DNA of 64,000 nucleotides from assembly GCF_000147355.1 (NCBI RefSeq), contig NC_014506.1, positions 310,001 to 374,000 of the forward strand, given 5' to 3'. How positions within the stretch are numbered: position 1 is the first letter of the stretch; the number at the start of each line of letters is the position of its first letter. A program made the position numbers and the translations under genes. Of the stretch, positions 1 to 64,000 are shown one piece after another. This stretch comes from Sulfurimonas autotrophica DSM 16294 (GTDB lineage: Bacteria > Campylobacterota > Campylobacteria > Campylobacterales > Sulfurimonadaceae). The notes under the pieces are model-generated. The model did no database searches, had not been told where the DNA came from, and worked only from the letters and a program-made list of their open reading frames with translations.

Positions 1-159
1 TTTACAATTACACTTGGAACAACAACTGATGGGAATGTTACTATTGCCTCGGGTGGTACTGATAATGGTACAGCATATTGTACTGATGCTCAAAATAAAG
101 CAACTGCTAAAGGATTGATTGCTGTTCATCAATTTGGCGGAGCCAAAGTTACTTACTAA
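1..159 (+). CDS. C-terminal fragment of a probable prepilin-like protein
   Basis: An open frame enters from the left edge and stops with TAA at 157-159, giving the last 52 residues of a protein. The fragment is rich in Thr, Gly and Ala, has one Cys (in AYCTDAQNK) and ends in GAKVTY. The next gene is a clear prepilin and the composition matches the variable C-terminal half of type IV pilins or pseudopilins, so a tandem prepilin is the best guess. The diagnostic N-terminus lies outside the window, so the assignment rests on context. A stem-loop at 173-196 follows the stop. Confidence 0.5.
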   Translation, partial: FTITLGTTTDGNVTIASGGTDNGTAYCTDAQNKATAKGLIAVHQFGGAKVTY

Positions 160-172
160 AAGTACTTAACTT

Positions 173-196
173 ATTCTCAAGCTCCTGCTTGGGAAT
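173..196 (+). terminator. Stem-loop after the first prepilin-like gene
   Basis: The arms ATTCTCAAGC and GCTTGGGAAT pair over 10 bp with one G-U pair around a TCCT loop. The hairpin sits 14 bp after the stop at 159 and before the promoter of the next gene. There is no clean T-run behind it, only an AT-rich stretch, so terminator function is inferred from position. Confidence 0.4.
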
Positions 197-259
197 ATAT
201 ATCAATAATTTCCATATATTTTTCAACTTCAATCGTAAATAATCATAATCATGTTACTA

Positions 260-265
260 TATAAT
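260..265 (+). promoter_or_regulatory. -10 box of the prepilin gene
   Basis: A perfect TATAAT lies 24 bp before the ATG at 290, with the AAAGGAA ribosome-binding site in between. Campylobacterota vegetative promoters are known mainly by the -10 box with a weak -35, which fits what is seen here. Confidence 0.5.
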
Positions 266-289
266 GAATAGAATAATAAAGGAATTTTT

Positions 290-748
290 ATGCAAAAATC
301 AAAAAGCGCTTTTACGATGATAGAATTGGTTTTTGTTATTGTAGTTTTAGGAATTTTAGCAGCTATTGCTATACCCAAATTTGCTGCAACAAGAACAGAT
401 GCACAAATTTCAAAAGGGCGTGCCGATATTGCTTCCATACGCTCTGCTATTATTACAGACAGGCAGGCACATATTATTCAGGGAGATCAAAATTATATAT
501 CAGGCTTGAGCCAAAATAGCACAACTCTTTTTGACGGTAACGGAACAGTAGGCAGAGAATTGTTAATGTATGGAGTAACTTCTGGTACGATAGACGGACA
601 TTGGAGTACAACAGATGCTGCAGCACCTTATATTCATTATGTATATAAAGTAGGGGGAAAGAATTGTAATTTTACCTATAATCCTGCAACAGGTAAATTT
701 GATTTGAATGCAAACCAAGATCCCCTTTGTGACCAACTTATAAATTAA
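290..748 (+). CDS. Type IV prepilin / type II pseudopilin-like protein
   Basis: This 152-residue protein begins with a short basic leader (MQKSKSA) followed by FTMIELVFVIVVLGILAAIA. That is the classical prepilin signal: peptidase cleavage before the Phe, Glu at mature position 5 and a hydrophobic assembly helix. The C-terminal part is variable with a Cys pair (NC near 124 and LC near 148) that could form the pilin disulfide loop. The product should be processed by a prepilin peptidase and assembled into a pilus or pseudopilus. The ATG follows AAAGGAA at good spacing, behind a TATAAT box at 260-265. It is probably the second gene of a pilin pair and could serve DNA uptake, secretion or attachment; the sequence does not decide which. 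Confidence 0.85.
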   Translation: MQKSKSAFTMIELVFVIVVLGILAAIAIPKFAATRTDAQISKGRADIASIRSAIITDRQAHIIQGDQNYISGLSQNSTTLFDGNGTVGRELLMYGVTSGTIDGHWSTTDAAAPYIHYVYKVGGKNCNFTYNPATGKFDLNANQDPLCDQLIN

Positions 749-757
749 ATATAAATA

Positions 758-2629
758 TTGAACTACTATAATATATCTATCATAGGATCACCTCTTGAGC
801 CTTTTACTTATCATTCTCTGCAAAATATAAACATAGGCACAAAAGTACAAGTACATGTAAAAAACCGAGTACTAGATGGTGTCGTTATAGCTACATGTAA
901 TAAGCCGGCATTTCAAACAAATGAGGTTTTAGAAGTAAGTGAATTTTATTATTCACTCAAGCAGATTGCATTGGCTAAGTTTATCGCCTCTTACTACATT
1001 TGTTCATTAGGTGATGCCTTTTCTGTTATGATGCCGTTTACAGGTAAGGTTGAAACCTGGGCTGTGCGTCATGAAAGCAAAAAGGGCGAGGTTAAAACCT
1101 CACTTCCCAAAAGCAACATAGTTCTTTCAGATAAACAAGAAAAAGCTCTAACATTTTTACAACAACACAAAGTCGCGCTCCTCTTCGGCGATACAGGCAG
1201 CGGCAAAACAGAAGTCTACATGAAATACTTTGAGCAGATAATACAAGAGGGCAAGACAAGCATCTTTTTAATGCCTGAGATATCTTTGACTCCGCAGATG
1301 TCCAAACGTCTCAAAGAGCATTTCGGCGATGATTTTGTGATGTGGCACTCAAAACTCACCCCTCTGGCAAAGAAAAAAGCACTTGCCAAAATATACGCAG
1401 GCGAAGCAAAAATCATAGCGGGCGCACGCTCGGCTCTTTTTTTACCCATAAAAGACTTAGGACTTATTGTCGTCGATGAAGAGCATGATGAGAGCTATAA
1501 ATCATCTTCACGTCCACGTTACAATGCTAGAGATTTAGCCATTTATATGGGAAAACTCTATGATGTTCATGTAGTACTCGGCAGTGCTACACCATCACTT
1601 AACTCATATGCAAAATTTGAACATACACGGCTCAAAGGCGGACATTTCAGCTCTCTTAAAACATTTATATATGAAAAAAGTCCCGAGAGCTTGTCTCCTT
1701 TGATTACAGAGAATTTGCAAGAAGTACTGCAAAAAAAAGAGCAGTCTATTGTATTTTTACCGACACGTGCCAATTTTAAATACTTGTTGTGTCAGGATTG
1801 CGGACATACTATTAAGTGTGCGTTTTGTAGTGTTGGTATGAGCGTGCATCAACACTCACGCGCACTAAAATGTCATTACTGTAATTTTACACAGGCAATT
1901 CCTCAGGTTTGCCCGGAGTGCCATAGTCCAAATTTGACAAGTTCAAGACTCGGCACGGCTGAGGCTGTAAAAATATTACAAGAGGTATTGCCCCAAGCAA
2001 GGGTGGAACAGTTTGACAGAGACGTCATAACTACTGCAAATAAACTTAAAAAAGCACTTAAGAGGTTTAATGATAAAGAGAGTGACATTTTAGTGGGAAC
2101 GCAGATGCTGAGCAAGGGGCATGATTATCATGGTGTAACCTTGGCAGTAGTACTTGGTATGGATAATATGCTCAATATGAGCGATTATCGCGCACGAGAA
2201 AAAGCACTCTCTTCTTTGATTCAGGTAGCAGGTAGAAGCGGACGAGCTAAAGATGCCAAAGTTATTGTGCAGACTTTCAATGAAGATTTTTTTAAAAACT
2301 ACATAGATAACTATGAGGATTTTTTAGAAGAAGAGAAGTTTTTCAGACAAGAGCTGTATCCGCCGTATAAAAAACTCTGCCGTATTTTATTTGCCCATAA
2401 AAAGGGAGCAAAAGCACAAGATGAGATGCGAAAAATGCATGATAAACTCCTTACATGTAAAGGTGTAGAAATAGTCGGTGCAAAAAAATGTTCCATAGAA
2501 AAAGTGGCAAATAAATACAGATTTGAGATATTACTAAGAGCTGATAAAAGTACAGACATCATAAAAGCTGTTAAAGCTTCGAAAGTTGATTTGGCAGAAG
2601 TAGATATGGATCCTATAGAGTTTGGATGA
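758..2629 (+). CDS. priA: Primosomal protein N' (PriA helicase)
   Basis: PriA is a superfamily 2 DNA helicase that reloads the replisome at stalled forks. The 623-residue product has an N-terminal DNA-binding part (about 1-110), Walker A GDTGSGKT at 144-151 and a DEEH box at 240-243. Four Cys pairs (345/348, 354/357, 372/375, 385/388) form the zinc-binding insertion. The helicase C lobe carries QVAGRSGR. It is shorter than the enterobacterial protein, as is usual in Campylobacterota. The start is TTG at 758, only 9 bp after the prepilin stop; no in-frame ATG exists nearby. Three TACATGTA palindromes fall inside the gene. Its coupling to the pilin gene is probably only positional. Confidence 0.95.
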   Translation: MNYYNISIIGSPLEPFTYHSLQNINIGTKVQVHVKNRVLDGVVIATCNKPAFQTNEVLEVSEFYYSLKQIALAKFIASYYICSLGDAFSVMMPFTGKVETWAVRHESKKGEVKTSLPKSNIVLSDKQEKALTFLQQHKVALLFGDTGSGKTEVYMKYFEQIIQEGKTSIFLMPEISLTPQMSKRLKEHFGDDFVMWHSKLTPLAKKKALAKIYAGEAKIIAGARSALFLPIKDLGLIVVDEEHDESYKSSSRPRYNARDLAIYMGKLYDVHVVLGSATPSLNSYAKFEHTRLKGGHFSSLKTFIYEKSPESLSPLITENLQEVLQKKEQSIVFLPTRANFKYLLCQDCGHTIKCAFCSVGMSVHQHSRALKCHYCNFTQAIPQVCPECHSPNLTSSRLGTAEAVKILQEVLPQARVEQFDRDVITTANKLKKALKRFNDKESDILVGTQMLSKGHDYHGVTLAVVLGMDNMLNMSDYRAREKALSSLIQVAGRSGRAKDAKVIVQTFNEDFFKNYIDNYEDFLEEEKFFRQELYPPYKKLCRILFAHKKGAKAQDEMRKMHDKLLTCKGVEIVGAKKCSIEKVANKYRFEILLRADKSTDIIKAVKASKVDLAEVDMDPIEFG

Positions 2630-2633
2630 TTTT

Positions 2634-3209
2634 TCAGTCTATGCAAATATGCTTTTTATGATTAAAAAACCAGTAAAAAGCTAAAGAGACACCGGTTGTT
2701 TTTTGATAACGCTCATCAAACATAAACTTTTTTGCTTCACTCAAAGGAACATAAACCACTTCAATTTCTTCTTCTTCAAGTCCGCCGCCTTCACCTATTT
2801 TCATGCTCTCGTCAATTTGTGCATAATAGAGTGTTTGATGTGTTCCCGATATACCTACACTTGTATAAAAAGCACTGATTTTTTCTAAATTCTGCACAGG
2901 AACATCATAACCGCACTCTTCAAGAATCTCTTCTTTGGCAATTTGTTCTATGGAACACTCTTTGTCTACAATACCGGCGCATAGCTCATACATGTAGCCG
3001 TTGTTTTTGTTCTTGTTGAGCACTGTAACACGGAGTTGTTTGACAAGTACAAAAGCATCTTTTTGCGTGTGATAAAGCAAGATGGCGACACTGTCATGTG
3101 AAAGTACGGCTTCCCACTTTTTTTTCATACCGTTTTGTGTATAATTTATCTCTATAGGTTTGACAAAATTGGGGCTTTTTAATTCTTCAATGGAAGTGAT
3201 TTCACCCAT
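2634..3209 (-). CDS. Nudix hydrolase (ADP-ribose / UDP-sugar diphosphatase type)
   Basis: A 191-residue Nudix protein that would hydrolyse a nucleoside diphosphate linked to another moiety. The Nudix box runs from GIVDKECSIEQI to EEILEECGY: the catalytic Glu triad of REUxEE is present, but the Arg of the consensus is Glu and the upstream conserved Glu position is Cys. The wider fold, including the TSVGISGTHQTLYYAQ segment, matches the ADP-ribose/UDP-sugar pyrophosphatase group rather than MutT; the substrate is inferred. The gene is convergent with priA, with only 4 bp between stops, and its start overlaps the end of the csd3-like gene by 8 bp, so the two are translationally coupled. Confidence 0.85.
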   Translation of the reverse strand: MGEITSIEELKSPNFVKPIEINYTQNGMKKKWEAVLSHDSVAILLYHTQKDAFVLVKQLRVTVLNKNKNNGYMYELCAGIVDKECSIEQIAKEEILEECGYDVPVQNLEKISAFYTSVGISGTHQTLYYAQIDESMKIGEGGGLEEEEIEVVYVPLSEAKKFMFDERYQKTTGVSLAFYWFFNHKKHICID

Positions 3210-4422
3210 TATTTTTCTCTTCTAAAAGATGTATATATGACATCTCTTCAAAAGGAGGGCGTTTTTTATAAGCTGTTTTATTATTCAGATGAAGATTGAT
3301 ACTTTGGTCATAGTTCTTCTTCAATTTTATAAATGCTTTTTTCTCTTTGCCCTTAAGTTTTTTGGTCGTAACCTGAACAACTCTGAGTGGATTGATTGCA
3401 CGTCCTCGTTTTCTAAGTTCAAAATGTAGATGCGGGCCGGTTGAACGGCCTGTTGTGCCTACATAGGCTATTGTTTGCCCTTTTTTTACATGTTTACCTC
3501 GGTAAATGCCTTTGCGAAATGACTTTAGGTGTGCATAGCGTGTTTCATAACCGTCATTATGGCGTATTTTTATCAAGTTGCCATAGCTTCCCATTCTTGA
3601 AGCCCATATTATGGTTCCGCTGCCTGCAGCAATGACTGGTGTTCCACGTCTTGCTGCATAATCAACACCCAGATGCGCTTTCCATTTGTGCAGTACTGGA
3701 TGCCATCTTCGTTTTGTAAAATAAGATGATATTCTGGCCCCTCTAACAGGACGAGCGAGTAAAAACCCTTCAACTTCATGCGCTTTTTCATCATAGTAGC
3801 GTCCATCGTCATTGAGATAAATAAAATGTTTTTTATGGTGCATTTCTATCATAGCAACTTTTAAAGTCGGCATAGAAAAAGGTTCGCCAAGACGATATTT
3901 TTGATCATAAATCATAACAAGTTCATCGCCTTTACGAATATCGTTTTTAAAATTAAGGGAGTGTTTGAAGCTTGAAACGAAAATTTGTGCAAGTTTTTTT
4001 GAACCTGTCTCTTTTAAAATATTGTAGTTAGGAGAGCTTGTAATAGTAGTGTAAAATGCTTCTGTTTTAGTGGTGCTGATGATTGGTATGGCTTCAAATT
4101 TATAGTTTTTTTTATTTATATATATATGGATTTGCAGCTCATCATTTAAAGGAAGTAAAATTTGTTCAATATCCTCTTTTTTGTCTTTTAAAATTTGGTA
4201 ATGAATACCTGAACGCATCTCTTCTGTGAGTCGCTGATCGTCTTTGTCAAGATTGTAATAAAGTTCTCTTACAGGTAAATTATGATTTTGTAAAAAAACT
4301 AAATATGTCTCTCCGTTATTCCAGCGATAGCGCTCAACATGGGATGCAAAAATGGATGTTGTGAATAAAAAAAGTATGAAAAATCGTATCATTAACATAA
4401 GCCTGTAAAAAATAATTTGCAA
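3202..4422 (-). CDS. csd3: Csd3-type M23 peptidoglycan endopeptidase/carboxypeptidase
   Basis: A 406-residue periplasmic or envelope peptidase. The N-terminus has a hydrophobic segment (MIRFFILFLFTTSIFAS) after a 10-residue leader; translation may start at the internal Met near residue 10. Next comes an LPVREL-type N-terminal inhibitory domain, a middle domain, and a C-terminal M23 LytM domain. The zinc motifs are HLGVDYAARRGTPV and GPHLHFELRK. Length and domain order match H. pylori Csd3/HdpA (about 403 residues), which trims muropeptide crosslinks and stems and helps set helical cell shape. The next divergent genes are pgbA-like and glcD, as in the H. pylori neighbourhood as I recall it, which supports orthology. 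Confidence 0.85.
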   Translation of the reverse strand: MQIIFYRLMLMIRFFILFLFTTSIFASHVERYRWNNGETYLVFLQNHNLPVRELYYNLDKDDQRLTEEMRSGIHYQILKDKKEDIEQILLPLNDELQIHIYINKKNYKFEAIPIISTTKTEAFYTTITSSPNYNILKETGSKKLAQIFVSSFKHSLNFKNDIRKGDELVMIYDQKYRLGEPFSMPTLKVAMIEMHHKKHFIYLNDDGRYYDEKAHEVEGFLLARPVRGARISSYFTKRRWHPVLHKWKAHLGVDYAARRGTPVIAAGSGTIIWASRMGSYGNLIKIRHNDGYETRYAHLKSFRKGIYRGKHVKKGQTIAYVGTTGRSTGPHLHFELRKRGRAINPLRVVQVTTKKLKGKEKKAFIKLKKNYDQSINLHLNNKTAYKKRPPFEEMSYIHLLEEKNNG

Positions 4423-4460
4423 AGATTATCAAATTTTGGCTTAGTCTGAGGTTTGTTTGA

Positions 4461-4466
4461 TATAAT
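4461..4466 (+). promoter_or_regulatory. -10 box upstream of the pgbA-like gene
   Basis: TATAAT inside TTGATATAATCAC, 27 bp before the ATG at 4494, in the divergent spacer with csd3. A purine-rich ribosome-binding site (AGAAGAG) follows. Confidence 0.45.
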
Positions 4467-4493
4467 CACATATAAAAAAAACAAAGAAGAGAT

Positions 4494-5291
4494 ATGAAAT
4501 ACCTATTATTACTCACAATCCTTGTGTTGGAAGTTTTTGGCGCTGTTATAAAATCACCTGTTATTGCAGTTGATAATGAGAATGAAACTGTAAAAATAAA
4601 GATTGATAAAATAGATGTCGGCGTCAGCGGTTTTGTAATGCATCATATTAGTCCCCAACACAGTGCTATTTTAAAAAATGCTGTTGTGCAGAGTTTTGAT
4701 GCCAAAACACAGATTGCGACTATAAAAATGAGTGAATTTACCGCACTGCAAAACAATGCACTGCCTCATGGAAAATGGAAAGTACAGCTTGGCGATACGG
4801 TCGAGTTGGCATTTGGCTACTCTCGTTCGCTGCTTATTGCTCCCAATGAAACGATTTATTATAAAATTGCACAAAGTGTAAAAACACAATGGATTCATCC
4901 GGATTTATTTGCAACGGTACTTTCATTCCGTGGACATCCGACACCGATAAAAGAGGACTTTGCAGCAATGGCTGATGCAAGCAGTGTCGGTTTGTTGTTC
5001 ATATATTTAAACCAAAAAGTATATACACTTGATATAAAAAGTTTTAAAATTTTAAGTATTAGTGATGCAAAACTCAAACAGGCAAAAGTTAAGCTTCCTT
5101 TTTATACACGTGTTAACAACATAGATGCTGCATGGTGGGGTGCGGGCAGCAGCAGACTCGATAGCTATGAACCGCATTATTATGAACTCATGGTTGCAAA
5201 TAACAAAACAAACAAACAGCTTTATGAGATTATAAAAAACGGTAATCCAAAACTGCATTATTTGCTGGCTGAATTTGAAATAGGAAAATAA
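4494..5291 (+). CDS. PgbA-N-like exported protein
   Basis: A 265-residue protein with a clear signal peptide (MKYLLLLTILVLEVFGA). The mature part has a beta-rich opening (VIAVDNENETVKIKIDKIDVGVSGFV) and a region around LIAPNETIYYKI and FRGHPTPIKEDFAAMA. These match the N-terminal domain of the plasminogen-binding protein PgbA family of Campylobacterota. H. pylori PgbA has an extra Lys-rich C-terminal tail that binds plasminogen; this protein lacks one, so host binding is unlikely and the name reflects fold only. It is 2 bp upstream of glcD and probably cotranscribed. The biochemical function is unknown. Confidence 0.7.
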   Translation: MKYLLLLTILVLEVFGAVIKSPVIAVDNENETVKIKIDKIDVGVSGFVMHHISPQHSAILKNAVVQSFDAKTQIATIKMSEFTALQNNALPHGKWKVQLGDTVELAFGYSRSLLIAPNETIYYKIAQSVKTQWIHPDLFATVLSFRGHPTPIKEDFAAMADASSVGLLFIYLNQKVYTLDIKSFKILSISDAKLKQAKVKLPFYTRVNNIDAAWWGAGSSRLDSYEPHYYELMVANNKTNKQLYEIIKNGNPKLHYLLAEFEIGK

Positions 5292-5292
5292 G

Positions 5293-6678
5293 ATGATAGA
5301 TGCAAAGCATATACAACATTTTAAAAATATTGTCGGCGAAGAGAATATTTACAGTGACAAAGCGCACCTGCTTGCTTATTCATATGATGCAACACGAGAA
5401 CATTTTGAACCGGATGCAGTTGTTTTTCCAAAAGATGAAGAAGATGTGAGTGAAATACTCAAATATTGTAATGAACATCATATTGTTATAGTCCCGCGTG
5501 GAGCAGGCTCGGGCTTTACAGGCGGAGCCCTTCCAAGTAAAGGCGGCATAGTACTGGCAATGGAAAAGCATATGAATAAAATTCTAGAGATAGATATGAA
5601 AAATATGGTAGCCATTGTACAGCCGGGTGTTATTAATATGGACTTGCAAAAAAAAGTCGAAGAAGTAGGCCTATTTTATCCGCCGGATCCTGCGAGTCAG
5701 GATTACTCTACCATCGGTGGAAATGTGAGTGAAAATGCCGGTGGAATGCGCGCTGCAAAATACGGCATCACAAAAGATTATGTGATGGCAACGCGTGCAG
5801 TATTGCCAAGCGGCGATGTTATAAAAGCTGGTAAAAGAACCATTAAAGATGTAGCCGGGTATAACATTAGCGGTATATTAATAGCGAGTGAGGGTACTTT
5901 GGCAGTGCTTACTGAAATTACGCTCAAGCTTATTCCAAAACCGAAAATGACGAAGACGGCTATGGGAATATTTCCAACTGTTAATGATGCAATGGAAGCA
6001 GTATATAACACTATGGCAAGCGGCGTTACTCCTGTTGCAATGGAATTTTTAGACAATTTGACTATTCGTGCGGTGGAAGAGACTTTTCATAAAGGTCTGC
6101 CTGTAGATGCGGGTGCTCTGCTTGTAACGGATGTTGACGGGAACATGGAAGACGACTTGGATTTTCAACTTGCACAAATCGAAAAAGTATTTCGTGAAAA
6201 CGGCTGCAGTGACTTTAAGGTGGCAAAAGATGAAAAGGAAGCAGCTGATATTTGGTTTGCCCGTCGTAATGCTTCACCGTCACTGAGTATTTACGGAAGT
6301 AAAAAGCTCAATGAAGATGTAACGGTTCCGCGTTCTGCACTGCCGGAACTTCTTGAGAAATTTTATGCAATTGCCAAGAAATATAATGTGAAAATTCCAT
6401 GTTTTGGACATACCGGCGATGGAAATGTTCATACAAACGTTATGGTTGACGGAAGTGACCCTGAGCAGGTAAAGATTGCCTATAAAGCTATAGAAGAGGT
6501 TTTTCAGGCAACTGTTGATTTAGGCGGAACACTCTCAGGGGAACACGGCATAGGACTTGCAAAAGCACCGTATATGAAAATGGCATTTACCGATGCAGAG
6601 ATGGAACTTTTTAAATCTATTAAAAAGGCCTTCGATCCAAACAACATTTTAAACCCTTCAAAAATGGGTCTTGATTAG
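5293..6678 (+). CDS. glcD: FAD-linked 2-hydroxyacid dehydrogenase, GlcD type
   Basis: A 461-residue flavoprotein of the GlcD / D-lactate dehydrogenase family. The PCMH-type FAD-binding domain holds PRGAGSGFTGGALPSKGG (residues about 65-82) and the GGNVSENAGG loop. The C-terminal FAD-oxidase domain ends with CFGHTGDGNVHTN, GEHGIGLAKAPY and a FDPNNILNPSK motif, all typical. It oxidises glycolate or D-lactate and passes electrons to the quinone pool or a partner. No GlcE/GlcF gene is adjacent; Campylobacterota homologues are reported as respiratory D-lactate dehydrogenases, so lactate is as likely as glycolate. It starts 2 bp after the pgbA-like stop. Confidence 0.9.
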   Translation: MIDAKHIQHFKNIVGEENIYSDKAHLLAYSYDATREHFEPDAVVFPKDEEDVSEILKYCNEHHIVIVPRGAGSGFTGGALPSKGGIVLAMEKHMNKILEIDMKNMVAIVQPGVINMDLQKKVEEVGLFYPPDPASQDYSTIGGNVSENAGGMRAAKYGITKDYVMATRAVLPSGDVIKAGKRTIKDVAGYNISGILIASEGTLAVLTEITLKLIPKPKMTKTAMGIFPTVNDAMEAVYNTMASGVTPVAMEFLDNLTIRAVEETFHKGLPVDAGALLVTDVDGNMEDDLDFQLAQIEKVFRENGCSDFKVAKDEKEAADIWFARRNASPSLSIYGSKKLNEDVTVPRSALPELLEKFYAIAKKYNVKIPCFGHTGDGNVHTNVMVDGSDPEQVKIAYKAIEEVFQATVDLGGTLSGEHGIGLAKAPYMKMAFTDAEMELFKSIKKAFDPNNILNPSKMGLD

Positions 6679-6684
6679 TAAATT

Positions 6685-7509
6685 ATGAATGAAAAGCTGA
6701 CAACAGTTATAAAACAGATTAAAATTTTTGTCAGCTCTTTTGTTGACAAAGAATTAACGCTTTTTGCAGCAAGTTTGAGCTTTTACACGATTTTTACCAT
6801 TATTCCTTTATTGCTTATCATTATGGCTATTTTAACTTCTATGCCTACCTTTACAGAATATTATGAAAAGATTCAGGGCTTTATATTTTCAAATCTGATG
6901 CCGGTAAATTCAGATACGGTGATGTTTCAAATAAACGGTTTTTTACAAAACTCCTCTAAAATGGGTGCTATTGGATTTATAGCAATTCTTGTCTCTTCGC
7001 TTCTGTTTTTCAAAAATTTTGAATATATTGCAAACAGAATTTTTCATGCAAAATCAAGAACCTTGTGGGAGAGTATAACGACCTACTGGACACTGTTAAC
7101 GCTCACACCTATTGCGCTTGGAGTATCATTTTATATTACAGGCTACATCGCGGCACTTATGGCTTCAAATTCTTTTACTTCAGGGCTTAATATCTTGCCT
7201 TTAGTACCATATATTATTATTTGGGGTCTTTTCTTTTTAATATTTCAAATTGCTGCCAATGCAAAAATAAATCCCAAAGCTTCGGCAATCAGCTCTTTTA
7301 TTATCTCAATAATTTTCAGTGTGAGTAAAAATGCTTTTATTTACTATGTCTTTTTAAACAAGTCTTATACAACAATGTATGGCTCATTTGCAATTTTAAT
7401 GTTTCTGTTTTTATGGATTTATGTTTCGTGGATTATTTTTCTCTACGGTTTGAAATTATGCCATATTATAGACGAAATATATAAAAAGAAGCAGCGTGTA
7501 TCCGAGTAG
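6685..7509 (+). CDS. YihY/UPF0761 family inner membrane protein
   Basis: A 274-residue integral membrane protein with about six hydrophobic segments. It has the family signature near the N-terminus (LTLFAASLSFYTIFTIIPLLLII) and the YGSFAILMFLFLWIYVSWIIFLYG segment near the C-terminus. The family was once called ribonuclease BN in error; its function is unsettled. It follows glcD by 6 bp. The 3' end overlaps the 3' end of the convergent comEC gene by 54 bp, which is unusual but both frames are well supported. Confidence 0.85.
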   Translation: MNEKLTTVIKQIKIFVSSFVDKELTLFAASLSFYTIFTIIPLLLIIMAILTSMPTFTEYYEKIQGFIFSNLMPVNSDTVMFQINGFLQNSSKMGAIGFIAILVSSLLFFKNFEYIANRIFHAKSRTLWESITTYWTLLTLTPIALGVSFYITGYIAALMASNSFTSGLNILPLVPYIIIWGLFFLIFQIAANAKINPKASAISSFIISIIFSVSKNAFIYYVFLNKSYTTMYGSFAILMFLFLWIYVSWIIFLYGLKLCHIIDEIYKKKQRVSE

Positions 7510-8739
7510 AAGATAAAGAGCCTTTTTGCTAAAAACAGCTGCGAGTGAGAGTAGAATCTCTATAACAAGATAACCTTTTGAGAGTATGTGTTGTATGGCA
7601 TGAGTATCTACATGTAGAAGATGCTGGAGCGGTGTATCTAAAAGATTTCCCATACCAATTACATGTAAAGCTATAGCCAAGGGATAAAAGAGTGTAAAAA
7701 GTGTCGTCCAAAGAATTGAGAGGGGATGATAAAGACTGAAGTTTCCAAATATAGCCATTGAAAATGGAAGCATCATAAGGTAGACCCAAAAAGGCAATAG
7801 AATAAATTGTTTGATTTTACTGTACTCTTTAAAGTGAATAAGAAACAAAAAAATGTAAAAAACACCGCTGGCAGAGAGCCAGAAACCTATGCTGAAAACA
7901 AGTTTTGGGAAGAGTGCAAGAATTAAAAGCACGGTGATAAGTAGTGTCTGCATAGAGACGATTTGTATCCCTCTGTCATACAATATAAAGCCGACAATAA
8001 GCATAACAAAGGCTCTCAAAAGTGAAGGCGGCGAATCTAAAAAAAGCAGATAGCCAAGCAGCACCAAGCTTATAATAATAAAAGTATCTCTTTTATAGCT
8101 TCTGTATGGAAAGTATCTGTTTTGCAAGATTTTATAAGGGTATTTGATAATAAAAAAGAGAATGGCAGCAAGGACACCAAGATGAAAACCGCTGATGGCT
8201 ATAAGGTGAGAAATACCGAGGTTGGAAAATTGTGTCTGCATTGACGTGGGTAATGGCAGAGCAAGAAACAAAGCTTTATAGAGTTTGGCAATATCACTGT
8301 TTGCATGTTGCGCATCTATAAAAGAGGCAAGTTTTTGTTTGAGTGTAGGTTTATCACAGATATTAAGTATTTTACTAAAAGCAAAAAAGCCTTTTATGTA
8401 CTCTTTAAAGCTGATATTGCCTGCCCAGATCTCTACATGTAAATGTTTGTTTTTTAAATTTTTGAGTTTTTTACTTGCCATTGTGTAAAAAACTAATCCA
8501 TCATCACTCCGCAGTTTTAAAATTTTGTAGCTTTTAATTTTTCCTTTTTTGGTGAGTTTTGTTTTGTCATACTCTTTTAAAACTTTTGCATCTACAAGCT
8601 GTGAATCAAATTTTGTCAGTTCTTTGTATTTATAGTATTCAAAGAAGAGGGAAAGTGAAAGAAGTGTAAAAATAAAAATGAAAAAGAGAAAGAGATCTTT
8701 TTTTGAGCTAAAAAGGGAAACTTTCTCCAAAATTTTCAT
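7456..8739 (-). CDS. comEC: ComEC/Rec2 family DNA uptake channel, short form
   Basis: A 427-residue polytopic membrane protein with the ComEC competence domain: SNLGISHLIAISGFHLGVLA (about residues 170-189) and DSPPSLLRAFVMLIVGFILYDRG, followed by hydrophobic helices. In transformable bacteria ComEC forms the inner-membrane channel for single-stranded DNA. The C-terminal metallo-beta-lactamase domain of longer ComEC proteins is absent. The H. pylori protein (about 437 residues) is also short, so this looks like the lineage form rather than a truncation. It is directly downstream of dnaB (start and stop adjacent), as I recall for H. pylori. Three TACATGTA palindromes lie in the gene. Confidence 0.88.
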   Translation of the reverse strand: MKILEKVSLFSSKKDLFLFFIFIFTLLSLSLFFEYYKYKELTKFDSQLVDAKVLKEYDKTKLTKKGKIKSYKILKLRSDDGLVFYTMASKKLKNLKNKHLHVEIWAGNISFKEYIKGFFAFSKILNICDKPTLKQKLASFIDAQHANSDIAKLYKALFLALPLPTSMQTQFSNLGISHLIAISGFHLGVLAAILFFIIKYPYKILQNRYFPYRSYKRDTFIIISLVLLGYLLFLDSPPSLLRAFVMLIVGFILYDRGIQIVSMQTLLITVLLILALFPKLVFSIGFWLSASGVFYIFLFLIHFKEYSKIKQFILLPFWVYLMMLPFSMAIFGNFSLYHPLSILWTTLFTLFYPLAIALHVIGMGNLLDTPLQHLLHVDTHAIQHILSKGYLVIEILLSLAAVFSKKALYLLLGYTLLLFIYFVYNMA

Positions 8740-10185
8740 TTAAATAGGAGGCATCTCTACCTGCGGCATATCAATATTTGCAGATTTTGTATCAACATTT
8801 TCATATACGGTTTCAACGCCTTGGGCAAAACCTGGTGCATCCACAAAGCGTGTAAGCTTTTTCTGAAAAACGAGTTTCACATGTCCCGTCGGTCCATTTC
8901 TTTGCTTTCCTATGATGATTTCAGCATCTTCTTCCTCTTTTTCTATATAGGTTGAGGTAAACTCTTTGCCCTCAGCTTTTGCAGCTTTTTCACGCTCTTT
9001 TTCTTCCTTGTAGAGGTAAACATCATCACGATAAACAAAAAGGATGATATCGGCATCCTGCTCGATTGAACCGGATTCACGAATATCGCTGAGCATAGGA
9101 CGTTTATCATTACGGCTCTCTAATCCGCGGTTTAGTTGAGAGAGTGCGACGATGGGCATTTCAAGCTCGCGGGCAAGCATTTTCAGCCCACGTGATATTT
9201 CTGAGACCTGAAGGTGTCTGTCTTGATTACCGATACCCTGCATGATTTGAAGGTAGTCAATGACGGCTATCTCAATTTCAGGATGCTGATTCTTGAGTTT
9301 TCTGAGTTTTGAACGCAGTTGATTGATGTTAATACTTCCCTGATCATCCACAAAAAGCTTTACGGAGTTCATTCTGTCTATTGCCCCGTTGAGGTTCGAC
9401 CACTGATCATCATTCATATCACCAACTCGGAGCTTTTGCAGAGGAATTGATGTTTGAATAGAAAGCAGACGCAGCATCAACTGTTCTGCCGGCATTTCAA
9501 GAGAGAAAAAAGCAACGCCTTTGCCTTGAAGTATCAAAGAATTGACGGTGTTGAGCACAAAAGAAGTTTTCCCCATTGCTGGCCTAGCTGCGATGATAAC
9601 CAGGTCTCCTTTTCCAAAACCTGTCGTCATTTTATTGAGTTCTTTAAAACCTGTATCTACGCCGACAAGTACGGAGTTTCCTCGTGCTTTCATCTCTTTG
9701 ATGTATTCCATCGTGTCGAAGGTCATCTTCGGCGAGTCTTTAAAGTCGCTTGTCTGGTTGTCCTGTGTGATCTCATAAAGTTTTTTCTCTACGATGTCAA
9801 CAACTTCAGCTGAGGGGAGTTCTTCTTCGACTGTGACGCGTTTTATCTCTGTCGTGAGTGTTAAAAGATGGCGTTTGAGTGATTTGTCTTTGATTTCATC
9901 AACATAGGCTTTGGTATTTGATATAGGATTAGCAGAGAGAATTTCAAGTAAAACCTGTTCATCAAACTTTTTTGCTTTAATGAGCTCTTTTTTTATAAAT
10001 TCTTCATCTATGGGCTGGTCTTTTTGTAAGAGTGTGAGCATAGCCTGAAATATATCCTGATGTGCAGGCAGATAAAAATCATCTTTTGAAAGCTCTACAC
10101 TGAGTTCATCAAACTGACTTGGTTCAAAAACGATGGAACTTAAAACACTGCGCTCAAAAGCGAGATTGTAAAGATTGTCCTGCAT
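8740..10185 (-). CDS. dnaB: Replicative DNA helicase DnaB
   Basis: A 481-residue hexameric replicative helicase. It has the N-terminal collar domain (about 1-105), a linker and a RecA-type ATPase domain. Walker A is ARPAMGKTS at 200-208, with the Walker B region IAVIDYLQIM and the arginine-finger region SDIRESGSIEQDAD. The C-terminus is extended by a short low-complexity tail (about residues 455-481). The gene overlaps the ispG stop by 1 bp upstream and abuts comEC downstream, so the three are probably one transcript. Confidence 0.97.
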   Translation of the reverse strand: MQDNLYNLAFERSVLSSIVFEPSQFDELSVELSKDDFYLPAHQDIFQAMLTLLQKDQPIDEEFIKKELIKAKKFDEQVLLEILSANPISNTKAYVDEIKDKSLKRHLLTLTTEIKRVTVEEELPSAEVVDIVEKKLYEITQDNQTSDFKDSPKMTFDTMEYIKEMKARGNSVLVGVDTGFKELNKMTTGFGKGDLVIIAARPAMGKTSFVLNTVNSLILQGKGVAFFSLEMPAEQLMLRLLSIQTSIPLQKLRVGDMNDDQWSNLNGAIDRMNSVKLFVDDQGSININQLRSKLRKLKNQHPEIEIAVIDYLQIMQGIGNQDRHLQVSEISRGLKMLARELEMPIVALSQLNRGLESRNDKRPMLSDIRESGSIEQDADIILFVYRDDVYLYKEEKEREKAAKAEGKEFTSTYIEKEEEDAEIIIGKQRNGPTGHVKLVFQKKLTRFVDAPGFAQGVETVYENVDTKSANIDMPQVEMPPI

Positions 10186-11243
10186 TACTCTTTGCCTGCC
10201 ATATCTTCAACTTCATGTACAAACCTGTCTACAAGTTCTTTTTCATCCAAGTTTGCCACAACTTCGCCTTTTACCATGACAAGCCCTTTGCCTTTTCCGT
10301 AAGCAATGGCGACATCTGCATGTTTTGCTTCACCGATGGCATTGACGACACAGCCCATGACACTGACATCAAGCGGTGTTTTAATATGAGCTGTTCTTTT
10401 TTCTATTTCTGCGACTGCTGTAACTAAATCAGCCTCAATTCTTCCGCAGGTCGGGCATGAAATAATATTAAGACCTTCTTTTGCCACACCGCTGTCTTTT
10501 AAGATGGCACGCCCGACTTTTATCTCTTCTTCGAGTTCACCGGTGATGGAAACGCGCATAGTATCGCCGATGCCCTCAAGCAATAGTGTTCCAAGACCTA
10601 TAGCACTTTTTACCGTTGCATGAAAAATCGTTCCCGCTTCTGTAACGCCCAAATGAAATGGATAGATATTCTTTGGACGCAGCATTCTGTAGGCTTCTAC
10701 TGTTCTTTGCACATCACTGGCTTTGAGTGAAATTTTAATATCGCTAAAGCCTAAATCTTCCAAAAATTTAATATTATAATCAGCTGATGCAACCATAGCT
10801 TCAGCTGTCGGACCATATTTATCATCAAACTCTTTTTCCAGAGAACCCGCATTTACCCCGATGCGAATTGGTAAGTTTCTCTCTTGACATGCTTTGACAA
10901 TCTCTTTTATTTTGTTTTTATCGCCGATATTTCCAGGATTAAAACGGATGCAGTCAACCGATTGGGCTGCTATAAGAGCAAGTTTGTAATTGAAGTGAAT
11001 ATCTGCAACAAGGGGCAGTGAAATTTGCTCTTTTATTGCTTTAAGGGCAAGTGCATCTTCCATATCAGGCACAGCAACACGGACAATGTCAGCTCCTGCA
11101 AAATGAAGACGGTTTATCTGCTCAACCGTCGCTGCAACATTATGTGTGTCAGAGTAAGTCATAGACTGCACGGAAATAGGGGCATCACCGCCGACTGCTA
11201 CATCGCCGACAAATATTTTTTTGGTAGGGTATCTTTTTATCAT
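10185..11243 (-). CDS. ispG: 4-hydroxy-3-methylbut-2-enyl diphosphate synthase (IspG/GcpE)
   Basis: IspG carries out the penultimate step of the MEP isoprenoid pathway, reductively opening MEcPP to HMBPP with a [4Fe-4S] cluster. The 352-residue protein has the TIM-barrel start ([20 protein letters not shown]) and the C-terminal cluster domain with Cys in [11 protein letters not shown] and [15 protein letters not shown]. Length is normal for the bacterial single-chain form. It heads the ispG-dnaB-comEC run and is separated from the copper-type receptor gene by a probable terminator at 11293-11320. Confidence 0.96.
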
Positions 11244-11292
11244 AAAGTGATTTTAGCTTTTTTTTGATGAAGAAGTGCTTTAGCTCAAAAGT

Positions 11293-11320
11293 AACCCAAA
11301 GTCTTAAAGACTTTTAGGTT
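11293..11320 (-). terminator. Terminator of the TonB receptor gene
   Basis: Immediately after the receptor stop the arms around AAAGTCTT / AAGACTTT pair, flanked by GG/CC pairs with small bulges. On the minus strand the sequence continues with ACTTTTG. The stem, position and short T-rich tail fit a Rho-independent terminator, though the tail is weak. Confidence 0.55.
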
Positions 11321-13291
11321 TTAAAATTTGAAATCTAAATTTGTGTAAATGTAGCGACCAGGCTCGTTTAAAAGGAGTTTTTCTCCACTACCTGTGGTGA
11401 CGAGTGTTAAATCTGTGTAGGTATTGCTTTGTGCATATGTTGTGTTGAACATATTGTTAACACCGAGTGTAAAATCAAATTTTTTGTTGAGGGCATGTTT
11501 AATTTTTGCATTAAATACCGCCCAGCCTGCAAGGACTTGTTCGCCGTTGTCATCATCTATATTATTCCATCGTTTACTAGCCTGCATTTCTAAAGTTGCT
11601 ATAGAGTTGTTGGCATATTCATAGTTAAGTGCTGCATTTGCACGAAGGGGAGCGATGTCAGCTAGATTTGTATTTGTCTGGCTGTTAAGAGCATGGTCTT
11701 TTTTCCCGCGTTTATATGAAGCACCGATATCAAGTGTAATATCATCATTGATATAATAAGAACCGCTTAGTTCTGCACCATAAATTTTTGCATCTATATT
11801 TTCAAATATATTTGTACTCTTGGTCGAGTTGATGTAAATATAATTTTTGAGTTTGGAATAGAATCCTTTGACTTTTAGTTTAAAGTAGTCATTGTCTGTT
11901 TCATACCCGAAATCTACTTCTTGATTTTTTGTTTGGTTAAGTGTCGGTGTTCCTTGTAGGCCCCCTTTTAAAAAGTACAACTCTCTGCCATCTGGAACAC
12001 GGTAAGCCTGACCGAGACCTAAAAAGAGTTTGTTTTGGCTGTTGAGTGCATAAGTTGTGAAAATATTTGTACCCAGTCCGTTATAGGTATTTGCCTGATG
12101 TGCGCTGTTGTCATCTCTCACTGTTGAGTGGTCGTATCTTGCTCCTATCTTTACATGTAAAGCGTCAAACTGTTTTTCAAGTGCTGCAAAAACTGCACTG
12201 TTTTTTGTAAGCGCATGGTCGATGCTGTCTCCTAAAACTGTTCCTGAAACATTGTTGACATACTGACCTTTCCATGTACGTCTGCTGCCGTCCAAACCAA
12301 ACAGCAGATTATAAGAGTTGATGTCAAAACTATTTTTAAGTTTTACACCCTGCATAGTAGTCCACATATGGTTTGTTTTGTTATTTGCAGCTGTGAGCGC
12401 CGATTTTCTATATTCTGTACTCATTGGATGGTCTACATCAGAGTAGTAATACTGCAGATTAATATTTTTATATGTATCTGAAATATTATCAATATTATAA
12501 GTAACACTGTAAATATTTGAATCATCATAAATTGCATCCATTGGAGAGTTTGGATAGAGTATATTATCACTGCGGTTTGCCGTGACACTTAATTGTAGTT
12601 CCTGATCTTTTGCAGTTGTGACAAAGGCCTTTGCCATCATCGAGTTTTTCTTATATGCCTGCATATCTTCATACTGACTTTGGTACTGATTGCCTGTAGG
12701 CGCTTGTTTTTTTACCTGCTGTGCCAAAGTGTCACTGTTTCCGTCATGGTACTGGTCGCTTGACTCTGTTGAAGCTGTGACTAACACTCTTATTAAATTA
12801 TTGCCACCGCTTGCAGTTGCTCCGAATTTTTTATAATTCCACGAACCAAAACCTAAATTTACCTGTCCTTGAAAATCTTTTGAAGGTTTTTTCGTAGAAA
12901 TTTTGAGTCCACCGCTTAGGTTACCGTAATTTTCTACATCATACGGTCCTTCTATAACCTCAATTGCATCAATCTGGTTTGCTAAAATGTGTGAAACAGG
13001 AGGGTCCATTCTGTTTGGACAGGCTCCGTATACCTTTGTACCGTCGACTTCTACTGAAATATTGTCACGTTTTTGACCGCGAATAAGTACATCATTGGCG
13101 ATGCCGCTTCGGCGTGACATATCAATACCTGGAACAGAGGTACTCAGTGCTGCTGCCACATCTGCTGAAGTTTGTGCATTTTGTGCTACTTCTGTTATAG
13201 TTGTAGATTCTACATTGATTGGTGCGAGCTCAATTTCTGATGCATATAAAGATGAGAAAACGAGTAAAGAGAGTGTAATAGTTTTTTTCAT
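11321..13291 (-). CDS. TonB-dependent receptor, probable copper (OprC/NosA-like) type
   Basis: A 656-residue outer-membrane receptor. I place the start at the ATG ending at 13291, behind AAAGGGC and followed by the signal peptide MKKTITLSLLVFSSLYA; a frame open to 13336 lacks such support. The plug domain holds RSGIANDVLIRGQKRDNI and IEVIEGP. The barrel ends in NLDFKF with a terminal Phe. The segment YGACPNRMDPPVS (Cys91, Met95) and a DHPM segment (His288, Met290) reproduce the CxxxM-HxM copper-binding pattern known for Pseudomonas OprC. Copper uptake, for example for nitrous oxide reductase or a haem-copper oxidase, is therefore a reasonable inference. No tonB or exbBD is adjacent. Confidence 0.88.
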   Translation of the reverse strand: MKKTITLSLLVFSSLYASEIELAPINVESTTITEVAQNAQTSADVAAALSTSVPGIDMSRRSGIANDVLIRGQKRDNISVEVDGTKVYGACPNRMDPPVSHILANQIDAIEVIEGPYDVENYGNLSGGLKISTKKPSKDFQGQVNLGFGSWNYKKFGATASGGNNLIRVLVTASTESSDQYHDGNSDTLAQQVKKQAPTGNQYQSQYEDMQAYKKNSMMAKAFVTTAKDQELQLSVTANRSDNILYPNSPMDAIYDDSNIYSVTYNIDNISDTYKNINLQYYYSDVDHPMSTEYRKSALTAANNKTNHMWTTMQGVKLKNSFDINSYNLLFGLDGSRRTWKGQYVNNVSGTVLGDSIDHALTKNSAVFAALEKQFDALHVKIGARYDHSTVRDDNSAHQANTYNGLGTNIFTTYALNSQNKLFLGLGQAYRVPDGRELYFLKGGLQGTPTLNQTKNQEVDFGYETDNDYFKLKVKGFYSKLKNYIYINSTKSTNIFENIDAKIYGAELSGSYYINDDITLDIGASYKRGKKDHALNSQTNTNLADIAPLRANAALNYEYANNSIATLEMQASKRWNNIDDDNGEQVLAGWAVFNAKIKHALNKKFDFTLGVNNMFNTTYAQSNTYTDLTLVTTGSGEKLLLNEPGRYIYTNLDFKF

Positions 13292-13381
13292 TTTTTGCCC
13301 TTTTTTGTAATTAAAATTATTTAACCTATAATACAAAAAGAAGTGTTACAAAAGTGTTAATTTTTCTGCTAAAATTGCATT

Positions 13382-13486
13382 ATGAGTACAAAAGAAAAGA
13401 TAAAACGGACAATTTTAATAGCATTAGGCTTTGCTTTGGCAACATATTTGATTATGAGCGGAATGGCTATGTTGGATGGAAAATAA
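13382..13486 (+). CDS. Small single-pass membrane protein, 34 residues
   Basis: The frame from ATG 13382 to TAA 13486 encodes a basic N-terminus (MSTKEKIKRT), one hydrophobic helix (ILIALGFALATYLIMSGMAM) and a short tail. It is divergent from the copper-type receptor. There is no Shine-Dalgarno, but a TAAAAT -10-like box lies about 7 bp before the ATG, so a leaderless transcript is possible. The amphipathic start plus helix is what a real small membrane protein looks like, and its Met residues could suit metal handling, but function is unknown. It is too short to be secure without comparison across genomes. Confidence 0.45.
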   Translation: MSTKEKIKRTILIALGFALATYLIMSGMAMLDGK

Positions 13487-13506
13487 CTTTTAATTTTACA
13501 GTATGG

Positions 13507-13542
13507 GTTCTTTCTCTTCGGAACCTAGGTTCCGAAAAGAAC
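13507..13542. repeat. Perfect 20-bp palindrome with extended arms
   Basis: TTCGGAACCTAGGTTCCGAA (13517-13536) is a perfect 20-bp palindrome, flanked by GTTCTT and AAGAAC, which extend the stem after a 4-nt bulge. It lies between the 34-residue ORF and the convergent agmatine deiminase gene. Neither strand has a T-run, so it may be a terminator without tail, a protein-binding site or a dispersed intergenic element. No second copy was seen in this window. Confidence 0.5.
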
Positions 13543-13582
13543 TCAAGGTTACAGAAAAAAATTCAGTATTTAAAAATCTTGC

Positions 13583-14587
13583 TTAAATATTAACATTAGC
13601 AGGAAAATTCATAGTCACACAGTGCAGTGAACCGTGCTGGCGTACAAGTACAGAACAGTCTATGCCTATGACATCTCTGTTCTTAAAAGTATTTCTAAAA
13701 ATTTGAAGAGCCTCCTTATCTTGAGAAACACCGTAAAGTGGCACTAAAACAGCTCCATTTACAAAAAGAAAATTGGCATAGGTTGCAGGCAGTCTTTCTG
13801 CTTCAAAATATAGTGCATCACACATCGGCAGAGAAATAAGCTCTAAATCCTGCTCTTTAGCTGTCATTTGCAACTCTTCTTCCATAAGTTTTAGCTCATG
13901 ATAATGTTCATCATTTATGTTATCACATTTTACATACATAATAGTTTTCTCATCTATAAATCTAGCGAGAGTATCTATATGCGAGTCGGTGTCGTCACCT
14001 GCCAGATAGCCGTGGTTTAAATATAAAATATGCTCGGCATGAAAAAAAGCTTTTAATTTTTGTGTGATTTGTATTGCATTGAACTGAGGATTACGGTTTT
14101 TATTCAGCATACATACTGAGGTCGTTAAAATTGTGCCTCTGCCATTACTCTCAACTGCACCGCCCTCAAGGATAAAGTCGATATTTTTAAGTTTACATGT
14201 AAGGTATTTGTGAGCAATATTGTGGGTCATTGCATTATCTTTTTTCGCATCAAATTTATTGCCCCAGCCGTTAAAAATGAAATCCAGCAAAACAGTTCCA
14301 TCATTTTGCTCTAAAGAAAGAGCAGAACAATCTCTCGCCCAGGTGTCATCTGTAATATATTGCACAAATTCAAGATTATTCTCATCTTTAAAATGTGCTT
14401 TTACTTCATCTATATCATATGCTATGACAAGACATTTTTGATATTTTCTGATGGTATTGATGATGTTGACAAAGGTTTTTTGGGCTTTATCAAGATACTC
14501 TGCCCAGTCTGTATCGGCATGGGGAAAGATTATCTGTGTAAAACTTTGTGCTTCAAATTCGGCGATTAGCCTTTTTTTCTCTTTCAT
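13583..14587 (-). CDS. aguA: Agmatine deiminase (AguA, peptidylarginine deiminase family)
   Basis: The enzyme converts agmatine to N-carbamoylputrescine and ammonia in polyamine synthesis. Visible family features are FPHADTDW near the N-terminus, DDTWARDCSAL, the LEGGAVESNGRGTILTT loop, GDDTDSHIDTLARF and a catalytic Cys in GSLHCVTMNFP near the C-terminus. The start at 14587 (MKEKKRL) has GGGAG about 10 bp upstream. The alternative ATG at 14605 overlaps the start of divergent alr and lacks a ribosome-binding site. AguB, the next enzyme, is encoded at 48475-49332, so the pathway is complete within the window although the genes are not clustered. Confidence 0.92.
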   Translation of the reverse strand: MKEKKRLIAEFEAQSFTQIIFPHADTDWAEYLDKAQKTFVNIINTIRKYQKCLVIAYDIDEVKAHFKDENNLEFVQYITDDTWARDCSALSLEQNDGTVLLDFIFNGWGNKFDAKKDNAMTHNIAHKYLTCKLKNIDFILEGGAVESNGRGTILTTSVCMLNKNRNPQFNAIQITQKLKAFFHAEHILYLNHGYLAGDDTDSHIDTLARFIDEKTIMYVKCDNINDEHYHELKLMEEELQMTAKEQDLELISLPMCDALYFEAERLPATYANFLFVNGAVLVPLYGVSQDKEALQIFRNTFKNRDVIGIDCSVLVRQHGSLHCVTMNFPANVNI

Positions 14588-14603
14588 GTAGTATAATTCT
14601 CCC

Positions 14604-15623
14604 ATGGCTTACATCACATTAAATAAAAATCATTTTTTTAATAACCTTACCATTATTGCAAAATTAACTAAAGCAAAAGATAAAATAGCGCTGGTTTTAA
14701 AAGATAATGCCTATGGACATGGACTTTTTGAGATTGCGACACTGGCAAAAGAGTACGGTATTACAAAGGCTGTCGTACGTTCAAATGAAGAAGCAAAAGA
14801 GATAGAAAATTTATTTGAATATATTTTGGTTTTGGCAGATACTCCTAAAGAAGCAAGCCAAAAAATCAGATATACCATTAACGATATACGCCAAATACAA
14901 AAGTTTGCAAAAAATACAAAAGTAGAACTTAAAGTTGATACGGGCATGTGCCGCAACGGTATTATGATGGATGAACTTGAAGAGGCTTTTATTTTATGTG
15001 CACAGCAGGGTTTACAGCTCGAAGCTGTTTTTACACATCACTCTTCAGCGGATGAAGATAATAGATATTTTGATTTACAAAATGAGAACTTTAAAAGAGT
15101 AAAACAAGACTCACAAGTTTTAGCAAAAAAATATAGTTTTATTCCATTGCGGTTTCACTCTTTCAACTCTGCTGCATTGTTTCGCTCAAATGATTTTGAT
15201 GAAGATATGGCACGCGTAGGCATCGCAGCTTATGGTTGTTTAGAACTTCCAAGCTCTTTACATGTAAAGAACCTGCAACCTGTTTTATCTGTTTATGCAC
15301 AGCGACTCTCTTCAAGAAGGCTCCAAAAAGGAGAATGCGTAGGCTATGGCGCAGCATTTGAAACAGCGGTTACATGTAATGTGTCTAACTATGATTTTGG
15401 TTATGGTGATGGTTTTTTAAGAAGCTGTTCTCATCATTATATTACGCCTGAGGGCATTAAAATAGCCGGTAGGATTTCTATGGATAACAGTTCCTTCCTT
15501 ACAAATAAAGAGAAATTGCTGATATTTGATGATGCCAGAGTTATAGCGAAGTTTGCAGATACTATCAGTTATGAAATTTTAACAGCACTAAAAGAGAAGA
15601 TAAAAAGAGAAGTACTACACTAG
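14604..15623 (+). CDS. alr: Alanine racemase
   Basis: A PLP enzyme that makes D-alanine for peptidoglycan. The 339-residue protein starts MAYITLNKNHFFNN and carries the PLP-lysine motif VLKDNAYGHG at about residues 31-40. The C-terminal beta domain includes VGYGAAFET and GRISMDNSSF; catalytic Tyr is expected in the VGYG segment. The ATG at 14604 is nearly back-to-back with aguA, so the two promoters must be interleaved in the coding starts. Its 3' end overlaps the convergent GGDEF/EAL gene by 9 bp. It carries two TACATGTA palindromes. Confidence 0.93.
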   Translation: MAYITLNKNHFFNNLTIIAKLTKAKDKIALVLKDNAYGHGLFEIATLAKEYGITKAVVRSNEEAKEIENLFEYILVLADTPKEASQKIRYTINDIRQIQKFAKNTKVELKVDTGMCRNGIMMDELEEAFILCAQQGLQLEAVFTHHSSADEDNRYFDLQNENFKRVKQDSQVLAKKYSFIPLRFHSFNSAALFRSNDFDEDMARVGIAAYGCLELPSSLHVKNLQPVLSVYAQRLSSRRLQKGECVGYGAAFETAVTCNVSNYDFGYGDGFLRSCSHHYITPEGIKIAGRISMDNSSFLTNKEKLLIFDDARVIAKFADTISYEILTALKEKIKREVLH

Positions 15624-17576
15624 CTTGGCAGCAGGTTTTCCAATAAAGTAGCCTTGAATAAAGTCTATGCCCATTTCGTCTAAAATATTTAGTGCTTCTT
15701 CATTTTCAACATATTCAGCAATTGTTTTTAAACCTATATTCGAGGCAAACGTTATGATTGTCTGTGTTATTTTTCTTGAGTTTTCATCTGTGGTGATATT
15801 TTTTACAAGAGAAGCATCTATTTTAAGATAATCTACATTCAGTTCGAGAACATGGGAAAAATTTGAATAACCACTTCCAAAATCATCTAAGGCAATTTTG
15901 CATCCAAGTTCTTTAACGTTATGAATGAATAGTTTTATGTCGTCATAATTGCCAATTTTATCACTTTCAAGTATTTCAAATACAACTTTACTTGGATTAT
16001 TGTAATGATGTAGACTTTTCATGATAAAATCCATAGTTCTTTTGTTTAGAATATCATTTATAGATAAATTTATAGAAAACTCATAATCTGTATTTTGAAA
16101 AAATGCAAAAGATTTTTCTATCATCACTTTTGTAATATTTGGATAGAGTTTTGATTTAATTGAAATATCTAAAAAAGAATTTGGAACGATAACCCTTCCA
16201 TCTTGCGTTTTAATACGCACTAATGCCTCGTATTTTTCAATTTTTTTAGTTTTAACATTGTATATTGGTTGAAAATAGGGCTGAATCTGATCATTATGTA
16301 TTGCATTTTTTAAGAGAGTCACACATTGGATATTTTTATTGACCTGTTCTGCCGTGTCAATGGAGCTACTGTATGATATTAAACTTTTTTTATTCTCCTT
16401 GGCAACTTGAAGTGCCATATCTGCTTTTGTGATTAAGCCATGCTCATTTGATGCCACTCCACAGCTAACGGTTATGTACAAAGAGTTGCCATCGATCAAA
16501 TAGTTTGTTTCTTGGATTTTATTAATTAATGTGCGAATATTATTGATAAACTCACTTGCCTTAACATCAGCAACAGAAAAAATTGCATATTCATCACTTG
16601 GCAACTTATAGACACTAGTGCTCTTATCTTTGCACAGATTAACAATTGTTGAGGCAATTTGTTTAAGCAGTTTATCCCCGGTTTTATGACCGTAAAAATC
16701 ATTTATATCTTTAAATCCATCAATATTAATAAGAGCAAGGTGTACAGAAGAAGCGTTATATAAATTTTTTATATAATCAATGAGTTTTAACCTGTTTGGC
16801 AGTTTTGTCAGATTGTCGGTTATTAATGTTTGTTTGAGCTCATCTGTTTTCAGATGAATCTGATACTCTAAAAAATTGTTTATTTTTTTTGATTTTTTTA
16901 CAATGTTGTAGAGAATAACAAAAAGTACAATAAAAAGAAGAAAATCATATATAATGGAATAAAAAAAGTGAGACATAAAATAACTGTTTATTTTATTTTT
17001 TGGTATTTTTATGCTCATTATACCTCTGAGTTCATTAAGTTTATAATCGTAAGCTTTCGAATATCTTTTTTGAATAAACAGAGGAGCTTTATTTTTTGAA
17101 GCGTGACAGGTTAAACATTTATTTTCAATTCTTAAGACAGAAGCATATAAATAGTACTCACTGTTTTTATCGCTAAAGTACTCTTTTTCTTTTGGATTTT
17201 TTTTAAAAAACTTTATGGCTTTGAGTTCACTTATGTCAGCTGCATTTTGAGGATTTCGTGCTCTGTCTGAAACAGTTTGTATTTGTATATTCAGGATATT
17301 ATTTTTTGAAAATATCTGAGAAATGGCATAAGAACTGTAGGCCGGTAAGGCAGGAAGAGTTTTTTCATTTAAAGGTATAGTTTTATTTGTAAATAAATTT
17401 TGATAGTAATCTCTGTGTGCCATCTCATGAGCATTTAAAACCTTTGCTTCTTTTTTTGCAAAATCATAAACTTGACGCTTTGCCTCATGATAACTGTATG
17501 AAATTCTAAATAATAAAACAATAAGGAATATAATGGGAATGGCATATAAGATTTTGTTGTTAAAATACTGGTTCAT
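15615..17576 (-). CDS. Membrane haem-sensor GGDEF-EAL protein (probable c-di-GMP phosphodiesterase)
   Basis: A 653-residue signalling protein. It has an N-terminal TM helix (about 9-26), a periplasmic Tll0287/DUF3365-like domain with one c-type haem motif CLTCH (154-158), a second TM (205-226), a GGDEF domain and an EAL domain. The GGDEF signature is degenerate (PSDEY, 326-330), so cyclase activity is unlikely. The EAL domain keeps EALVR (450-454), the DDFGSGY loop (564-570) and a QGYFIGKP end, so phosphodiesterase activity is likely. The expected role is to sense redox state or a small ligand such as NO or O2 at the haem and lower c-di-GMP. The ligand is inferred. Confidence 0.88.
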   Translation of the reverse strand: MNQYFNNKILYAIPIIFLIVLLFRISYSYHEAKRQVYDFAKKEAKVLNAHEMAHRDYYQNLFTNKTIPLNEKTLPALPAYSSYAISQIFSKNNILNIQIQTVSDRARNPQNAADISELKAIKFFKKNPKEKEYFSDKNSEYYLYASVLRIENKCLTCHASKNKAPLFIQKRYSKAYDYKLNELRGIMSIKIPKNKINSYFMSHFFYSIIYDFLLFIVLFVILYNIVKKSKKINNFLEYQIHLKTDELKQTLITDNLTKLPNRLKLIDYIKNLYNASSVHLALINIDGFKDINDFYGHKTGDKLLKQIASTIVNLCKDKSTSVYKLPSDEYAIFSVADVKASEFINNIRTLINKIQETNYLIDGNSLYITVSCGVASNEHGLITKADMALQVAKENKKSLISYSSSIDTAEQVNKNIQCVTLLKNAIHNDQIQPYFQPIYNVKTKKIEKYEALVRIKTQDGRVIVPNSFLDISIKSKLYPNITKVMIEKSFAFFQNTDYEFSINLSINDILNKRTMDFIMKSLHHYNNPSKVVFEILESDKIGNYDDIKLFIHNVKELGCKIALDDFGSGYSNFSHVLELNVDYLKIDASLVKNITTDENSRKITQTIITFASNIGLKTIAEYVENEEALNILDEMGIDFIQGYFIGKPAAKLV

Positions 17577-17632
17577 TTATTTTTTCCTTAAATGATTATA
17601 TCAAAATCATTTTTAAGACTTCTTTTTTAAGT

Positions 17633-18022
17633 TTAAGGAATTTTAATTATAGCCTCTGCAAAAATAACACCGTCAATGCCTAAAAGTGCCATTTCTTCAA
17701 TATCATCTTCATCTTCTACATGTACTAAGATTTTTGCGTCAAAAAGGTAGCTTTCAGCAATTTTTTGGGCAGTTTTCGCCAGTTTTTGTTCTACCGGTAT
17801 ATAGCTTGCTCCCAGAGCAGACGCGTACATCAGCTCAGTTATATTTTTTACTTTCGGGGCAAAGTCTATCTTGTTGTCTTTAAGGTAGTTGATGATATCA
17901 AGGTTTTTTTCATCAAACTCCAAGTAAATGGTTGAAGAGGGCGGTGTTTGAATAATAGTGTCTATATCAAACACATGATAAAATTTTTCACTTTCAATAA
18001 ATCTATGGCCGAAAAAGAGCAT
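17633..18022 (-). CDS. Conserved hypothetical protein
   Basis: A 129-residue cytosolic protein of unknown function. I chose the ATG at 18022 because AAAGG lies 7 bp upstream and the ATG overlaps the stop of the upstream gene as TAATG. A longer frame to 18043 lacks a ribosome-binding site. The C-terminal half (ILVHVEDEDDIEEMALLGID, then GVIFAEAI) resembles the closing strand-helix repeats of TIM-barrel enzymes such as glycerophosphodiesterases, but no catalytic motif is visible and the protein is too short to be a barrel. It is part of a minus-strand run with the PP0621-type gene and rsmG. Confidence 0.65.
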   Translation of the reverse strand: MLFFGHRFIESEKFYHVFDIDTIIQTPPSSTIYLEFDEKNLDIINYLKDNKIDFAPKVKNITELMYASALGASYIPVEQKLAKTAQKIAESYLFDAKILVHVEDEDDIEEMALLGIDGVIFAEAIIKIP

Positions 18023-18258
18023 TATTTTGCCTTTGCAAGACATTCACGAGAACAATAGTACTTTCCATTACTGAGAATACACTCCTCAACTTCCGCATAA
18101 ACACCACAGGTTGCACACTCTACCATTTCATCTGCATCGAGTTTTTTAGACTCTTTTTTCGCACTTTTTTTTGAGACTTTTGCCTCCGGGGTTGTTTTAA
18201 AAAACAAAAAGTAAACGGCAGTAATTACTGCACCGATTATAAGTATTTTAAGTATCAT
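18022..18258 (-). CDS. PP0621-type small membrane protein with Cys motifs
   Basis: A 78-residue protein with one N-terminal TM helix ([20 protein letters not shown]), a Lys-rich linker and a C-terminal zinc-ribbon-like segment. That segment has CATCG (48-52), C at about 60 and YYCSRECL (67-74). The arrangement matches the PP0621 family of small proteins, whose function is unknown; metal binding is inferred from the Cys pattern. The start overlaps the rsmG stop by 4 bp (ATGA) and the stop overlaps the next start by 1 bp, so translation is coupled across the three genes. Confidence 0.75.
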
Positions 18259-18842
18259 AATTCTTCTCCTAGAAGTAAATAGTGTCTGTTTTTTGTTTCG
18301 ATAATTTTATGTTTCATATGCATATCTGCAGCAACTTCATCAAAAACTTTTTCACCTTTGTAAAATAGTAGTTTTGAATGTTCATCTCGAAAGTTTTTAC
18401 TTAAGTTTAAAAGCATTTTTGTGTCAGTGACAGCGCGTGACGTTATAAGGTCAAACATTTGCGGCTCCATCTCTTCAACTCTTTTTTTCACTACGCTTAC
18501 ATTTTCAAGTCCCAAGTCAGCTTTTATAAACTGTAAAAAACTTGCCCGTTTTGTTAAAGGTTCTACCAGCGTGATTTTTGTATCAGGCAGTGCAAATGCC
18601 AATATCATTCCCGGAAAGCCTGCCCCTGTTCCAATATCCATAAGAGAGTCTACTTTTGGCAGAAAGCTGACGGGAAACACGGCATCATAAATGAATTCAT
18701 TTAAAGTCTGCTCATTTTTAGCACCTGTGAGGTTGTGAATTTTATTCCACTTAAAGAGATGCTCTTTATATTTTTGCACTTTTTGAAAAAAATCATTTGG
18801 TAAATCTATCTTATCACTAGCGAGTGTTGTTTTTAAATCCAA
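18255..18842 (-). CDS. rsmG: 16S rRNA (guanine527-N7)-methyltransferase RsmG
   Basis: RsmG (GidB) methylates G527 in the 530 loop of 16S rRNA using SAM. The 195-residue protein shows the N-terminal [13 protein letters not shown] motif, the SAM-binding [14 protein letters not shown] loop (about 70-83) and the TSRAV motif. Translation starts at TTG 18842 with AAGGA 7 bp upstream; there is no ATG alternative. The AT-rich leader holds an 8-bp inverted repeat (18844-18869) that may be part of the promoter. Confidence 0.93.
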
Positions 18843-18913
18843 TAAAATATCCTTTATAAAAGATATTTTATCTGAATATTATTTAATAGAATGTAAATTT
18901 GAATAAAGAGTTT

Positions 18914-19477
18914 TTATGAAAAGATTTTTTTCATAGCTGTAAAGAAAATTTTGAATAAGCCTTTATTGCCTATAAGTTCATCAATAAAATCATCATAACT
19001 GATTCGTTTTTCTTCAAAAAATCCTCGGAGATATTTTTCGCTTGCTTCCATACCACCTTCTTTTTCTATGATGAGTAATTTTTCATAAATCGGTGCCATC
19101 GTATTTACTGCTTTTTGCGGAGCAGCTTTTCTAAAAGCGGTATGTGAAATGATCTTATTTGTGATAGGATCTATTTTTGGCTCAAACTCAGTGATGACCC
19201 AATAGTAGCTGCCGTCTTTAGCAAGGTTTTTAACAACGGCTATAATATTTTTCGCTTCATTGATTCTATCCCACATCATTTTAAATACAACTTTTGGCAT
19301 GTCGGGATGTCGTACAATGCTATGAGGCTTTCCAATGAGTTCAGCTTCACTGTACCCAGAGATTTCTACAAAATAATCATTACCGTATTCAATAATCCCT
19401 TTGGGATCTGTTTTTGAAACTATATATTTTTTTGGATTTAATTTTATCTCATTATTAATTGGTTCTGGGTGTTTCAA
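18914..19477 (-). CDS. Single PAS-domain protein (Aer/CetB-like)
   Basis: A 187-residue cytosolic protein. I set the start at TTG 19477, which has AGAAGGA 8 bp upstream and gives MKHPEPINNEIKLNPKKYIV. The frame stays open to 19597 but that extension would run into the divergent CZB gene and has no ribosome-binding site. The PAS domain (about 17-135) has SKTDPKGIIEYGNDYF, GYSEAELIGKPHSIVRHPDMP and NLAKDGSYYWV, the pattern of FAD-binding Aer/CetB redox sensors. The C-terminal tail (MEASEKYLRGFFEEK) is helical. No transducer domain is present, so it should work with a separate chemoreceptor-like partner. The divergent gene encodes a CZB sensor. Confidence 0.85.
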   Translation of the reverse strand: MKHPEPINNEIKLNPKKYIVSKTDPKGIIEYGNDYFVEISGYSEAELIGKPHSIVRHPDMPKVVFKMMWDRINEAKNIIAVVKNLAKDGSYYWVITEFEPKIDPITNKIISHTAFRKAAPQKAVNTMAPIYEKLLIIEKEGGMEASEKYLRGFFEEKRISYDDFIDELIGNKGLFKIFFTAMKKIFS

Positions 19478-19589
19478 GGTATAGTCCTTCTGTAAGTTTG
19501 ATGAAAGTATATAAAGATTTTTCTTAAAAAAGTGTACAAATTTAGGCATTTTATGTAATAATCTAAAGTACTTTATAAGGTTAAATGAT

Positions 19590-20033
19590 ATGAACAAACA
19601 AGAAACAATAAATGCGATTGAACATGCCCGAGAGGCACATATAGAACAAATGGCTAAAGTAAAGTCTTTGATTGAGGGTAGACATGTTGATAATTTAACA
19701 CCTGTTTCTAAAATGAAGTGTGAATTTGGCCAGTGGCTCTATGGTGATAAAGAGAGAGTGAAGAGTATTTTAGGGGTTCAATTTTATGAAAATCTAGATA
19801 TGATACATGAAGCTTGGCATATACAATATGCTAAAATTCATACTATTTTTGTGCATGAAAAGGGTGAGGGACTTTTTTCTAAAATTTTTGGGATACATAA
19901 AATTAATGCTTTAGAACTTGAGAAGGCTAAAGTATACTACAAGGATCTTGAACAGGCTACAAAAGACTTACTCAGAGTACTCGATGCAAGCCAAAGAAGA
20001 GTTCAGGCCCTCAGTGCATCAAAATTTCATTAA
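19590..20033 (+). CDS. CZB (chemoreceptor zinc-binding) domain protein
   Basis: A 147-residue soluble protein consisting of a CZB domain. It has His residues in IEHAREAHIEQM, a Cys in KCEFGQWLYG (about 40-50), then HEAWHIQYAKIH, the usual His-Cys-His-His zinc site. CZB domains bind zinc tightly and sense zinc or hypochlorite, usually at the end of chemoreceptors or cyclases. Here the domain stands alone, ending in a helical tail. Start ATG with AAGG upstream. Divergent from the PAS gene, with about 112 bp between corrected starts, which suggests joint control of a two-protein sensor. Confidence 0.85.
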   Translation: MNKQETINAIEHAREAHIEQMAKVKSLIEGRHVDNLTPVSKMKCEFGQWLYGDKERVKSILGVQFYENLDMIHEAWHIQYAKIHTIFVHEKGEGLFSKIFGIHKINALELEKAKVYYKDLEQATKDLLRVLDASQRRVQALSASKFH

Positions 20034-20036
20034 TCT

Positions 20037-20600
20037 TTATAAGAGATGTCCCATTTCATCACGTTTTACATCAAGATAGCCGGCATTATGTTTATTTGCT
20101 TGCATAATTATAGGAATTCGCTCAATTATTTCAACACCGCTGATGGAGTTTATTTTGTCCGGATTGTTCGTAAGTAGTTTTATTTTTTTAATATTGTAAT
20201 GATTGAGAATAAAGGTAACAGCTTCATAAGTTCTCTCATCCGCAGCAAAACCAAGCTGATGGTTGGCCTCTATTGTATTGAGTCCTTTATCTTGCAGGGC
20301 ATAGGCATTTATTTTGTTTAAAAGCCCTATATCACGCCCTTCTTGTCTCAGATAGATTACCATGCCGCCGGTTTCATCTGCCATTTTTAGACCATACTCC
20401 AACTGGTCACGGCAGTCGCATTTTAAACTGCCGATGGCATCACCTGTAAGACACTCGGAGTGAACGCGCACTATTGGTACCTCGGCTAATTCTTTTGCAC
20501 AGACGACAAGATGCTCTTTTTGACCTTGTTTGAATGCTTGTACTTTAAAATCGCCAAATCTTGATGGTAAATTTGCAATGTCAGAAATTTTTATATTCAT
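20037..20600 (-). CDS. ribA: GTP cyclohydrolase II
   Basis: Converts GTP to the diaminopyrimidine precursor of riboflavin. The 187-residue protein has VRVHSECLTGDAIGS and KCDCRDQL, which give the three zinc Cys, the catalytic YLRQEGRDIGLLNK region, and LTNNPDKI for GTP binding. It is the monofunctional form; ribH lies at 37703. The stop is 4 bp from the convergent CZB gene stop. Confidence 0.95.
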   Translation of the reverse strand: MNIKISDIANLPSRFGDFKVQAFKQGQKEHLVVCAKELAEVPIVRVHSECLTGDAIGSLKCDCRDQLEYGLKMADETGGMVIYLRQEGRDIGLLNKINAYALQDKGLNTIEANHQLGFAADERTYEAVTFILNHYNIKKIKLLTNNPDKINSISGVEIIERIPIIMQANKHNAGYLDVKRDEMGHLL

Positions 20601-20665
20601 TATTTAATCTTTAAAAGGGTAAAATATTTTAGTAAGAATTATTATAGCAAAAAAAAGGTTTAAAA

Positions 20666-21643
20666 ATGTTTCAAAGATTTCGTAGAACTCGTTTAAATAA
20701 ACATCTTCGTGCGCTTGTGCGAGAAACACATGTAAGTACAGATGATTTTATCTACCCGCTTTTCGTACGCAGTGGAGAAGATATTAAAACAGAGGTTGCT
20801 TCTATGCCCGGTGTATATCAGATGAGCATAGATGTGGCTGTAAAAGAGTGTCAAGAGTTAAAAGAGCTGGGTATTTACTCTATTATTCTATTTGGTATTC
20901 CTGATGTAAAAGATTCTATAGGCAGTGATGCTTTATGTGAACACGGCATTATTGCTTCAGCAGTACGTGAAATAAAAAAAGCACACCCGGATATGTTTGT
21001 TGTGACGGACTTGTGTTTTTGCGAGTATACTGATCATGGACATTGTGGCATTATCGATGAAGTGCATGAAACGGTTGATAATGATGCAACCCTGGAGATT
21101 TCAGGACAGCAGGCAATTGTACATGCAAAAGCAGGAGCTGATATGATAGCTCCTTCTGGGATGATGGACGGTATCATACAAACAGTGCGTACATCACTGG
21201 ATAATGCAGGGTATAAAGATCTGCCGATTATGTCATACTCTACAAAATTTGCAAGCGGTTACTACGGTCCGTTTCGTGATGTGGCTGAATCGACGCCTAG
21301 TTTTGGAGACCGTGCATCGTATCAAATGGACCCGGCAAACCGTCGTGAAGCGATTGCAGAAAGCATTAGTGATGAAGCGCAGGGCGCTGATATTTTAATG
21401 GTAAAACCGGCCCTTGCTTATTTGGACATTGTGCGAGAGATAAAAGACAATACAAGCCTGCCGATGGCTGTGTATAACGTGAGCGGTGAGTATGCTATGC
21501 TTAAATTTGCAGGGATGAACGATTTAATTGATTATGAACGTGTAGTTATGGAGACGATGATAGCATTTAAGCGTGCGGGTGCTGACATAATCATTTCATA
21601 TCATGCAAAAGAAGTTGCCAAAATGTTGAACAACAATCGCTAA
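20666..21643 (+). CDS. hemB: Delta-aminolevulinic acid dehydratase (porphobilinogen synthase)
   Basis: HemB condenses two ALA molecules to porphobilinogen in haem synthesis. The 325-residue protein has the zinc-type active-site motif [14 protein letters not shown] (three Cys), the Schiff-base lysines in [14 protein letters not shown] and [11 protein letters not shown], and a normal length. A TATTATAG box upstream and an AAAGG ribosome-binding site precede the ATG. HemJ, a later haem enzyme, is at 25565. Confidence 0.96.
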
Positions 21644-21695
21644 TTTAAAGAAAAGTATATTACAATAACTGATAAACAAATAGTGGGGATACATT

Positions 21696-22616
21696 GTGAG
21701 ACATTTTTTAACACTCAAAGATTATAGTAAAGAAGAGATTTTAGAAATTGTAAATATCGGACTACAAATAAAAAAAGATTTAAAAGCCGGGATTTATAAG
21801 AAAGAACTGCAAATGCAAACGCTTGCTATGATATTTGAAAAAAGTTCAACAAGAACGCGTGTCAGTTTTGAAACAGGTATGTTCCAACTTGGAGGGCATG
21901 CGCTTTTCCTTTCAAATCGAGATATTCATTTAGGACGTGGTGAACCCGTCAAAGATACGGCAAGAGTGATTTCTAGTATGTGTGATATGGTTATGATACG
22001 AACGTTCGAGCACTCAATGATAGAAGAGTTTGCATCTTACTCTAAAGTACCTGTTATCAATGGTCTTACTGATTCTTACCATCCGGTACAACTTTTAGCT
22101 GATTATATGACGATGATAGAATTCGGAATGTCTGAGAATGCAGTTGTCGCTTATGTTGGTGATGGAAATAATATGACAAATTCTTGGCTTATGCTTGCTG
22201 CAAAATTAGGTTTTGAGCTTCGTATTGCAACACCCAAAGGCTATGAAGTCGATGAAGCTGTGCTTCGTGATGCACTTGACATGGCAAAAGAGAGCGGTGC
22301 CGTTATAAAAGTGATGACAGACCCAAAAGAAGCAGTGCGCGATGCTACAATAGTGACAACAGATACATGGGCTTCTATGGGTCAAGAAGATGAAAAAGAA
22401 CAGCGTATTAAAGATTTTAAAGGGTTTATGGTTGATGGGCTGATGATGTGTCTGGCTGATAAAAATGCAAAACTATTACACTGCCTGCCGGCATATCGTG
22501 GTCAGGAAGTAAGTGAAGAGTTACTCGAAGATAATGCAGATATCGTATTTTCAGAAGCCCAAAACAGACTGCATGCCCAAAAAGGACTTATGGTCTGGCT
22601 TGATAAACAAAGATAA
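21696..22616 (+). CDS. argF: Ornithine carbamoyltransferase
   Basis: Makes citrulline from ornithine and carbamoyl phosphate in arginine synthesis. The 306-residue protein has the carbamoyl-phosphate motif [10 protein letters not shown] (about 50-59), the HPVQLLAD motif and LHCLPAYRG near the C-terminus. The start is GTG 21696 with GTGGGGA upstream; no nearby ATG fits. A hairpin at 22617-22642 follows directly. Confidence 0.95.
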
Positions 22617-22642
22617 AAAGGTGGTTTTTATAACCACCCTTT
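22617..22642. terminator. Bidirectional terminator between argF and a convergent gene
   Basis: GGTGGTT pairs with AACCACC, extended by A/T pairs with a one-base bulge, around a TTTAT loop. It sits just past the argF stop, and the minus-strand gene's last codons (GWL, stop) lie in it, so one hairpin probably serves both converging genes. Confidence 0.6.
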
Positions 22643-23479
22643 AGAATCTTCCAGTAAGGCTTGATTTGTTGCATCATATATTTTTATAATAGAAGAAATA
22701 AGTTGCGTCCCTCTATCGAAATATCCGTCTGCATCTATTGATTTAGGGTTGTTTTTGAATCTGTCTAAGGCATATTTGGAATAGTCTTTCGCCTGATTAT
22801 TGAGGGAGGATATCGAAGTAGTCAAAATTGATGGGAGTTTGTTAGGATATTTGTTTTGCAGTTCTTGCATTTGTTTGTCAAGTTGTGAATTTAAATTATT
22901 AACTTTTTGAGCTAAAACATAAATTTTTTCCAACTCTTGTTTGTTTGCAGAACCTTTAGCAGCTAATCCGGCACCGAAACCACGTAATTGACCTACATAT
23001 TCACTCATTGGCAGCATTGTTTGCATCATTATTTCAGAGGCTTCTTTTCCAAAAGGATTTAAATCTTTAGAAGTCCTTTTATTTACGGTTTGTGCAAGCA
23101 TCAAGGCTTGTTCAATCTCCTCTGTATATTTTGAGAATGTAACAGATGGTTTTAGTGAAAAAGCTTTATTGTTGAGTTTAATTAATGATTGGGATATAGA
23201 AGTAGCTCTTTTGTTTATAACAGGATCAGCCGCCAATGGCAGTGACTCCATCACACCAATAGCTTTTTTCATATTATCTCTGCTTGTATAAACAAGAAGC
23301 ATCGCTACTGTATTTCCATTAAGGTAAGAGTTCGTTAAACCTCTGGTCTTTTGTGTTGCAATTATTAAATCTTTTAAGGCACCGACATAAATGCTATTGT
23401 CTGCTTGATTATTATTGCTAAATAAAGATTTAGCCTCCAAGTTTATAAGTATAAAAAGAGTGAGTAAAATTAAACGCAT
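22628..23479 (-). CDS. Exported NIT-like sensor protein without output domain
   Basis: A 283-residue protein with a signal peptide (MRLILLTLFILINLEA). It is otherwise all-helical. The segment LKDLIIATQKTRGLTNSYLNG (about 35-55) matches the start of nitrate/nitrite-sensing (NIT) domains, in which an xxERGxS-type motif lies in the ligand-binding helices. No second membrane segment or signalling domain follows, so it would be a free periplasmic protein. The NIT assignment is from motif resemblance only. It may deliver a ligand signal to a partner receptor or have another role. Confidence 0.65.
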   Translation of the reverse strand: MRLILLTLFILINLEAKSLFSNNNQADNSIYVGALKDLIIATQKTRGLTNSYLNGNTVAMLLVYTSRDNMKKAIGVMESLPLAADPVINKRATSISQSLIKLNNKAFSLKPSVTFSKYTEEIEQALMLAQTVNKRTSKDLNPFGKEASEIMMQTMLPMSEYVGQLRGFGAGLAAKGSANKQELEKIYVLAQKVNNLNSQLDKQMQELQNKYPNKLPSILTTSISSLNNQAKDYSKYALDRFKNNPKSIDADGYFDRGTQLISSIIKIYDATNQALLEDSKGWL

Positions 23480-23536
23480 CGCTACTTCCTGTTATTGTGA
23501 TTAAATAATATTATAGCTTAATTAATTAAAAATAAT

Positions 23537-24502
23537 CTAATATTTAATGCCTGTCAAACTTCGAATGTTATCTATCATAGGCAGTGCTACTTCTTGTGCT
23601 TTTGCTGCACCGAGTTTAAGAATATCTCTTACTTCATCTTGATGTGCTGCATAGTATTCTCGTCTTTGTCTATAAGGCTTAAAATATTCCCAAATGATAT
23701 CATGCAGGTAAAGTTTAAAGTGCCCATGGCCTTCGCCGCCTCTTTTGTATCTTTCTTGGAGTTCTTTGCACTCATTTTCATTTAAAAAAAGTTTTGCCAT
23801 ATTGTAAACATTACAGTTTTCATACTCCTTTGGTTCTTCTAATGGTACGGGTTCCGTGACTATTTTTTTAATCGTTTTGAGCTGCTTTTTCTCTTCGCCG
23901 AATATATTGACCGTATTGTTATAACTTTTTGACATTTTTTGTCCGTCAGTTCCGGGAACTGTTGCGACATTTGCTTCTATTTTATACTCAGGCAGTTTAA
24001 AAATATCTCCATATTCATTATTGAATTTTATCGCAATATCTCTTGCTATTTCAACATGTTGAATCTGGTCTTTTCCAACAGGAACAATATCAGGTTGATA
24101 GAGCAAAATATCGGCTGCCATTAATACAGGATAAGAAAAAAGAGAATGGTTTGCAGCTATTCCTTTTGCGGTTTTGTCCTTATAGCTGTGAGCACGTTCA
24201 AGCAGCCCCATAGGTGTAAAAGATGAAAGTACCCAGTAAAGTTCTAGCACCTCTTTGACATCAGACTGCACCCAAAATATTGATTTTTGCGCATCAATAC
24301 CAAGTGCTAAAAAATCTGTTGCCGACTGCATTGTAAGTTCAGCGAGCCTTTTGCCGTCTTTAACGCTTGTCTGTGCATGGTAGTTAGCTATAAAAGCAAA
24401 AGTGTCATTATTATTTTGCGCATCGACCATCTGTTTTATTGAGCCAAAATAGTTTCCTATATGTAAATCACCTGAGGGCTGAATACCGGTTAAAACTCTC
24501 AT
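23537..24502 (-). CDS. trpS: Tryptophanyl-tRNA synthetase
   Basis: A class I aminoacyl-tRNA synthetase of 321 residues. The HIGH-type motif is GDLHIGNYFG (about 11-20) and the KMSKS motif is GQKMSKSYNN (about 192-201). SGTDG-type residues (VPGTDG) precede the latter. The gene stands alone on the minus strand between the NIT-like gene and the divergent hpf promoter. Confidence 0.96.
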   Translation of the reverse strand: MRVLTGIQPSGDLHIGNYFGSIKQMVDAQNNNDTFAFIANYHAQTSVKDGKRLAELTMQSATDFLALGIDAQKSIFWVQSDVKEVLELYWVLSSFTPMGLLERAHSYKDKTAKGIAANHSLFSYPVLMAADILLYQPDIVPVGKDQIQHVEIARDIAIKFNNEYGDIFKLPEYKIEANVATVPGTDGQKMSKSYNNTVNIFGEEKKQLKTIKKIVTEPVPLEEPKEYENCNVYNMAKLFLNENECKELQERYKRGGEGHGHFKLYLHDIIWEYFKPYRQRREYYAAHQDEVRDILKLGAAKAQEVALPMIDNIRSLTGIKY

Positions 24503-24573
24503 TATAAATATTCCTAATTTTTTTAAGGCGTATTATACCCATCTCAGCTTTATTTTGCTATTATATAGTTAAA

Positions 24574-24594
24574 TATAATTAAGCCTTATGGCTT
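24574..24594 (+). promoter_or_regulatory. hpf promoter and small leader hairpin
   Basis: TATAAT at 24574-24579 is followed at once by AAGCC-TTAT-GGCTT (24581-24594), a 5-bp stem at the expected transcript start. The ATG of hpf is at 24613 behind AAAGGA. The hairpin could stabilise the mRNA 5' end; its role is inferred. Confidence 0.4.
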
Positions 24595-24612
24595 TAAATT
24601 AAAGGATTTCTG

Positions 24613-24942
24613 ATGATAGTACAAATTCGTTCAAAAGATATAACATTACGTGATGAGAAAAAGGCACATATAGAACAAGGCATTGAAAAATTTAAAAAGT
24701 TTTCTTTGGATATTACAAGAGTAAATTGTATGCTTTCTACTGAAAAAGGTGGCGTATTGGTTGAATTTGAAATTCATGTTGCCCATACCGCACCAATTAT
24801 AATAAGTGAGCATCACCAGGATTTGGACGCAGCTATTGATATTGGGGTTGATCGTGCAAACAAGGCCCTTCGTCGTCTTCATGATAAAGGGACTGATCAT
24901 AAAGGTTCCTCCATCAAAGAGTTAGAACCAATAGACGCATAA
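24613..24942 (+). CDS. hpf: Ribosome hibernation-promoting factor, short form
   Basis: A 109-residue HPF/RaiA-type protein that binds the 30S subunit and promotes ribosome inactivation in slow growth. It has the beta-alpha-beta-beta-beta-alpha fold with IQIRSKDITLRDEKKAHIEQ at the start and the DLDAAIDIGVDRANKALRRLHDK helix. It lacks the C-terminal dimerisation domain of long HPF, leaving only a short tail. It has its own promoter and may be cotranscribed with the following barrel gene (13 bp gap). Confidence 0.9.
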   Translation: MIVQIRSKDITLRDEKKAHIEQGIEKFKKFSLDITRVNCMLSTEKGGVLVEFEIHVAHTAPIIISEHHQDLDAAIDIGVDRANKALRRLHDKGTDHKGSSIKELEPIDA

Positions 24943-24955
24943 GGTAAAGGAATAT

Positions 24956-25555
24956 ATGAAATTATTACTATTATTACTTGTAGGGCTGAATCTGATTGCT
25001 GCCCAAAATAATTATTCAATGAGAGTTGCTGTAGGGAAACCTACATTATATTCTGCTGCTAAAATAGCAACAGGAAGTTTTGGACAATATCGAGATGATT
25101 TAAAAGCTTATGATATAGACGGAGGTTATCTTTTAGTAAAAGATCTATTTGAGTGGCCAATAGATTTATATCTTAAAGGCGGATTGACATATTATGAGGA
25201 AACAATTCAAGATGATGTATATGGTGCAGACATTTACATAAAAGCTTACTACAATATTGATTTTTGGCAAAATAGGATTCGATTCGGTTTGGGTGAGGGT
25301 GTTTCTTATACAAATCGTATTTTAGAAATTGAACAAATTGATGCAGAACTTCATAATGATAACAATTCACACTATTTAAATTATGTGGATGTTAGTCTTG
25401 ATTTTGACCTTGGAAAACTTATTAAGCATAAAGCACTGAATGAAACATATGTTGGTGTTTTACTAAAACATCGTTCAGGGATTTTTGGAACAATTCATAA
25501 TGTAAAACATGGTGGTTCAAACTATGAATGTATTTATGTAGAAAAAAACTTTTAA
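24956..25555 (+). CDS. Outer-membrane beta-barrel, possible PagL-like lipid A deacylase
   Basis: A 199-residue protein with a signal peptide (MKLLLLLLVGLNLIAA) and alternating hydrophobic strands typical of an 8-stranded barrel, ending in aromatic Phe (VEKNF). Near the C-terminus LKHRSGIFG gives an H-x-S pair (His172, Ser174), followed by GGSNYE with Glu191. PagL-type 3-O-deacylases use a His-Ser-Glu triad in an H-x-S context in the same region. The spacing to Glu is longer than I expect, so the enzymatic role is tentative; a structural barrel is the alternative. It lies between hpf and hemJ. Confidence 0.55.
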   Translation: MKLLLLLLVGLNLIAAQNNYSMRVAVGKPTLYSAAKIATGSFGQYRDDLKAYDIDGGYLLVKDLFEWPIDLYLKGGLTYYEETIQDDVYGADIYIKAYYNIDFWQNRIRFGLGEGVSYTNRILEIEQIDAELHNDNNSHYLNYVDVSLDFDLGKLIKHKALNETYVGVLLKHRSGIFGTIHNVKHGGSNYECIYVEKNF

Positions 25556-25564
25556 GGATAAAGA

Positions 25565-25987
25565 ATGTATGAATGGTTATTGTGGTTTCATGTAATTTCT
25601 TTTATCTCGTGGTTTGCAGTTTTGTTTTATCTCCCAAGACTTTTTGTTTATCATGCTGAAAATATTGAAAATGAAGGTTTTGTCAAAGTAGCAAAAATTC
25701 AGGAGATGAAGTTATTTAAGTATATAGGTGTTCCCTCTATGTGGGCAACAATACTGAGTGGTGCAGGGCTTATATATTTAGGCGGATGGATGAGTTCTCC
25801 ATGGTTACATGTAAAGCTCCTTTTTGTGGCTTTACTGATAGCCTATTTTTATTCGCTTAACAAATACCGACTAGAATTCTTAGAAGACAGATGCACAAAA
25901 AGCGGAAAGTTTTTTAGAATATATAATGAAGTTCCGACACTTTTAATGCTTGTAATTGTGGCAATGGTGGTTTTAAAACCTTTTTAA
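25565..25987 (+). CDS. hemJ: Protoporphyrinogen IX oxidase HemJ
   Basis: HemJ oxidises protoporphyrinogen IX in the inner membrane. The 140-residue protein has four hydrophobic helices, the conserved His in the first (LWFHVISFISWFAVLFYLPR) and LHVKLLFV in the third, where HemJ has conserved His and Lys. Short length and arrangement match the UPF0093/HemJ family. The start follows AAGGATAAAG, 9 bp after the barrel gene. Confidence 0.9.
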   Translation: MYEWLLWFHVISFISWFAVLFYLPRLFVYHAENIENEGFVKVAKIQEMKLFKYIGVPSMWATILSGAGLIYLGGWMSSPWLHVKLLFVALLIAYFYSLNKYRLEFLEDRCTKSGKFFRIYNEVPTLLMLVIVAMVVLKPF

Positions 25988-26014
25988 AAAAGACGATGCT
26001 TTATCGTCTTTTTT
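25986..26014. terminator. Strong bidirectional terminator after hemJ
   Basis: AAAAAAGACGAT and ATCGTCTTTTTT form a perfect 12-bp stem around a GCTTT loop. The A-run on one side and T-run on the other make it a Rho-independent terminator on both strands: for hemJ on the plus strand and for the der / 36-residue ORF transcript on the minus strand. Confidence 0.85.
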
Positions 26015-26111
26015 CCGCTTCCGCTTCTTTTAATTTTCTATAAAAATATATTCCCAAGGCAGTTAAGCCCAATCCGCCCAATAAAAAGACCAAAGCAAGT
26101 GTATAACTCAT
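26001..26111 (-). CDS. 36-residue membrane protein downstream of der
   Basis: The ATG at 26111 directly follows the der stop (TAGATG) and has GGAG in the last der codons. The product has one TM helix (LALVFLLGGLGLTALGIYFY) and a charged tail (RKLKEAEAEKRR), so an N-out or C-in single-pass protein. The stop codon lies inside the terminator stem, so the ORF fills exactly the space between der and the end of the transcript. That placement and the good ribosome-binding site make it likely to be translated. Function unknown. Confidence 0.65.
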   Translation of the reverse strand: MSYTLALVFLLGGLGLTALGIYFYRKLKEAEAEKRR

Positions 26112-27590
26112 CTATTTTTCTCCACGTTTTTTTGCTTTAAACAGCAATGGTGTTCCTGAAAAATTAAAAGCTTCACGAAGTTTATTTGTGAGGTAGCGTC
26201 TGTAAGTAAAATGCAGCCCTTTTGGTTTGTTCATTACAATGGCAATTTTCGGCGGTCGTGTTTCATACTGTGTTGCATAGTATATACGAATAACCTGCCC
26301 GTGCATACTCGGCAGTGTGTGACGGCGAAGTGCGCGTTCCACTACTTCGTTAAGCTGTGAAGTCGGTATTCTTTGTGAATAGTTTTCATTTATTTCTAAA
26401 ATCATGTCATGGAGTTTATCAACGCGTTGATGACTCTTTGCAGAAAGAGTAATAATAGGGGCATAGGCTAAAAATTTAAACCTGTCACGTACCTCTTTAA
26501 TGATTTTATCATGATCTTCTCTTTTTGCGATATCCCATTTATTGAGAACTATTATACATGCAAGTCTGTTTTGATCCACCAGTCCTGCTATTTTCTCATC
26601 CAAATCCAAAAACGGCTCACTTGCATCAAGCACTACAAGTGCCATATTTGCATTTTCAAGCATCTCTTTTGTGCGCATAAGAGCAAACTTTTCAATGCCT
26701 ACTATTTTACCTCGACGACGAAGCCCTGCGGTGTCGACAAAAGTAAGCTGTTTGTCTTTATAAACAATAGTCTCATCTATCGGATCAATCGTTGTTCCTG
26801 CAACAGAACTTACAACAGATCGTTCCTCGCCAAGAAGGGCATTAAGAAGAGAACTTTTTCCAACATTTGTACGTCCAATAATTGCAATTTTAATATGGTT
26901 TATATCGTTTTCATCAAACTCTTTAATACGGTCATTTTGAGCAAAAATTGAGTCATCTTCTATCTCTTCTTCATCCCAGTAAATATAACCGTCATCCTCT
27001 TCATCTTCAGCGTATTGTGAGAAAAATTCTTCATCACTGAGTTCTTCTTTTTCTTCTTCAACGATTTGCACATTATTTTCGTCTTCTTCTTTGAGAATGT
27101 CACTCTCAGGCAGTTTGTCATAAATCCAGTCAAGCAGTTCGACAGTGTTTCTGTTATGAGCTACCGAAATACCAAAAATTGCATCCGTACCGAACTCATA
27201 AAATTCCCAAAGTTTTTCTTTCATCTTGTCATTATCAATTTTGTTGACAACCAATGCAATATCTTTACCCATAGCCTGAAGTTCATAAAAAAGTTTTTTA
27301 TCTTCTTCTTCGGGAAGACCTTTTCCGTCTACCATAAAAAGGATGATATCCGCTTTGTACGCGGCTTTAAGTGACATCTCTTTGATTTTATCAAAAAGTT
27401 CACAGCCTTTGTCGAGTCCGCCTGTATCTAAAAGTTCAGCCTCTTTGTCAATTATGAGAGCCGTTTTACGTTTTACATCACGTGTTGTTCCTGCCAAATC
27501 AGATGTAATGGCATCACGTTTTTTTACCAAACGATTAAAAAGTGAGCTTTTTCCAACATTTGGACGGCCGATAATTGCGATTTTTTTCAT
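26112..27590 (-). CDS. der: Ribosome assembly GTPase Der (EngA)
   Basis: Der has two tandem GTPase domains and a C-terminal KH-like domain and is needed for 50S assembly. The 492-residue protein shows G1 motifs GRPNVGKSSL (about 7-16) and GRTNVGKSSL (about 239-248), with NKID and NKWD as G4 motifs. The acidic linker between the domains (about 170-225, rich in Glu and Asp) is longer than in E. coli, which is common in this phylum. It is followed by a 36-residue membrane ORF in the same transcript. Confidence 0.97.
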   Translation of the reverse strand: MKKIAIIGRPNVGKSSLFNRLVKKRDAITSDLAGTTRDVKRKTALIIDKEAELLDTGGLDKGCELFDKIKEMSLKAAYKADIILFMVDGKGLPEEEDKKLFYELQAMGKDIALVVNKIDNDKMKEKLWEFYEFGTDAIFGISVAHNRNTVELLDWIYDKLPESDILKEEDENNVQIVEEEKEELSDEEFFSQYAEDEEDDGYIYWDEEEIEDDSIFAQNDRIKEFDENDINHIKIAIIGRTNVGKSSLLNALLGEERSVVSSVAGTTIDPIDETIVYKDKQLTFVDTAGLRRRGKIVGIEKFALMRTKEMLENANMALVVLDASEPFLDLDEKIAGLVDQNRLACIIVLNKWDIAKREDHDKIIKEVRDRFKFLAYAPIITLSAKSHQRVDKLHDMILEINENYSQRIPTSQLNEVVERALRRHTLPSMHGQVIRIYYATQYETRPPKIAIVMNKPKGLHFTYRRYLTNKLREAFNFSGTPLLFKAKKRGEK

Positions 27591-27720
27591 GAGTGAACCT
27601 TGTAAACTTGTGAAGAGTTATAAAATATTTTTGAAATTATAGCTAAAGTTCACAAAGTTACCGAGTACTTTGTAAGTTTTTATACGCTAAAATTTTCTTT
27701 TTACAAAAAGGTGCTTAAAA

Positions 27721-29535
27721 ATGCAAATTTTTCGTGATAAAGTTTTTATTGCTCTAGCTGGATTGTTTCTTGTTTTAATATCTGTGTATTTGTGGTATAT
27801 TCAGCAGCAAAAGGAACTTTTGCAGACAAGTGTGTATACTAAGGAATCACGATATATGCGTGAAAAAGTTCAGGATCTTATCAATGCAAAACAAAAGGGA
27901 ATGATGGCGGTTGCTATTGCTATTTCTCACGATAATAAGATTAAAGAGATACTCAAAACGAAGAGCATTGATGTGAAGCATTTTCAAGCTATTAGCGAAG
28001 ATATCAAAGAACATACAGTTTTTAAAAATGTCTGGTTGCAACTTATTGACGTAAACGGAATTTCATTATTTCGTTCATGGTCTTCTCTTTATGGTGACAA
28101 CTTAAAACTCAAACGCAAGGATATCTCTTTTGTATCAAAAAAGAGAACACCTATTATGAGTATAAGTTCAGACAAATATGATTTGAGTATTAAAGCACTA
28201 GTTCCCATTATCGAAAAAAATAAAATTTTAGGGGAACTTGAAGTTATTACTCACTTTAACTCTATTAGTCGAGCACTTAAAAAATCAGGGATAGAGTCAA
28301 TTGTTCTACTGAATAAATATTACACTAAACAGTTAGAATATCCCTTTAGTAAAAATTTTCTTGGAGAATTTTATATTGCAAATCTGGATGTATCTAAAAA
28401 ACTGTTAAATAATTTTAAAAATATTTATATTGATCATTTTCTCAAACAAAACAATAATTATTATATTAAGAAAGGGTATTTACTGGTAAAATATCCTCTT
28501 CAAAATTATAAAAATGAAACAATTGGTTCTTTTCTTATGTTAAAGCCACTTACAGAGATTTCCGATAAAGAGATTAAAACTTTTACATGGCAATCAATAG
28601 GCATCGGTATTATTGTCTTATTGCTTTTATTTGGATTAATACACATTTTTTTCTTTTTTAAAGTGCAACGTGAAAAACGCTATTATAAAAAAATCCTCGA
28701 TGCTTCAAACAATATGTTTGTAATTACGAATGGCGAAGAAATTATAGATGTTAATCAGTCGTTTTATTATTATTTCAAACAATATTCCTCGCTTGAGGAG
28801 TTTACGCGAAAACATTCTTGTGTGTGTGATTTTTTTGTAAAAGAAAATGGATATCTTCAAACAAATACGGATGGTATTAACTGGATTGAATTTGTTATCA
28901 AGCAAAAAGATAAGTCATATATTGTGAAAATGAATATTGAAGGTAAAATTTATTATTTTAAAATTACGGGAAAACTTGTTTCAGTTAAACCAAGAGAATA
29001 TGTGACTGTTTTTGCGGATATAACGACAGAAGAGGAGTATCGTTTAGAACTTGAATATCAAAGTATTATCGATCCTTTGACCGGAATATATAACCGACGC
29101 TATTTTGAACGAAAAATATCTGAAGAAATTACGCGATGTGAACGTTATGAAATGGTATTTTCTCTTATTATGTTAGACATAGATTTTTTTAAAAGAATAA
29201 ATGATACATACGGGCATGATGTTGGCGACAAAGTACTACAAAGCCATAGCGCACTTATATTAGAAAATTTACGCGAGAGTGATATCTTATGTCGAGTTGG
29301 TGGTGAAGAATTTATGATTATTTTACCGCAAACAACACAGGAACAGGCTTATTATAAAGCTGAAGATTTACGTAAAAAAGTACAAAATGAACAAGATATG
29401 CATTTACAAATTACAATGAGTTTTGGAGTTGCGCAGTTTCATAAAGCCGATACGTATGAAACACTTTATAAAAGAGTAGATACTGCTCTTTACAAAGCAA
29501 AAGAGAGTGGCAGAAATAAAGTAGCTGTTCTTTAG
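27721..29535 (+). CDS. Membrane diguanylate cyclase with periplasmic sensor and PAS-like domain
   Basis: A 604-residue signalling protein. It has TM1 (about 9-26), a periplasmic sensor of about 255 residues that resembles double-Cache-type domains (VWLQLIDVNGISLFRSW), TM2 (about 290-313), a PAS-like segment (about 325-440) and a GGDEF domain. The active site is GGEEF at 527-531. RESD at 518-521 is the RxxD inhibitory site five residues before it. It should therefore make c-di-GMP under product feedback. The ligand of the sensor is unknown. Confidence 0.9.
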   Translation: MQIFRDKVFIALAGLFLVLISVYLWYIQQQKELLQTSVYTKESRYMREKVQDLINAKQKGMMAVAIAISHDNKIKEILKTKSIDVKHFQAISEDIKEHTVFKNVWLQLIDVNGISLFRSWSSLYGDNLKLKRKDISFVSKKRTPIMSISSDKYDLSIKALVPIIEKNKILGELEVITHFNSISRALKKSGIESIVLLNKYYTKQLEYPFSKNFLGEFYIANLDVSKKLLNNFKNIYIDHFLKQNNNYYIKKGYLLVKYPLQNYKNETIGSFLMLKPLTEISDKEIKTFTWQSIGIGIIVLLLLFGLIHIFFFFKVQREKRYYKKILDASNNMFVITNGEEIIDVNQSFYYYFKQYSSLEEFTRKHSCVCDFFVKENGYLQTNTDGINWIEFVIKQKDKSYIVKMNIEGKIYYFKITGKLVSVKPREYVTVFADITTEEEYRLELEYQSIIDPLTGIYNRRYFERKISEEITRCERYEMVFSLIMLDIDFFKRINDTYGHDVGDKVLQSHSALILENLRESDILCRVGGEEFMIILPQTTQEQAYYKAEDLRKKVQNEQDMHLQITMSFGVAQFHKADTYETLYKRVDTALYKAKESGRNKVAVL

Positions 29536-29548
29536 AAAAAGTCGAATA

Positions 29549-29571
29549 AACTACCCGTTTGACGGGCAGTT
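29549..29571. terminator. Stem-loop between convergent genes
   Basis: ACTACCCG-TTTGA-CGGGCAGT forms a stem with one mismatch between the cyclase gene and the LPP20-type gene. There is no T-run, so terminator function is weakly supported. Confidence 0.35.
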
Positions 29572-29581
29572 AAGAGGATTG

Positions 29582-30184
29582 CTATTCTGTTGGAAATTCT
29601 TTATCTAAATTTTCCAAGGCCTGTTTTGATTGAAACTGCTGCCAAAGAGCATCATCATTTTTAAAACTTGAATCTACTGTTTTCTTGTAAACTTTTTTTA
29701 CTTCTTTGTTGACATTTGCTTCGGGAACAGTGACTAACATATAAATTGCACCTGAAGGAGCATTCCACATATCAACAGCTTTTGAATCTTTTAAATCTAC
29801 TTTTGCCACCTGTTTTGTGACGGCTGTGGTTACCTTGTCAACTGTTTCGGCTGAACCGTTTCCGGTAGCTCTTGTAAAACCTTCCATCTTGTCTTTGATT
29901 TTACTCTCAATTTGTTGTGCTAAATCAGAACGACCGTTCATTAAAGCCACTCGACGCATATGCGCAATTCCTGCCGCACTTTTTTCAGCTACACCGACAC
30001 CTGCATAAAACCCCGGCACTTCAGGAATACATGTCCATCTTGGAGCTGCTATGCCCTCTTGTTTACATGTAAAGGTAGGCTTGTAAACTTCTTGTTTTTT
30101 TGGTTCGGCTTTTTTACTGCTGCATCCTGTGATTGCTGCTGCAACCATAATCAGTAGAGCTGTATTTTTAATTATTTTATGCAT
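29582..30184 (-). CDS. LPP20 family lipoprotein
   Basis: A 200-residue lipoprotein with a signal peptide ending in the lipobox ITGC (Cys about 21). The mature part contains YAGVGVAEKSAAGIAHMRRVALMNGRSDLAQQ, shown here only in outline, which is the LPP20/FlgP-type core, then a VTVPEANVNKEVKK segment. In H. pylori Lpp20 is a surface lipoprotein; related proteins in Campylobacter act at the flagellar basal disk. No flagellar gene is near, so the role is open. It is divergent from the phosphoribosyltransferase gene. Confidence 0.8.
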   Translation of the reverse strand: MHKIIKNTALLIMVAAAITGCSSKKAEPKKQEVYKPTFTCKQEGIAAPRWTCIPEVPGFYAGVGVAEKSAAGIAHMRRVALMNGRSDLAQQIESKIKDKMEGFTRATGNGSAETVDKVTTAVTKQVAKVDLKDSKAVDMWNAPSGAIYMLVTVPEANVNKEVKKVYKKTVDSSFKNDDALWQQFQSKQALENLDKEFPTE

Positions 30185-30253
30185 TCATATCACCTTGTGC
30201 TTAACTTTCGTATAGTATACTATCATAAATCTTTACCTATACTAAGGAAAATA

Positions 30254-30697
30254 TTGAAACGCTACTATTCCTATGAAAATTTTAGAAATGATACATGTAA
30301 ACTTATTTCAGAGGTTAAGACTTTTGAAGCTGAGGCAATAGTCGCTGTTGCAAGAGGCGGGCTTACACTGGCACATTGCATGGCAGAAGGGCTTGACATT
30401 AGAGATGTGCAAAGCATAAGAACGGAACTTTATGATAAAGAGTGCAAAAGAGAAGAACTCTCCCTCTTTGGTGAATGCAGCTTAAAGTATGCAAAAAGGG
30501 TACTCATTGTTGATGACATTGCAGACAGCGGTGAAACACTTAATTTTATTATGAATTATTTAAGAAAGGATTTCCCTGCTATTGAATTCAAATCATCGGC
30601 ACTTTTTTATAAAAAAACTTCGATTTACGAACCGGATTTTTGGATAAATGAAGCGGATATCTGGATAGAATTTTTTTGGGAGAAAGATTTTATTTAA
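30254..30697 (+). CDS. Purine-type phosphoribosyltransferase
   Basis: A 147-residue type I phosphoribosyltransferase. The start is TTG 30254 with AAGGAAAATA upstream, giving MKRYYSYENFRNDTCKL. The frame is open back to 30179 but that part overlaps the divergent lipoprotein start and has no ribosome-binding site. The PRPP loop is VLIVDDIADSGETL (about 86-99) and the first substrate loop is AVARGGLTLAH. It is likely a xanthine-guanine or hypoxanthine salvage enzyme of the Gpt-like group. The stop overlaps the convergent cytochrome gene by 8 bp. Confidence 0.82.
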   Translation: MKRYYSYENFRNDTCKLISEVKTFEAEAIVAVARGGLTLAHCMAEGLDIRDVQSIRTELYDKECKREELSLFGECSLKYAKRVLIVDDIADSGETLNFIMNYLRKDFPAIEFKSSALFYKKTSIYEPDFWINEADIWIEFFWEKDFI

Positions 30698-31028
30698 AAT
30701 CTGTTTCATATATATAACTTGCTATATCTTCTAAAACATCTTTTTCAAAAGCAAGATTTGGCATAAGTTCATATTTGTTTATGGCATCTTGCATAATTGA
30801 AGTAGTCTCATTCGGTTGTTGCACCCATTGGGCCATCTGTTTTACAAAATCTTTTTTTTGAGGAAATGCACTCAAATATCGTTTGCGCACCTCCATCATT
30901 GATGGAGCAGAAACGGATTTTGTTTCAAAATGACAGGTGGTACAGTTGCCGTGAAAAAGCAGAGAATTGGCATCCGATGCATTTGAGAGGCTCATAAAAA
31001 GCCACAAGAATAACAATGAAAATTTCAC
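30690..31028 (-). CDS. Periplasmic monohaem cytochrome c
   Basis: A 112-residue exported protein: signal peptide (MKFSLLFLWLFMSLSNA), haem motif CTTCH at about 29-33, and a likely Met ligand in YELMPNLAF near residue 86. The layout is that of a small class I c-type cytochrome that carries electrons in the periplasm. It follows the DnaJ-type gene by 3 bp, probably in one transcript; the pairing has no obvious functional meaning. Confidence 0.85.
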   Translation of the reverse strand: MKFSLLFLWLFMSLSNASDANSLLFHGNCTTCHFETKSVSAPSMMEVRKRYLSAFPQKKDFVKQMAQWVQQPNETTSIMQDAINKYELMPNLAFEKDVLEDIASYIYETDFK

Positions 31029-31031
31029 ACG

Positions 31032-31787
31032 TTAGCCTCTAGCTTTTTTTATCATCTCATAGGCTTGATTTATCTCTTGTGTTTTTGCAGTTGCTTCTTT
31101 GATATACTCTTCGCTTTTGCCTTGTGACTTTATAATATCAGGGTGATATTGACGTACGAGTTTTCTATATGCTTTTTTGATAGTGTCCATGTTGTCATCT
31201 TTACTTACGCCTAAAACTTTATAAGCATCATCGAGTGTTGCCTGAGGATGCACGTTTTTCATCATTGCTTCAAATTGGTCAAAAAGAGCATGGTATTTGT
31301 TTGGGTCAAACTCTAGAGCCTCTGCAATAGTGGCTAAAATATCCTCTTCGCTTTGCGTTACTTTACCGTCTGCAAAAGCCAATTGAATTAAAAAACCCAT
31401 AAACTGTTCTTGCTGTGCTTTGTTACGTCTGAGCGCCTCGCCTAGCTGGTGAGCAACAGCTTCTATATTATCACGACGATCTTTTTCTTCATTAAAAATC
31501 TGTTTTAAAATATCTTTTGTTTTTTGAGGCTCGGGAAAAAGCTTTGCTATGTCATCAAACATAATGCCCACAAGCTGTGCTTCAAGGGCATCTACATGTC
31601 CGTCAGCTTTTGCTACTTTGGCCACAAGGGCTACAAAAAGACCTAAATCACTGTTTTTAAGAGATTCATAGGAAACAGAGAAATCTTTAAATGCTTCTTG
31701 CGAATATTGCGCCGTGTAGCGACCGTAACTTTTAAATATATAGTAAAAAACTGCTGCCAAAAAGGCAAATAAAATAATATTTGACAT
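31032..31787 (-). CDS. djlA: DjlA-like membrane J-domain protein with TerB domain
   Basis: A 251-residue co-chaperone. An N-terminal TM helix (about 2-17) is followed by a TerB-like helical domain (about 45-165) with DGHVDALEAQLV and ADGKVTQSEED repeats. The C-terminal J domain has LVRQYHPDII (HPD motif). This is the DjlA architecture: a membrane-anchored activator of DnaK. It is translated 3 bp ahead of the monohaem cytochrome. Confidence 0.85.
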   Translation of the reverse strand: MSNIILFAFLAAVFYYIFKSYGRYTAQYSQEAFKDFSVSYESLKNSDLGLFVALVAKVAKADGHVDALEAQLVGIMFDDIAKLFPEPQKTKDILKQIFNEEKDRRDNIEAVAHQLGEALRRNKAQQEQFMGFLIQLAFADGKVTQSEEDILATIAEALEFDPNKYHALFDQFEAMMKNVHPQATLDDAYKVLGVSKDDNMDTIKKAYRKLVRQYHPDIIKSQGKSEEYIKEATAKTQEINQAYEMIKKARG

Positions 31788-31858
31788 AAAAATCCTTAAT
31801 AATAATTATAAATAGGATTATACTATGGAGAAGTAAATGACATTATAAATCATATTCG

Positions 31859-34531
31859 TTATCTAAATCGTACCCATTTATATATTTCAGTCAATATAAA
31901 TATCGGCATTGCTACAAGGAGTATGATTCCCCAGTCTTTCCAGCCCATAGCCGTAGTATGCAATGCGTCTTGTAAAAACGGCACATAGACCGCGCATATC
32001 TGCAGACTTACTGTAAAGAAAATCGCAAGCAGAAGCCATTTATTGCTAAAAAAACCTATTTTTGTCATTGGTTCACGTGTAGAGCGATAATTTAACACAT
32101 TCATTTTTTCTAAGATTATAATCCCGGTAAAAGCAACAGTCTGAGCAAGAACAACACCTCCTTGCGGGTCTTTTGCCATGTAATAATGAAATAGCCAAAG
32201 GGTAGCGAATCCTATATAACTGCCAAGCAGTGCAATCATTATAATGCCGTAACGGTCTAAAATAGGCTCTTCTACTGCTCTTGGAGGTCGTTTCATAATT
32301 CCTTTTTCAGCCGGTTCAACACCAAGTGCAACAGCCGTCATACCGTCAGTTACCAAATTCATCCAGAGAATTTGAACAGGAATGAGTATGAGCGGTCCGC
32401 CTATTACTATATTGATAAAAATTGCAATGACTTCCCCACTGTTTGATGATAAAAGATAGAGTACAAATTTTTGGATATTGTCATATTCACGTCTGCCTTG
32501 GCGCACGGCATTAATAATAGATGCAAAATTATCATCACTCAGCACCATATCTGAGGCACTTTTGGCAACATCAGTGCCTTTTTTTCCCATTGCTATGCCG
32601 ATATCGGCTTCTTTAAGCGCAGGGGCATCATTGACGCCGTCTCCTGTCATGGCAACTATTTCATTAGAGTTTTTGAGAATTTTTACAATCCTAAGTTTGT
32701 CTTCGGGTCTGGCTCTCGCAAAGAGGACGCTTCCGTTGAGCTCTTTTTGTAGATTTTCATCGCTCATTTTTGATAAATTACTGGAAGTGATGGCTTTTTT
32801 GGTTTTTAAACCAATGGAATTAGCAATAGCTAGTGCTGTATCAGGGTTGTCTCCTGTTATCATAATAACTTTGATACCAGCAGTATATGCCATATCTATA
32901 GCATCAGGCACTTCTTCATGTGCCGGGTCTATAATGCCGACTATACCTAATAGTGTAAGTTCATTCTCAACACTCTCTTGGGACAATGTTGTATCGCTGG
33001 GCAGTTTTCTAAAAGCAATAGCGAGGGTTCTCAGACCATGCTTATCCATTGTCTGATATGCATTTTTTATCTCTTTTTTGTGCGGATTGTCTAAAGGAAC
33101 GATTTGGCCGTTTTTAAAATAACTGCTGCTTCTCTCAAGAATAACTTCCGGAGCTCCCTTAACATAGGCAACAACAGAATCTTTATCGTGTACTATAACA
33201 CTCATGCGTTTACGTATAGAATTAAAAGAAAACTCACTTATAGTTTTTTGTGTGTCATCATCATGAAGCCATGCTTTATAGGCGGCGACGATTAATGCCG
33301 CTTCCGTCGGTTCTCCGATTGCTTCCCAATCAGATTCATTTTTTTGTACCTTTGCATGATTGCATATAAGTGCGGTCTTTAGAAGCATCAGTAAATCTGT
33401 ATCATGCTTGTAGTCAAGTTTTTTCCCATGAAATTCAAAATGTCCGGCAGGATCATACCCGCTTCCTGTGACATCAATTTCTTTAGAAGAAGCGAGCCAA
33501 ATCTTTTTCACAGTCATTTGGTTTTGCGTAAGCGTTCCTGTTTTGTCCGTACAAATGGTTGTGGCTGCCCCTAGCGTTTCAGCAGCCTGCAAACGCCTAA
33601 GTAGTGCTTTTTGTTTTGCCATTGCTTTAATGCCCAGAGCTAGCGTAATGGTTACAACGGCCGGAAGACCTTCTGGTACAACGGCAACAGCTAAAGCAAC
33701 ACCGGTGAGAAACATTTCAAGTAAATCTTTTCCAAGCAGCCATCCGATTATAGAGACAAGTACTGAAATTCCAACAGAGTATATTCCTAATTTTTTACCC
33801 AAAGTTGCCAGTTTTTTCTGTAAAGGAGTTGGCTCTGTTGCAACGTTTTGTGTCATTGCTGCAATTTTTCCAAATTGCGTATTCATACCCGTTTCAACGA
33901 CTATTCCTGTGCCTCTGCCATTAACAACAGATGTTCCCATCCAAGCCATATTTGACTCTGCCGCAAGAGGGGTATCTATGCCTAAAGTGAGTGTGTTCTT
34001 TGACACAGATTCAGATTCCCCGGTCAAAGAAGCTTCATCTACTTTTAAATTAAAACTTTCTATGAGTCTTAAATCAGCAGGAATTTTATCGCCTATTTCA
34101 AGGAGGACTATATCACCGGGAACAAGTAATTTTGCATCAATAATCTCCTCTTTTGCATCTCTTAACACTTTACATGTAGGATGGAGCATCTTCTTTAACG
34201 CTTCAATGGCATTTTCGGCTTTATACTCTTGAACAAAACCGAGAATGCCATTGAGCACAATAATGACTAAAATAGTGATAGCGTCACCCATTTCACCTAT
34301 AGCTATTGAAATTCCAGCGGCAACAAACAGTATAAGAATGAGAACGTCCGTAAATTGACGCAAAAATATTATATACCACGGTGTTTTATTTATGCGTTTA
34401 AGTTCATTGTAGCCATATGTTTTCAGTGCCTCTTCGGCTTTTTCATTCTCTAAACCTGTCTTAATATTAGTGTGAAAGAGTGCAATTACATCTTGAATAT
34501 TTTTTGTATACCATTTCTTATTAGCTTTCAT
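31859..34531 (-). CDS. P-type Ca2+-transporting ATPase (P2A-like)
   Basis: An 890-residue P-type ATPase with ten expected TM helices. The phosphorylation site is DKTGTLTQ (Asp329), the A-domain loop is SLTGES, and the hinge is MTGDGVNDAPALKEADIG. Transport residues known from SERCA/PMR1 are visible: PEGLP in M4 (286-290), SSNSGEV in M5 and NLVTDGM in M6. These give the site II ligands Glu, Asn and Asp, so Ca2+ (or Mn2+) export is likely. The start overlaps the end of the upstream antiporter gene by 11 bp, so the two cation transporters form one operon. Confidence 0.92.
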   Translation of the reverse strand: MKANKKWYTKNIQDVIALFHTNIKTGLENEKAEEALKTYGYNELKRINKTPWYIIFLRQFTDVLILILFVAAGISIAIGEMGDAITILVIIVLNGILGFVQEYKAENAIEALKKMLHPTCKVLRDAKEEIIDAKLLVPGDIVLLEIGDKIPADLRLIESFNLKVDEASLTGESESVSKNTLTLGIDTPLAAESNMAWMGTSVVNGRGTGIVVETGMNTQFGKIAAMTQNVATEPTPLQKKLATLGKKLGIYSVGISVLVSIIGWLLGKDLLEMFLTGVALAVAVVPEGLPAVVTITLALGIKAMAKQKALLRRLQAAETLGAATTICTDKTGTLTQNQMTVKKIWLASSKEIDVTGSGYDPAGHFEFHGKKLDYKHDTDLLMLLKTALICNHAKVQKNESDWEAIGEPTEAALIVAAYKAWLHDDDTQKTISEFSFNSIRKRMSVIVHDKDSVVAYVKGAPEVILERSSSYFKNGQIVPLDNPHKKEIKNAYQTMDKHGLRTLAIAFRKLPSDTTLSQESVENELTLLGIVGIIDPAHEEVPDAIDMAYTAGIKVIMITGDNPDTALAIANSIGLKTKKAITSSNLSKMSDENLQKELNGSVLFARARPEDKLRIVKILKNSNEIVAMTGDGVNDAPALKEADIGIAMGKKGTDVAKSASDMVLSDDNFASIINAVRQGRREYDNIQKFVLYLLSSNSGEVIAIFINIVIGGPLILIPVQILWMNLVTDGMTAVALGVEPAEKGIMKRPPRAVEEPILDRYGIIMIALLGSYIGFATLWLFHYYMAKDPQGGVVLAQTVAFTGIIILEKMNVLNYRSTREPMTKIGFFSNKWLLLAIFFTVSLQICAVYVPFLQDALHTTAMGWKDWGIILLVAMPIFILTEIYKWVRFR

Positions 34532-35732
34532 GACGTGCTTCCTTTGGCCAAAGTCTTATAAGGAGTGAAAAAAGTAAGGGAACCGTAATTGCGGTGAACG
34601 ATGATGCGGCAACAAGCGCCGTAAAAAGTTTGATGTCTATAATGGAAGCACTAAAAAGCAGTTGGGCGACAATAATTTCTGTAGTCAGTCTGGCATCTAA
34701 TCCGACTCCAACTATAACAGCCTCTTTTAAGGTAATTTTTTTCATAGGTACCATCAGCAAAACACCAAAAAGTTTTCCGAGTGTTCCAACTAAATAAAGT
34801 ACGATGGCTAAGAGAGGTTCTTTTATAAAGCCTTGGATGTCTGCATTAAAGCCAATCCAAAAGAAAAATAAGATACCAAAAAAACCATAACTCAATGTTT
34901 GCGTCATTTTAGTGAGCTGTTCTCCTTGTTTTTCATCACTTTCATACATAGGCCGCATGATGACACCTGCTGCGATGGCACCGACAACCATTCCAAGTTC
35001 CACATACTCTGCAAAACCTCCAAATCCAAAAAGAATAACAAGGGAAAAAATCATCAAGGTGTTTAAGCTTTTTGGTTTGTAATACTGCATAACTTTATGC
35101 ATCCACATATAAAAAATCCAAGCTACGAGCATAAAAACAACAATCCCCAATGCCAGAGCTGTAATGCCTTCGTGATGCTGGACAGTTTTAGTGCTTACCC
35201 AGATAGAGACAATACCTACAAGTAAAACTTCGATGATGTCATCAAGGACACCTGCACCTATAATGAACGTACCGATTCTTGTCTTAATCATTTTAAATTC
35301 GTCTAAAATAGGAACAATGACCGCTTCTGCAGTCGGCATGCGTGTCATACCTATAACAAGAGCAATGGCCCAGCCATAACCAAATAAAAGCATAGCAGCA
35401 GTACCGAAAATAAAGGGTAAAATAGTGTTTAAAACAGTCAGCCATACAATATCGGAACTTGATTTTTTCATCTCAGAAAGGTCAATTTGCAAACCTATGT
35501 AAAAGAGCAGAAATAACACGCCGAGATTGGAAAGAAACTCAAAAGTATTTTTAAAATTTGTTCCGGCATCAACAAATGAAAGAAAAGGGGTATAGCTTAA
35601 AAAAACACCGATAAAAAGTGCTGCAAGAATGGTCGGTATTTTTAATTGCGATAAAAAAGATCCCAAAATATAGGTTAAACCAAAGATTAAAGAGAGAGAT
35701 AAGAGAAATTTACCTAATTCAACTTCATTCAT
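34521..35732 (-). CDS. CPA2-type cation:proton antiporter (Kef/NapA-like)
   Basis: A 403-residue membrane protein with 11-13 hydrophobic helices and no C-terminal RCK/TrkA-N domain. The family motifs are LFYIGLQIDLSEMKK and GAGVLDDIIEVLLVGIVS, the latter providing the conserved Asp pair for ion binding. GLDARLTTEIIVAQ matches the CPA2 group. It should exchange Na+ or K+ for H+ in the inner membrane. AAAGGTC precedes the ATG. It is the first gene of a transcript with the Ca-type ATPase. Confidence 0.88.
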   Translation of the reverse strand: MNEVELGKFLLSLSLIFGLTYILGSFLSQLKIPTILAALFIGVFLSYTPFLSFVDAGTNFKNTFEFLSNLGVLFLLFYIGLQIDLSEMKKSSSDIVWLTVLNTILPFIFGTAAMLLFGYGWAIALVIGMTRMPTAEAVIVPILDEFKMIKTRIGTFIIGAGVLDDIIEVLLVGIVSIWVSTKTVQHHEGITALALGIVVFMLVAWIFYMWMHKVMQYYKPKSLNTLMIFSLVILFGFGGFAEYVELGMVVGAIAAGVIMRPMYESDEKQGEQLTKMTQTLSYGFFGILFFFWIGFNADIQGFIKEPLLAIVLYLVGTLGKLFGVLLMVPMKKITLKEAVIVGVGLDARLTTEIIVAQLLFSASIIDIKLFTALVAASSFTAITVPLLFSLLIRLWPKEARHES

Positions 35733-35777
35733 TATTTGACCTTTCTTGCTAATTTACCCAAAAAGAGCTTAAGTGGT

Positions 35778-35783
35778 TATAAT
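35778..35783 (+). promoter_or_regulatory. -10 box of a possibly leaderless gene
   Basis: TATAAT ends 7 bp before ATG 35791 and no Shine-Dalgarno is present, so the transcript probably starts at or next to the start codon. Confidence 0.45.
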
Positions 35784-35790
35784 TTCACTT

Positions 35791-36678
35791 ATGAATAGAA
35801 TTAAGAATTTAAACAAGGGCGTGCAATATATGCTTATTGCAAGCTTTACATTTGCCATTATGGGTGCTTTTGCCAAACTCGCAAGCCAGAATATGAGTTC
35901 GCTAGAAGTTGTTTTTTTTAGGAATATTGCCGGTGTAATTATAGTCGGACTCGCTGTTTTAAAAAAACCGATGCAGCATCCGGGAGGCAAGCCCTTTTTA
36001 CTTTTTTTTAGGGGGTTTATAGGCTTTGTTGCACTGCTGGCATTTTTTTATAACATTGCCCATATTCCGCTTGGTGATGCCATGACCTATTCAAAAACTT
36101 CACCGATTTTTACGGCAGTGTTTGCTTGGTTATTTTTACATGAAAAGCTCTCTTTAAAAGGCTGGCTTGCAGTTTTTGTAGGGTTTATAGGTATACTTTT
36201 TATAACGCAACCAAGCGGGGTAGGTTTTTCAAAGTATGACCTGCTTGGAATTTTCAGCGGTGTGGGTGCTGCTCTTGCCTACACTTCAGTCAGAGAATTA
36301 AAAGCCTATTATGATACCCGTGCAATTGTACTTTCGTTTATGATTACAGGAACGCTCGGTCCTATTTTTCTCTTTTTAATTTCACCCTATATAAATTTTC
36401 CTGAACTTGATTTTATGCTTGGAAAATTTATTATGCCTCATGGTATTGTCTGGTTTTATCTGCTTGCAATGGGTCTGTTCGCAACATTTTCACAAATACT
36501 GATGACAAAAGCATACGGAGAAACAAAAGCCGGAATTGTAGGTGCGGTGAGTTATACAAATATACTCTTTTCCATTATAGTAGGTCTTTTTTTGGGAGAT
36601 GCTTTTCCATCGCTGGTTACGAGTTTTGGAATTGTTTTGATTGTAGCGGCCGGAATTATGGTTGCGCGTGATAAGTAG
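35791..36678 (+). CDS. EamA/DMT family transporter
   Basis: A 295-residue permease with ten TM helices in two EamA repeats (about 8-140 and 150-290). FTFAIMGAFAKLASQ opens the first repeat and EKLSLKGWLAVFVGFIGILF is the family's linker helix. I choose ATG 35791; the frame also allows GTG 35773, but that codon lies upstream of the -10 box TATAAT (35778-35783). Substrate unknown; metabolite or amino-acid export is typical for the family. It is divergent from the antiporter. Confidence 0.85.
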   Translation: MNRIKNLNKGVQYMLIASFTFAIMGAFAKLASQNMSSLEVVFFRNIAGVIIVGLAVLKKPMQHPGGKPFLLFFRGFIGFVALLAFFYNIAHIPLGDAMTYSKTSPIFTAVFAWLFLHEKLSLKGWLAVFVGFIGILFITQPSGVGFSKYDLLGIFSGVGAALAYTSVRELKAYYDTRAIVLSFMITGTLGPIFLFLISPYINFPELDFMLGKFIMPHGIVWFYLLAMGLFATFSQILMTKAYGETKAGIVGAVSYTNILFSIIVGLFLGDAFPSLVTSFGIVLIVAAGIMVARDK

Positions 36679-36696
36679 AGCTTAAAAAGCTTACGA

Positions 36697-36702
36697 TATA
36701 AT
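36697..36702 (+). promoter_or_regulatory. Promoter of the structured small-ORF locus
   Basis: TATAAT in CGATATAATACG. A transcript from it would start near 36708 at the foot of the CCCTAGC hairpin (36711-36728). Confidence 0.5.
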
Positions 36703-36705
36703 ACG

Positions 36706-36776
36706 ATTGTCCCTAGCAGAAGCTAGGGCAATAATCTCATCATAGGAGGAACTTATGAAAAAGTTTCACCTAAAGT
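36706..36776 (-). ncRNA. Candidate antisense RNA over the small-ORF leader
   Basis: On the minus strand a CTATAAA box (about 36782-36788) could start an RNA near 36776. That RNA would cover the small ORF's start codon and Shine-Dalgarno and run into the CCCTAGC/GCTAGGG hairpin (36711-36728), a possible 3' end. This matches the layout of IsoA antitoxin RNAs, but the promoter is weak by eye and no expression is shown. Confidence 0.25.
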
Positions 36777-36829
36777 TGACTTTTATAGTTTGGCGACTAA
36801 AAGTCAACTTTGAGCTTAAGGGAATTTAA
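36755..36829 (+). CDS. 24-residue basic hydrophobic peptide (candidate type I toxin)
   Basis: ATG 36755 has a near-perfect TAGGAGGAACTT ribosome-binding site. The peptide is MKKFHLKLTFIVWRLKV followed by NFELKGI: six Lys and one Arg spread among Phe, Leu, Val, Ile and Trp. That is the profile of small membrane-active toxins such as AapA (about 30 residues) of Helicobacter. The coding sequence itself holds a 14-bp inverted repeat, so RNA structure and peptide are constrained together. Sequence identity with AapA is low by eye. The alternative is a leader peptide or a chance ORF in a structured RNA. Confidence 0.45.
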   Translation: MKKFHLKLTFIVWRLKVNFELKGI

Positions 36830-36838
36830 TTCCCTTTT
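36818..36838 (+). terminator. Terminator-like hairpin of the small-ORF locus
   Basis: AAGGGAA-TTTAA-TTCCCTT followed by TT. The ORF stop codon TAA lies in the loop. The T-run is short, and the closing helix follows it, so the true 3' end may be just after 36854. Confidence 0.5.
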
Positions 36839-36890
36839 GCCTTGATGAGATTATACAATAAAATTAATAAATTTACAAAATGGAAAAATT

Positions 36891-37685
36891 ATGAAACTTT
36901 TAGCAGGACCTTGTGTCATTGAGAGTGAAGAAAATATTTTTACAATAGCAAAAGCATTAGAAAAATATCAAGAAGATGCAACAATAGATTTTTATTTCAA
37001 AGCAAGTTTTGACAAAGCTAACCGAACTTCGTTAGACTCTTTTCGCGGGCTTGGCATGGAAAAAGGTCTTGAAATTTTACAAAAAGTCAAAGACGATTTC
37101 GGCTATAAAATAGTAACGGATGTGCATGAGAGCATTCAGGTTGAGCCAGTTGCAAAAGTAGTTGATATGCTGCAGATTCCCGCATTTCTCTGCCGACAGA
37201 CAGACTTACTTGTAGCTTGTGCAAAAACAGACAAAGAGGTAAACATTAAAAAAGGTCAGTTTATTAATCCGCCTGATATGCGATACTCTGTAATGAAAGT
37301 CCTTAAAACCCGCGGATGTGATGAGGTAAGTTACGAAAATGCACAAAAACATGGGATATATCTTACAGAGAGAGGCAGCTCTTTCGGGTATGGAAATATC
37401 GTTGTGGATATGCGTTCGCTTGTAATTATGCGCGAATTTGCACCTGTTATCTTTGATGCAACACACTCTGTACAGATGCCGGGTGCGCTTGGCGGCAAGA
37501 CAGGCGGAGACAGCTCCATGGTGCCTTATCTTGCAAGTGCGGCAGCAGCTGTTGGTGTGGACGGATTTTTCTTTGAAACGCATTTTGATCCAAGTTGTGC
37601 TTTGAGTGACGGGCCAAATATGGTAAAATTAGACGAATTAGAAAAACTGATAGAAAAAATTAAAAAAATTCAAGCAATAAAATAA
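36891..37685 (+). CDS. kdsA: KDO-8-phosphate synthase
   Basis: KdsA condenses arabinose 5-phosphate and PEP to KDO-8-P for lipopolysaccharide core. The 264-residue protein starts with [12 protein letters not shown], has [12 protein letters not shown] and CRQTDLL, and ends with the [21 protein letters not shown] region; all are family hallmarks. It leads kdsA-ribH-nusB, the same gene set as H. pylori HP0003-HP0001. It starts 36 bp after the closing helix of the structured locus, so read-through could link them. Confidence 0.96.
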
Positions 37686-37702
37686 AAATAAGGAAAATGA
37701 CA

Positions 37703-38167
37703 ATGAATTTAATTGAAGGTAAATTAAAAGTAGTAAACGGCAAAAAAATAGCCATAGTAAGCACAAGATGGAACCATTTTATAGTGGATAGACTTGTAGA
37801 GGGAGCAAAAGATGCCTTTGACCGTCACGGCGGAAATGCAGAGGATTTGACACATGTTTTAGTTCCGGGTGCATTTGAGCTGCCTATGATTGTCGACCAG
37901 CTTTTGGCAAGCGGAAAATATGATGCAATTTGTGCTTTGGGGGCTGTTATCCGTGGTTCAACACCTCATTTTGATTATGTTGCGGCTGAAGCGACAAAAG
38001 GCATAGCAAGTATGAGCCTCAAATATCAAAAACCTGTAAGTTTCGGACTTTTAACAACCGATACAATTGAGCAGGCGATAGAGAGAGCCGGAACAAAAGC
38101 CGGAAACAAAGGTTTTGAAGCAATGGGCGTTGTTATAGAAATGCTAGATTTATACGAGGCACTGTAA
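37703..38167 (+). CDS. ribH: 6,7-dimethyl-8-ribityllumazine synthase
   Basis: Penultimate riboflavin enzyme, forming a 60-mer or pentamer. The protein starts [13 protein letters not shown], has the substrate loop [10 protein letters not shown] and the phosphate/active-site region [22 protein letters not shown] prefer ATG 37703 over ATG 37697, because AGGA lies 8-9 bp upstream of 37703 but only 3 bp from 37697. Its stop overlaps the nusB start by 1 bp. Confidence 0.95.
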
Positions 38168-38574
38168 TGGCTACTCGTCAGCAGGCACGTATGGCCGTAG
38201 TAAGCCTTTTATACGCATATGATTTGGGAAACGGCAACACGTCTGAGCATTCAAATGAGATTCTTGAAGAAAAGAAAATCCGTAACAAACAAAAAGATTT
38301 TGCTCTTGGACTCTATGAAGGTGTTATGGAGCATATAGAAGAAATTGACAAAGCGATAGTTGAGCATTTAAAAGAGTGGGATTTTGAACGTTTGGGTGCA
38401 ATTGAGCGTGCAACATTAAGACTTGCAACGTATGAAATTCTTTTTGGGGAACTTGATTCTGCGGTTGTTATTAATGAAGCAGTTGAAATTACAAAATCAT
38501 TTGGAACAGAACAGTCTCCTAAATTTATTAACGGTGTTTTGGATGCAATAGCAAAAGATCACAAGGCAAAATAA
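38167..38574 (+). CDS. nusB: Transcription antitermination factor NusB
   Basis: A 135-residue all-helical RNA-binding protein acting with NusE at boxA in rRNA antitermination. The start [19 protein letters not shown] and the central DFERLGAIERATLRLATYEI, followed by VVINEAVEITKSFG, are diagnostic. The start codon overlaps the ribH stop (TAATG) and the cytochrome gene starts immediately after its stop. Confidence 0.95.
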   Translation: MATRQQARMAVVSLLYAYDLGNGNTSEHSNEILEEKKIRNKQKDFALGLYEGVMEHIEEIDKAIVEHLKEWDFERLGAIERATLRLATYEILFGELDSAVVINEAVEITKSFGTEQSPKFINGVLDAIAKDHKAK

Positions 38575-41004
38575 ATGAAGAAAACCCTCTGGCTTACTGT
38601 TTTTTTTGCAACTTTTTTAGTTGCATCAACAAATTATCATGAAAAAAACAATTGTTTAAAATGTCACGGAGGCATTGAGCATATTAGAGCTCCTGAATCC
38701 GGCATGGCAAAAGCGATTGCGAAAAAATCAGCAGAGGCAGGGTATGCAAAAAATAGCTGTATTGTATGTCACGGGGGGAATCCGGCTACAAAACATAAAA
38801 GTAAAGCGCACAAAGGTACTGTACAATACTTTTTGACACACGAAGGACCAAAAGAATTTTACCCGGCACCGGGCAGTACCTGGGTAAACCAAAATACCTG
38901 TGGTATGTGTCACAAAGAAGAAGTTGCTGCGCAGATGAACTCTTTGATGATGACAGAACAGGGAAAAATCCAAGGAGCGCTTTGGAGTTTTGGCGGTAAA
39001 GAAGGGTATAACCATACGATAGGTAATTACAAAACGAAAAATCCTACAGATATACATGCACGTCTTGGTACGAAAAAGTATCAAGAGTATATGCAAAAAC
39101 TCTCAAAGATGGAGCCTCAGGCTTTTCCAAAAGAGATGACCGAGCTACCTCCTGCACCAACAGCAGAAGAAGTTGAAAAAGATCCTTCATTAGCTGTATA
39201 TACCTACTTACGTCAAGAGTGTCTACGTTGTCATACGGGGAGCAAAGGTCGTCAAAAAAGAGGTGATTACCGAGGTATAGGCTGTGCATCTTGTCATATT
39301 CCCTACTCAAATGAGGGCTATTATGAAGGTGGTGATAAAAGCATATCACATAAAGAACGGGGTCACCTGCTCGTACATGAGATTCAATCATCCCGTGAAA
39401 CAAAAGTTACGGTGCATAAGCAGAGTTATTCGGGTATTCCGACTGAGACATGTTCAACTTGCCATAACCGAGGAAAACGTATAGGTGTTTCTTATCAGGG
39501 CTTGATGGAAACGGCTTATAAAGCAACTTTTGATGCGAAGGGTAATCCTCAGCCAAAACTTCATACTAAACGATATATTCATATGCAGGGCGATGTTCAC
39601 TTTAAAAAAGGCATGTTGTGTCAAGACTGTCATACGTCTAATGATATGCATGGAGATGGTTTTTTAAGCGGAGCAAATGCAGGTGCAGTTGAAATAGAGT
39701 GTCAGGATTGTCACGGAACAACAAAAAAGTATCCATGGGAATTGCCACTTGGCTACAGTGATGAGTTTGAAACATCTCCAAAAACAGGCAAAGCCAGAGG
39801 CGTGACAAAAACTATGGCAGAGTACCTCAAGCAAGGAAGCGTAAATGCCGCAGATGAAGGTTATTTACTCTCGGCCAGAGGCAATCCTCTCATACATACA
39901 ACAAAAAAAGGCAAAGAAGTCATTATGCATTTGGCAAGCGGTAAAGATGTTGTCCTTAAACCGCTTAAACTGCTTAAAGAACAGGAAAAACTTTCTAAAG
40001 TCGGGTTGTTGGCTATGGATAAAATCAGTGTTCATAATGACAGATTGGAGTGTTATACCTGTCATGCAACTTGGGCTCCGCAGTGTTACGGTTGTCATGT
40101 CAAAATAGACTACAGCGGCGGCAAACAAAACCCTGATTATCTGCAGTCTTCCCATGACCATGATATGCATGGTCGTACTGGCATAATGAGAAAATCATTG
40201 AAAAAATATCTGGTTGATGGACAAGTAACTGAAACAAGAAGTTTTCTGCGCTGGGAAGATCCTGCTCTTTCTCAAAACGGAGAAGGGCGAATAAGCCCGA
40301 CAATTCCGGGATGTCAGACAACTGTTACAGTTATAGGCAAAGACGGAAATGCACTGCTTCAAAATCATATATTTAAAATACCGAACGTTGAGGGTGCAGG
40401 AGCCGAGGGACAAAATGCTATAGATATGGCACCGATTCAGCCGCATACAATTCAAAAAGAACCGAGAAGCTGTGAGAGTTGTCATGCTATGAAAAAAGCG
40501 TTGGGTTATGGTATCACAGGTTCACAAACGACTTTTGACCCCTCAGTTGATACTATAGTAGATATTATGAGTGCTGATGGAAAGGTTATGCCGACCATTA
40601 TAGATGAGCAGATTCCGGCGATTCCTAATCTACATTTTGATTATTCAAAATTTTTAGACAAAAACGGAACACAGTTGCAGACTGTAGGACATCATTGGAA
40701 ACTCTCACAACCTTTAACAAAGGCACAAATTGATAAAACGGACAGAGCAGGTGCCTGTGTGGCTTGTCATGAAAGTATACCCGAAGGCAATCTGGCAGTT
40801 TCAGCTATGACACATATTGCAGAGATGGCAAATATGAAGATTGACAAAAAAAAGCATATGGGCATTTTAAATAAAATATTAAATCTTGCTGCATGGGTTC
40901 AGGTGCTTGTGGGCATATTTATAGGTATGCTTGGTATGTATATTTTTTATAGACTCTTTATTAAAAAGAAATCTATTAGTTCAAGAAATAGAGGATGGAA
41001 ATGA
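38575..41004 (+). CDS. Membrane-anchored dodecahaem cytochrome c
   Basis: An 809-residue exported protein: signal peptide (MKKTLWLTVFFATFLVAS), a large periplasmic part and one C-terminal TM anchor (about 775-797) with a basic tail. I count twelve CxxCH motifs: CLKCH, CIVCH, CGMCH, CLRCH, CASCH, CSTCH, CQDCH twice, CYTCH, CYGCH, CESCH and CVACH. No CxxCK or CX15CH variant is present, which argues against NrfA- or MccA-type catalysis. The spacing of haems 1-5 and 6-10 looks like two modules with a haem-poor insert between haems 8 and 9. It sits between nusB and mqnC, with 0 and 4 bp spacing. A quinol-linked electron conduit is plausible; the partner is unknown and no family name is secure. Confidence 0.85.
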   Translation: MKKTLWLTVFFATFLVASTNYHEKNNCLKCHGGIEHIRAPESGMAKAIAKKSAEAGYAKNSCIVCHGGNPATKHKSKAHKGTVQYFLTHEGPKEFYPAPGSTWVNQNTCGMCHKEEVAAQMNSLMMTEQGKIQGALWSFGGKEGYNHTIGNYKTKNPTDIHARLGTKKYQEYMQKLSKMEPQAFPKEMTELPPAPTAEEVEKDPSLAVYTYLRQECLRCHTGSKGRQKRGDYRGIGCASCHIPYSNEGYYEGGDKSISHKERGHLLVHEIQSSRETKVTVHKQSYSGIPTETCSTCHNRGKRIGVSYQGLMETAYKATFDAKGNPQPKLHTKRYIHMQGDVHFKKGMLCQDCHTSNDMHGDGFLSGANAGAVEIECQDCHGTTKKYPWELPLGYSDEFETSPKTGKARGVTKTMAEYLKQGSVNAADEGYLLSARGNPLIHTTKKGKEVIMHLASGKDVVLKPLKLLKEQEKLSKVGLLAMDKISVHNDRLECYTCHATWAPQCYGCHVKIDYSGGKQNPDYLQSSHDHDMHGRTGIMRKSLKKYLVDGQVTETRSFLRWEDPALSQNGEGRISPTIPGCQTTVTVIGKDGNALLQNHIFKIPNVEGAGAEGQNAIDMAPIQPHTIQKEPRSCESCHAMKKALGYGITGSQTTFDPSVDTIVDIMSADGKVMPTIIDEQIPAIPNLHFDYSKFLDKNGTQLQTVGHHWKLSQPLTKAQIDKTDRAGACVACHESIPEGNLAVSAMTHIAEMANMKIDKKKHMGILNKILNLAAWVQVLVGIFIGMLGMYIFYRLFIKKKSISSRNRGWK

Positions 41005-42053
41005 GCAGACTAACTAAAGAAGAAGCACTTGATTTAATCCGCAATGCGGATTTGAAAGATTTAGGACGTATGGCAACACAAAGAAAAAAAGAGTTGCACC
41101 CCAAAGGAATTACGACCTTTGTAATAGACAGAAACATTAACTATACAAATATATGCTGGGTTGACTGCAAGTTTTGTGCATTTTACAGACATGAAAAAGA
41201 TGCGGATGCTTATGTTTTGACTTTTGATGAGATAGATGCAAAGATAGACGAACTGCTGGAAATTGGCGGAACGCAGATACTCTTTCAAGGCGGTGTGCAT
41301 CCAAAACTCAAAATTGAGTGGTATGAGGATTTAGTAGAGCATATACATCAAAAATATCCGACAATCACCATTCATGGATTCAGCTCGATAGAGCTGGATT
41401 TTATAGCCAAAGTTTCCCGCATAACAATTCAAGAAGTGCTGGCACGCTTAAAAGCAAAAGGACTGGCATCCATTCCCGGTGCAGGAGCTGAGATACTTTC
41501 AGACAAAGTCCGTGATATTATAGCACCCAAAAAGATAGATTCCGAGGTATGGATAGATGTGCATCGTCAAGCACATAAACTCGACATTATGTCTACGGCT
41601 ACTATGATGTACGGTACGGTAGAAACAGATGAAGACATTATAGACCATTTGGATATGGTGAGAAATCTGCAGGATGAAACAGGCGGATTTCGTGCATTTA
41701 TCATGTGGAGCTTTCAGGGAAAAAATACGGAGCTTTTAGCACGCATTCCCGATATGGAAAAGCCGTCATCAAACCGTTACTTAAGACTTTTGGCAGTAGC
41801 TCGTTTGTATCTTGACAATGTGCCTAACATTCAAAGTTCATGGGTAACACAGGGACCTTATATCGGTCAGATGGCACTGCGTTTCGGTGCAAATGATTTG
41901 GGCTCGACCATGATGGAAGAAAATGTCGTAAGCTCTGCAGGTGCCGCGTACACAATGGCAAAAGATGAAATGGTGCATCTTATAAAAGATATAGGTGAAA
42001 CACCGGCTGTGAGAAATACAGCCTATGAGACTTTAGAGATATTTAACTCATGA
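41001..42053 (+). CDS. mqnC: Cyclic dehypoxanthinyl futalosine synthase MqnC
   Basis: A radical SAM enzyme of the futalosine menaquinone pathway that cyclises dehypoxanthine futalosine. The cluster motif is CWVDCKFC (Cys52, 56, 59), preceded by FVIDRNINYTNI and followed by GGTQILFQGGVHP. I use ATG 41001, which overlaps the cytochrome stop (ATGA) and has AGAGGA 5 bp upstream; ATG 40995 is too close to that site. It overlaps the M16-like gene by 4 bp, so the three are one operon. Menaquinone synthesis next to a quinol-linked cytochrome is a sensible pairing. Confidence 0.95.
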   Translation: MSRLTKEEALDLIRNADLKDLGRMATQRKKELHPKGITTFVIDRNINYTNICWVDCKFCAFYRHEKDADAYVLTFDEIDAKIDELLEIGGTQILFQGGVHPKLKIEWYEDLVEHIHQKYPTITIHGFSSIELDFIAKVSRITIQEVLARLKAKGLASIPGAGAEILSDKVRDIIAPKKIDSEVWIDVHRQAHKLDIMSTATMMYGTVETDEDIIDHLDMVRNLQDETGGFRAFIMWSFQGKNTELLARIPDMEKPSSNRYLRLLAVARLYLDNVPNIQSSWVTQGPYIGQMALRFGANDLGSTMMEENVVSSAGAAYTMAKDEMVHLIKDIGETPAVRNTAYETLEIFNS

Positions 42054-43330
42054 AATTTTTTTTAATAATTTTAGCAATAGGACAGATACTAATGGCAGCA
42101 CAAATAGACTCTATAGAGGTAAAAGGGATTAAAGTTCCGCTTATTTTTGAACAGGACACAAGACTTCCTCTTGTAAACACACAAATAGTTTTTACAAACA
42201 GCGGCAGTATAACAGACACAAAAAAGGCTGGACTTGCAAAGTTTAGTGCAAAGTTATTAAATGAAGGTACGAAAAAATTAGGTTCAAACGGTTTTGCCGA
42301 TAAGTTAGAGTCTCGTGCTATACATATTTCGGCAAGTACCGGTACTGAGACTTTTGTACTTGAGACAAGTTCGCTCAAAGATGAATTTACAAATGCTGCT
42401 AAATTTTTAGCTAAATTGCTGAAAGACCCAAATTACACCGAGGAAGCACTCTCAAAAGTGAAGACGATGACAATCGGTTCACTCAGCCGTAAAGAGAATG
42501 ATTTTGATTATGTCGCTTCAAATGAGCTGAAAAAACTCCTTTTTCCCAACACGCCTTTGGCACAGCCTGCATCAGGAACGGTTCAAAGCGTCAAAAGCAT
42601 AGATCTTGAAGATGTCAAAAATTTTGTAAAAGAGCATTTGGTTGTTTCACGTGCCATAGTTGTTGTAGGAGGGGATGTTGACAGAGCAGAAGTAAAGAAA
42701 AATATAGCAAAAATTTTAAATACACTTCCAAAGGGAAAAAGCGAACCACTGCCTCATTTTCGTGCGAGTGATAAACCAAAAGAGAGTATTCTTAAACGTG
42801 AAACAAAACAGGCATATATCTATTTTGGCTCACCGTACAATATGGCAGTCAATGATGAAGATTACTATAAGGCGCGCGTTGCAACATTTATACTCGGAAC
42901 AGGCGGTTTCGGCAGCCGTTTAATGGAAGAGATTCGTGTAAAACGCGGTCTGGCATACTCGGCATATGCACGCGTACATGTAAGCAAGTCCAGCTCATAC
43001 TTAAACGGTTATTTGCAGACAAAACTGGATTCAATGGATGAGGCAAAAAAAACAGTCGTGAATGTTATTTCAGAGTTTGTACATAAAGGTGTAAGTGAAG
43101 ATGAACTTGAGCAGACAAAAAAATTCCTGCTCGGCAGCGAGCCTTTAAGAGTAGAGACAATGAGTCAAAGACTCCAGCGTACGTTTATGGACTACTATAA
43201 AGGGTTTCCTCTGAATCATTCAGAACTAGAACTCAAAAAAATCAAGAAATTAAAACTCAAAGATTTAAATGATTTTATAAAAAAACATACGGAAATCCTA
43301 GAGCAGAGTTTTGCCATAGTTACAAAGTAG
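42050..43330 (+). CDS. M16 family peptidase-like protein lacking the zinc motif
   Basis: A 426-residue exported protein with a signal peptide (MKFFLIILAIGQILMAA) and two M16 half-domains. The position of the zinc motif HxxEH reads AGLAKFSAKLLNEGT, with no His, so it cannot bind zinc in the usual way. The C-terminal half keeps GFGSRLMEEIRVKRGLAYS, the R/Y substrate-binding element. It is thus like the non-catalytic partner of two-subunit M16 proteases, or a chaperone-like derivative. In H. pylori an M16-type gene also follows mqnC, as I recall, so this is a conserved pair. No catalytic partner is adjacent. Confidence 0.85.
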   Translation: MKFFLIILAIGQILMAAQIDSIEVKGIKVPLIFEQDTRLPLVNTQIVFTNSGSITDTKKAGLAKFSAKLLNEGTKKLGSNGFADKLESRAIHISASTGTETFVLETSSLKDEFTNAAKFLAKLLKDPNYTEEALSKVKTMTIGSLSRKENDFDYVASNELKKLLFPNTPLAQPASGTVQSVKSIDLEDVKNFVKEHLVVSRAIVVVGGDVDRAEVKKNIAKILNTLPKGKSEPLPHFRASDKPKESILKRETKQAYIYFGSPYNMAVNDEDYYKARVATFILGTGGFGSRLMEEIRVKRGLAYSAYARVHVSKSSSYLNGYLQTKLDSMDEAKKTVVNVISEFVHKGVSEDELEQTKKFLLGSEPLRVETMSQRLQRTFMDYYKGFPLNHSELELKKIKKLKLKDLNDFIKKHTEILEQSFAIVTK

Positions 43331-43334
43331 TTTT

Positions 43335-45569
43335 GTGACACTCATAGGCCAAATAGACAGAATTCTTTTTGAATCAGAGGGTTTTTTCATTGCCGTTTTA
43401 AAAAGCGGTGAGAAAATAAGCGGAACCTATTTTGAGAGTGATGTTGCGAGCATTAAAGACGCGGCAATCACGCTTGAGGGAGAATGGGTCGAGCATAAAA
43501 AATACGGCAAGACTTTTAAATTTGAGACACTCAAGGTCAACCAGAACGAACTCTTTTTCTTTCTCAATAAAATCATCAAAGGCTTTACAAAAAAACTCTC
43601 TGCTGATTTGATAGAACACTTCGGCTCAGACCGGCTCATTGAAATTTTAGACAATGACATTGAAAAACTTTTAGAATTTAAAGGTATAAAAGAAAAACGC
43701 CTGAAAAAAATCCAGGCTTCATGGAAACAGTTTCGCTCCATGCGCCGTTTGGGTGAGTTTTTAAGCCCGTATGATGTTACACCGGTACTTTTGACAACTA
43801 TTGCTACGGCTATGAAAGACGTTGATGAACCCTGCACAAAAATCAAAGAAAATCCCTATATTCTTACAAGTATAAACTCCATAGGCTTCAAACGCGCAGA
43901 TGAACTCGCACTTAAAATGGGTGTAGCACCTGAGAATGAACAGCGTATCAGTTCGGCTATGGATTATGTGCTGTTAAATTATTGTGAAGCGCAGGGAAAC
44001 AGCTGCATTGCCAAAGAGGTACTGTTTGGCGGGTTGGATGAACTGCTTGGATTTGTGAACAAACAAAATCTGTATGAAGCTGCCTTGGTTGAGAGAGTTG
44101 CAGAACAAAGCATAGTGATAATGAAAAACGAGCGGGTTTCTCCTGCACGTCTGTATGATGCAGAAAAATTCTTGTATGATGACTTTACGGCTCGTGCTAA
44201 ACTTGATAACGGGGGATTTGTCAAAGATTTGGATGCCTTTTTGTCTGAGAGTTCTCTCAAACTCGGCGAGCAGCAAAGAACTGCGGCGGAGATGATAAAT
44301 AACGGTGCATCACTGCTTTTTTTGGTCGGGTATGCGGGAACGGGTAAGAGTACCACTTCAAAAACGATTTTAGAACTGCTCAACACCCGTTATGACAAAA
44401 AAGAGATAATAACCTGTGCGCTCAGTGGTATAGCCTCTCAAAGAATCAGTGATACGACAGGGTATGAGAGCGCAACGATTCAGTCGCTTTTGGTAAAACA
44501 TGAAGAGAGTGATAAATTTCCCTACTCGGTTGTGCTTATAGATGAAGCCTCTATGATAAACTCTACACTTTTTGCACGACTTATGCGAAAAATCTCTAAA
44601 AAAGCCATTGTTATTATTGTCGGTGATGACGCGCAGCTTCCTCCCATAGGTGCGGGAAATGTACTGAGTGATGTGCTGAGTCTTGAACTCGCACCTACGG
44701 TTAAACTGACACAGATTTACAGACAGAGTGAAGAGCAGGCCATTACGCTTATAGCAAATCAGATACGCCAGGCAGAACTCCCCGAGTACAGGCAAAAATA
44801 TGAAGATTTTGAGTTTGTAGATGTAAGCATACAAAATTATTATGCTCTGAAAAATCAACTCTCTCAAGATGAGTTGAAAAACCTCAGGGATGAAAATTCA
44901 AAGCAGATTATTACAGAAATTATTCATCGCGTTGTTGCATCTATTGAAAAAGCCAGATACAGACTCAACAACAAACAGATAAAAGAGTATTTGAACTATT
45001 TTCAGGTGATTACTCCTATGAAAGGCGGCATACTCGGTACAACCAACTTAAACAAGGTTTTGCAGGAGTATTTTAATCCGAATCCCAAGAAGTGTGTGAA
45101 ACGCGGCGAGTTGGAATTTCGTCTTATGGACAAGGTCGTGCATACTAAAAATGAGAATATGGCCTCTTGGAGCGGGGAGGGTTTTAAAGAGGGCGAGGAT
45201 ACTGACGAGCGAAGAATTTTTAACGGTATGAGCGGACTGTTATTTAAAATTGATGAGGAAGAGGAACAGGTTTTTGTATTTTATCCGAATGAGGATGTCG
45301 TTGTGCGCTATGAGTATGAAGAGCTCAAATCTCATCTGATGCTCTCTTATGCACTTACCATCCATAAAGTGCAGGGAATGGAGTATGATATCATAGTTAT
45401 TCCTATGAGTTTTACACATTATATTATGCACAATACCAAGCTGATATATACCGCCATTACAAGAGCCAAACACAAATGTATAGTTATAGGCGAGGGCGGA
45501 GCGTTTGAGAACGCCTGCCGACGTGTTGATGTTACAAGGAGAGATACGGTACTTCTTGAATTAAAATAA
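43335..45569 (+). CDS. recD2: RecD2-like superfamily 1 helicase
   Basis: A 744-residue 5'-3' DNA helicase. It has an N-terminal OB-like region, helix-hairpin-helix repeats (EHFGSDRLIEILDNDIEKLL, then FKGIKEKRLKKI) and Walker A LVGYAGTGKSTTSK (about 330-343). Walker B is VVLIDEASM and motif VI is in YTAITRAKHKCIVIG. Without recB or recC nearby and with the extended N-terminus, it is the RecD2 type rather than RecD of RecBCD. The start is GTG 43335, 4 bp after the M16 stop, with no good ribosome-binding site, suggesting coupling to upstream translation. Confidence 0.85.
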   Translation: MTLIGQIDRILFESEGFFIAVLKSGEKISGTYFESDVASIKDAAITLEGEWVEHKKYGKTFKFETLKVNQNELFFFLNKIIKGFTKKLSADLIEHFGSDRLIEILDNDIEKLLEFKGIKEKRLKKIQASWKQFRSMRRLGEFLSPYDVTPVLLTTIATAMKDVDEPCTKIKENPYILTSINSIGFKRADELALKMGVAPENEQRISSAMDYVLLNYCEAQGNSCIAKEVLFGGLDELLGFVNKQNLYEAALVERVAEQSIVIMKNERVSPARLYDAEKFLYDDFTARAKLDNGGFVKDLDAFLSESSLKLGEQQRTAAEMINNGASLLFLVGYAGTGKSTTSKTILELLNTRYDKKEIITCALSGIASQRISDTTGYESATIQSLLVKHEESDKFPYSVVLIDEASMINSTLFARLMRKISKKAIVIIVGDDAQLPPIGAGNVLSDVLSLELAPTVKLTQIYRQSEEQAITLIANQIRQAELPEYRQKYEDFEFVDVSIQNYYALKNQLSQDELKNLRDENSKQIITEIIHRVVASIEKARYRLNNKQIKEYLNYFQVITPMKGGILGTTNLNKVLQEYFNPNPKKCVKRGELEFRLMDKVVHTKNENMASWSGEGFKEGEDTDERRIFNGMSGLLFKIDEEEEQVFVFYPNEDVVVRYEYEELKSHLMLSYALTIHKVQGMEYDIIVIPMSFTHYIMHNTKLIYTAITRAKHKCIVIGEGGAFENACRRVDVTRRDTVLLELK

Positions 45570-45602
45570 TTGTGCTAAAATATGTCATATTAGGAGAAAA
45601 AT

Positions 45603-46526
45603 ATGGACTATCAACAAATACTGCAAGATATTGAGATTGAAATACAGCCTTTGTTCGGGAAGGGAAAAGTAGCTGATTATATTCCTGCACTTGCAGATGC
45701 CGATGCCGGGCAGTTTGCTATGAGCATCACGCTCTTTGACGGCAGTTCTTATGATGTAGGTGCTTCTGATACACTTTTTTCCATACAGAGTATTTCCAAA
45801 GTTTTTACCTTTACTATGGCACTGAAGTATCTCGGGAGTGAGCTTTATAAGCGTGTGGGGCGTGAACCTTCGGGTAACCCTTTTAACTCCCTTGTTCAGC
45901 TTGAATATGAAAACGGCATCCCGCGTAACCCTTTTATAAATGCGGGTGCCATTGTTATAACAGATACTCTTATTACACACTATAAAAATGATACAGCGGC
46001 TTTTGATGCCATAGTGGATTTTATACGCAGTATTGCCGATGATGAGAGCATTCGTATGAATGTTGTCGTGGCAGGCTCAGAGATGGAACATGCCTATAGA
46101 AACCTGGCGCTCACAAATCTGATGAAAAGCTTTGGCAACATTGACAATGAAGCTATCAAGTTGGTACAGACCTACTTTAATCATTGTGCTTTGGAGATGA
46201 ATACAAAAATGCTCTCACGTTCAATGCTCTACCTTGCCAATCACGGTGTTGACCCTATAAACAACAAAGCCTATGTAACGAAAGCTCAGGCAAAGCGCAT
46301 TAATGCCGTAATGCTGACCTGCGGGCATTATGATGCTTCGGGAGATTTTGCTTTTAAGGTGGGTGTTCCGGGGAAAAGTGGTGTAGGAGGGGGCATTGTA
46401 GCCGTCATTCCTCAAAAAATGGGTATCTGTGTCTGGTCGCCTGCACTTAATGAGCAGGGAAATTCATTGATTGGAACAAAGGCTTTGGAACTTTTTACGA
46501 CAAAAACTGGGCTTTCTATTTTTTAA
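45603..46526 (+). CDS. glsA: Glutaminase A
   Basis: Hydrolyses glutamine to glutamate and ammonia. The 307-residue serine-dependent enzyme has the SIQSISKVFTFTMAL motif (S-x-x-K), the SGNPFNSLVQLE segment and GVGGGIVAVIPQKMGICVWSP near the C-terminus. AGGAGAAA precedes the ATG, with a TAAAAT box further upstream. In some gut bacteria it supports acid resistance; here nitrogen metabolism is the safer reading. Confidence 0.93.
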   Translation: MDYQQILQDIEIEIQPLFGKGKVADYIPALADADAGQFAMSITLFDGSSYDVGASDTLFSIQSISKVFTFTMALKYLGSELYKRVGREPSGNPFNSLVQLEYENGIPRNPFINAGAIVITDTLITHYKNDTAAFDAIVDFIRSIADDESIRMNVVVAGSEMEHAYRNLALTNLMKSFGNIDNEAIKLVQTYFNHCALEMNTKMLSRSMLYLANHGVDPINNKAYVTKAQAKRINAVMLTCGHYDASGDFAFKVGVPGKSGVGGGIVAVIPQKMGICVWSPALNEQGNSLIGTKALELFTTKTGLSIF

Positions 46527-46574
46527 GAAGCCAAAATGGTTTCTCTTGCCGTTAGGCAAAGCTTTAGTGACTGA

Positions 46575-46603
46575 ATATAATTTGGACTTTGTTCAAATTA
46601 TAT
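46575..46603 (+). promoter_or_regulatory. Promoter and AT-rich inverted repeat before the HAD gene
   Basis: TATAAT (46576-46581) lies in a perfect 10-bp inverted repeat, ATATAATTTG / CAAATTATAT with a 9-nt loop. The -10 box is thus part of a palindrome, which could be an operator. A strong AGGAGG follows at 46615. A small TTGCC-GTTA-GGCAA hairpin at 46546-46559 may end the glsA transcript. Confidence 0.4.
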
Positions 46604-46627
46604 GAGATTTAATAGGAGGATAAAGTT

Positions 46628-47377
46628 ATGTTTGATGAATCTATTAAAGCGGTATTATGTGATATCGGCGGTGTACTATATGTAGGTGATAAACCGATAG
46701 AAGGAGCAGTAGAGGCGGTAAAAGAGATAAAAAAGCATTATCCTATACGTTTTTTGACAAACACGACTCAAAGAACTTCTGCTCAGGTCGTTAAAAAACT
46801 TCAAAAAATGGGCTTTGAAATTACAAGTAATGAAATTATTACAGCCCTTGATGTTACAAAAATGTTTTTAGAAAAAGAGAAAAGTTTTGCTGAGTTTTTG
46901 CTCACGGATGATGCTCTTTGTTTTTTTGATGATCTGAAATATTATGAAGAAAAATATGTTGTCGTTGGTGATGCCCAAGATAATTTTAATTATAAAAATC
47001 TCAACTGTGCGTTTAGAAAACTGATGGACGGTGCTTCATTGCTTGGGATTGCAAAAAACAGGTACTTTAAAGATAGCGATAATGAACTGAGTATGGATGC
47101 AGGCTGTTTTGTGAGTGCATTAGAGTACGGGAGCGGACAAGAAGCCTCACTGATAGGAAAACCGAGCAGAGAGTTTTATCATCTGGCCTGTGCAAGCTTA
47201 CATGTAAGCCCAAATGAGTGTGTGATGATAGGTGATGATATAGAGAGTGATATAAAAGGGGCACAAGAAGCCGGCATACAAGCGGCTCTTGTTAAAACAG
47301 GAAAATTTTCAAAAATCGATTTGTCTTTTGGTATCAAGCCTGATTATATTTTTGAGTCTATCGCTGCTATTTTGTAA
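46628..47377 (+). CDS. HAD-IIA hydrolase, LHPP-like
   Basis: A 249-residue HAD phosphatase of subclass IIA. Motif I reads LCDIGGVLYVG, where the usual second Asp of DxDG is Gly; LHPP-type proteins have DISG here, so this matches that branch. FLTNTTQRT is motif II, IGKPSREFYHLA carries the motif III Lys and MIGDDIESDIKGAQEAG is motif IV. LHPP acts on phospholysine, phosphohistidine and pyrophosphate in animals; the bacterial substrate is unknown. It is monocistronic by appearance and convergent with a lipoprotein gene (11-bp overlap). Confidence 0.85.
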   Translation: MFDESIKAVLCDIGGVLYVGDKPIEGAVEAVKEIKKHYPIRFLTNTTQRTSAQVVKKLQKMGFEITSNEIITALDVTKMFLEKEKSFAEFLLTDDALCFFDDLKYYEEKYVVVGDAQDNFNYKNLNCAFRKLMDGASLLGIAKNRYFKDSDNELSMDAGCFVSALEYGSGQEASLIGKPSREFYHLACASLHVSPNECVMIGDDIESDIKGAQEAGIQAALVKTGKFSKIDLSFGIKPDYIFESIAAIL

Positions 47378-47936
47378 CGCTGTCGACACTGTTCATTACT
47401 TTGTTGATAACCGGAGCTATGTATGACATAGCCGAGTCATCTTCTACAGTTTTTTGCAGTTCTTGTTTTGTGCTGATAGTTTTGAGGTCGGTGATTTTTT
47501 TGTTTAAAACAGTGACAACGACTATTTTTGTCGTATCAATGCCTTTTCTGTATGGTGCTGCTGTTTTTTTGTCATCTAAAAGCAGTACAATATGCTTAAA
47601 GTCTTTGAGTCCCGGTAGAATAAAAAGGCTTCTGATAATTGAAGGTGCAGCACTCACATCAGCGACAAACTGCACATGATGCTCTTGCAGATATGTAGGT
47701 TTTTGAGTGTTGAAAAAGTCGTTACATGTGTGTGCCGGCTCTTTGTCGAAAGCAAAAATGACTTTGTAAGTATCTGCATTTAATGTATGCTCTTTACCAA
47801 ATTGGTCTTTTAAATGTAAATCTGCAAGGCTCTTTCCAGCGACAAGCTTGGGCTCAACATTTTTGTTTTCATCACTTTTTGAGCTACAGCCCAGCAGTAA
47901 AAAAGCTGCCAAAATTGCAATAATTATATTTTTCAT
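47367..47936 (-). CDS. Lipoprotein with thioredoxin-like fold, no CxxC
   Basis: A 189-residue lipoprotein; the signal peptide ends LLLGC (lipobox, Cys about 17). The mature part starts with KSLADLHLKDQFGKEHTL, the peroxiredoxin/SCO-type opening strand, then VIFAFDKEPAHTC, but the expected CxxC is replaced by a single Cys. The fold is inferred from this pattern. It may be a membrane-bound redox or metallochaperone relative, or a binding protein. The 3' end overlaps the HAD gene by 11 bp. Confidence 0.65.
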   Translation of the reverse strand: MKNIIIAILAAFLLLGCSSKSDENKNVEPKLVAGKSLADLHLKDQFGKEHTLNADTYKVIFAFDKEPAHTCNDFFNTQKPTYLQEHHVQFVADVSAAPSIIRSLFILPGLKDFKHIVLLLDDKKTAAPYRKGIDTTKIVVVTVLNKKITDLKTISTKQELQKTVEDDSAMSYIAPVINKVMNSVDSVTK

Positions 47937-48135
47937 ATATCTTCTCCGTATTTTTTCAGTATTATAGGTAAAAGTAGTTAATACAAGTATGACAATTTAA
48001 TTGTAGTTTTACAACATGGGTTTTATCCAAGACCAAGGGGCGAAGCTAAAGCATCGCTTCCAAAATTAATCTCCAATTATTATAAAGCATAAGTAAAAAT
48101 AGAGTAAAATTTTATAAACAAAGTATAGGAGCAAA

Positions 48136-48178
48136 ATCGCACAAGTGCGATGGGTTTCTTTTATTTTGTGAAACAAAA
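48136..48178 (+). promoter_or_regulatory. Leader hairpins upstream of the parvulin gene
   Basis: ATCGCAC-AA-GTGCGAT (48136-48151) and TTTTGT-GAA-ACAAAA (48164-48178) are two perfect inverted repeats in the 257-bp divergent spacer. An AAGGA site and ATG 48194 follow. TAAAAT near 48104-48109 is a possible -10 box. The hairpins may control mRNA stability or translation; no known riboswitch is recognised. The rest of the spacer (47937-48135) shows only a weak GC-rich inverted repeat near 48040-48060. Confidence 0.35.
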
Positions 48179-48193
48179 TTAAGGAATGATAGT

Positions 48194-48472
48194 ATGGCAT
48201 GGGCAACAGCAAGACATATTTTAGTAGACAGTGAAGAAAAATGTAATGAATTAAAAACAGAGATAGAAAATGGAGCGGATTTCGGTGAAGTGGCACAAGC
48301 AAACTCTAGCTGTCCATCTTCAAGAAACGGCGGAGATTTAGGACAGTTTGGACCGGGACAGATGGTGCCTGAATTTGATAAGGCGGTTTTTAGCGGTGAT
48401 GTAGGTGTCGTGTACGGACCGATTCAAACACAGTTTGGCTATCATCTCTTAGAAGTGACAGGTAGAGGGTAG
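48194..48472 (+). CDS. Parvulin-type peptidyl-prolyl isomerase
   Basis: A 92-residue stand-alone rotamase of the PpiC/parvulin type. It has ARHILVDSEEKC, the SSCPSSRNGGDLGQFGPGQMVPEFDKAVF core and FGYHLLEV, the complete parvulin fold, and no signal peptide, so it is cytosolic like E. coli PpiC. It is 2 bp upstream of aguB and probably cotranscribed. Confidence 0.93.
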   Translation: MAWATARHILVDSEEKCNELKTEIENGADFGEVAQANSSCPSSRNGGDLGQFGPGQMVPEFDKAVFSGDVGVVYGPIQTQFGYHLLEVTGRG

Positions 48473-48474
48473 TC

Positions 48475-49332
48475 GTGCACGCAAAGGTAAAAGTATCGGC
48501 AATTCAAATGCGCATGAGTGAAGATAAAAACTCAAATGTCAAAAAGGCTGAGCAATTGGTTAAAAAGGCTGCTGCAGAGGGTGCAAATATCATACTTTTA
48601 CCTGAGCTTTTTCAAACGCTTTACTTTTGTAAAGATATAGATGAAAAGTATTTTGAATGGGCGCAACCTTTAAAGAATAACGAACTAATACAACATTTTG
48701 CAGCTTTGGCAAAAGAGTACCATGTAGTTATATTAGTTAGTTATTTTGAAAAAGCTGAAAAAGGCTACTTTAACTCGCTTGTGGTCGTTGATGCAGACGG
48801 CAGCGTGATGGATAATTACCGAAAAACACATATTCCCGACGGTCCCGGGTATGAAGAGAAGTTTTATTTCGCCCCCGGCGATACAGGATTTAAAGTTTAT
48901 GAAACAGCTTATGCAAAAATCGGGGTGGGTATCTGCTGGGATCAATGGTTTTGTGAAACGGCGCGTGCTTTGACGCTGATGGGTGCAGAGATTATATTTT
49001 ACCCCACGGCTATCGGGAGTGAACCCGAGATTCATCTAGATTCAAAAGAGCATTGGCAAAGAGTACAGATGGGACATGCCGCGACAAATACCGTGCCTGT
49101 CGTAGCAGCCAATCGCACAGGCAAAGAACGGGGAGAAAGCTGCGAACTTACTTTTTACGGTTCTTCATTCATCACAGACTATACAGGCAAAATAATCGCC
49201 GAGGCCCCAAGAGACAAAGAGGCAGTTATCTATGCTGAATTTGACTTGGATGAAAATGCAAAACAAAGAGAGTATTGGGGACTGCTAAAAGACAGACGTT
49301 CAGATATGTATGCTAAAATCTGTCAAGAATAA
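48475..49332 (+). CDS. aguB: N-carbamoylputrescine amidase
   Basis: Converts N-carbamoylputrescine to putrescine, CO2 and ammonia. This 285-residue nitrilase-superfamily enzyme has the Glu-Lys-Cys triad: LPELFQTLYFC (Glu44), YRKTHIPDGPGY (Lys) and GVGICWDQWFCETAR (Cys). The IPDGPGYEEKFYF region is typical of AguB. Start GTG 48475, 2 bp after the parvulin stop. Together with aguA at 13583-14587 it completes the agmatine route. The 3' end overlaps convergent miaA by 20 bp. Confidence 0.93.
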   Translation: MHAKVKVSAIQMRMSEDKNSNVKKAEQLVKKAAAEGANIILLPELFQTLYFCKDIDEKYFEWAQPLKNNELIQHFAALAKEYHVVILVSYFEKAEKGYFNSLVVVDADGSVMDNYRKTHIPDGPGYEEKFYFAPGDTGFKVYETAYAKIGVGICWDQWFCETARALTLMGAEIIFYPTAIGSEPEIHLDSKEHWQRVQMGHAATNTVPVVAANRTGKERGESCELTFYGSSFITDYTGKIIAEAPRDKEAVIYAEFDLDENAKQREYWGLLKDRRSDMYAKICQE

Positions 49333-50203
49333 TATCTTGTAAATCTTCAAGCTTTGCACTTGTGATATCACTAAACTGCGTGCGGTTAAAGGTTTGCTGC
49401 CTTTTTGCAAGCTGGGCTGTGTGGGTAGATATCAAAGAGAGCATTGCATCTTTGTCTGCCTTGCCGTCCAAATAATCCAATACTTCCACAATTCCTATGG
49501 CACCCATAGCATGCGGCGCTCTTGTATATTTTTGTTCTAAAAAACAGATCTCGTCAATCAGCCCCTTTTCATACATTTTATGCGTTCTGTTTGCAATACG
49601 TTCACGCAGTACTTCTCTTGAAACATCAATATTGTAAATCTTTACATCTGTAATAACAGGCTTTGGAAGATTTTGTCTAAACCACTCACTCGGACTTATA
49701 CGCGATGCTTCATAAATTAACAGCGCTTTTTCCATGCGGTATTTGTCATTGGGTGCTATTTTTTGCATATACTCTGCATCAATTTTTGTCAAAAATTTAT
49801 AACAGGCATCTAAATCCTGTAATTGCTCTGTTACATGTAAGCTATGTTCCGGGCTTATGTTCGGTAAAGACGAAAGCCCCTCTATTAAAGATTTGAGGTA
49901 AAAAGAGGTACCGCCGACTATTACTAAGTTTTTATTATCTTCTTTACATGTAAGGCGTACTTTTTTATATAAATCTATAAATATATCAACACTGAAGTAT
50001 TCATTAACAAAGAGCTCATTAATGCCGTAGTGTTTGATTTGTGCCAATTCTTCGCGTGAGGGTTTTGCTGAGACGATATCTATTTCTTTATAAAGACTGA
50101 GTGAGTCTATAGAGAGTATATATGCATTCATCTGCTGTGCAATTGCAATGGCTAAATCACTTTTCCCAGAGGCGGTAGGCCCTATAATGGCTATTTGTTT
50201 CAT
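49313..50203 (-). CDS. miaA: tRNA dimethylallyltransferase
   Basis: MiaA isopentenylates A37 of tRNAs reading UNN codons. The 296-residue protein has the P-loop IGPTASGKSDLA (about 5-16), SIDSLSLYKE, VGGTSFYLKSLIEG and the RQQTFNRTQF motif at the C-terminus. Length is normal. Two TACATGTA palindromes are present. It is followed on the minus strand by nothing but the aguB 3' end; upstream is the EEP gene. Confidence 0.95.
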   Translation of the reverse strand: MKQIAIIGPTASGKSDLAIAIAQQMNAYILSIDSLSLYKEIDIVSAKPSREELAQIKHYGINELFVNEYFSVDIFIDLYKKVRLTCKEDNKNLVIVGGTSFYLKSLIEGLSSLPNISPEHSLHVTEQLQDLDACYKFLTKIDAEYMQKIAPNDKYRMEKALLIYEASRISPSEWFRQNLPKPVITDVKIYNIDVSREVLRERIANRTHKMYEKGLIDEICFLEQKYTRAPHAMGAIGIVEVLDYLDGKADKDAMLSLISTHTAQLAKRQQTFNRTQFSDITSAKLEDLQDIILDRF

Positions 50204-50220
50204 AAAAGGATTATATCACT

Positions 50221-50958
50221 TTATTGTTCAAGTTCAAAAAGTGCATAAATCGGATTATGATCTGAAATTTTTTTTGTATCGACTGCCATTGCTTTTAAGG
50301 GTTTGATGCCGCGATAGTAGATATGATCAATCGTCTGTGAAAAAATTTGTTTGACATGGTGTGATTCTTCTACGGCAAGTTTACAAAGCCCCAGCTCTTT
50401 TTGAAAATTTTCTAAAATTTTAAGACGTTTTTTGCTCCAGTTGTTAAAATCTCCGCCGATTATTAAAGGACCTTCAAGTTCTTGGAGAGAATTTTTTATT
50501 TTTTGGAGTTCATGGGTGAAAGCTTTGTGCGAAACAAAATTAACGGCATGAATATTGGCAAGATAAAGGGTTTTGGCGTTGCATACTTTATGCTGAGAGA
50601 TTAAGAAGCTTTTATGGCTGCTAAACCAAAGCTCTTTTTTTGTCGAAAGTGATATCGTGATATTATGAAATGAACATTTTGCAGCAGTTAAAACACCGAA
50701 GATATTTTGCTTTGTCTCAATATTTGCTCCAAGAGCGAAAGAGTATTTATTAAAGGAAAAAGTGCTCTTTTTTGGGTACTTAACCTCTTGTAGTAACAGT
50801 ATATCACTTGGATTTGTCTGCATAAGAGCAGAAAAACTTTTTTCAAAAGCTTTTGTTTGGTTTTCTTTGTGTACATTCCAGACCAAAAGAGAAAATTTAC
50901 ATGGTAAAGAGTCGGCTTGATGTGTCAGTTTTTTGGGTATTTGCTTGGGGATGAACAT
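50221..50958 (-). CDS. Endonuclease/exonuclease/phosphatase (EEP) family protein
   Basis: A 245-residue protein without signal peptide. EEP motifs are LLLQEVKYPK (catalytic Glu), IIGGDFNNWSK (Asp/Asn pair) and KISDHNPIYALF (Asp-His at the C-terminus). The family includes DNA repair nucleases, phosphatases and sphingomyelinases; the substrate cannot be told. It lies 14 bp after the cls gene stop and 17 bp before miaA, so all may be one transcript. Confidence 0.85.
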   Translation of the reverse strand: MFIPKQIPKKLTHQADSLPCKFSLLVWNVHKENQTKAFEKSFSALMQTNPSDILLLQEVKYPKKSTFSFNKYSFALGANIETKQNIFGVLTAAKCSFHNITISLSTKKELWFSSHKSFLISQHKVCNAKTLYLANIHAVNFVSHKAFTHELQKIKNSLQELEGPLIIGGDFNNWSKKRLKILENFQKELGLCKLAVEESHHVKQIFSQTIDHIYYRGIKPLKAMAVDTKKISDHNPIYALFELEQ

Positions 50959-50972
50959 AATACCAATCCTTA

Positions 50973-52388
50973 CTATAGTACCGGTGAGGTCAGTCTTGCC
51001 AGACGCGTGGCAAGCTTAAAAAGGAAAGCTTGTTTTTCAAGCTCGGCTATTTTTATTTCATATGAGTGTCTGAAATCATTTTCAAACATCTCTTTGATCT
51101 CTTGGGCAAAAGAGTTGTCTGTGACTAAAGCTGTAATTTCAAAATTGAGTCTAAAAGAACGATTATCAAGATTTGCGGTGCTGACGGCTGTATGAGAATC
51201 ATCAATAAGCATTACTTTTTGATGTAAAAAACCGTTGTTGTAGCGAAAAAATTTTACACCTGTTGCGCTGACGGTTTTAAAATAGCTAAACGCTGCAAGA
51301 TAAACAAGAATATGATCGGCTCTTTTAGGTATGAGAATACGTACATCAATACCTCTCAGCCCTGCAAGCTGCAATGCTTTAATAATAGCGCTGTCTGGAA
51401 CAAAGTAAGAGCTTGATATCCAAATGCGTTTTGTTGCACTGTTTATTGCCTGCATAAACATCAGTGAAGCGGTTTCTAATATATCTGCAGGAGAAGAAGG
51501 TACAATTAAAACTTTTTTATTTTCTTTCTTGGATGACACAGGATTCCATTTTAAACAATCAATAAGATACTCGGCAGCCCAGTACCAGTCTTCGATAAAT
51601 ATTGTTTGCACTGCTATAACAGAGGGTCCGGTGATTTTTATATGCGTATCTCTCCAATGTCCGAATTTTTTATTTTTTGAGAGGTACTCATCGCCGATGT
51701 TATGTCCACCGATCCAGGCTGATTTTCCATCAACTACAACTATTTTACGATGATTTCTAAAATTGATTTGAAATCTGTTTTTAATACCTTTTTGCGTGTG
51801 AAAATTATAAACCTGTATGCCTGCTTGTCGCATTTCATCAAGGTAGTTTTGAGAAAGTTCATAGCTTCCTATTTCATCATATAAGAAGTATATTTTCACG
51901 CCCTCGTTTGCTTTTTTTATCAGGGTACGTTGTATCTGATAACCGAGGTTGTCGTCACGGATGATGTAGAATTCCAAGAGTATATATTTTTCTGCTTCAT
52001 TAATACCGGCTAAAATACTTTGAAATGTTTTTTCACCGTCAATTAATAAATCGAGTTCATTTGCCTGAAGATAAGGCATTTTGGCTAATTGTTGGGAAGT
52101 TCTTTCAAAAATTCCCAGAGCTGATTCCTGCGGTATATAATTTTTTGTCTGTGTGACAATATTTTGGAGTCTGTCAGTTACAAGTTTTTCAGCCTTTTTG
52201 CGTGCTGCTGTGTAGCCGTTAAACTTGCTCCTGCCGAAAAACCAGTAAAGAGGAACGGCGATATAGGGTAAAGTCACAAGTGAAATCACCCATGCTGTAG
52301 CACCTTGCGAAGTTCTTGCGGTCATTATTGCATTAAGAGCGGATAATAAGCCGAGTATATAAACAAACAGTACTATGGTAAAAAGCAT
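50973..52388 (-). CDS. cls: Cardiolipin synthase
   Basis: A 471-residue phospholipase D superfamily enzyme that makes cardiolipin from phosphatidylglycerol. Two N-terminal TM helices (about 2-20 and 35-52) are followed by two HKD motifs: HRKIVVVDGKSAWIGGHNIGD and HQKVMLIDDSHTAVSTANLD, here cited by their H-x-K-x4-D cores. IPLYWFFGRSKF after TM2 is typical of ClsA. The start lies 9 bp after the coiled-coil lipoprotein stop. Confidence 0.93.
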   Translation of the reverse strand: MLFTIVLFVYILGLLSALNAIMTARTSQGATAWVISLVTLPYIAVPLYWFFGRSKFNGYTAARKKAEKLVTDRLQNIVTQTKNYIPQESALGIFERTSQQLAKMPYLQANELDLLIDGEKTFQSILAGINEAEKYILLEFYIIRDDNLGYQIQRTLIKKANEGVKIYFLYDEIGSYELSQNYLDEMRQAGIQVYNFHTQKGIKNRFQINFRNHRKIVVVDGKSAWIGGHNIGDEYLSKNKKFGHWRDTHIKITGPSVIAVQTIFIEDWYWAAEYLIDCLKWNPVSSKKENKKVLIVPSSPADILETASLMFMQAINSATKRIWISSSYFVPDSAIIKALQLAGLRGIDVRILIPKRADHILVYLAAFSYFKTVSATGVKFFRYNNGFLHQKVMLIDDSHTAVSTANLDNRSFRLNFEITALVTDNSFAQEIKEMFENDFRHSYEIKIAELEKQAFLFKLATRLARLTSPVL

Positions 52389-52397
52389 TTCAAAGCC

Positions 52398-53072
52398 TTA
52401 GTGTGAATTTTTCTCTTCAATCAGCTCGATATTTTTATTTGTTTCATTTAAAAGTTTTGGCTCATCTGCAGGTGATATATTGCCGCTGAGCGCTTTTATA
52501 AGTTCACTCTCCTGCTCTTTTGCCAGTTTTCCGCTTGCAACAGTGTCGATGATTTTTTCGGCTATACGCATTTTTGTCATATTTTCCTGCTGGTGAAAAT
52601 ATTTGTCCAAATTATCTTGATAAGCTTTGAGTTTGTCATCATGTCTGCGTTTAAAATAAAGATAGATAAAATAAGAGGCAATAACTAAAAGTAAAAAAAG
52701 TATAAGCAGTAAGTAGCGTTTTATCTCCATGGCATCTTGACGCTCCAAGTCGCGCAGTTTTGCTTCAAACACTTCTTTTTCTTTTGCCTGAGCCAAAAGC
52801 ATTTTTTCTTTTTCTGCCTGAGCTTCGAGTTTTATTTTTTCTAAAAGCTGTTCTTTTTCAAGTGTTGCCAGCGTAGTCTGTGAATTTATTTTTGCCAGTT
52901 CCTGCTCTTTTTGTGCATCTATTTTTTTGAGTTGGACTTCTTTTGTATCGGCGATCTTTTCTTCAAAAGCTTTTTTTTGTTCAAGCTTTTTGGCTGCTAT
53001 GTCTTCTTTTGATTCAGTAAGATTACAGGCGCTAAACAAGAGTATAAAAGAGATAAAAATAATAAATTTCAT
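52398..53072 (-). CDS. Coiled-coil lipoprotein with internal TM helix
   Basis: A 224-residue protein of unknown function. The signal peptide ends in LLFSAC (lipobox, Cys about 16). A long charged coiled coil rich in Lys, Glu and Gln (about 22-118) follows, then a TM helix (LLLILFLLLVIASYFIYLYF, about 120-140) and a cytosolic helical tail. Lipidation plus a second membrane span would anchor the coiled coil at both ends in the periplasm, an unusual plan. It is first in the run with cls. Confidence 0.65.
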   Translation of the reverse strand: MKFIIFISFILLFSACNLTESKEDIAAKKLEQKKAFEEKIADTKEVQLKKIDAQKEQELAKINSQTTLATLEKEQLLEKIKLEAQAEKEKMLLAQAKEKEVFEAKLRDLERQDAMEIKRYLLLILFLLLVIASYFIYLYFKRRHDDKLKAYQDNLDKYFHQQENMTKMRIAEKIIDTVASGKLAKEQESELIKALSGNISPADEPKLLNETNKNIELIEEKNSH

Positions 53073-53197
53073 TATTGTGTGGACCTTTAAAAATTTAGAA
53101 TATTCTACTCAAATTTTTGTTTGATAGATATTAATTATTAAGAACTTAATAACTTTATAATACCTTATAGTGTAAACTCAAATAAAAAGATTTTATA

Positions 53198-56100
53198 ATG
53201 CAGCAATATAATCATAACTATACAGACCTTGATGACTTTGGCAAGTTTTTGAAAAAGTCTGCTATTGACGTGAATCAGAAAAATATTTTGATTCAAATGT
53301 TTACTTCTCATAATTCTAAAAAAGAGATAGAAAATATTGCCTCACAAATCATTTCTGCCCTTCCGAGTGCAACACTTATCGGTGCTTCCGCTGCAGGAGA
53401 AATCGTAAACGGCGAGATGCTTGATGAAAGTACTGTTGTCAGTATTTCGGTATTTGAAAAAACAAAAATAAGTGCTTATTATGAGAGAGAAGATGATTCT
53501 TACAGGTTGGGACTTGCTCTGTCTAAAAGAGTATTTGATAAAGATACAAAGTGTGTTATTACCTTTTTAGACGGTCTCGAGCATAACGGGCAGGAGTATT
53601 TACACGGGCTCTCTTCTTGTAACTTTAACAAGGTAGCCATTGCAGGCGGTATGGCTGCGGATATGCTGCAGTTTCAACAAACCTATACCGTTATCGGCGA
53701 TAAGGTTTTTGACGGCGGTGCTGTGTGTGTTAGTTTAAAAGGGGATGCGTTAGAAGTTCTTCAAGATTATAATTTAGGCTGGAGAGCGGTCGGTCCGACA
53801 TTTACGATTACAAAAGCAGATGGGGCAAGAGTTTATGAGATTAATCATCGTCCTATAAAAGATGTGTATGCAGAAGTACTCGGCGAATTTGCGGTTGACA
53901 ATATGCCTGCTTCTACCATTGAATTCCCGCTTATTCGTAAAGAAGACGATATGCTTATAGCAAGGTCTATGTTGAATGTATTTGATGATGGGAGCCTGTT
54001 ATACGGCGGTACTTTAGAAGAGGGGGAAGAGGTTTATTTCGGTATAGGCAGTAGAACGCTTGTCAATCAGTACAGCCTTAAAGAAGATATGGATAATAAC
54101 TCTTTGCAGGCATGTTTTATCTACTCTTGTATAGCAAGAAAACAATTTTTAGACAAAGAACTTGAAAAAATATTTCGGCTACTTGAAAATGCGGCACCGA
54201 CAAGCGGTTTTTTTACCTTTGGAGAATTTTTTCACAATGATGACAAGGCAAGACTTTTTAATGTGACGACCACTATACTTTTTTTACGTGAAAAAGGAAC
54301 GCAAACGGTTAAGCATGGCGTCAATGAGAAGAGAAAAATTAGAAACAGTTCAAAAACCGACAGCGCACTTTTTAATCTGATAGAGTATGTAACAACGGAA
54401 TTAAAAGAGCAGGAAAAAATCTTTAGAGCTTCAAAATTTAAGCTTGATGAGTTCTTAAAAGCACTTGACAGCGTAGTTATTATTTCAAGAACCGATATGC
54501 TGGGAAATATAACTTACGTGAATGAGCGTTTTGAGGAGGTAAGCGGCTATACAAAAGAGGAACTTATCGGTAAATCGCATAATATCGTGCGTGACCCTGA
54601 TGTGCCTGATGAGGTTTTTACGGAGTTATGGAAAGAAATAACCAAAGGAAATATTTGGCAGGGAGAATTTTCAAATATAGCAAAAGACGGAAGCAGTTAC
54701 TATGTAAAAAGCTCTATCATTCCAATCCATGATGAAAATAATGAGATTATAGAGTATATGGCGATTCGTGAAGATGTGACCTCATTGGTGCAAAGCCGTA
54801 AAAAAGCTGAAGAGGCTGAAGCCGCACAGGCAATGTTTTTGGCAAATATGAGCCACGAAATAAGAACACCGATGAACGGTATATTGGGCTTTACAGAGTT
54901 GCTTAGTAAAACTCAACTTGATACTGCACAGGAAAAATATGTTAACGTCATCAACTCTTCGACAAAAACGCTTTTAGACATCGTAAATGATATTCTAGAC
55001 TCTTCGAAAATAACCAATAATAAAATCTCTCTTGAAAAGATTCCGTTGAACCCTTTTGTGGAATTTGCGACAACATATGAATTGCTAAAATCAGTGGCAG
55101 AGGAAAAAGCACTTAACTATACGCTTGAAATTGATAATGCTATATCTACATGTATATACAGTGACGCTACCCGTCTTCGTCAGGTTATAATTAATTTACT
55201 CTCCAACGCAATTAAATTTACACCGGAGTATGGAGATGTAAGATTTTGTATATCTTTGCTGCAGCAAAAAGAGAATCGTCAAATTATGCATTTTAGTATA
55301 GAGGACAGCGGCATCGGCATCGCAAAAGAAAAATTACAAGAGATTTTTAAACCTTTTGCTCAGGCAGAAACTTCTACTACAAGAAAGTTCGGAGGCACCG
55401 GATTGGGACTAAGTATAAGTGCCGATCTGCTTCAGGTTTTTGGGAGTGAATTACATGTAAGTTCTGTAAAAAATGAGGGCAGCTGTTTCTTTTTTGATTT
55501 GGAGTTTGATACATGTAATGCACTGCAGGATGTTTTAGTGGAAAATAATGTTGATGTTGTGTGTCAAGAACAAAAAGATTGTGATAAACTTTATTTGAGT
55601 GTACTTGTGGCGGAAGATTATCATGTCAACAGAATGCTTATAGAGTCGATTTTTCAAAAATATAAAAATATTACGCTTGAATTTGCATGTGATGGGAAAG
55701 AAGCCGTGCAAAAAGTGCAACAAAATGATTATGACGTGATTTTTATGGATATCAATATGCCTGTAATGAACGGTTTGGAAGCCGCTGAGTATATTAGAAA
55801 AGATTTACAAGCAGATGTTGCAATTGTCGCGTTGACGGCAAATGCGATTAAAGGGGATAAAGAACGATTTATACAAAGCGGTATGGATGATTATTTAAGC
55901 AAGCCGATTGATACGACAATGCTGGAGCAAATTTTATGTAAATATGCAAAGAAAGGAGAAACTGAAAAAACTATAGATATACAAAAAGTTTTACAGCAGG
56001 TAAATGAAAAAATAGGGCTCAATAAAGAAGTGGGTCTTAAACTTTTAAGATTATTTCTAGAGAGTTTGCAAGAATTTGTGCCTGTTCTTGAAAAAGCTTT

Positions 56101-56299
56101 TAAAGAACAAGATAATAAGAAAATCTATGAGACTGCACATAAGTTAAAAGGTGCTGCAGGAGCACTGTACCTTGAAGATATTTATGAACTTATGCAAGAA
56201 GTAGAAAAAAGTGCACTTGAAAAGGACGCTATGCGTCATACGGATAAAGTGCAATTACTTTATGAATATATGAAGGCATTTGAAAAGGGAATGACTTAA
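53198..56299 (+). CDS. FIST-PAS hybrid histidine kinase with REC and HPt domains
   Basis: A 1033-residue cytosolic phosphorelay protein. FIST N and C sensor domains (about 1-375) are followed by a linker helix, a PAS domain (about 425-540; GYTKEELIGKSHNIVRDPDVP), HisKA with MSHEIRTPMNG (His553), HATPase with EDSGIGIAKEKL and GGTGLGLSI, a receiver domain with MDINMP (Asp851) and TANAIKG, and HPt with AHKLKGAAGALYL (His981). All phosphorelay residues are present. No TM helix exists, so it senses a cytosolic signal; FIST domains are thought to bind small ligands such as amino acids. No partner regulator is adjacent. Three TACATGTA palindromes occur. Confidence 0.93.
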   Translation: MQQYNHNYTDLDDFGKFLKKSAIDVNQKNILIQMFTSHNSKKEIENIASQIISALPSATLIGASAAGEIVNGEMLDESTVVSISVFEKTKISAYYEREDDSYRLGLALSKRVFDKDTKCVITFLDGLEHNGQEYLHGLSSCNFNKVAIAGGMAADMLQFQQTYTVIGDKVFDGGAVCVSLKGDALEVLQDYNLGWRAVGPTFTITKADGARVYEINHRPIKDVYAEVLGEFAVDNMPASTIEFPLIRKEDDMLIARSMLNVFDDGSLLYGGTLEEGEEVYFGIGSRTLVNQYSLKEDMDNNSLQACFIYSCIARKQFLDKELEKIFRLLENAAPTSGFFTFGEFFHNDDKARLFNVTTTILFLREKGTQTVKHGVNEKRKIRNSSKTDSALFNLIEYVTTELKEQEKIFRASKFKLDEFLKALDSVVIISRTDMLGNITYVNERFEEVSGYTKEELIGKSHNIVRDPDVPDEVFTELWKEITKGNIWQGEFSNIAKDGSSYYVKSSIIPIHDENNEIIEYMAIREDVTSLVQSRKKAEEAEAAQAMFLANMSHEIRTPMNGILGFTELLSKTQLDTAQEKYVNVINSSTKTLLDIVNDILDSSKITNNKISLEKIPLNPFVEFATTYELLKSVAEEKALNYTLEIDNAISTCIYSDATRLRQVIINLLSNAIKFTPEYGDVRFCISLLQQKENRQIMHFSIEDSGIGIAKEKLQEIFKPFAQAETSTTRKFGGTGLGLSISADLLQVFGSELHVSSVKNEGSCFFFDLEFDTCNALQDVLVENNVDVVCQEQKDCDKLYLSVLVAEDYHVNRMLIESIFQKYKNITLEFACDGKEAVQKVQQNDYDVIFMDINMPVMNGLEAAEYIRKDLQADVAIVALTANAIKGDKERFIQSGMDDYLSKPIDTTMLEQILCKYAKKGETEKTIDIQKVLQQVNEKIGLNKEVGLKLLRLFLESLQEFVPVLEKAFKEQDNKKIYETAHKLKGAAGALYLEDIYELMQEVEKSALEKDAMRHTDKVQLLYEYMKAFEKGMT

Positions 56300-56350
56300 T
56301 ATCATTAAACTTTAAATCACTTTTAGATAAAATATAACATAACAATAAAG

Positions 56351-57223
56351 ATGAGGTTTGATTTGCAAAGAATAATACAAAAAGCAAAAGATTTTAATGA
56401 ACTTGTGATGTTTGAACATTCCATCTTTTCCCTTCCGTTTATATTTATAGCGATGATAGTAGCGGCTGACGGCTGGTTCGGGCTATGGCTTTTGATTATG
56501 GGAGTTTTGGCTGCAGTCAGTGCAAGAAATTTTGCAATGGGTGTGAACCGCTATGCCGATATTGATATAGATGCGAAAAACCCCAGAACGACAAACCGCC
56601 CAAATGTTGACGGCAGACTTGACAAAGTGAGTATATTTATTTTTATTGTTGTCAATGCTGCTATTTTCGTAGCAGTGGCATATATGATAAACTCATTGGC
56701 CTTTGCTTTAAGTATTCCTATTTTAGTTGTTTTGGCTTCTTACTCTTACATTAAACGTTTTTCCTCTTTGGCGCATGTTGTTTTAGGCGTTGCTTTGGGT
56801 CTTGCACCTATTGCCGGTGTGGTTGCCGTGAGTGCTTCTATTCCTTTATGGTCGGTACTCCTTTCGTTAGGTGTTATTTTTTGGGTTGCCGGATTTGATT
56901 TGCTCTATTCGCTGCAAGATATGGATTTTGACAAAGACAATGACCTCTATTCTATTCCATCGCGATACGGAGCGGATGCCACACTTTTTATCTCTGCACT
57001 TTTTCATGCACTTGCAGTTCTTTTTTGGCTGCTTTTTGTATGGGCTGCAGATCTTGGCCTGTTTGCCTATATCGCAGCTATTGGCAGTGGTTTTGTACTG
57101 TACTATGAGCAGATGCTCGTAAGAAAAGATTTTACAAAGATTGACCGTGCTTTTTTTACAGTTAACGGCTATTTGGGCATTGCCTTTTTTGTTTTAATAA
57201 TTATAGACAGGACAGTATCATGA
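56351..57223 (+). CDS. mqnP: UbiA-type prenyltransferase, probable MqnP
   Basis: A 290-residue membrane prenyltransferase with about eight TM helices. The first Asp motif is NRYADIDIDAKNPRTTNRP (NDxxDxxxD type) and the second is LYSLQDMDFDKDND. Since the organism uses the futalosine pathway (mqnC at 41001), the aromatic substrate is most likely 1,4-dihydroxy-6-naphthoate, making this MqnP. The start is uncertain: ATG 56351 lacks a ribosome-binding site, while TTG 56363 has GAGG 6 bp upstream and gives a product four residues shorter. Downstream it overlaps the next gene by 4 bp. Confidence 0.88.
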   Translation: MRFDLQRIIQKAKDFNELVMFEHSIFSLPFIFIAMIVAADGWFGLWLLIMGVLAAVSARNFAMGVNRYADIDIDAKNPRTTNRPNVDGRLDKVSIFIFIVVNAAIFVAVAYMINSLAFALSIPILVVLASYSYIKRFSSLAHVVLGVALGLAPIAGVVAVSASIPLWSVLLSLGVIFWVAGFDLLYSLQDMDFDKDNDLYSIPSRYGADATLFISALFHALAVLFWLLFVWAADLGLFAYIAAIGSGFVLYYEQMLVRKDFTKIDRAFFTVNGYLGIAFFVLIIIDRTVS

Positions 57224-57744
57224 GTACACCGCGTTTAGTTCCGGCACCGATTGATATAGTGTTTTCAGAAGCCAATTTAGATAAAGGGGCATATGAAAGA
57301 GAGTATCAGCAGCTTAGCCAAAGTGATGATGATCCGATTTCCCAGTGGCTCAAACTTGCAAAAGCTCGCGGTGAAACCGCGGAGAGTGATCCTGTGTTAC
57401 TTAATTTGATGGTGGAACTTCATCGAAAAATAGATGCTCTTGAAATGTTTTTAAAAAATGAAACACCAAAAAGACTCTCTTTGACAAACGAAGCACATAT
57501 TCGCGCTATAGGTTTTGAGTATTTTGAATTGGAAGAGCCTTTGTTGCAAGAGGGCAAAGAGTACTACGGACGTATTGCCATGCCTGTACATCCAAAACGT
57601 GATATCGGTGTTTTTTTTAAGGCAGTTTCTCAGAATTTAGCACAGATTACAAGAATGCATGAGCGGGATGAAAAAGAGTGGGCTGCTTACTTGACAGCGC
57701 GTGAGCGTATTTTAATTCGTGAATCAAAAGAGAAAAAACAGTGA
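57220..57744 (+). CDS. Conserved hypothetical protein, possible atypical PilZ-like
   Basis: A 174-residue cytosolic protein. A variable N-terminus is followed by NLMVELHRKIDALEMFLKN (helical) and a beta-rich region with GKEYYGRIAMPVHPKRDIGVFF. The C-terminal helix holds RDEKEWAAYLTARERILIR. The RxxxR and (D/N)xSxxG signatures of PilZ c-di-GMP binding are not visible, so a PilZ link is only an impression from the beta pattern. It is overlapped by 4 bp at both ends (mqnP and DUF6115-type gene). Confidence 0.65.
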   Translation: MSTPRLVPAPIDIVFSEANLDKGAYEREYQQLSQSDDDPISQWLKLAKARGETAESDPVLLNLMVELHRKIDALEMFLKNETPKRLSLTNEAHIRAIGFEYFELEEPLLQEGKEYYGRIAMPVHPKRDIGVFFKAVSQNLAQITRMHERDEKEWAAYLTARERILIRESKEKKQ

Positions 57745-58265
57745 ATTTAGAAAACTTCAGTTTTAATATAGAATATCTCATTGTTATCCTTGGCGGAGTT
57801 ATTTTATATTTGCTGTATTATGTATTTACAAAAGATGCCCAGTACTCTCGAAATATTCGTTCAGTTGCTTCTGTGGTTGAAGATTTGAATAGAGAACTCT
57901 ATTATTTGAAAAAAAAGCTCGACCAAACACAAAGCAGCATTGAAGACAATTCTCAAAGAATGAATGATGATGAGATTTATCAAGAGATAGAGCGGAGTGT
58001 GTATGATATGGTGCATCCCCTTTCTTTGGCAATAAAACAGCTTCAAAGTAACATTAATACAATTGAACATGATATGGAGACTAAAATACTCCAACTTGAA
58101 AGTGGTGTAAAACAGATATCCATTCCTGCATCAATCCATGGCAATGATGATGAAAAAATAATATCTCTTTTTCAACAGGGTGTTTCCATAGAAACGATTT
58201 CCAAAGAACTGCATCTCTCCAAACCGGAAGTGGAATTTGTTTTAAAAATAAATAAGATAAAGTAG
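57741..58265 (+). CDS. Membrane-anchored coiled-coil protein with HTH-like end (DUF6115-like)
   Basis: A 174-residue protein with one N-terminal TM helix (YLIVILGGVILYLLYYVFT), coiled coils (about 45-130) and a C-terminal helix-turn-helix-like segment (IISLFQQGVSIETISKELHL, then SKPEVEFVLKI). This layout recurs in Campylobacterota as an unknown family. The helix-turn-helix resembles sigma factor or resolvase ends but DNA binding is not shown. It sits directly ahead of ftsW, so a cell-envelope role is possible. Confidence 0.65.
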   Translation: MNLENFSFNIEYLIVILGGVILYLLYYVFTKDAQYSRNIRSVASVVEDLNRELYYLKKKLDQTQSSIEDNSQRMNDDEIYQEIERSVYDMVHPLSLAIKQLQSNINTIEHDMETKILQLESGVKQISIPASIHGNDDEKIISLFQQGVSIETISKELHLSKPEVEFVLKINKIK

Positions 58266-58271
58266 ATTATA

Positions 58272-59438
58272 GTGAGTGCAGATAGAAAACTTTTTACCCT
58301 TGTATCACTTTTAATCGGCATCAGTATAGTGCTCTCTTACACACTCACACCCTATACAACACTGCTTTTTGGCGTGAATGAGTTCCATTTTGCAATAAGG
58401 CAGACAATTTTTGGACTGATGAGCATAGTTCTTATTTTTATACTCTCACAACTTGATCCGGACAAATGGCTCAAGCCTATAGGATTTACACTTTTTTTTG
58501 GCTCTTTGATTTTAATGATAGCGATGCCCTTTTTACCTGAGAGTGTTGTTTCTGAAGTCGGCGGGGCAAAAAGGTGGATTAAAATAGCAGGTTTTTCACT
58601 CGCACCGGTGGAGTTTTTTAAAGTTGGTTTTGTTTACTTTTTGGCCTGGAGCTTTTCACGTAAACTTGGGCACCATGACGGTATTGGACTCTCTGGAGAA
58701 TTTAAAAGGTTTATGCCATATGCTATCATTTTTTTAGGGGCAATGTTTATCATAGCTTTTTTACAAAAAGATTTGGGTCAGGTTGTTGTTTTGGGTGCTA
58801 CATTACTTTTTATGCTGATTTTTGCAGGAAGCAGCTTCCGATTTTTCTTATCTATTCTGGCCGTTATTTTCGGAGCAATTATTGTATTTATTTTAACAGC
58901 ACACCATAGAATACTTAGAATCAAATCATGGTGGGCACTGGCACAAAACTCTGTACTCGAACTTTTACCCGATGCTATTGCAGATAAACTCCGAGTGCCT
59001 GTTGAAGTAGAACCTTACCAGATAGGCCACTCTTTGAATGCTATACATAACGGCGGTCTCTTTGGCACAGGGCTTGCAAACGGTACATTCAAGCTTGGTT
59101 TTTTAAGTGAGGTCCATACCGACTTTGTGTTGGCAGGACTTGCTGAAGAATTTGGATTTTTGGGTGTTTTGAGTGTTGTTGTTATTTTTATGTGGATGAT
59201 TCAACGCATATTTAAAATAGCAAACAGAACAAAAGACACAAGCATCTATCTTTTCAGCATCGGCATCGGATTGATTCTCTCTTTTTCATTTCTGGTCAAT
59301 GCATATGGAATAAGCGGTATAACGCCTATTAAAGGGATTTCAGTTCCTTTTCTCTCTTACGGAGGTTCTGCGATGCTTGGTGCTGCTTTTGGTGTAGGCA
59401 TGGTGTTGATGGCATCTAAAAAAGCGAAAATGGATTAA
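58272..59438 (+). CDS. ftsW: FtsW peptidoglycan glycosyltransferase (SEDS family)
   Basis: A 388-residue SEDS polymerase with about ten TM helices. It has GGAKRWIKIAGFSLAPVEFFK, PYQIGHSLNAIHNGGLFGTGLANG, the catalytic-loop HTDFVLAGLAEEFGFLG and the terminal PFLSYGGSAMLG. FtsW is chosen over RodA because murG follows 10 bp later. The start is GTG 58272. Confidence 0.92.
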   Translation: MSADRKLFTLVSLLIGISIVLSYTLTPYTTLLFGVNEFHFAIRQTIFGLMSIVLIFILSQLDPDKWLKPIGFTLFFGSLILMIAMPFLPESVVSEVGGAKRWIKIAGFSLAPVEFFKVGFVYFLAWSFSRKLGHHDGIGLSGEFKRFMPYAIIFLGAMFIIAFLQKDLGQVVVLGATLLFMLIFAGSSFRFFLSILAVIFGAIIVFILTAHHRILRIKSWWALAQNSVLELLPDAIADKLRVPVEVEPYQIGHSLNAIHNGGLFGTGLANGTFKLGFLSEVHTDFVLAGLAEEFGFLGVLSVVVIFMWMIQRIFKIANRTKDTSIYLFSIGIGLILSFSFLVNAYGISGITPIKGISVPFLSYGGSAMLGAAFGVGMVLMASKKAKMD

Positions 59439-59448
59439 GGACATACCA

Positions 59449-60471
59449 ATGAAATTATGTATTACAGGCGGCGGAACAGGTGGACACTTGATGATTGCAG
59501 AGTCTTTGTCTGAGGCTGCAGCAGCTGATGGAAATGAAGTAATATTTATTGGCTCAACCTCAGGACAGGATAAAAAATATTTTCAAGAACATAGTAACTT
59601 TTCTCATGTTTACTTTTTAGAAACGACGGGTGTTGTCAACCAAAAAGGCAGTGCAAAACTCAAAGCTTTATATAAAGTTTTTAAGGCTTTTTTACAGGCA
59701 AGAAAAATTTTAAAAAAACATAAAATTCAAGCAACTTACAGTGTAGGCGGATTTTCTGCAGCACCGGCATCTTTTGCCTCTTTGAGCCTTTTTATTCCAC
59801 TTTTTATACATGAACAAAATTCAGTAGAGGGGCGCTTGAACTCACTGTTGAAAAAATATGCCAAAAGTTTTGTCTCAGCCTATGATGAAAATTCTCCAAT
59901 ACAAGGTTATCCGGTAAAAGAGTTCTATTATAAAAATGCCAGGGTAAGAGACGAGCTTAAAACCATTATATTTTTAGGCGGTTCTCACGGCGCAAAAGCT
60001 ATCAATGATTTGGCACTCAGTGTCGCACACAAACTGCAAAAAATGGGTATAGCTATCATTCATCAAGCAGGTGAGACAGATTATGAAAGAGTAAAGCAGG
60101 AGTATGAAAAGCTTGGTGTTGCGGTTGAACTTTATGCCTTTACGAAAAACCTGCCGGAGTTGATTACACGTGCTGATTTGGCAGTTTCACGTGCAGGCGC
60201 TTCAACTTTATGGGAACTCACAGCAAACGGATGTCCGGCATTTTTTGTTCCTTACCCGTATGCAGCAGGCGACCATCAGTACTATAATGCACAGTTTCTT
60301 GTCAAAAATAATTTGGCTTGGTGCGAGAGAGAAGGCCAAAATTTAAAACCAAAACTGATCAAAGTGTTTAAAAATCCCGAGCTTAAAGAAAAAAGTGAAA
60401 AACTTTTAGAGTATGTAACCCAGGATGTCGCACAACAGATGATACAAGATGTACAAAAGAAGCTCAAATGA
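59449..60471 (+). CDS. murG: UDP-GlcNAc:lipid I N-acetylglucosaminyltransferase MurG
   Basis: Makes lipid II at the inner face of the membrane. The 340-residue GT-B enzyme begins with ITGGGTGGHLMIAESLSE and has the second G-loop FLGGSHGAKAIND, SRAGASTLWEL for UDP-GlcNAc binding and FVPYPYAAGDHQYYNA. It forms a wall-synthesis pair with ftsW and overlaps the DedA gene by 4 bp. Confidence 0.96.
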   Translation: MKLCITGGGTGGHLMIAESLSEAAAADGNEVIFIGSTSGQDKKYFQEHSNFSHVYFLETTGVVNQKGSAKLKALYKVFKAFLQARKILKKHKIQATYSVGGFSAAPASFASLSLFIPLFIHEQNSVEGRLNSLLKKYAKSFVSAYDENSPIQGYPVKEFYYKNARVRDELKTIIFLGGSHGAKAINDLALSVAHKLQKMGIAIIHQAGETDYERVKQEYEKLGVAVELYAFTKNLPELITRADLAVSRAGASTLWELTANGCPAFFVPYPYAAGDHQYYNAQFLVKNNLAWCEREGQNLKPKLIKVFKNPELKEKSEKLLEYVTQDVAQQMIQDVQKKLK

Positions 60472-61067
60472 TACAAGAACTGGCACAACAATTAGTTGAT
60501 TTGATATTTGACTGGGGATATCTGGGCATTTTTATTATGATGGTTATAGAGTCCTCTTTTATTCCTTTTCCGAGTGAAATTGTTTTGGTTCCTGCCGGGT
60601 ATTTGGCATCTAAGGGAGATATGAGCATCACTTATATTATGGGCAGTGCTTTGGGAGGTTCCCTTCTTGGTGCCTTTATAAACTACTATTTGGCACTGAC
60701 TTTGGGACGTAAATTTCTTTTGAAATTCGGCAAATATTTTTTTATTTTTCCAGAAACACTTGATAAAATGGAGCGTTATTTTAAAAGTCACGGACATATT
60801 TCCACTTTTACAGGAAGACTCATCCCCGGGATTCGTCAGCTTATTTCTATACCGGCAGGACTTGCACGTATGAATATTGTCGAATTTTCGATATTTACAA
60901 CCTTGGGTGCCGGAATATGGGCGCTGGTTTTGACACTTTTGGGTTATTTCATAGGCGCAAATGAAGCCTTGATTCATGAATACTTAAAAGAAATAACTAT
61001 AATAGTTTTGGTTTTGTTAGTAATATTAGTGTGGATATACTACACTTATCAAAAAAGAAAGGCGTAA
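60468..61067 (+). CDS. DedA family membrane protein
   Basis: A 199-residue SNARE-associated/VTT domain protein with about five hydrophobic segments. Family motifs are ESSFIPFPSEIVLVPAGYLA, and GRLIPGIRQLISIPAGLARM with the conserved Arg. DedA proteins act in undecaprenyl-phosphate or phospholipid flipping, which suits its place behind ftsW-murG; substrate preference is inferred. Confidence 0.9.
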   Translation: MIQELAQQLVDLIFDWGYLGIFIMMVIESSFIPFPSEIVLVPAGYLASKGDMSITYIMGSALGGSLLGAFINYYLALTLGRKFLLKFGKYFFIFPETLDKMERYFKSHGHISTFTGRLIPGIRQLISIPAGLARMNIVEFSIFTTLGAGIWALVLTLLGYFIGANEALIHEYLKEITIIVLVLLVILVWIYYTYQKRKA

Positions 61068-61070
61068 AGT

Positions 61071-61550
61071 ATGGATTATATGTTTGCACAAGGGTTTTTG
61101 GGAACAAGAGCACCTTTGTTTATGGATGTGGTGACACTTATTGTGGCTGTTCTTCCAGTGCTTGTTTACGGCGCTATAAAGCTGGCAAGACAAAAGCTTT
61201 ACAAAGCACATGCTTTGAGTCAGAATCTTATTTTTATCGTATCAGTGATAGTTGTAGGGTACTTTGAATATGGTGTGCGTATTGGCGGCGGTTTTGATGC
61301 TTTTATAAAGGGAAGCGGTGTTTCGCATACTTATGTTTCAATTGTGTTAGGCTTACATGTAATAATTGCAGTGTTGACACTGATTTACTGGAGTATTACA
61401 ATTGTTAAGGCAGATTATCAATTTTCCAAAAGATTAATACCGGGACCAAAGTCCAATGAGCATAAAGTTTTGGCTTTAAAAACTTTTTTAGGTATAGTTT
61501 TTACTTCATTTAGCGGTATCTGGGTTTATTTGCTGTTGTTTGTATATTAA
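61071..61550 (+). CDS. DUF420 family membrane protein
   Basis: A 159-residue protein with four TM helices and conserved His residues (KAHALSQNLIFIVSV, SGVSHTYVSIVLGLHVIIA, NEHKVLALKTF). The pattern matches the DUF420/YozB family, often found near cytochrome oxidase genes; the His residues may bind haem or metal. It follows the DedA gene by 3 bp. Function unknown. Confidence 0.8.
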   Translation: MDYMFAQGFLGTRAPLFMDVVTLIVAVLPVLVYGAIKLARQKLYKAHALSQNLIFIVSVIVVGYFEYGVRIGGGFDAFIKGSGVSHTYVSIVLGLHVIIAVLTLIYWSITIVKADYQFSKRLIPGPKSNEHKVLALKTFLGIVFTSFSGIWVYLLLFVY

Positions 61551-61574
61551 TATATTAAAAAGTAAGGAGAGAAA

Positions 61575-62042
61575 ATGATAGAAGTCGGAGACAAGGCACC
61601 GGATTTTTGCCTGCCGAATCAAGATGATGTTGAGATGTGTTTACGGGATTTAAAAGGAAAATGGATAGTACTCTATTTTTATCCCAGAGACAATACGCCG
61701 GGATGCACAACAGAAGCCTGTGAATTTACTGAGGCGGCACCGGATTTTTCATCTTTAGATGCTGTGATACTCGGTGTGAGCGCAGACACTACGAAAAAAC
61801 ATAGAAATTTTATTGAGAAGCATGACTTGGGCATTACACTTTTGAGTGATGAGAGTACAGATATGATGCAAAAGTATGGTGTGTGGCAGTTAAAGAAAAA
61901 CTATGGTAAAGAGTACATGGGTATAGTCCGTTCGACATTCATCATAGACCCTCAGGGCATAGTTCGTGCAAAATGGGAAAAAGTTCGAGTAAAAGGGCAT
62001 ATCGAAACGGTTAAAGAAAAACTGGAAGAACTTCAAAATTAA
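61575..62042 (+). CDS. bcp: Peroxiredoxin of the Bcp/PrxQ type
   Basis: A 155-residue thiol peroxidase. The active site is TPGCTTEACEF, with peroxidatic Cys44 and resolving Cys49 five residues later, the atypical 2-Cys PrxQ arrangement. YFYPRDNTPGC and RSTFIIDPQGIVRAKW are typical. It reduces H2O2 and organic peroxides using thioredoxin. AAGGAGAG precedes the ATG. Confidence 0.95.
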   Translation: MIEVGDKAPDFCLPNQDDVEMCLRDLKGKWIVLYFYPRDNTPGCTTEACEFTEAAPDFSSLDAVILGVSADTTKKHRNFIEKHDLGITLLSDESTDMMQKYGVWQLKKNYGKEYMGIVRSTFIIDPQGIVRAKWEKVRVKGHIETVKEKLEELQN

Positions 62043-62058
62043 AATGATATAAAAGTTT

Positions 62059-62285
62059 ATGATTAATCTTACATTTTTAGAAGTCACTGATAAGGAATTA
62101 TTAGATAAAGTTTTTGCATTCGGGTATAAAATACTGATGGAGATATACCCAGAATATCTACAAAAATTTATAAGATGCCGTATCATTCAATAGGAGAAAA
62201 GTAAAGGCATGGAAATTTTGGTTTGCATTATCCGTGTATATTATATACAGAAGAGTTAGGCAAAGTAAATCCTGAATTTATTTAA
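62059..62285 (+). pseudogene. Remnant of a small gene, possibly GNAT-type
   Basis: ATG 62059 opens a 44-residue frame ending at 62193 (MINLTFLEVTDKELLDKVFA, then a YKILMEIYPEYL segment). This looks like the start of an N-acyltransferase-type protein. The sense then appears to move to other frames: a short MPYHSIGEK segment, then FGLHYPCILYTEELGKVNPE ending at TAA 62285. Frame changes within 230 bp and the lack of a ribosome-binding site suggest a decayed gene. The family guess is weak. It fills the 262-bp space between bcp and the receptor gene. Confidence 0.35.
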
Positions 62286-62304
62286 CTGTGGGAGCAGCAA
62301 AAAT

Positions 62305-64000
62305 ATGAAATATAGAATCAACCTCTTTTTAGTATTGTGTATGGGCGCCCTGCATCTTCAAGCAGATAATCTGCTTTCGTCTATATCTACGGACATGAAA
62401 CACTTTAACACAATTGCCACACAGACAAAACAAAATGAGCATTACCAGCCTTATATCATTTCTACATTTAAGAGTAAGGAGTTGGAAAAGTTAGGTGTAT
62501 CGAATCTTAAAGAGGCGTTGATGCTTGTTCCGGGTATTGATATGGCAACAGATAATACTAACAATCAAATACCTATTTTTAGAGGTTCTAACCCCTTTGC
62601 TTATGGGCAGTCTAAACTTTTAATAGACGGTGTTTTGGTAAACAATCTGTTTTTTGATGCCTACTCTGAGTATTTGTCTATGCCTATAGATATGATTAAA
62701 CGCATAGAAGTCATCAGAGGATCGGGAAGTAAGGTTGATGGTATTAACGCTTATGCCGGTTCTATTAATGTTGTGACCTATGCAGAAGATTTTAAGGGTT
62801 TTGAATCAAATGATAAACTGGTTTTTAAGTACGGCTCGTATGATTATAAAATGGGTGGTTTTGTTAAAAACTTTAAAACAGAAAATTTTAAAACGCATAT
62901 AGATTTTTACTATCAAAAAGATGATAAAAAAATTTCATCCGGTCCTGACGGACTCTCACAAGGCTCTTTAGGTGCAGCTAATACAGGCTTGTCTCAGTCA
63001 GGTGAAGCTCCTTTATGGCTTGATGAATATTCGCTGGGAGTAAACCTCCTGTATAAAGGAATTTCTCTCAAAGCCCGTGTCCTCCAGCATAAGCAGGGCA
63101 GTGCTTACGGCATCAATCTTGCTCTGCCTCAAGCAAGTGACAGAGTAAAACTTCCGAGTTATTATGCTGAATTAGGCTATGCTAAAAAAATCAATGATTT
63201 CAATATAGATATAAAAGCAGGAGTGAAATATGATACTTATGATTCAAAGGCAAAGCTTGGACCGGATGATGTCAATCTAAGCGGGGTAGTCTTTCCTGAT
63301 GGTGCCTATGGAGAGCATTATGCAAAACAAAGAGTTTTATATCAGTCTTCATATCTGAAGTACAATGGTTTTAAAAAGCATCAAATAGCTTTTGGATATA
63401 GAGTGACTCAGGAAAAAACGATTGAGATGATATCTAAACTTTCAAATAGAGCAACGGGTGATGTTGCCTTGGTTGATTATACCTATACACTGCCGTTTTT
63501 TGACAAAGATGCACACCGTAGTGTTTTTGCATTCTCTTTAGAGGATGCATATGATGTGAATGACAAGTTGAGTATTTTATATGGCGTCAATTACGAGCAG
63601 AATTCTTATAAAGATGCAGGACTTGAGCCGAGAATCTCTTTTGTGTACCGCAAAGATTATAAAAATATTTTTAAAGCTATATACAGCACTTCTCATAGAA
63701 ATCCTTCCTGGCAGGAGATGTTTACGAAAAACAATCGTGCAAGAGTGGGCAGTACAGATTTGGAACCGGAGAAAGTAGCGTCGTATGAAATGGCATATAT
63801 AAGAAACTTTTCCAATGATACCTATCTGCAGAGTAGCGTTTTTTATCTTGTCAATAAAAATCAAATATATAACTCGGCTGCCGATCCCGTTTATAAAAAT
63901 ACGGCAAAAACAGATATTTACGGGATTGAACTCGAATATAAAGGGCATATATTAGCAAATGATGAATTATATGCAAATTATACATATATAGACGGAAGTT
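62305..64000 (+). CDS. TonB-dependent receptor, N-terminal part (runs off window)
   Basis: The frame starts at ATG 62305 behind GGGAG and stays open for at least 565 codons to the right edge. It has a signal peptide (MKYRINLFLVLCMGALHLQA), a plug domain with LKEALMLVPGIDMA, NQIPIFRGSNPFAYGQ, KLLIDGVLVN and IKRIEVIRGSGSKVDG, and then barrel strands (DIYGIELEYKG, LYANYTYIDGS). There is no CxxxM motif like that of the receptor at 11321, so the ligand is different; the plug resembles vitamin B12/siderophore-type receptors. The C-terminus is missing here only because the window ends. Confidence 0.88.
   Translation, partial: MKYRINLFLVLCMGALHLQADNLLSSISTDMKHFNTIATQTKQNEHYQPYIISTFKSKELEKLGVSNLKEALMLVPGIDMATDNTNNQIPIFRGSNPFAYGQSKLLIDGVLVNNLFFDAYSEYLSMPIDMIKRIEVIRGSGSKVDGINAYAGSINVVTYAEDFKGFESNDKLVFKYGSYDYKMGGFVKNFKTENFKTHIDFYYQKDDKKISSGPDGLSQGSLGAANTGLSQSGEAPLWLDEYSLGVNLLYKGISLKARVLQHKQGSAYGINLALPQASDRVKLPSYYAELGYAKKINDFNIDIKAGVKYDTYDSKAKLGPDDVNLSGVVFPDGAYGEHYAKQRVLYQSSYLKYNGFKKHQIAFGYRVTQEKTIEMISKLSNRATGDVALVDYTYTLPFFDKDAHRSVFAFSLEDAYDVNDKLSILYGVNYEQNSYKDAGLEPRISFVYRKDYKNIFKAIYSTSHRNPSWQEMFTKNNRARVGSTDLEPEKVASYEMAYIRNFSNDTYLQSSVFYLVNKNQIYNSAADPVYKNTAKTDIYGIELEYKGHILANDELYANYTYIDGS

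Follow-up and report, generated by a model that had tools for sequence, protein, structure and literature searches.

A membrane-anchored variant of the ExtM kind of multihaem cytochrome in Sulfurimonas autotrophica, with a coupled three-cysteine unit

In a 64,000-nucleotide stretch of the Sulfurimonas autotrophica DSM 16294 genome (the window), we found an intact gene for a protein of 809 residues that, judged by its sequence, is a new membrane-anchored variant of the ExtM kind, with a function that is predicted only. Its most distinctive elements are motif 10 of its twelve CxxCH motifs and C580, the sole cysteine outside them, which as a coupled unit are well supported by the alignments. The three cysteines of this unit are lost together, and the unit is absent from every shortened copy of the gene at the same genomic address. 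The reading that we prefer, at a probability only a little short of even, is that the protein would be a membrane-tied oxidoreductase of the ExtM superfamily in which motif 10 and C580 form a centre for a sulfur or selenium substrate and the other haems serve as a wire.

The gene (38575..41004, ATG start) and all features given below lie on the forward strand of a genome that is a single contig of 2,153,198 bp. The genes on either side we take from their sequences, as did the first-pass annotation, to be nusB (38167..38574), a conserved neighbour that forms the upstream edge of the slot, and mqnC (40995..42053), which forms its downstream edge; further neighbours are presumably kdsA, ribH and recD, named from reading their sequences. 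The cytochrome reading frame opens immediately downstream of the nusB stop codon, which ends at 38574, and shares its last 10 bases with mqnC, which starts at 40995; the unspaced nusB-cytochrome-mqnC order noted at first pass is borne out. Searches of the genome with the protein's own sequence and with the ExtM profile returned this gene as the sole match.

The protein begins with a signal-peptide-like segment (residues ~1-18; 38575..38628), seen as a hydrophobic window and as a helix at residues 2-17 of the structure model. The CxxCH motifs start at residues 27, 62, 109, 216, 237, 293, 349, 376, 493, 504, 633 and 728 and hold 24 of the 25 cysteines; when the protein was shuffled in 20,000 rounds, the mean number of CxxCH motifs was 0.04 and the maximum 2. 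Counted by motif, the protein would thus carry twelve haems. In the model, motifs 1-9 (residues 27-497; 38653..40065) fall in helix, turn or coil, and they would make up a haem wire. Motif 10 (C504-Y-G-C507-H508; 40084..40098) and C580 (40312..40314) both fall in a predicted beta-strand domain (residues 501-619; 40075..40431), which is followed by motif 11 (residues 633-637; 40471..40485), invariant in our 117-row alignment A3, and motif 12 (residues 728-732; 40756..40770), missing from one group of relatives, group C. A C-terminal membrane helix spans residues 758-796 in the model (40846..40962); by hydropathy the best 19-residue window there begins at residue 768. Beyond the helix lies a basic tail, KKKSISSRNRGWK. 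The twelve canonical motifs and the C-terminal anchor described at first pass are therefore both confirmed. The signal peptide together with the basic tail beyond the helix makes a periplasmic body and a cytoplasmic tail likely, and the membrane anchor would allow a quinol-linked role.

The top NCBIfam model for the protein is ExtM (NF040943; E 1.7e-65), and the match, although clear, lies far below the model's cut-off (221.5 vs 800 bits). The first-pass reading is therefore borne out in part: the defining features of NrfA, MccA and NrfH that we checked are indeed lacking, but the distant relative ExtM had been missed, and the protein is no orphan. Two ExtM-like proteins of Campylobacterota that come from ext-like clusters are also under the ExtM cut-off (277.8 and 274.8 bits). 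With all sets pooled, a match at E 0.001 occurs in 60 of the 397 Campylobacterota genomes sampled (completeness of 90% or more), and the relatives fall into four sets, of which groups B and C and the ExtM-like set were sampled within Campylobacterota. Group A, whose records are named Sulfurimonas, Sulfurovum and relatives, is anchored and has 12 motifs. Group B (unanchored, 12 motifs) is ~43-46% identical to the window protein over the aligned parts, group C (unanchored, 10 motifs) is 38-40% identical, and the ExtM-like set (581-612 residues, 12 motifs) is 22-27% identical. By hydropathy, the C-terminal hydrophobic helix is found in 77/77 rows of group A, 0/16 of group B, 0/4 of group C and 0/14 of the ExtM-like set. 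One genome (G371) carries a group B gene as well as a pair of ExtM-like and ExtN-like genes, which shows that these are different genes and not two names for one. Outside these sets, a plasmid search returned 13 Sphingobium/Sphingopyxis records that align with roughly a quarter of the protein at 26-30% identity, and PHROGs returned one short match of unknown function.

Throughout the analysis of the coupled unit, identical sequences were counted once. An alignment of 157 rows contains 131 with both motif 10 and C580 and 19 with neither, besides 6 rows in which they are not both covered and a single discordant row, a weakly aligned Sphingobium plasmid protein of ~25% identity that has CGGCH without C580. 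Rows with fewer than 7 motifs or more than 1000 residues, the discordant one included, were dropped before alignment A3 was made from 117 of 133 representatives, and in A3 the correlation between motif 10 and C580 is 1.00 (106 positive vs 11 negative); the 16 representatives left out are ExtN-like, and a check of their motifs found the unit in 0/16. Among Campylobacterota rows, motif 10 is lost only along with C580. The histidine columns of A3 (occupancy at least 60%) follow motif 10 much less closely, the best being H330 at only 0.56.

The sharpest single case is a full-length protein, L030 (genome G025), which differs from the 106 positives at exactly 3 of their 62 invariant columns, and these three are C504R, C507R and C580Y, one of 37,820 possible sets of three. 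Against the 76 positives of group A it differs at 6 of 190 invariant columns, the additional changes being D254G and a small deletion at 329-330. On a tree of 66 of the 157 rows, built by a quick method that flags the meeting of long branches, each of the two traits shows six changes and 6/6 contrasts are concordant (p 0.031), with several of the six on long branches and with the placement of the 7-motif forms unsure enough that six changes could be five. H508 is present in 106/106 positives and is kept in 2/11 negatives, L030 being one of the keepers. Y505 is kept in 10/11 and G506 in 9/11 of the forms without the cysteines, an indication that the backbone does not need the motif 10 cysteines. 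Among the 11 negatives, four charged residues are missing to varying extents (R299 in 8, E312 in 8, E553 in 9, R555 in 10), but L030 keeps all four; R299 and R555 would suit an anionic substrate.

The structure model was made from the 117 rows of A3 and without haem (pLDDT 89.9, pTM 0.85; the 20-row alignment A1 gave a pLDDT of 35.4). Its beta domain comprises strands E501-512, E518-520, E546-548, E550-561, E564-567, E573-578, E582-587, E593-598 and E613-619, with short helices between. Motif 10 lies inside the 12-residue strand E501-512 (pLDDT ~92), unlike the other eleven motifs, which are in helix, turn or coil, and C580 lies in the turn between E573-578 and E582-587. All other conserved cysteines are in haem motifs, which makes a haem partner the plainest reading of C580: the likeliest centre would be a haem c with C580 as its sixth ligand or as an active-site thiol on its distal side. 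A beta strand is, however, a poor place for a normal haem c, and this placement, taken with the retention of Y505 and G506, makes it a serious rival, though on balance an unlikely one, that motif 10 is haem-less and that a Cys3His metal site is built from C504, C507, C580 and H508 in a protein of eleven haems. In a variant of this alternative, the beta domain would hold a disulfide and one free thiol; either arrangement could still be the reaction centre. That L030 drops all three cysteines while H508 stays also fits a motif without haem. Against it, the presence of H508 in every positive leaves a perfect CxxCH, and haem attachment systems recognise CxxCH by motif (PMC7096707, excerpt); moreover, the strand comes from a model built in the absence of haem. 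Both the haem and the Cys3His readings make motif 10 and C580 the special part of the protein.

The same unit marks the history of the gene at its address. A match to mqnC was found in 85/85 Sulfurimonas genomes searched (at least 90% complete; in a few of them a fragment only or a 37-40% identical paralogue), and in these 85 the nusB-mqnC interval is occupied by a full-length cytochrome gene in 32, a shortened or remnant copy in 11, a DUF302 gene only in 7 and other genes or a wider gap in 3, and is down to fewer than 100 bases in 19; the remaining loci break off before nusB (10) or are not covered (3). Where the gene is absent, nusB and mqnC usually close up, as they do in most such Sulfurimonas genomes, and an empty slot, as in G368, shows that the gene is dispensable in the genus and presumably lies outside core sulfur oxidation. 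The unit is present in 31/32 full-length copies vs 0/11 shortened ones (Fisher p 2e-9, ignoring relatedness). The shortened copies have 10 motifs (7 copies), 7 (3 copies) or 1 (1 copy), and all 11 of them, in two sets of 6 and 5, retain the C-terminal helix. Loss of haem motifs in close relatives, an outcome that the first-pass annotation said would count against its reading, therefore does occur, at this very address. Taken in series, the copies suggest an undated order of loss from the intact gene, through loss of the cysteines, to loss of haems and length and finally of the gene.

These copies also bear on whether the protein has any chemistry of its own. A pure electron relay, that is, a quinol-linked periplasmic wire such as the hub suggested at first pass, is in our judgement improbable, although anchor and address are both preserved in shortened copies that have 7 to 10 motifs, so that a wire-only form may be useful, and although the C-terminal anchor and a weak similarity to NrfH (26.5 bits, below the NrfH/NapC cut-off of 134.2) point the same way. 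A wire needs no motif tied to one cysteine, and all but one of the full-length Sulfurimonas copies keep both. Nor does adjacency to mqnC inform on this point. Among the best 80 of 434 confirmed relatives, which are the named ones, nusB and/or mqnC adjoin the gene in 50 and neither is nearby in 30, the latter being an upper limit because some contigs are short. Thirteen of these 30 loci are named Sulfurovum or Sulfurovaceae; the others mostly have loose names (Campylobacterales, Campylobacteraceae) and include one Sulfurimonas (L113) and two Bacteroidetes/Bacteroidales bins. Across 36 loci without the slot genes, the neighbours vary, and the commonest cluster, response regulators, occurs in 8. 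The order nusB-cytochrome-mqnC is thus kept in part of the relatives, as in the 32 Sulfurimonas genomes with a full-length gene, and not in others. Since the slot is often empty, or the gene elsewhere, mqnC is a neighbour by address and no evidence for quinol oxidation, and the argument from menaquinone synthesis made at first pass falls away.

Several links to sulfur chemistry were found, each of them weak and each in relatives. At one locus (L156), genes for NrfD, a molybdoenzyme, an iron-sulfur protein, a Rieske protein and cytochrome b are found upstream of an ExtM-like and ExtN-like pair; the family nearest to this molybdoenzyme is the thiosulfate reductase PhsA (480.7 bits against a cut-off of 694). 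The same gene order, judged by sizes and N-termini, recurs at L157 and, with one extra gene between, at L158. Among 12 group B loci, two neighbours clustering with Thioredoxin_2 are present in 10 and one in 1 (Pfam assignments taken from the members at L160 and L167), and a response regulator and a kinase are nearby, on either strand, in 9/12; L160 also encodes a protein resembling flavocytochrome c sulfide dehydrogenase, whose gene has two cluster mates, at L174 and L081. A DUF302 gene follows 14/32 full-length Sulfurimonas copies, and in some other sulfur oxidisers a DUF302 gene is found between soxA and soxB (PMC5037610, excerpt). No DUF302 gene follows the window gene, whose genome has three weak DUF302 matches elsewhere; the PhsA-like, DUF302 and sulfide dehydrogenase links belong to neighbours of the relatives and not to those of the window gene itself. 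A further weak link is the best structural match of the model, the octahaem tetrathionate reductase 1sp3 described below. Taken together, these links lead us to favour sulfur chemistry, provisionally, over other chemistries.

The preferred reading can be given as a mechanism. As a member of the ExtM superfamily, the protein would be a multihaem oxidoreductase of the periplasm, held at the inner membrane by its C-terminal helix, with a reaction centre made of C504, C507, H508 and C580 in the beta-strand domain. An inorganic sulfur or selenium species (thiosulfate, polythionate or selenite) would be interconverted via the cysteine, in the manner of TsdA, and the remaining haems would carry electrons between the centre and the membrane or a periplasmic carrier. 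Ligation of haem by C580, catalysis, the substrate and the direction of electron flow are all parts that we infer. A broader proposal, tentative and well short of an even chance, is that groups A and B and the ExtM-like proteins make up a new class of multihaem enzymes that share a 'C-Y-G-C-H plus distant Cys' centre for sulfur or selenium oxyanions. Within the beta domain this centre would be either a haem with a cysteine ligand or a mixed metal site of the Cys3His type, and Sulfurimonas would show the loss of the centre, then of haems, then of the gene, at one address. CYGCH and GCQ are present in 14/14 ExtM-like Campylobacterota rows, whereas 16/16 ExtN-like rows are without them. Among the open-access papers listed and the excerpts examined, none describes this gene or reports that ExtM has a cysteine centre.

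For ExtM-like proteins, the three-cysteine unit offers a concrete candidate for the reaction centre. The Sulfurimonas slots, which range from intact through point-lost and shortened to empty, provide a ready-made natural set of mutants. Sulfurimonas and Sulfurovum are common in vents and sediments, and if the unit acts on sulfur compounds it would add one more enzyme to the sulfur cycle of both settings.

Among known systems, NrfA, MccA, MtrC/OmcA and NrfH/NapC resemble the window protein in multihaem periplasmic electron transfer and give weak local matches. The first-pass statement that the protein does not match NrfA, HAO, MccA or MtrA stands for the features of NrfA and MccA, and for HAO and MtrA as the lack of a family match. 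The CxxCK active-site motif of NrfA is absent, all 24 paired cysteines being in CxxCH, but some NrfA proteins presumably use a histidine in place of the CxxCK lysine, and this absence alone is not decisive (PMC8840924, excerpt). The CX15CH haem site of MccA is also absent (MccA profile match E 9.5), no HAO model is among the Pfam and NCBIfam matches up to E 10, and no MtrA family match appeared in the Pfam and NCBIfam searches. In NrfH/NapC the anchor is N-terminal; the retained anchor of the window protein is C-terminal.

Of 92 solved chains aligned to the model, the octahaem tetrathionate reductase of Shewanella (1sp3) is the sole structure with Z > 5, its Z of 6.1 (277 residues, rmsd 4.9, 18% identity) falling in a range that the tool calls possibly just a common arrangement. 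Seven chains have Z of at least 2, and the five entries listed comprise MscS and three viral fusion proteins besides 1sp3. A Foldseek search of the PDB returned nothing at E 0.001. The Shewanella enzyme is soluble, has 8 haems with a lysine-ligated active-site haem, and has no sequence match to the window protein up to E 10. The top PDB profile match by sequence, a c555 trimer (E 1.3e-4, with no single stretch that passes), was rejected as meaningless. A reductase of nitrogen oxyanions or hydroxylamine of the NrfA/HAO/OTR fold group would be favoured by the 1sp3 match and by weak, local similarity to the profiles of NrfA chains, at best E 0.016 over a stretch of 48 positions and E 0.09 across motifs 7-8. 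We regard this role as very unlikely, given the missing CxxCK and CX15CH and scores below the cut-off of every such family. NapA, the enzyme that would supply nitrite, is above its cut-off in 25/32 genomes with the full gene vs 16/19 with an empty slot, and so it and the cytochrome do not go together.

At the level of a domain only, the MtrC/MtrF-like PF22113 exceeds its cut-off (42.4 vs 30 bits), and the MtrC/OmcA family model TIGR03507 is absent from the 7 NCBIfam matches up to E 10. This domain and the similarity to ExtM would fit a component of a conduit for extracellular electron transfer, such as has been considered for the Geobacter ext cluster, a role that we rate the least probable of all; the neighbours are biosynthetic, no porin gene was seen among these neighbouring genes, and every group A row has the C-terminal membrane helix. 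TsdA and SoxA, for which no Pfam or NCBIfam match was found up to E 10, are work-alikes in the proposed cysteine chemistry and not relatives: in TsdA, the substrate is carried by a cysteine that ligates the active-site haem (PMC4423706, excerpt).

The closest comparison remains that with the ext systems. ExtN has a homologous haem core (49.7 bits vs a cut-off of 200), and ExtN-like genes, with 8 or 10 motifs, adjoin ExtM-like genes; in cable bacteria, ExtN is counted among the potentially catalytic cytochromes and ExtM homologues are mentioned (PMC11976967, excerpt). ExtM itself is GSU2935 of the Geobacter extHIJKLMNOPQS cluster, in which deletion of extI lowered selenite and tellurite reduction; in the excerpt of that study, extI is the only gene deleted and no role is given for ExtM (PMC5877670). 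Unlike ExtM, whose profile has 599 positions, the window protein has 809 residues and a C-terminal membrane helix, and its biosynthetic neighbours replace the ext context of adjoining ExtN, Rieske and cytochrome b genes. Two stretches of the window protein nonetheless span positions 5-139 and 139-577 of the profile, and twelve CxxCH motifs are common to both, GSU2935 being likewise predicted to have 12 haems (PMC5877670, excerpt).

In many Sulfurimonas loci the interval between the anchored 12-motif cytochrome gene and mqnC contains a gene for a DUF302 protein whose N-terminus is hydrophobic (for example L026:3924-4364). The cytochrome gene is followed by the DUF302 gene in 14 of the 32 full-length nusB-mqnC slots, and the DUF302 gene is the sole occupant of the slot in 7/85 Sulfurimonas genomes; in one relative (L080) its reading frame is much shorter. 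Broken cytochrome copies are also found: that at L099:968-3351 is divided between two reading frames, a partial second copy at L169:8650-9478 is in pieces, and of the copy at L170:5408-5833 no more than 141 C-terminal residues remain, which include one CxxCH motif and the membrane anchor.

Elsewhere in the source genome, a molybdoenzyme gene (G000:C1:718408-720699, equivalent to L370:6409-8700) adjoins an oxidase-like pair and its product, judged by eye, appears to resemble assimilatory nitrate reductase. Among the matches listed, proteins like this molybdoenzyme in size and score are found in 26/32 genomes with the full cytochrome and in 4/19 empty-slot genomes, a co-occurrence that shared ancestry may explain.

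The neighbourhood of the unanchored 12-motif cytochromes (group B) was surveyed at 12 loci (L159, L160, L165, L167 and L171-L178). One or two thioredoxin-like genes lie near the cytochrome gene at 11 of these, a two-component pair at nine, a monohaem cytochrome-like gene at six and a second thioredoxin type at five. Further afield, the plasmid pMSHV of Sphingobium herbicidovorans, typed as conjugative, carries several cytochrome genes; one of them (L186:5384-9373) encodes a multihaem protein of 1330 aa that contains 10 CxxCH motifs and is a distant relative of the haem 7-10 core. Weak matches to a 653-686 aa protein (E 2e-4 to 8e-4 over ~95 profile positions) occur in 12 genomes sharing one genus code, g30 (L228-L239).

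One Campylobacterota cluster (L156:1-9000) combines genes for a PhsA-like molybdoenzyme, an iron-sulfur protein, NrfD, a Rieske protein and cytochrome b with ExtM/ExtN-like cytochromes, and L157 and L158 are of the same type, judged from gene order; family searches covered L156 and the ExtM of L157. The L156-type cluster is an ext-type module with a putative polysulfide/thiosulfate-reductase-type complex.
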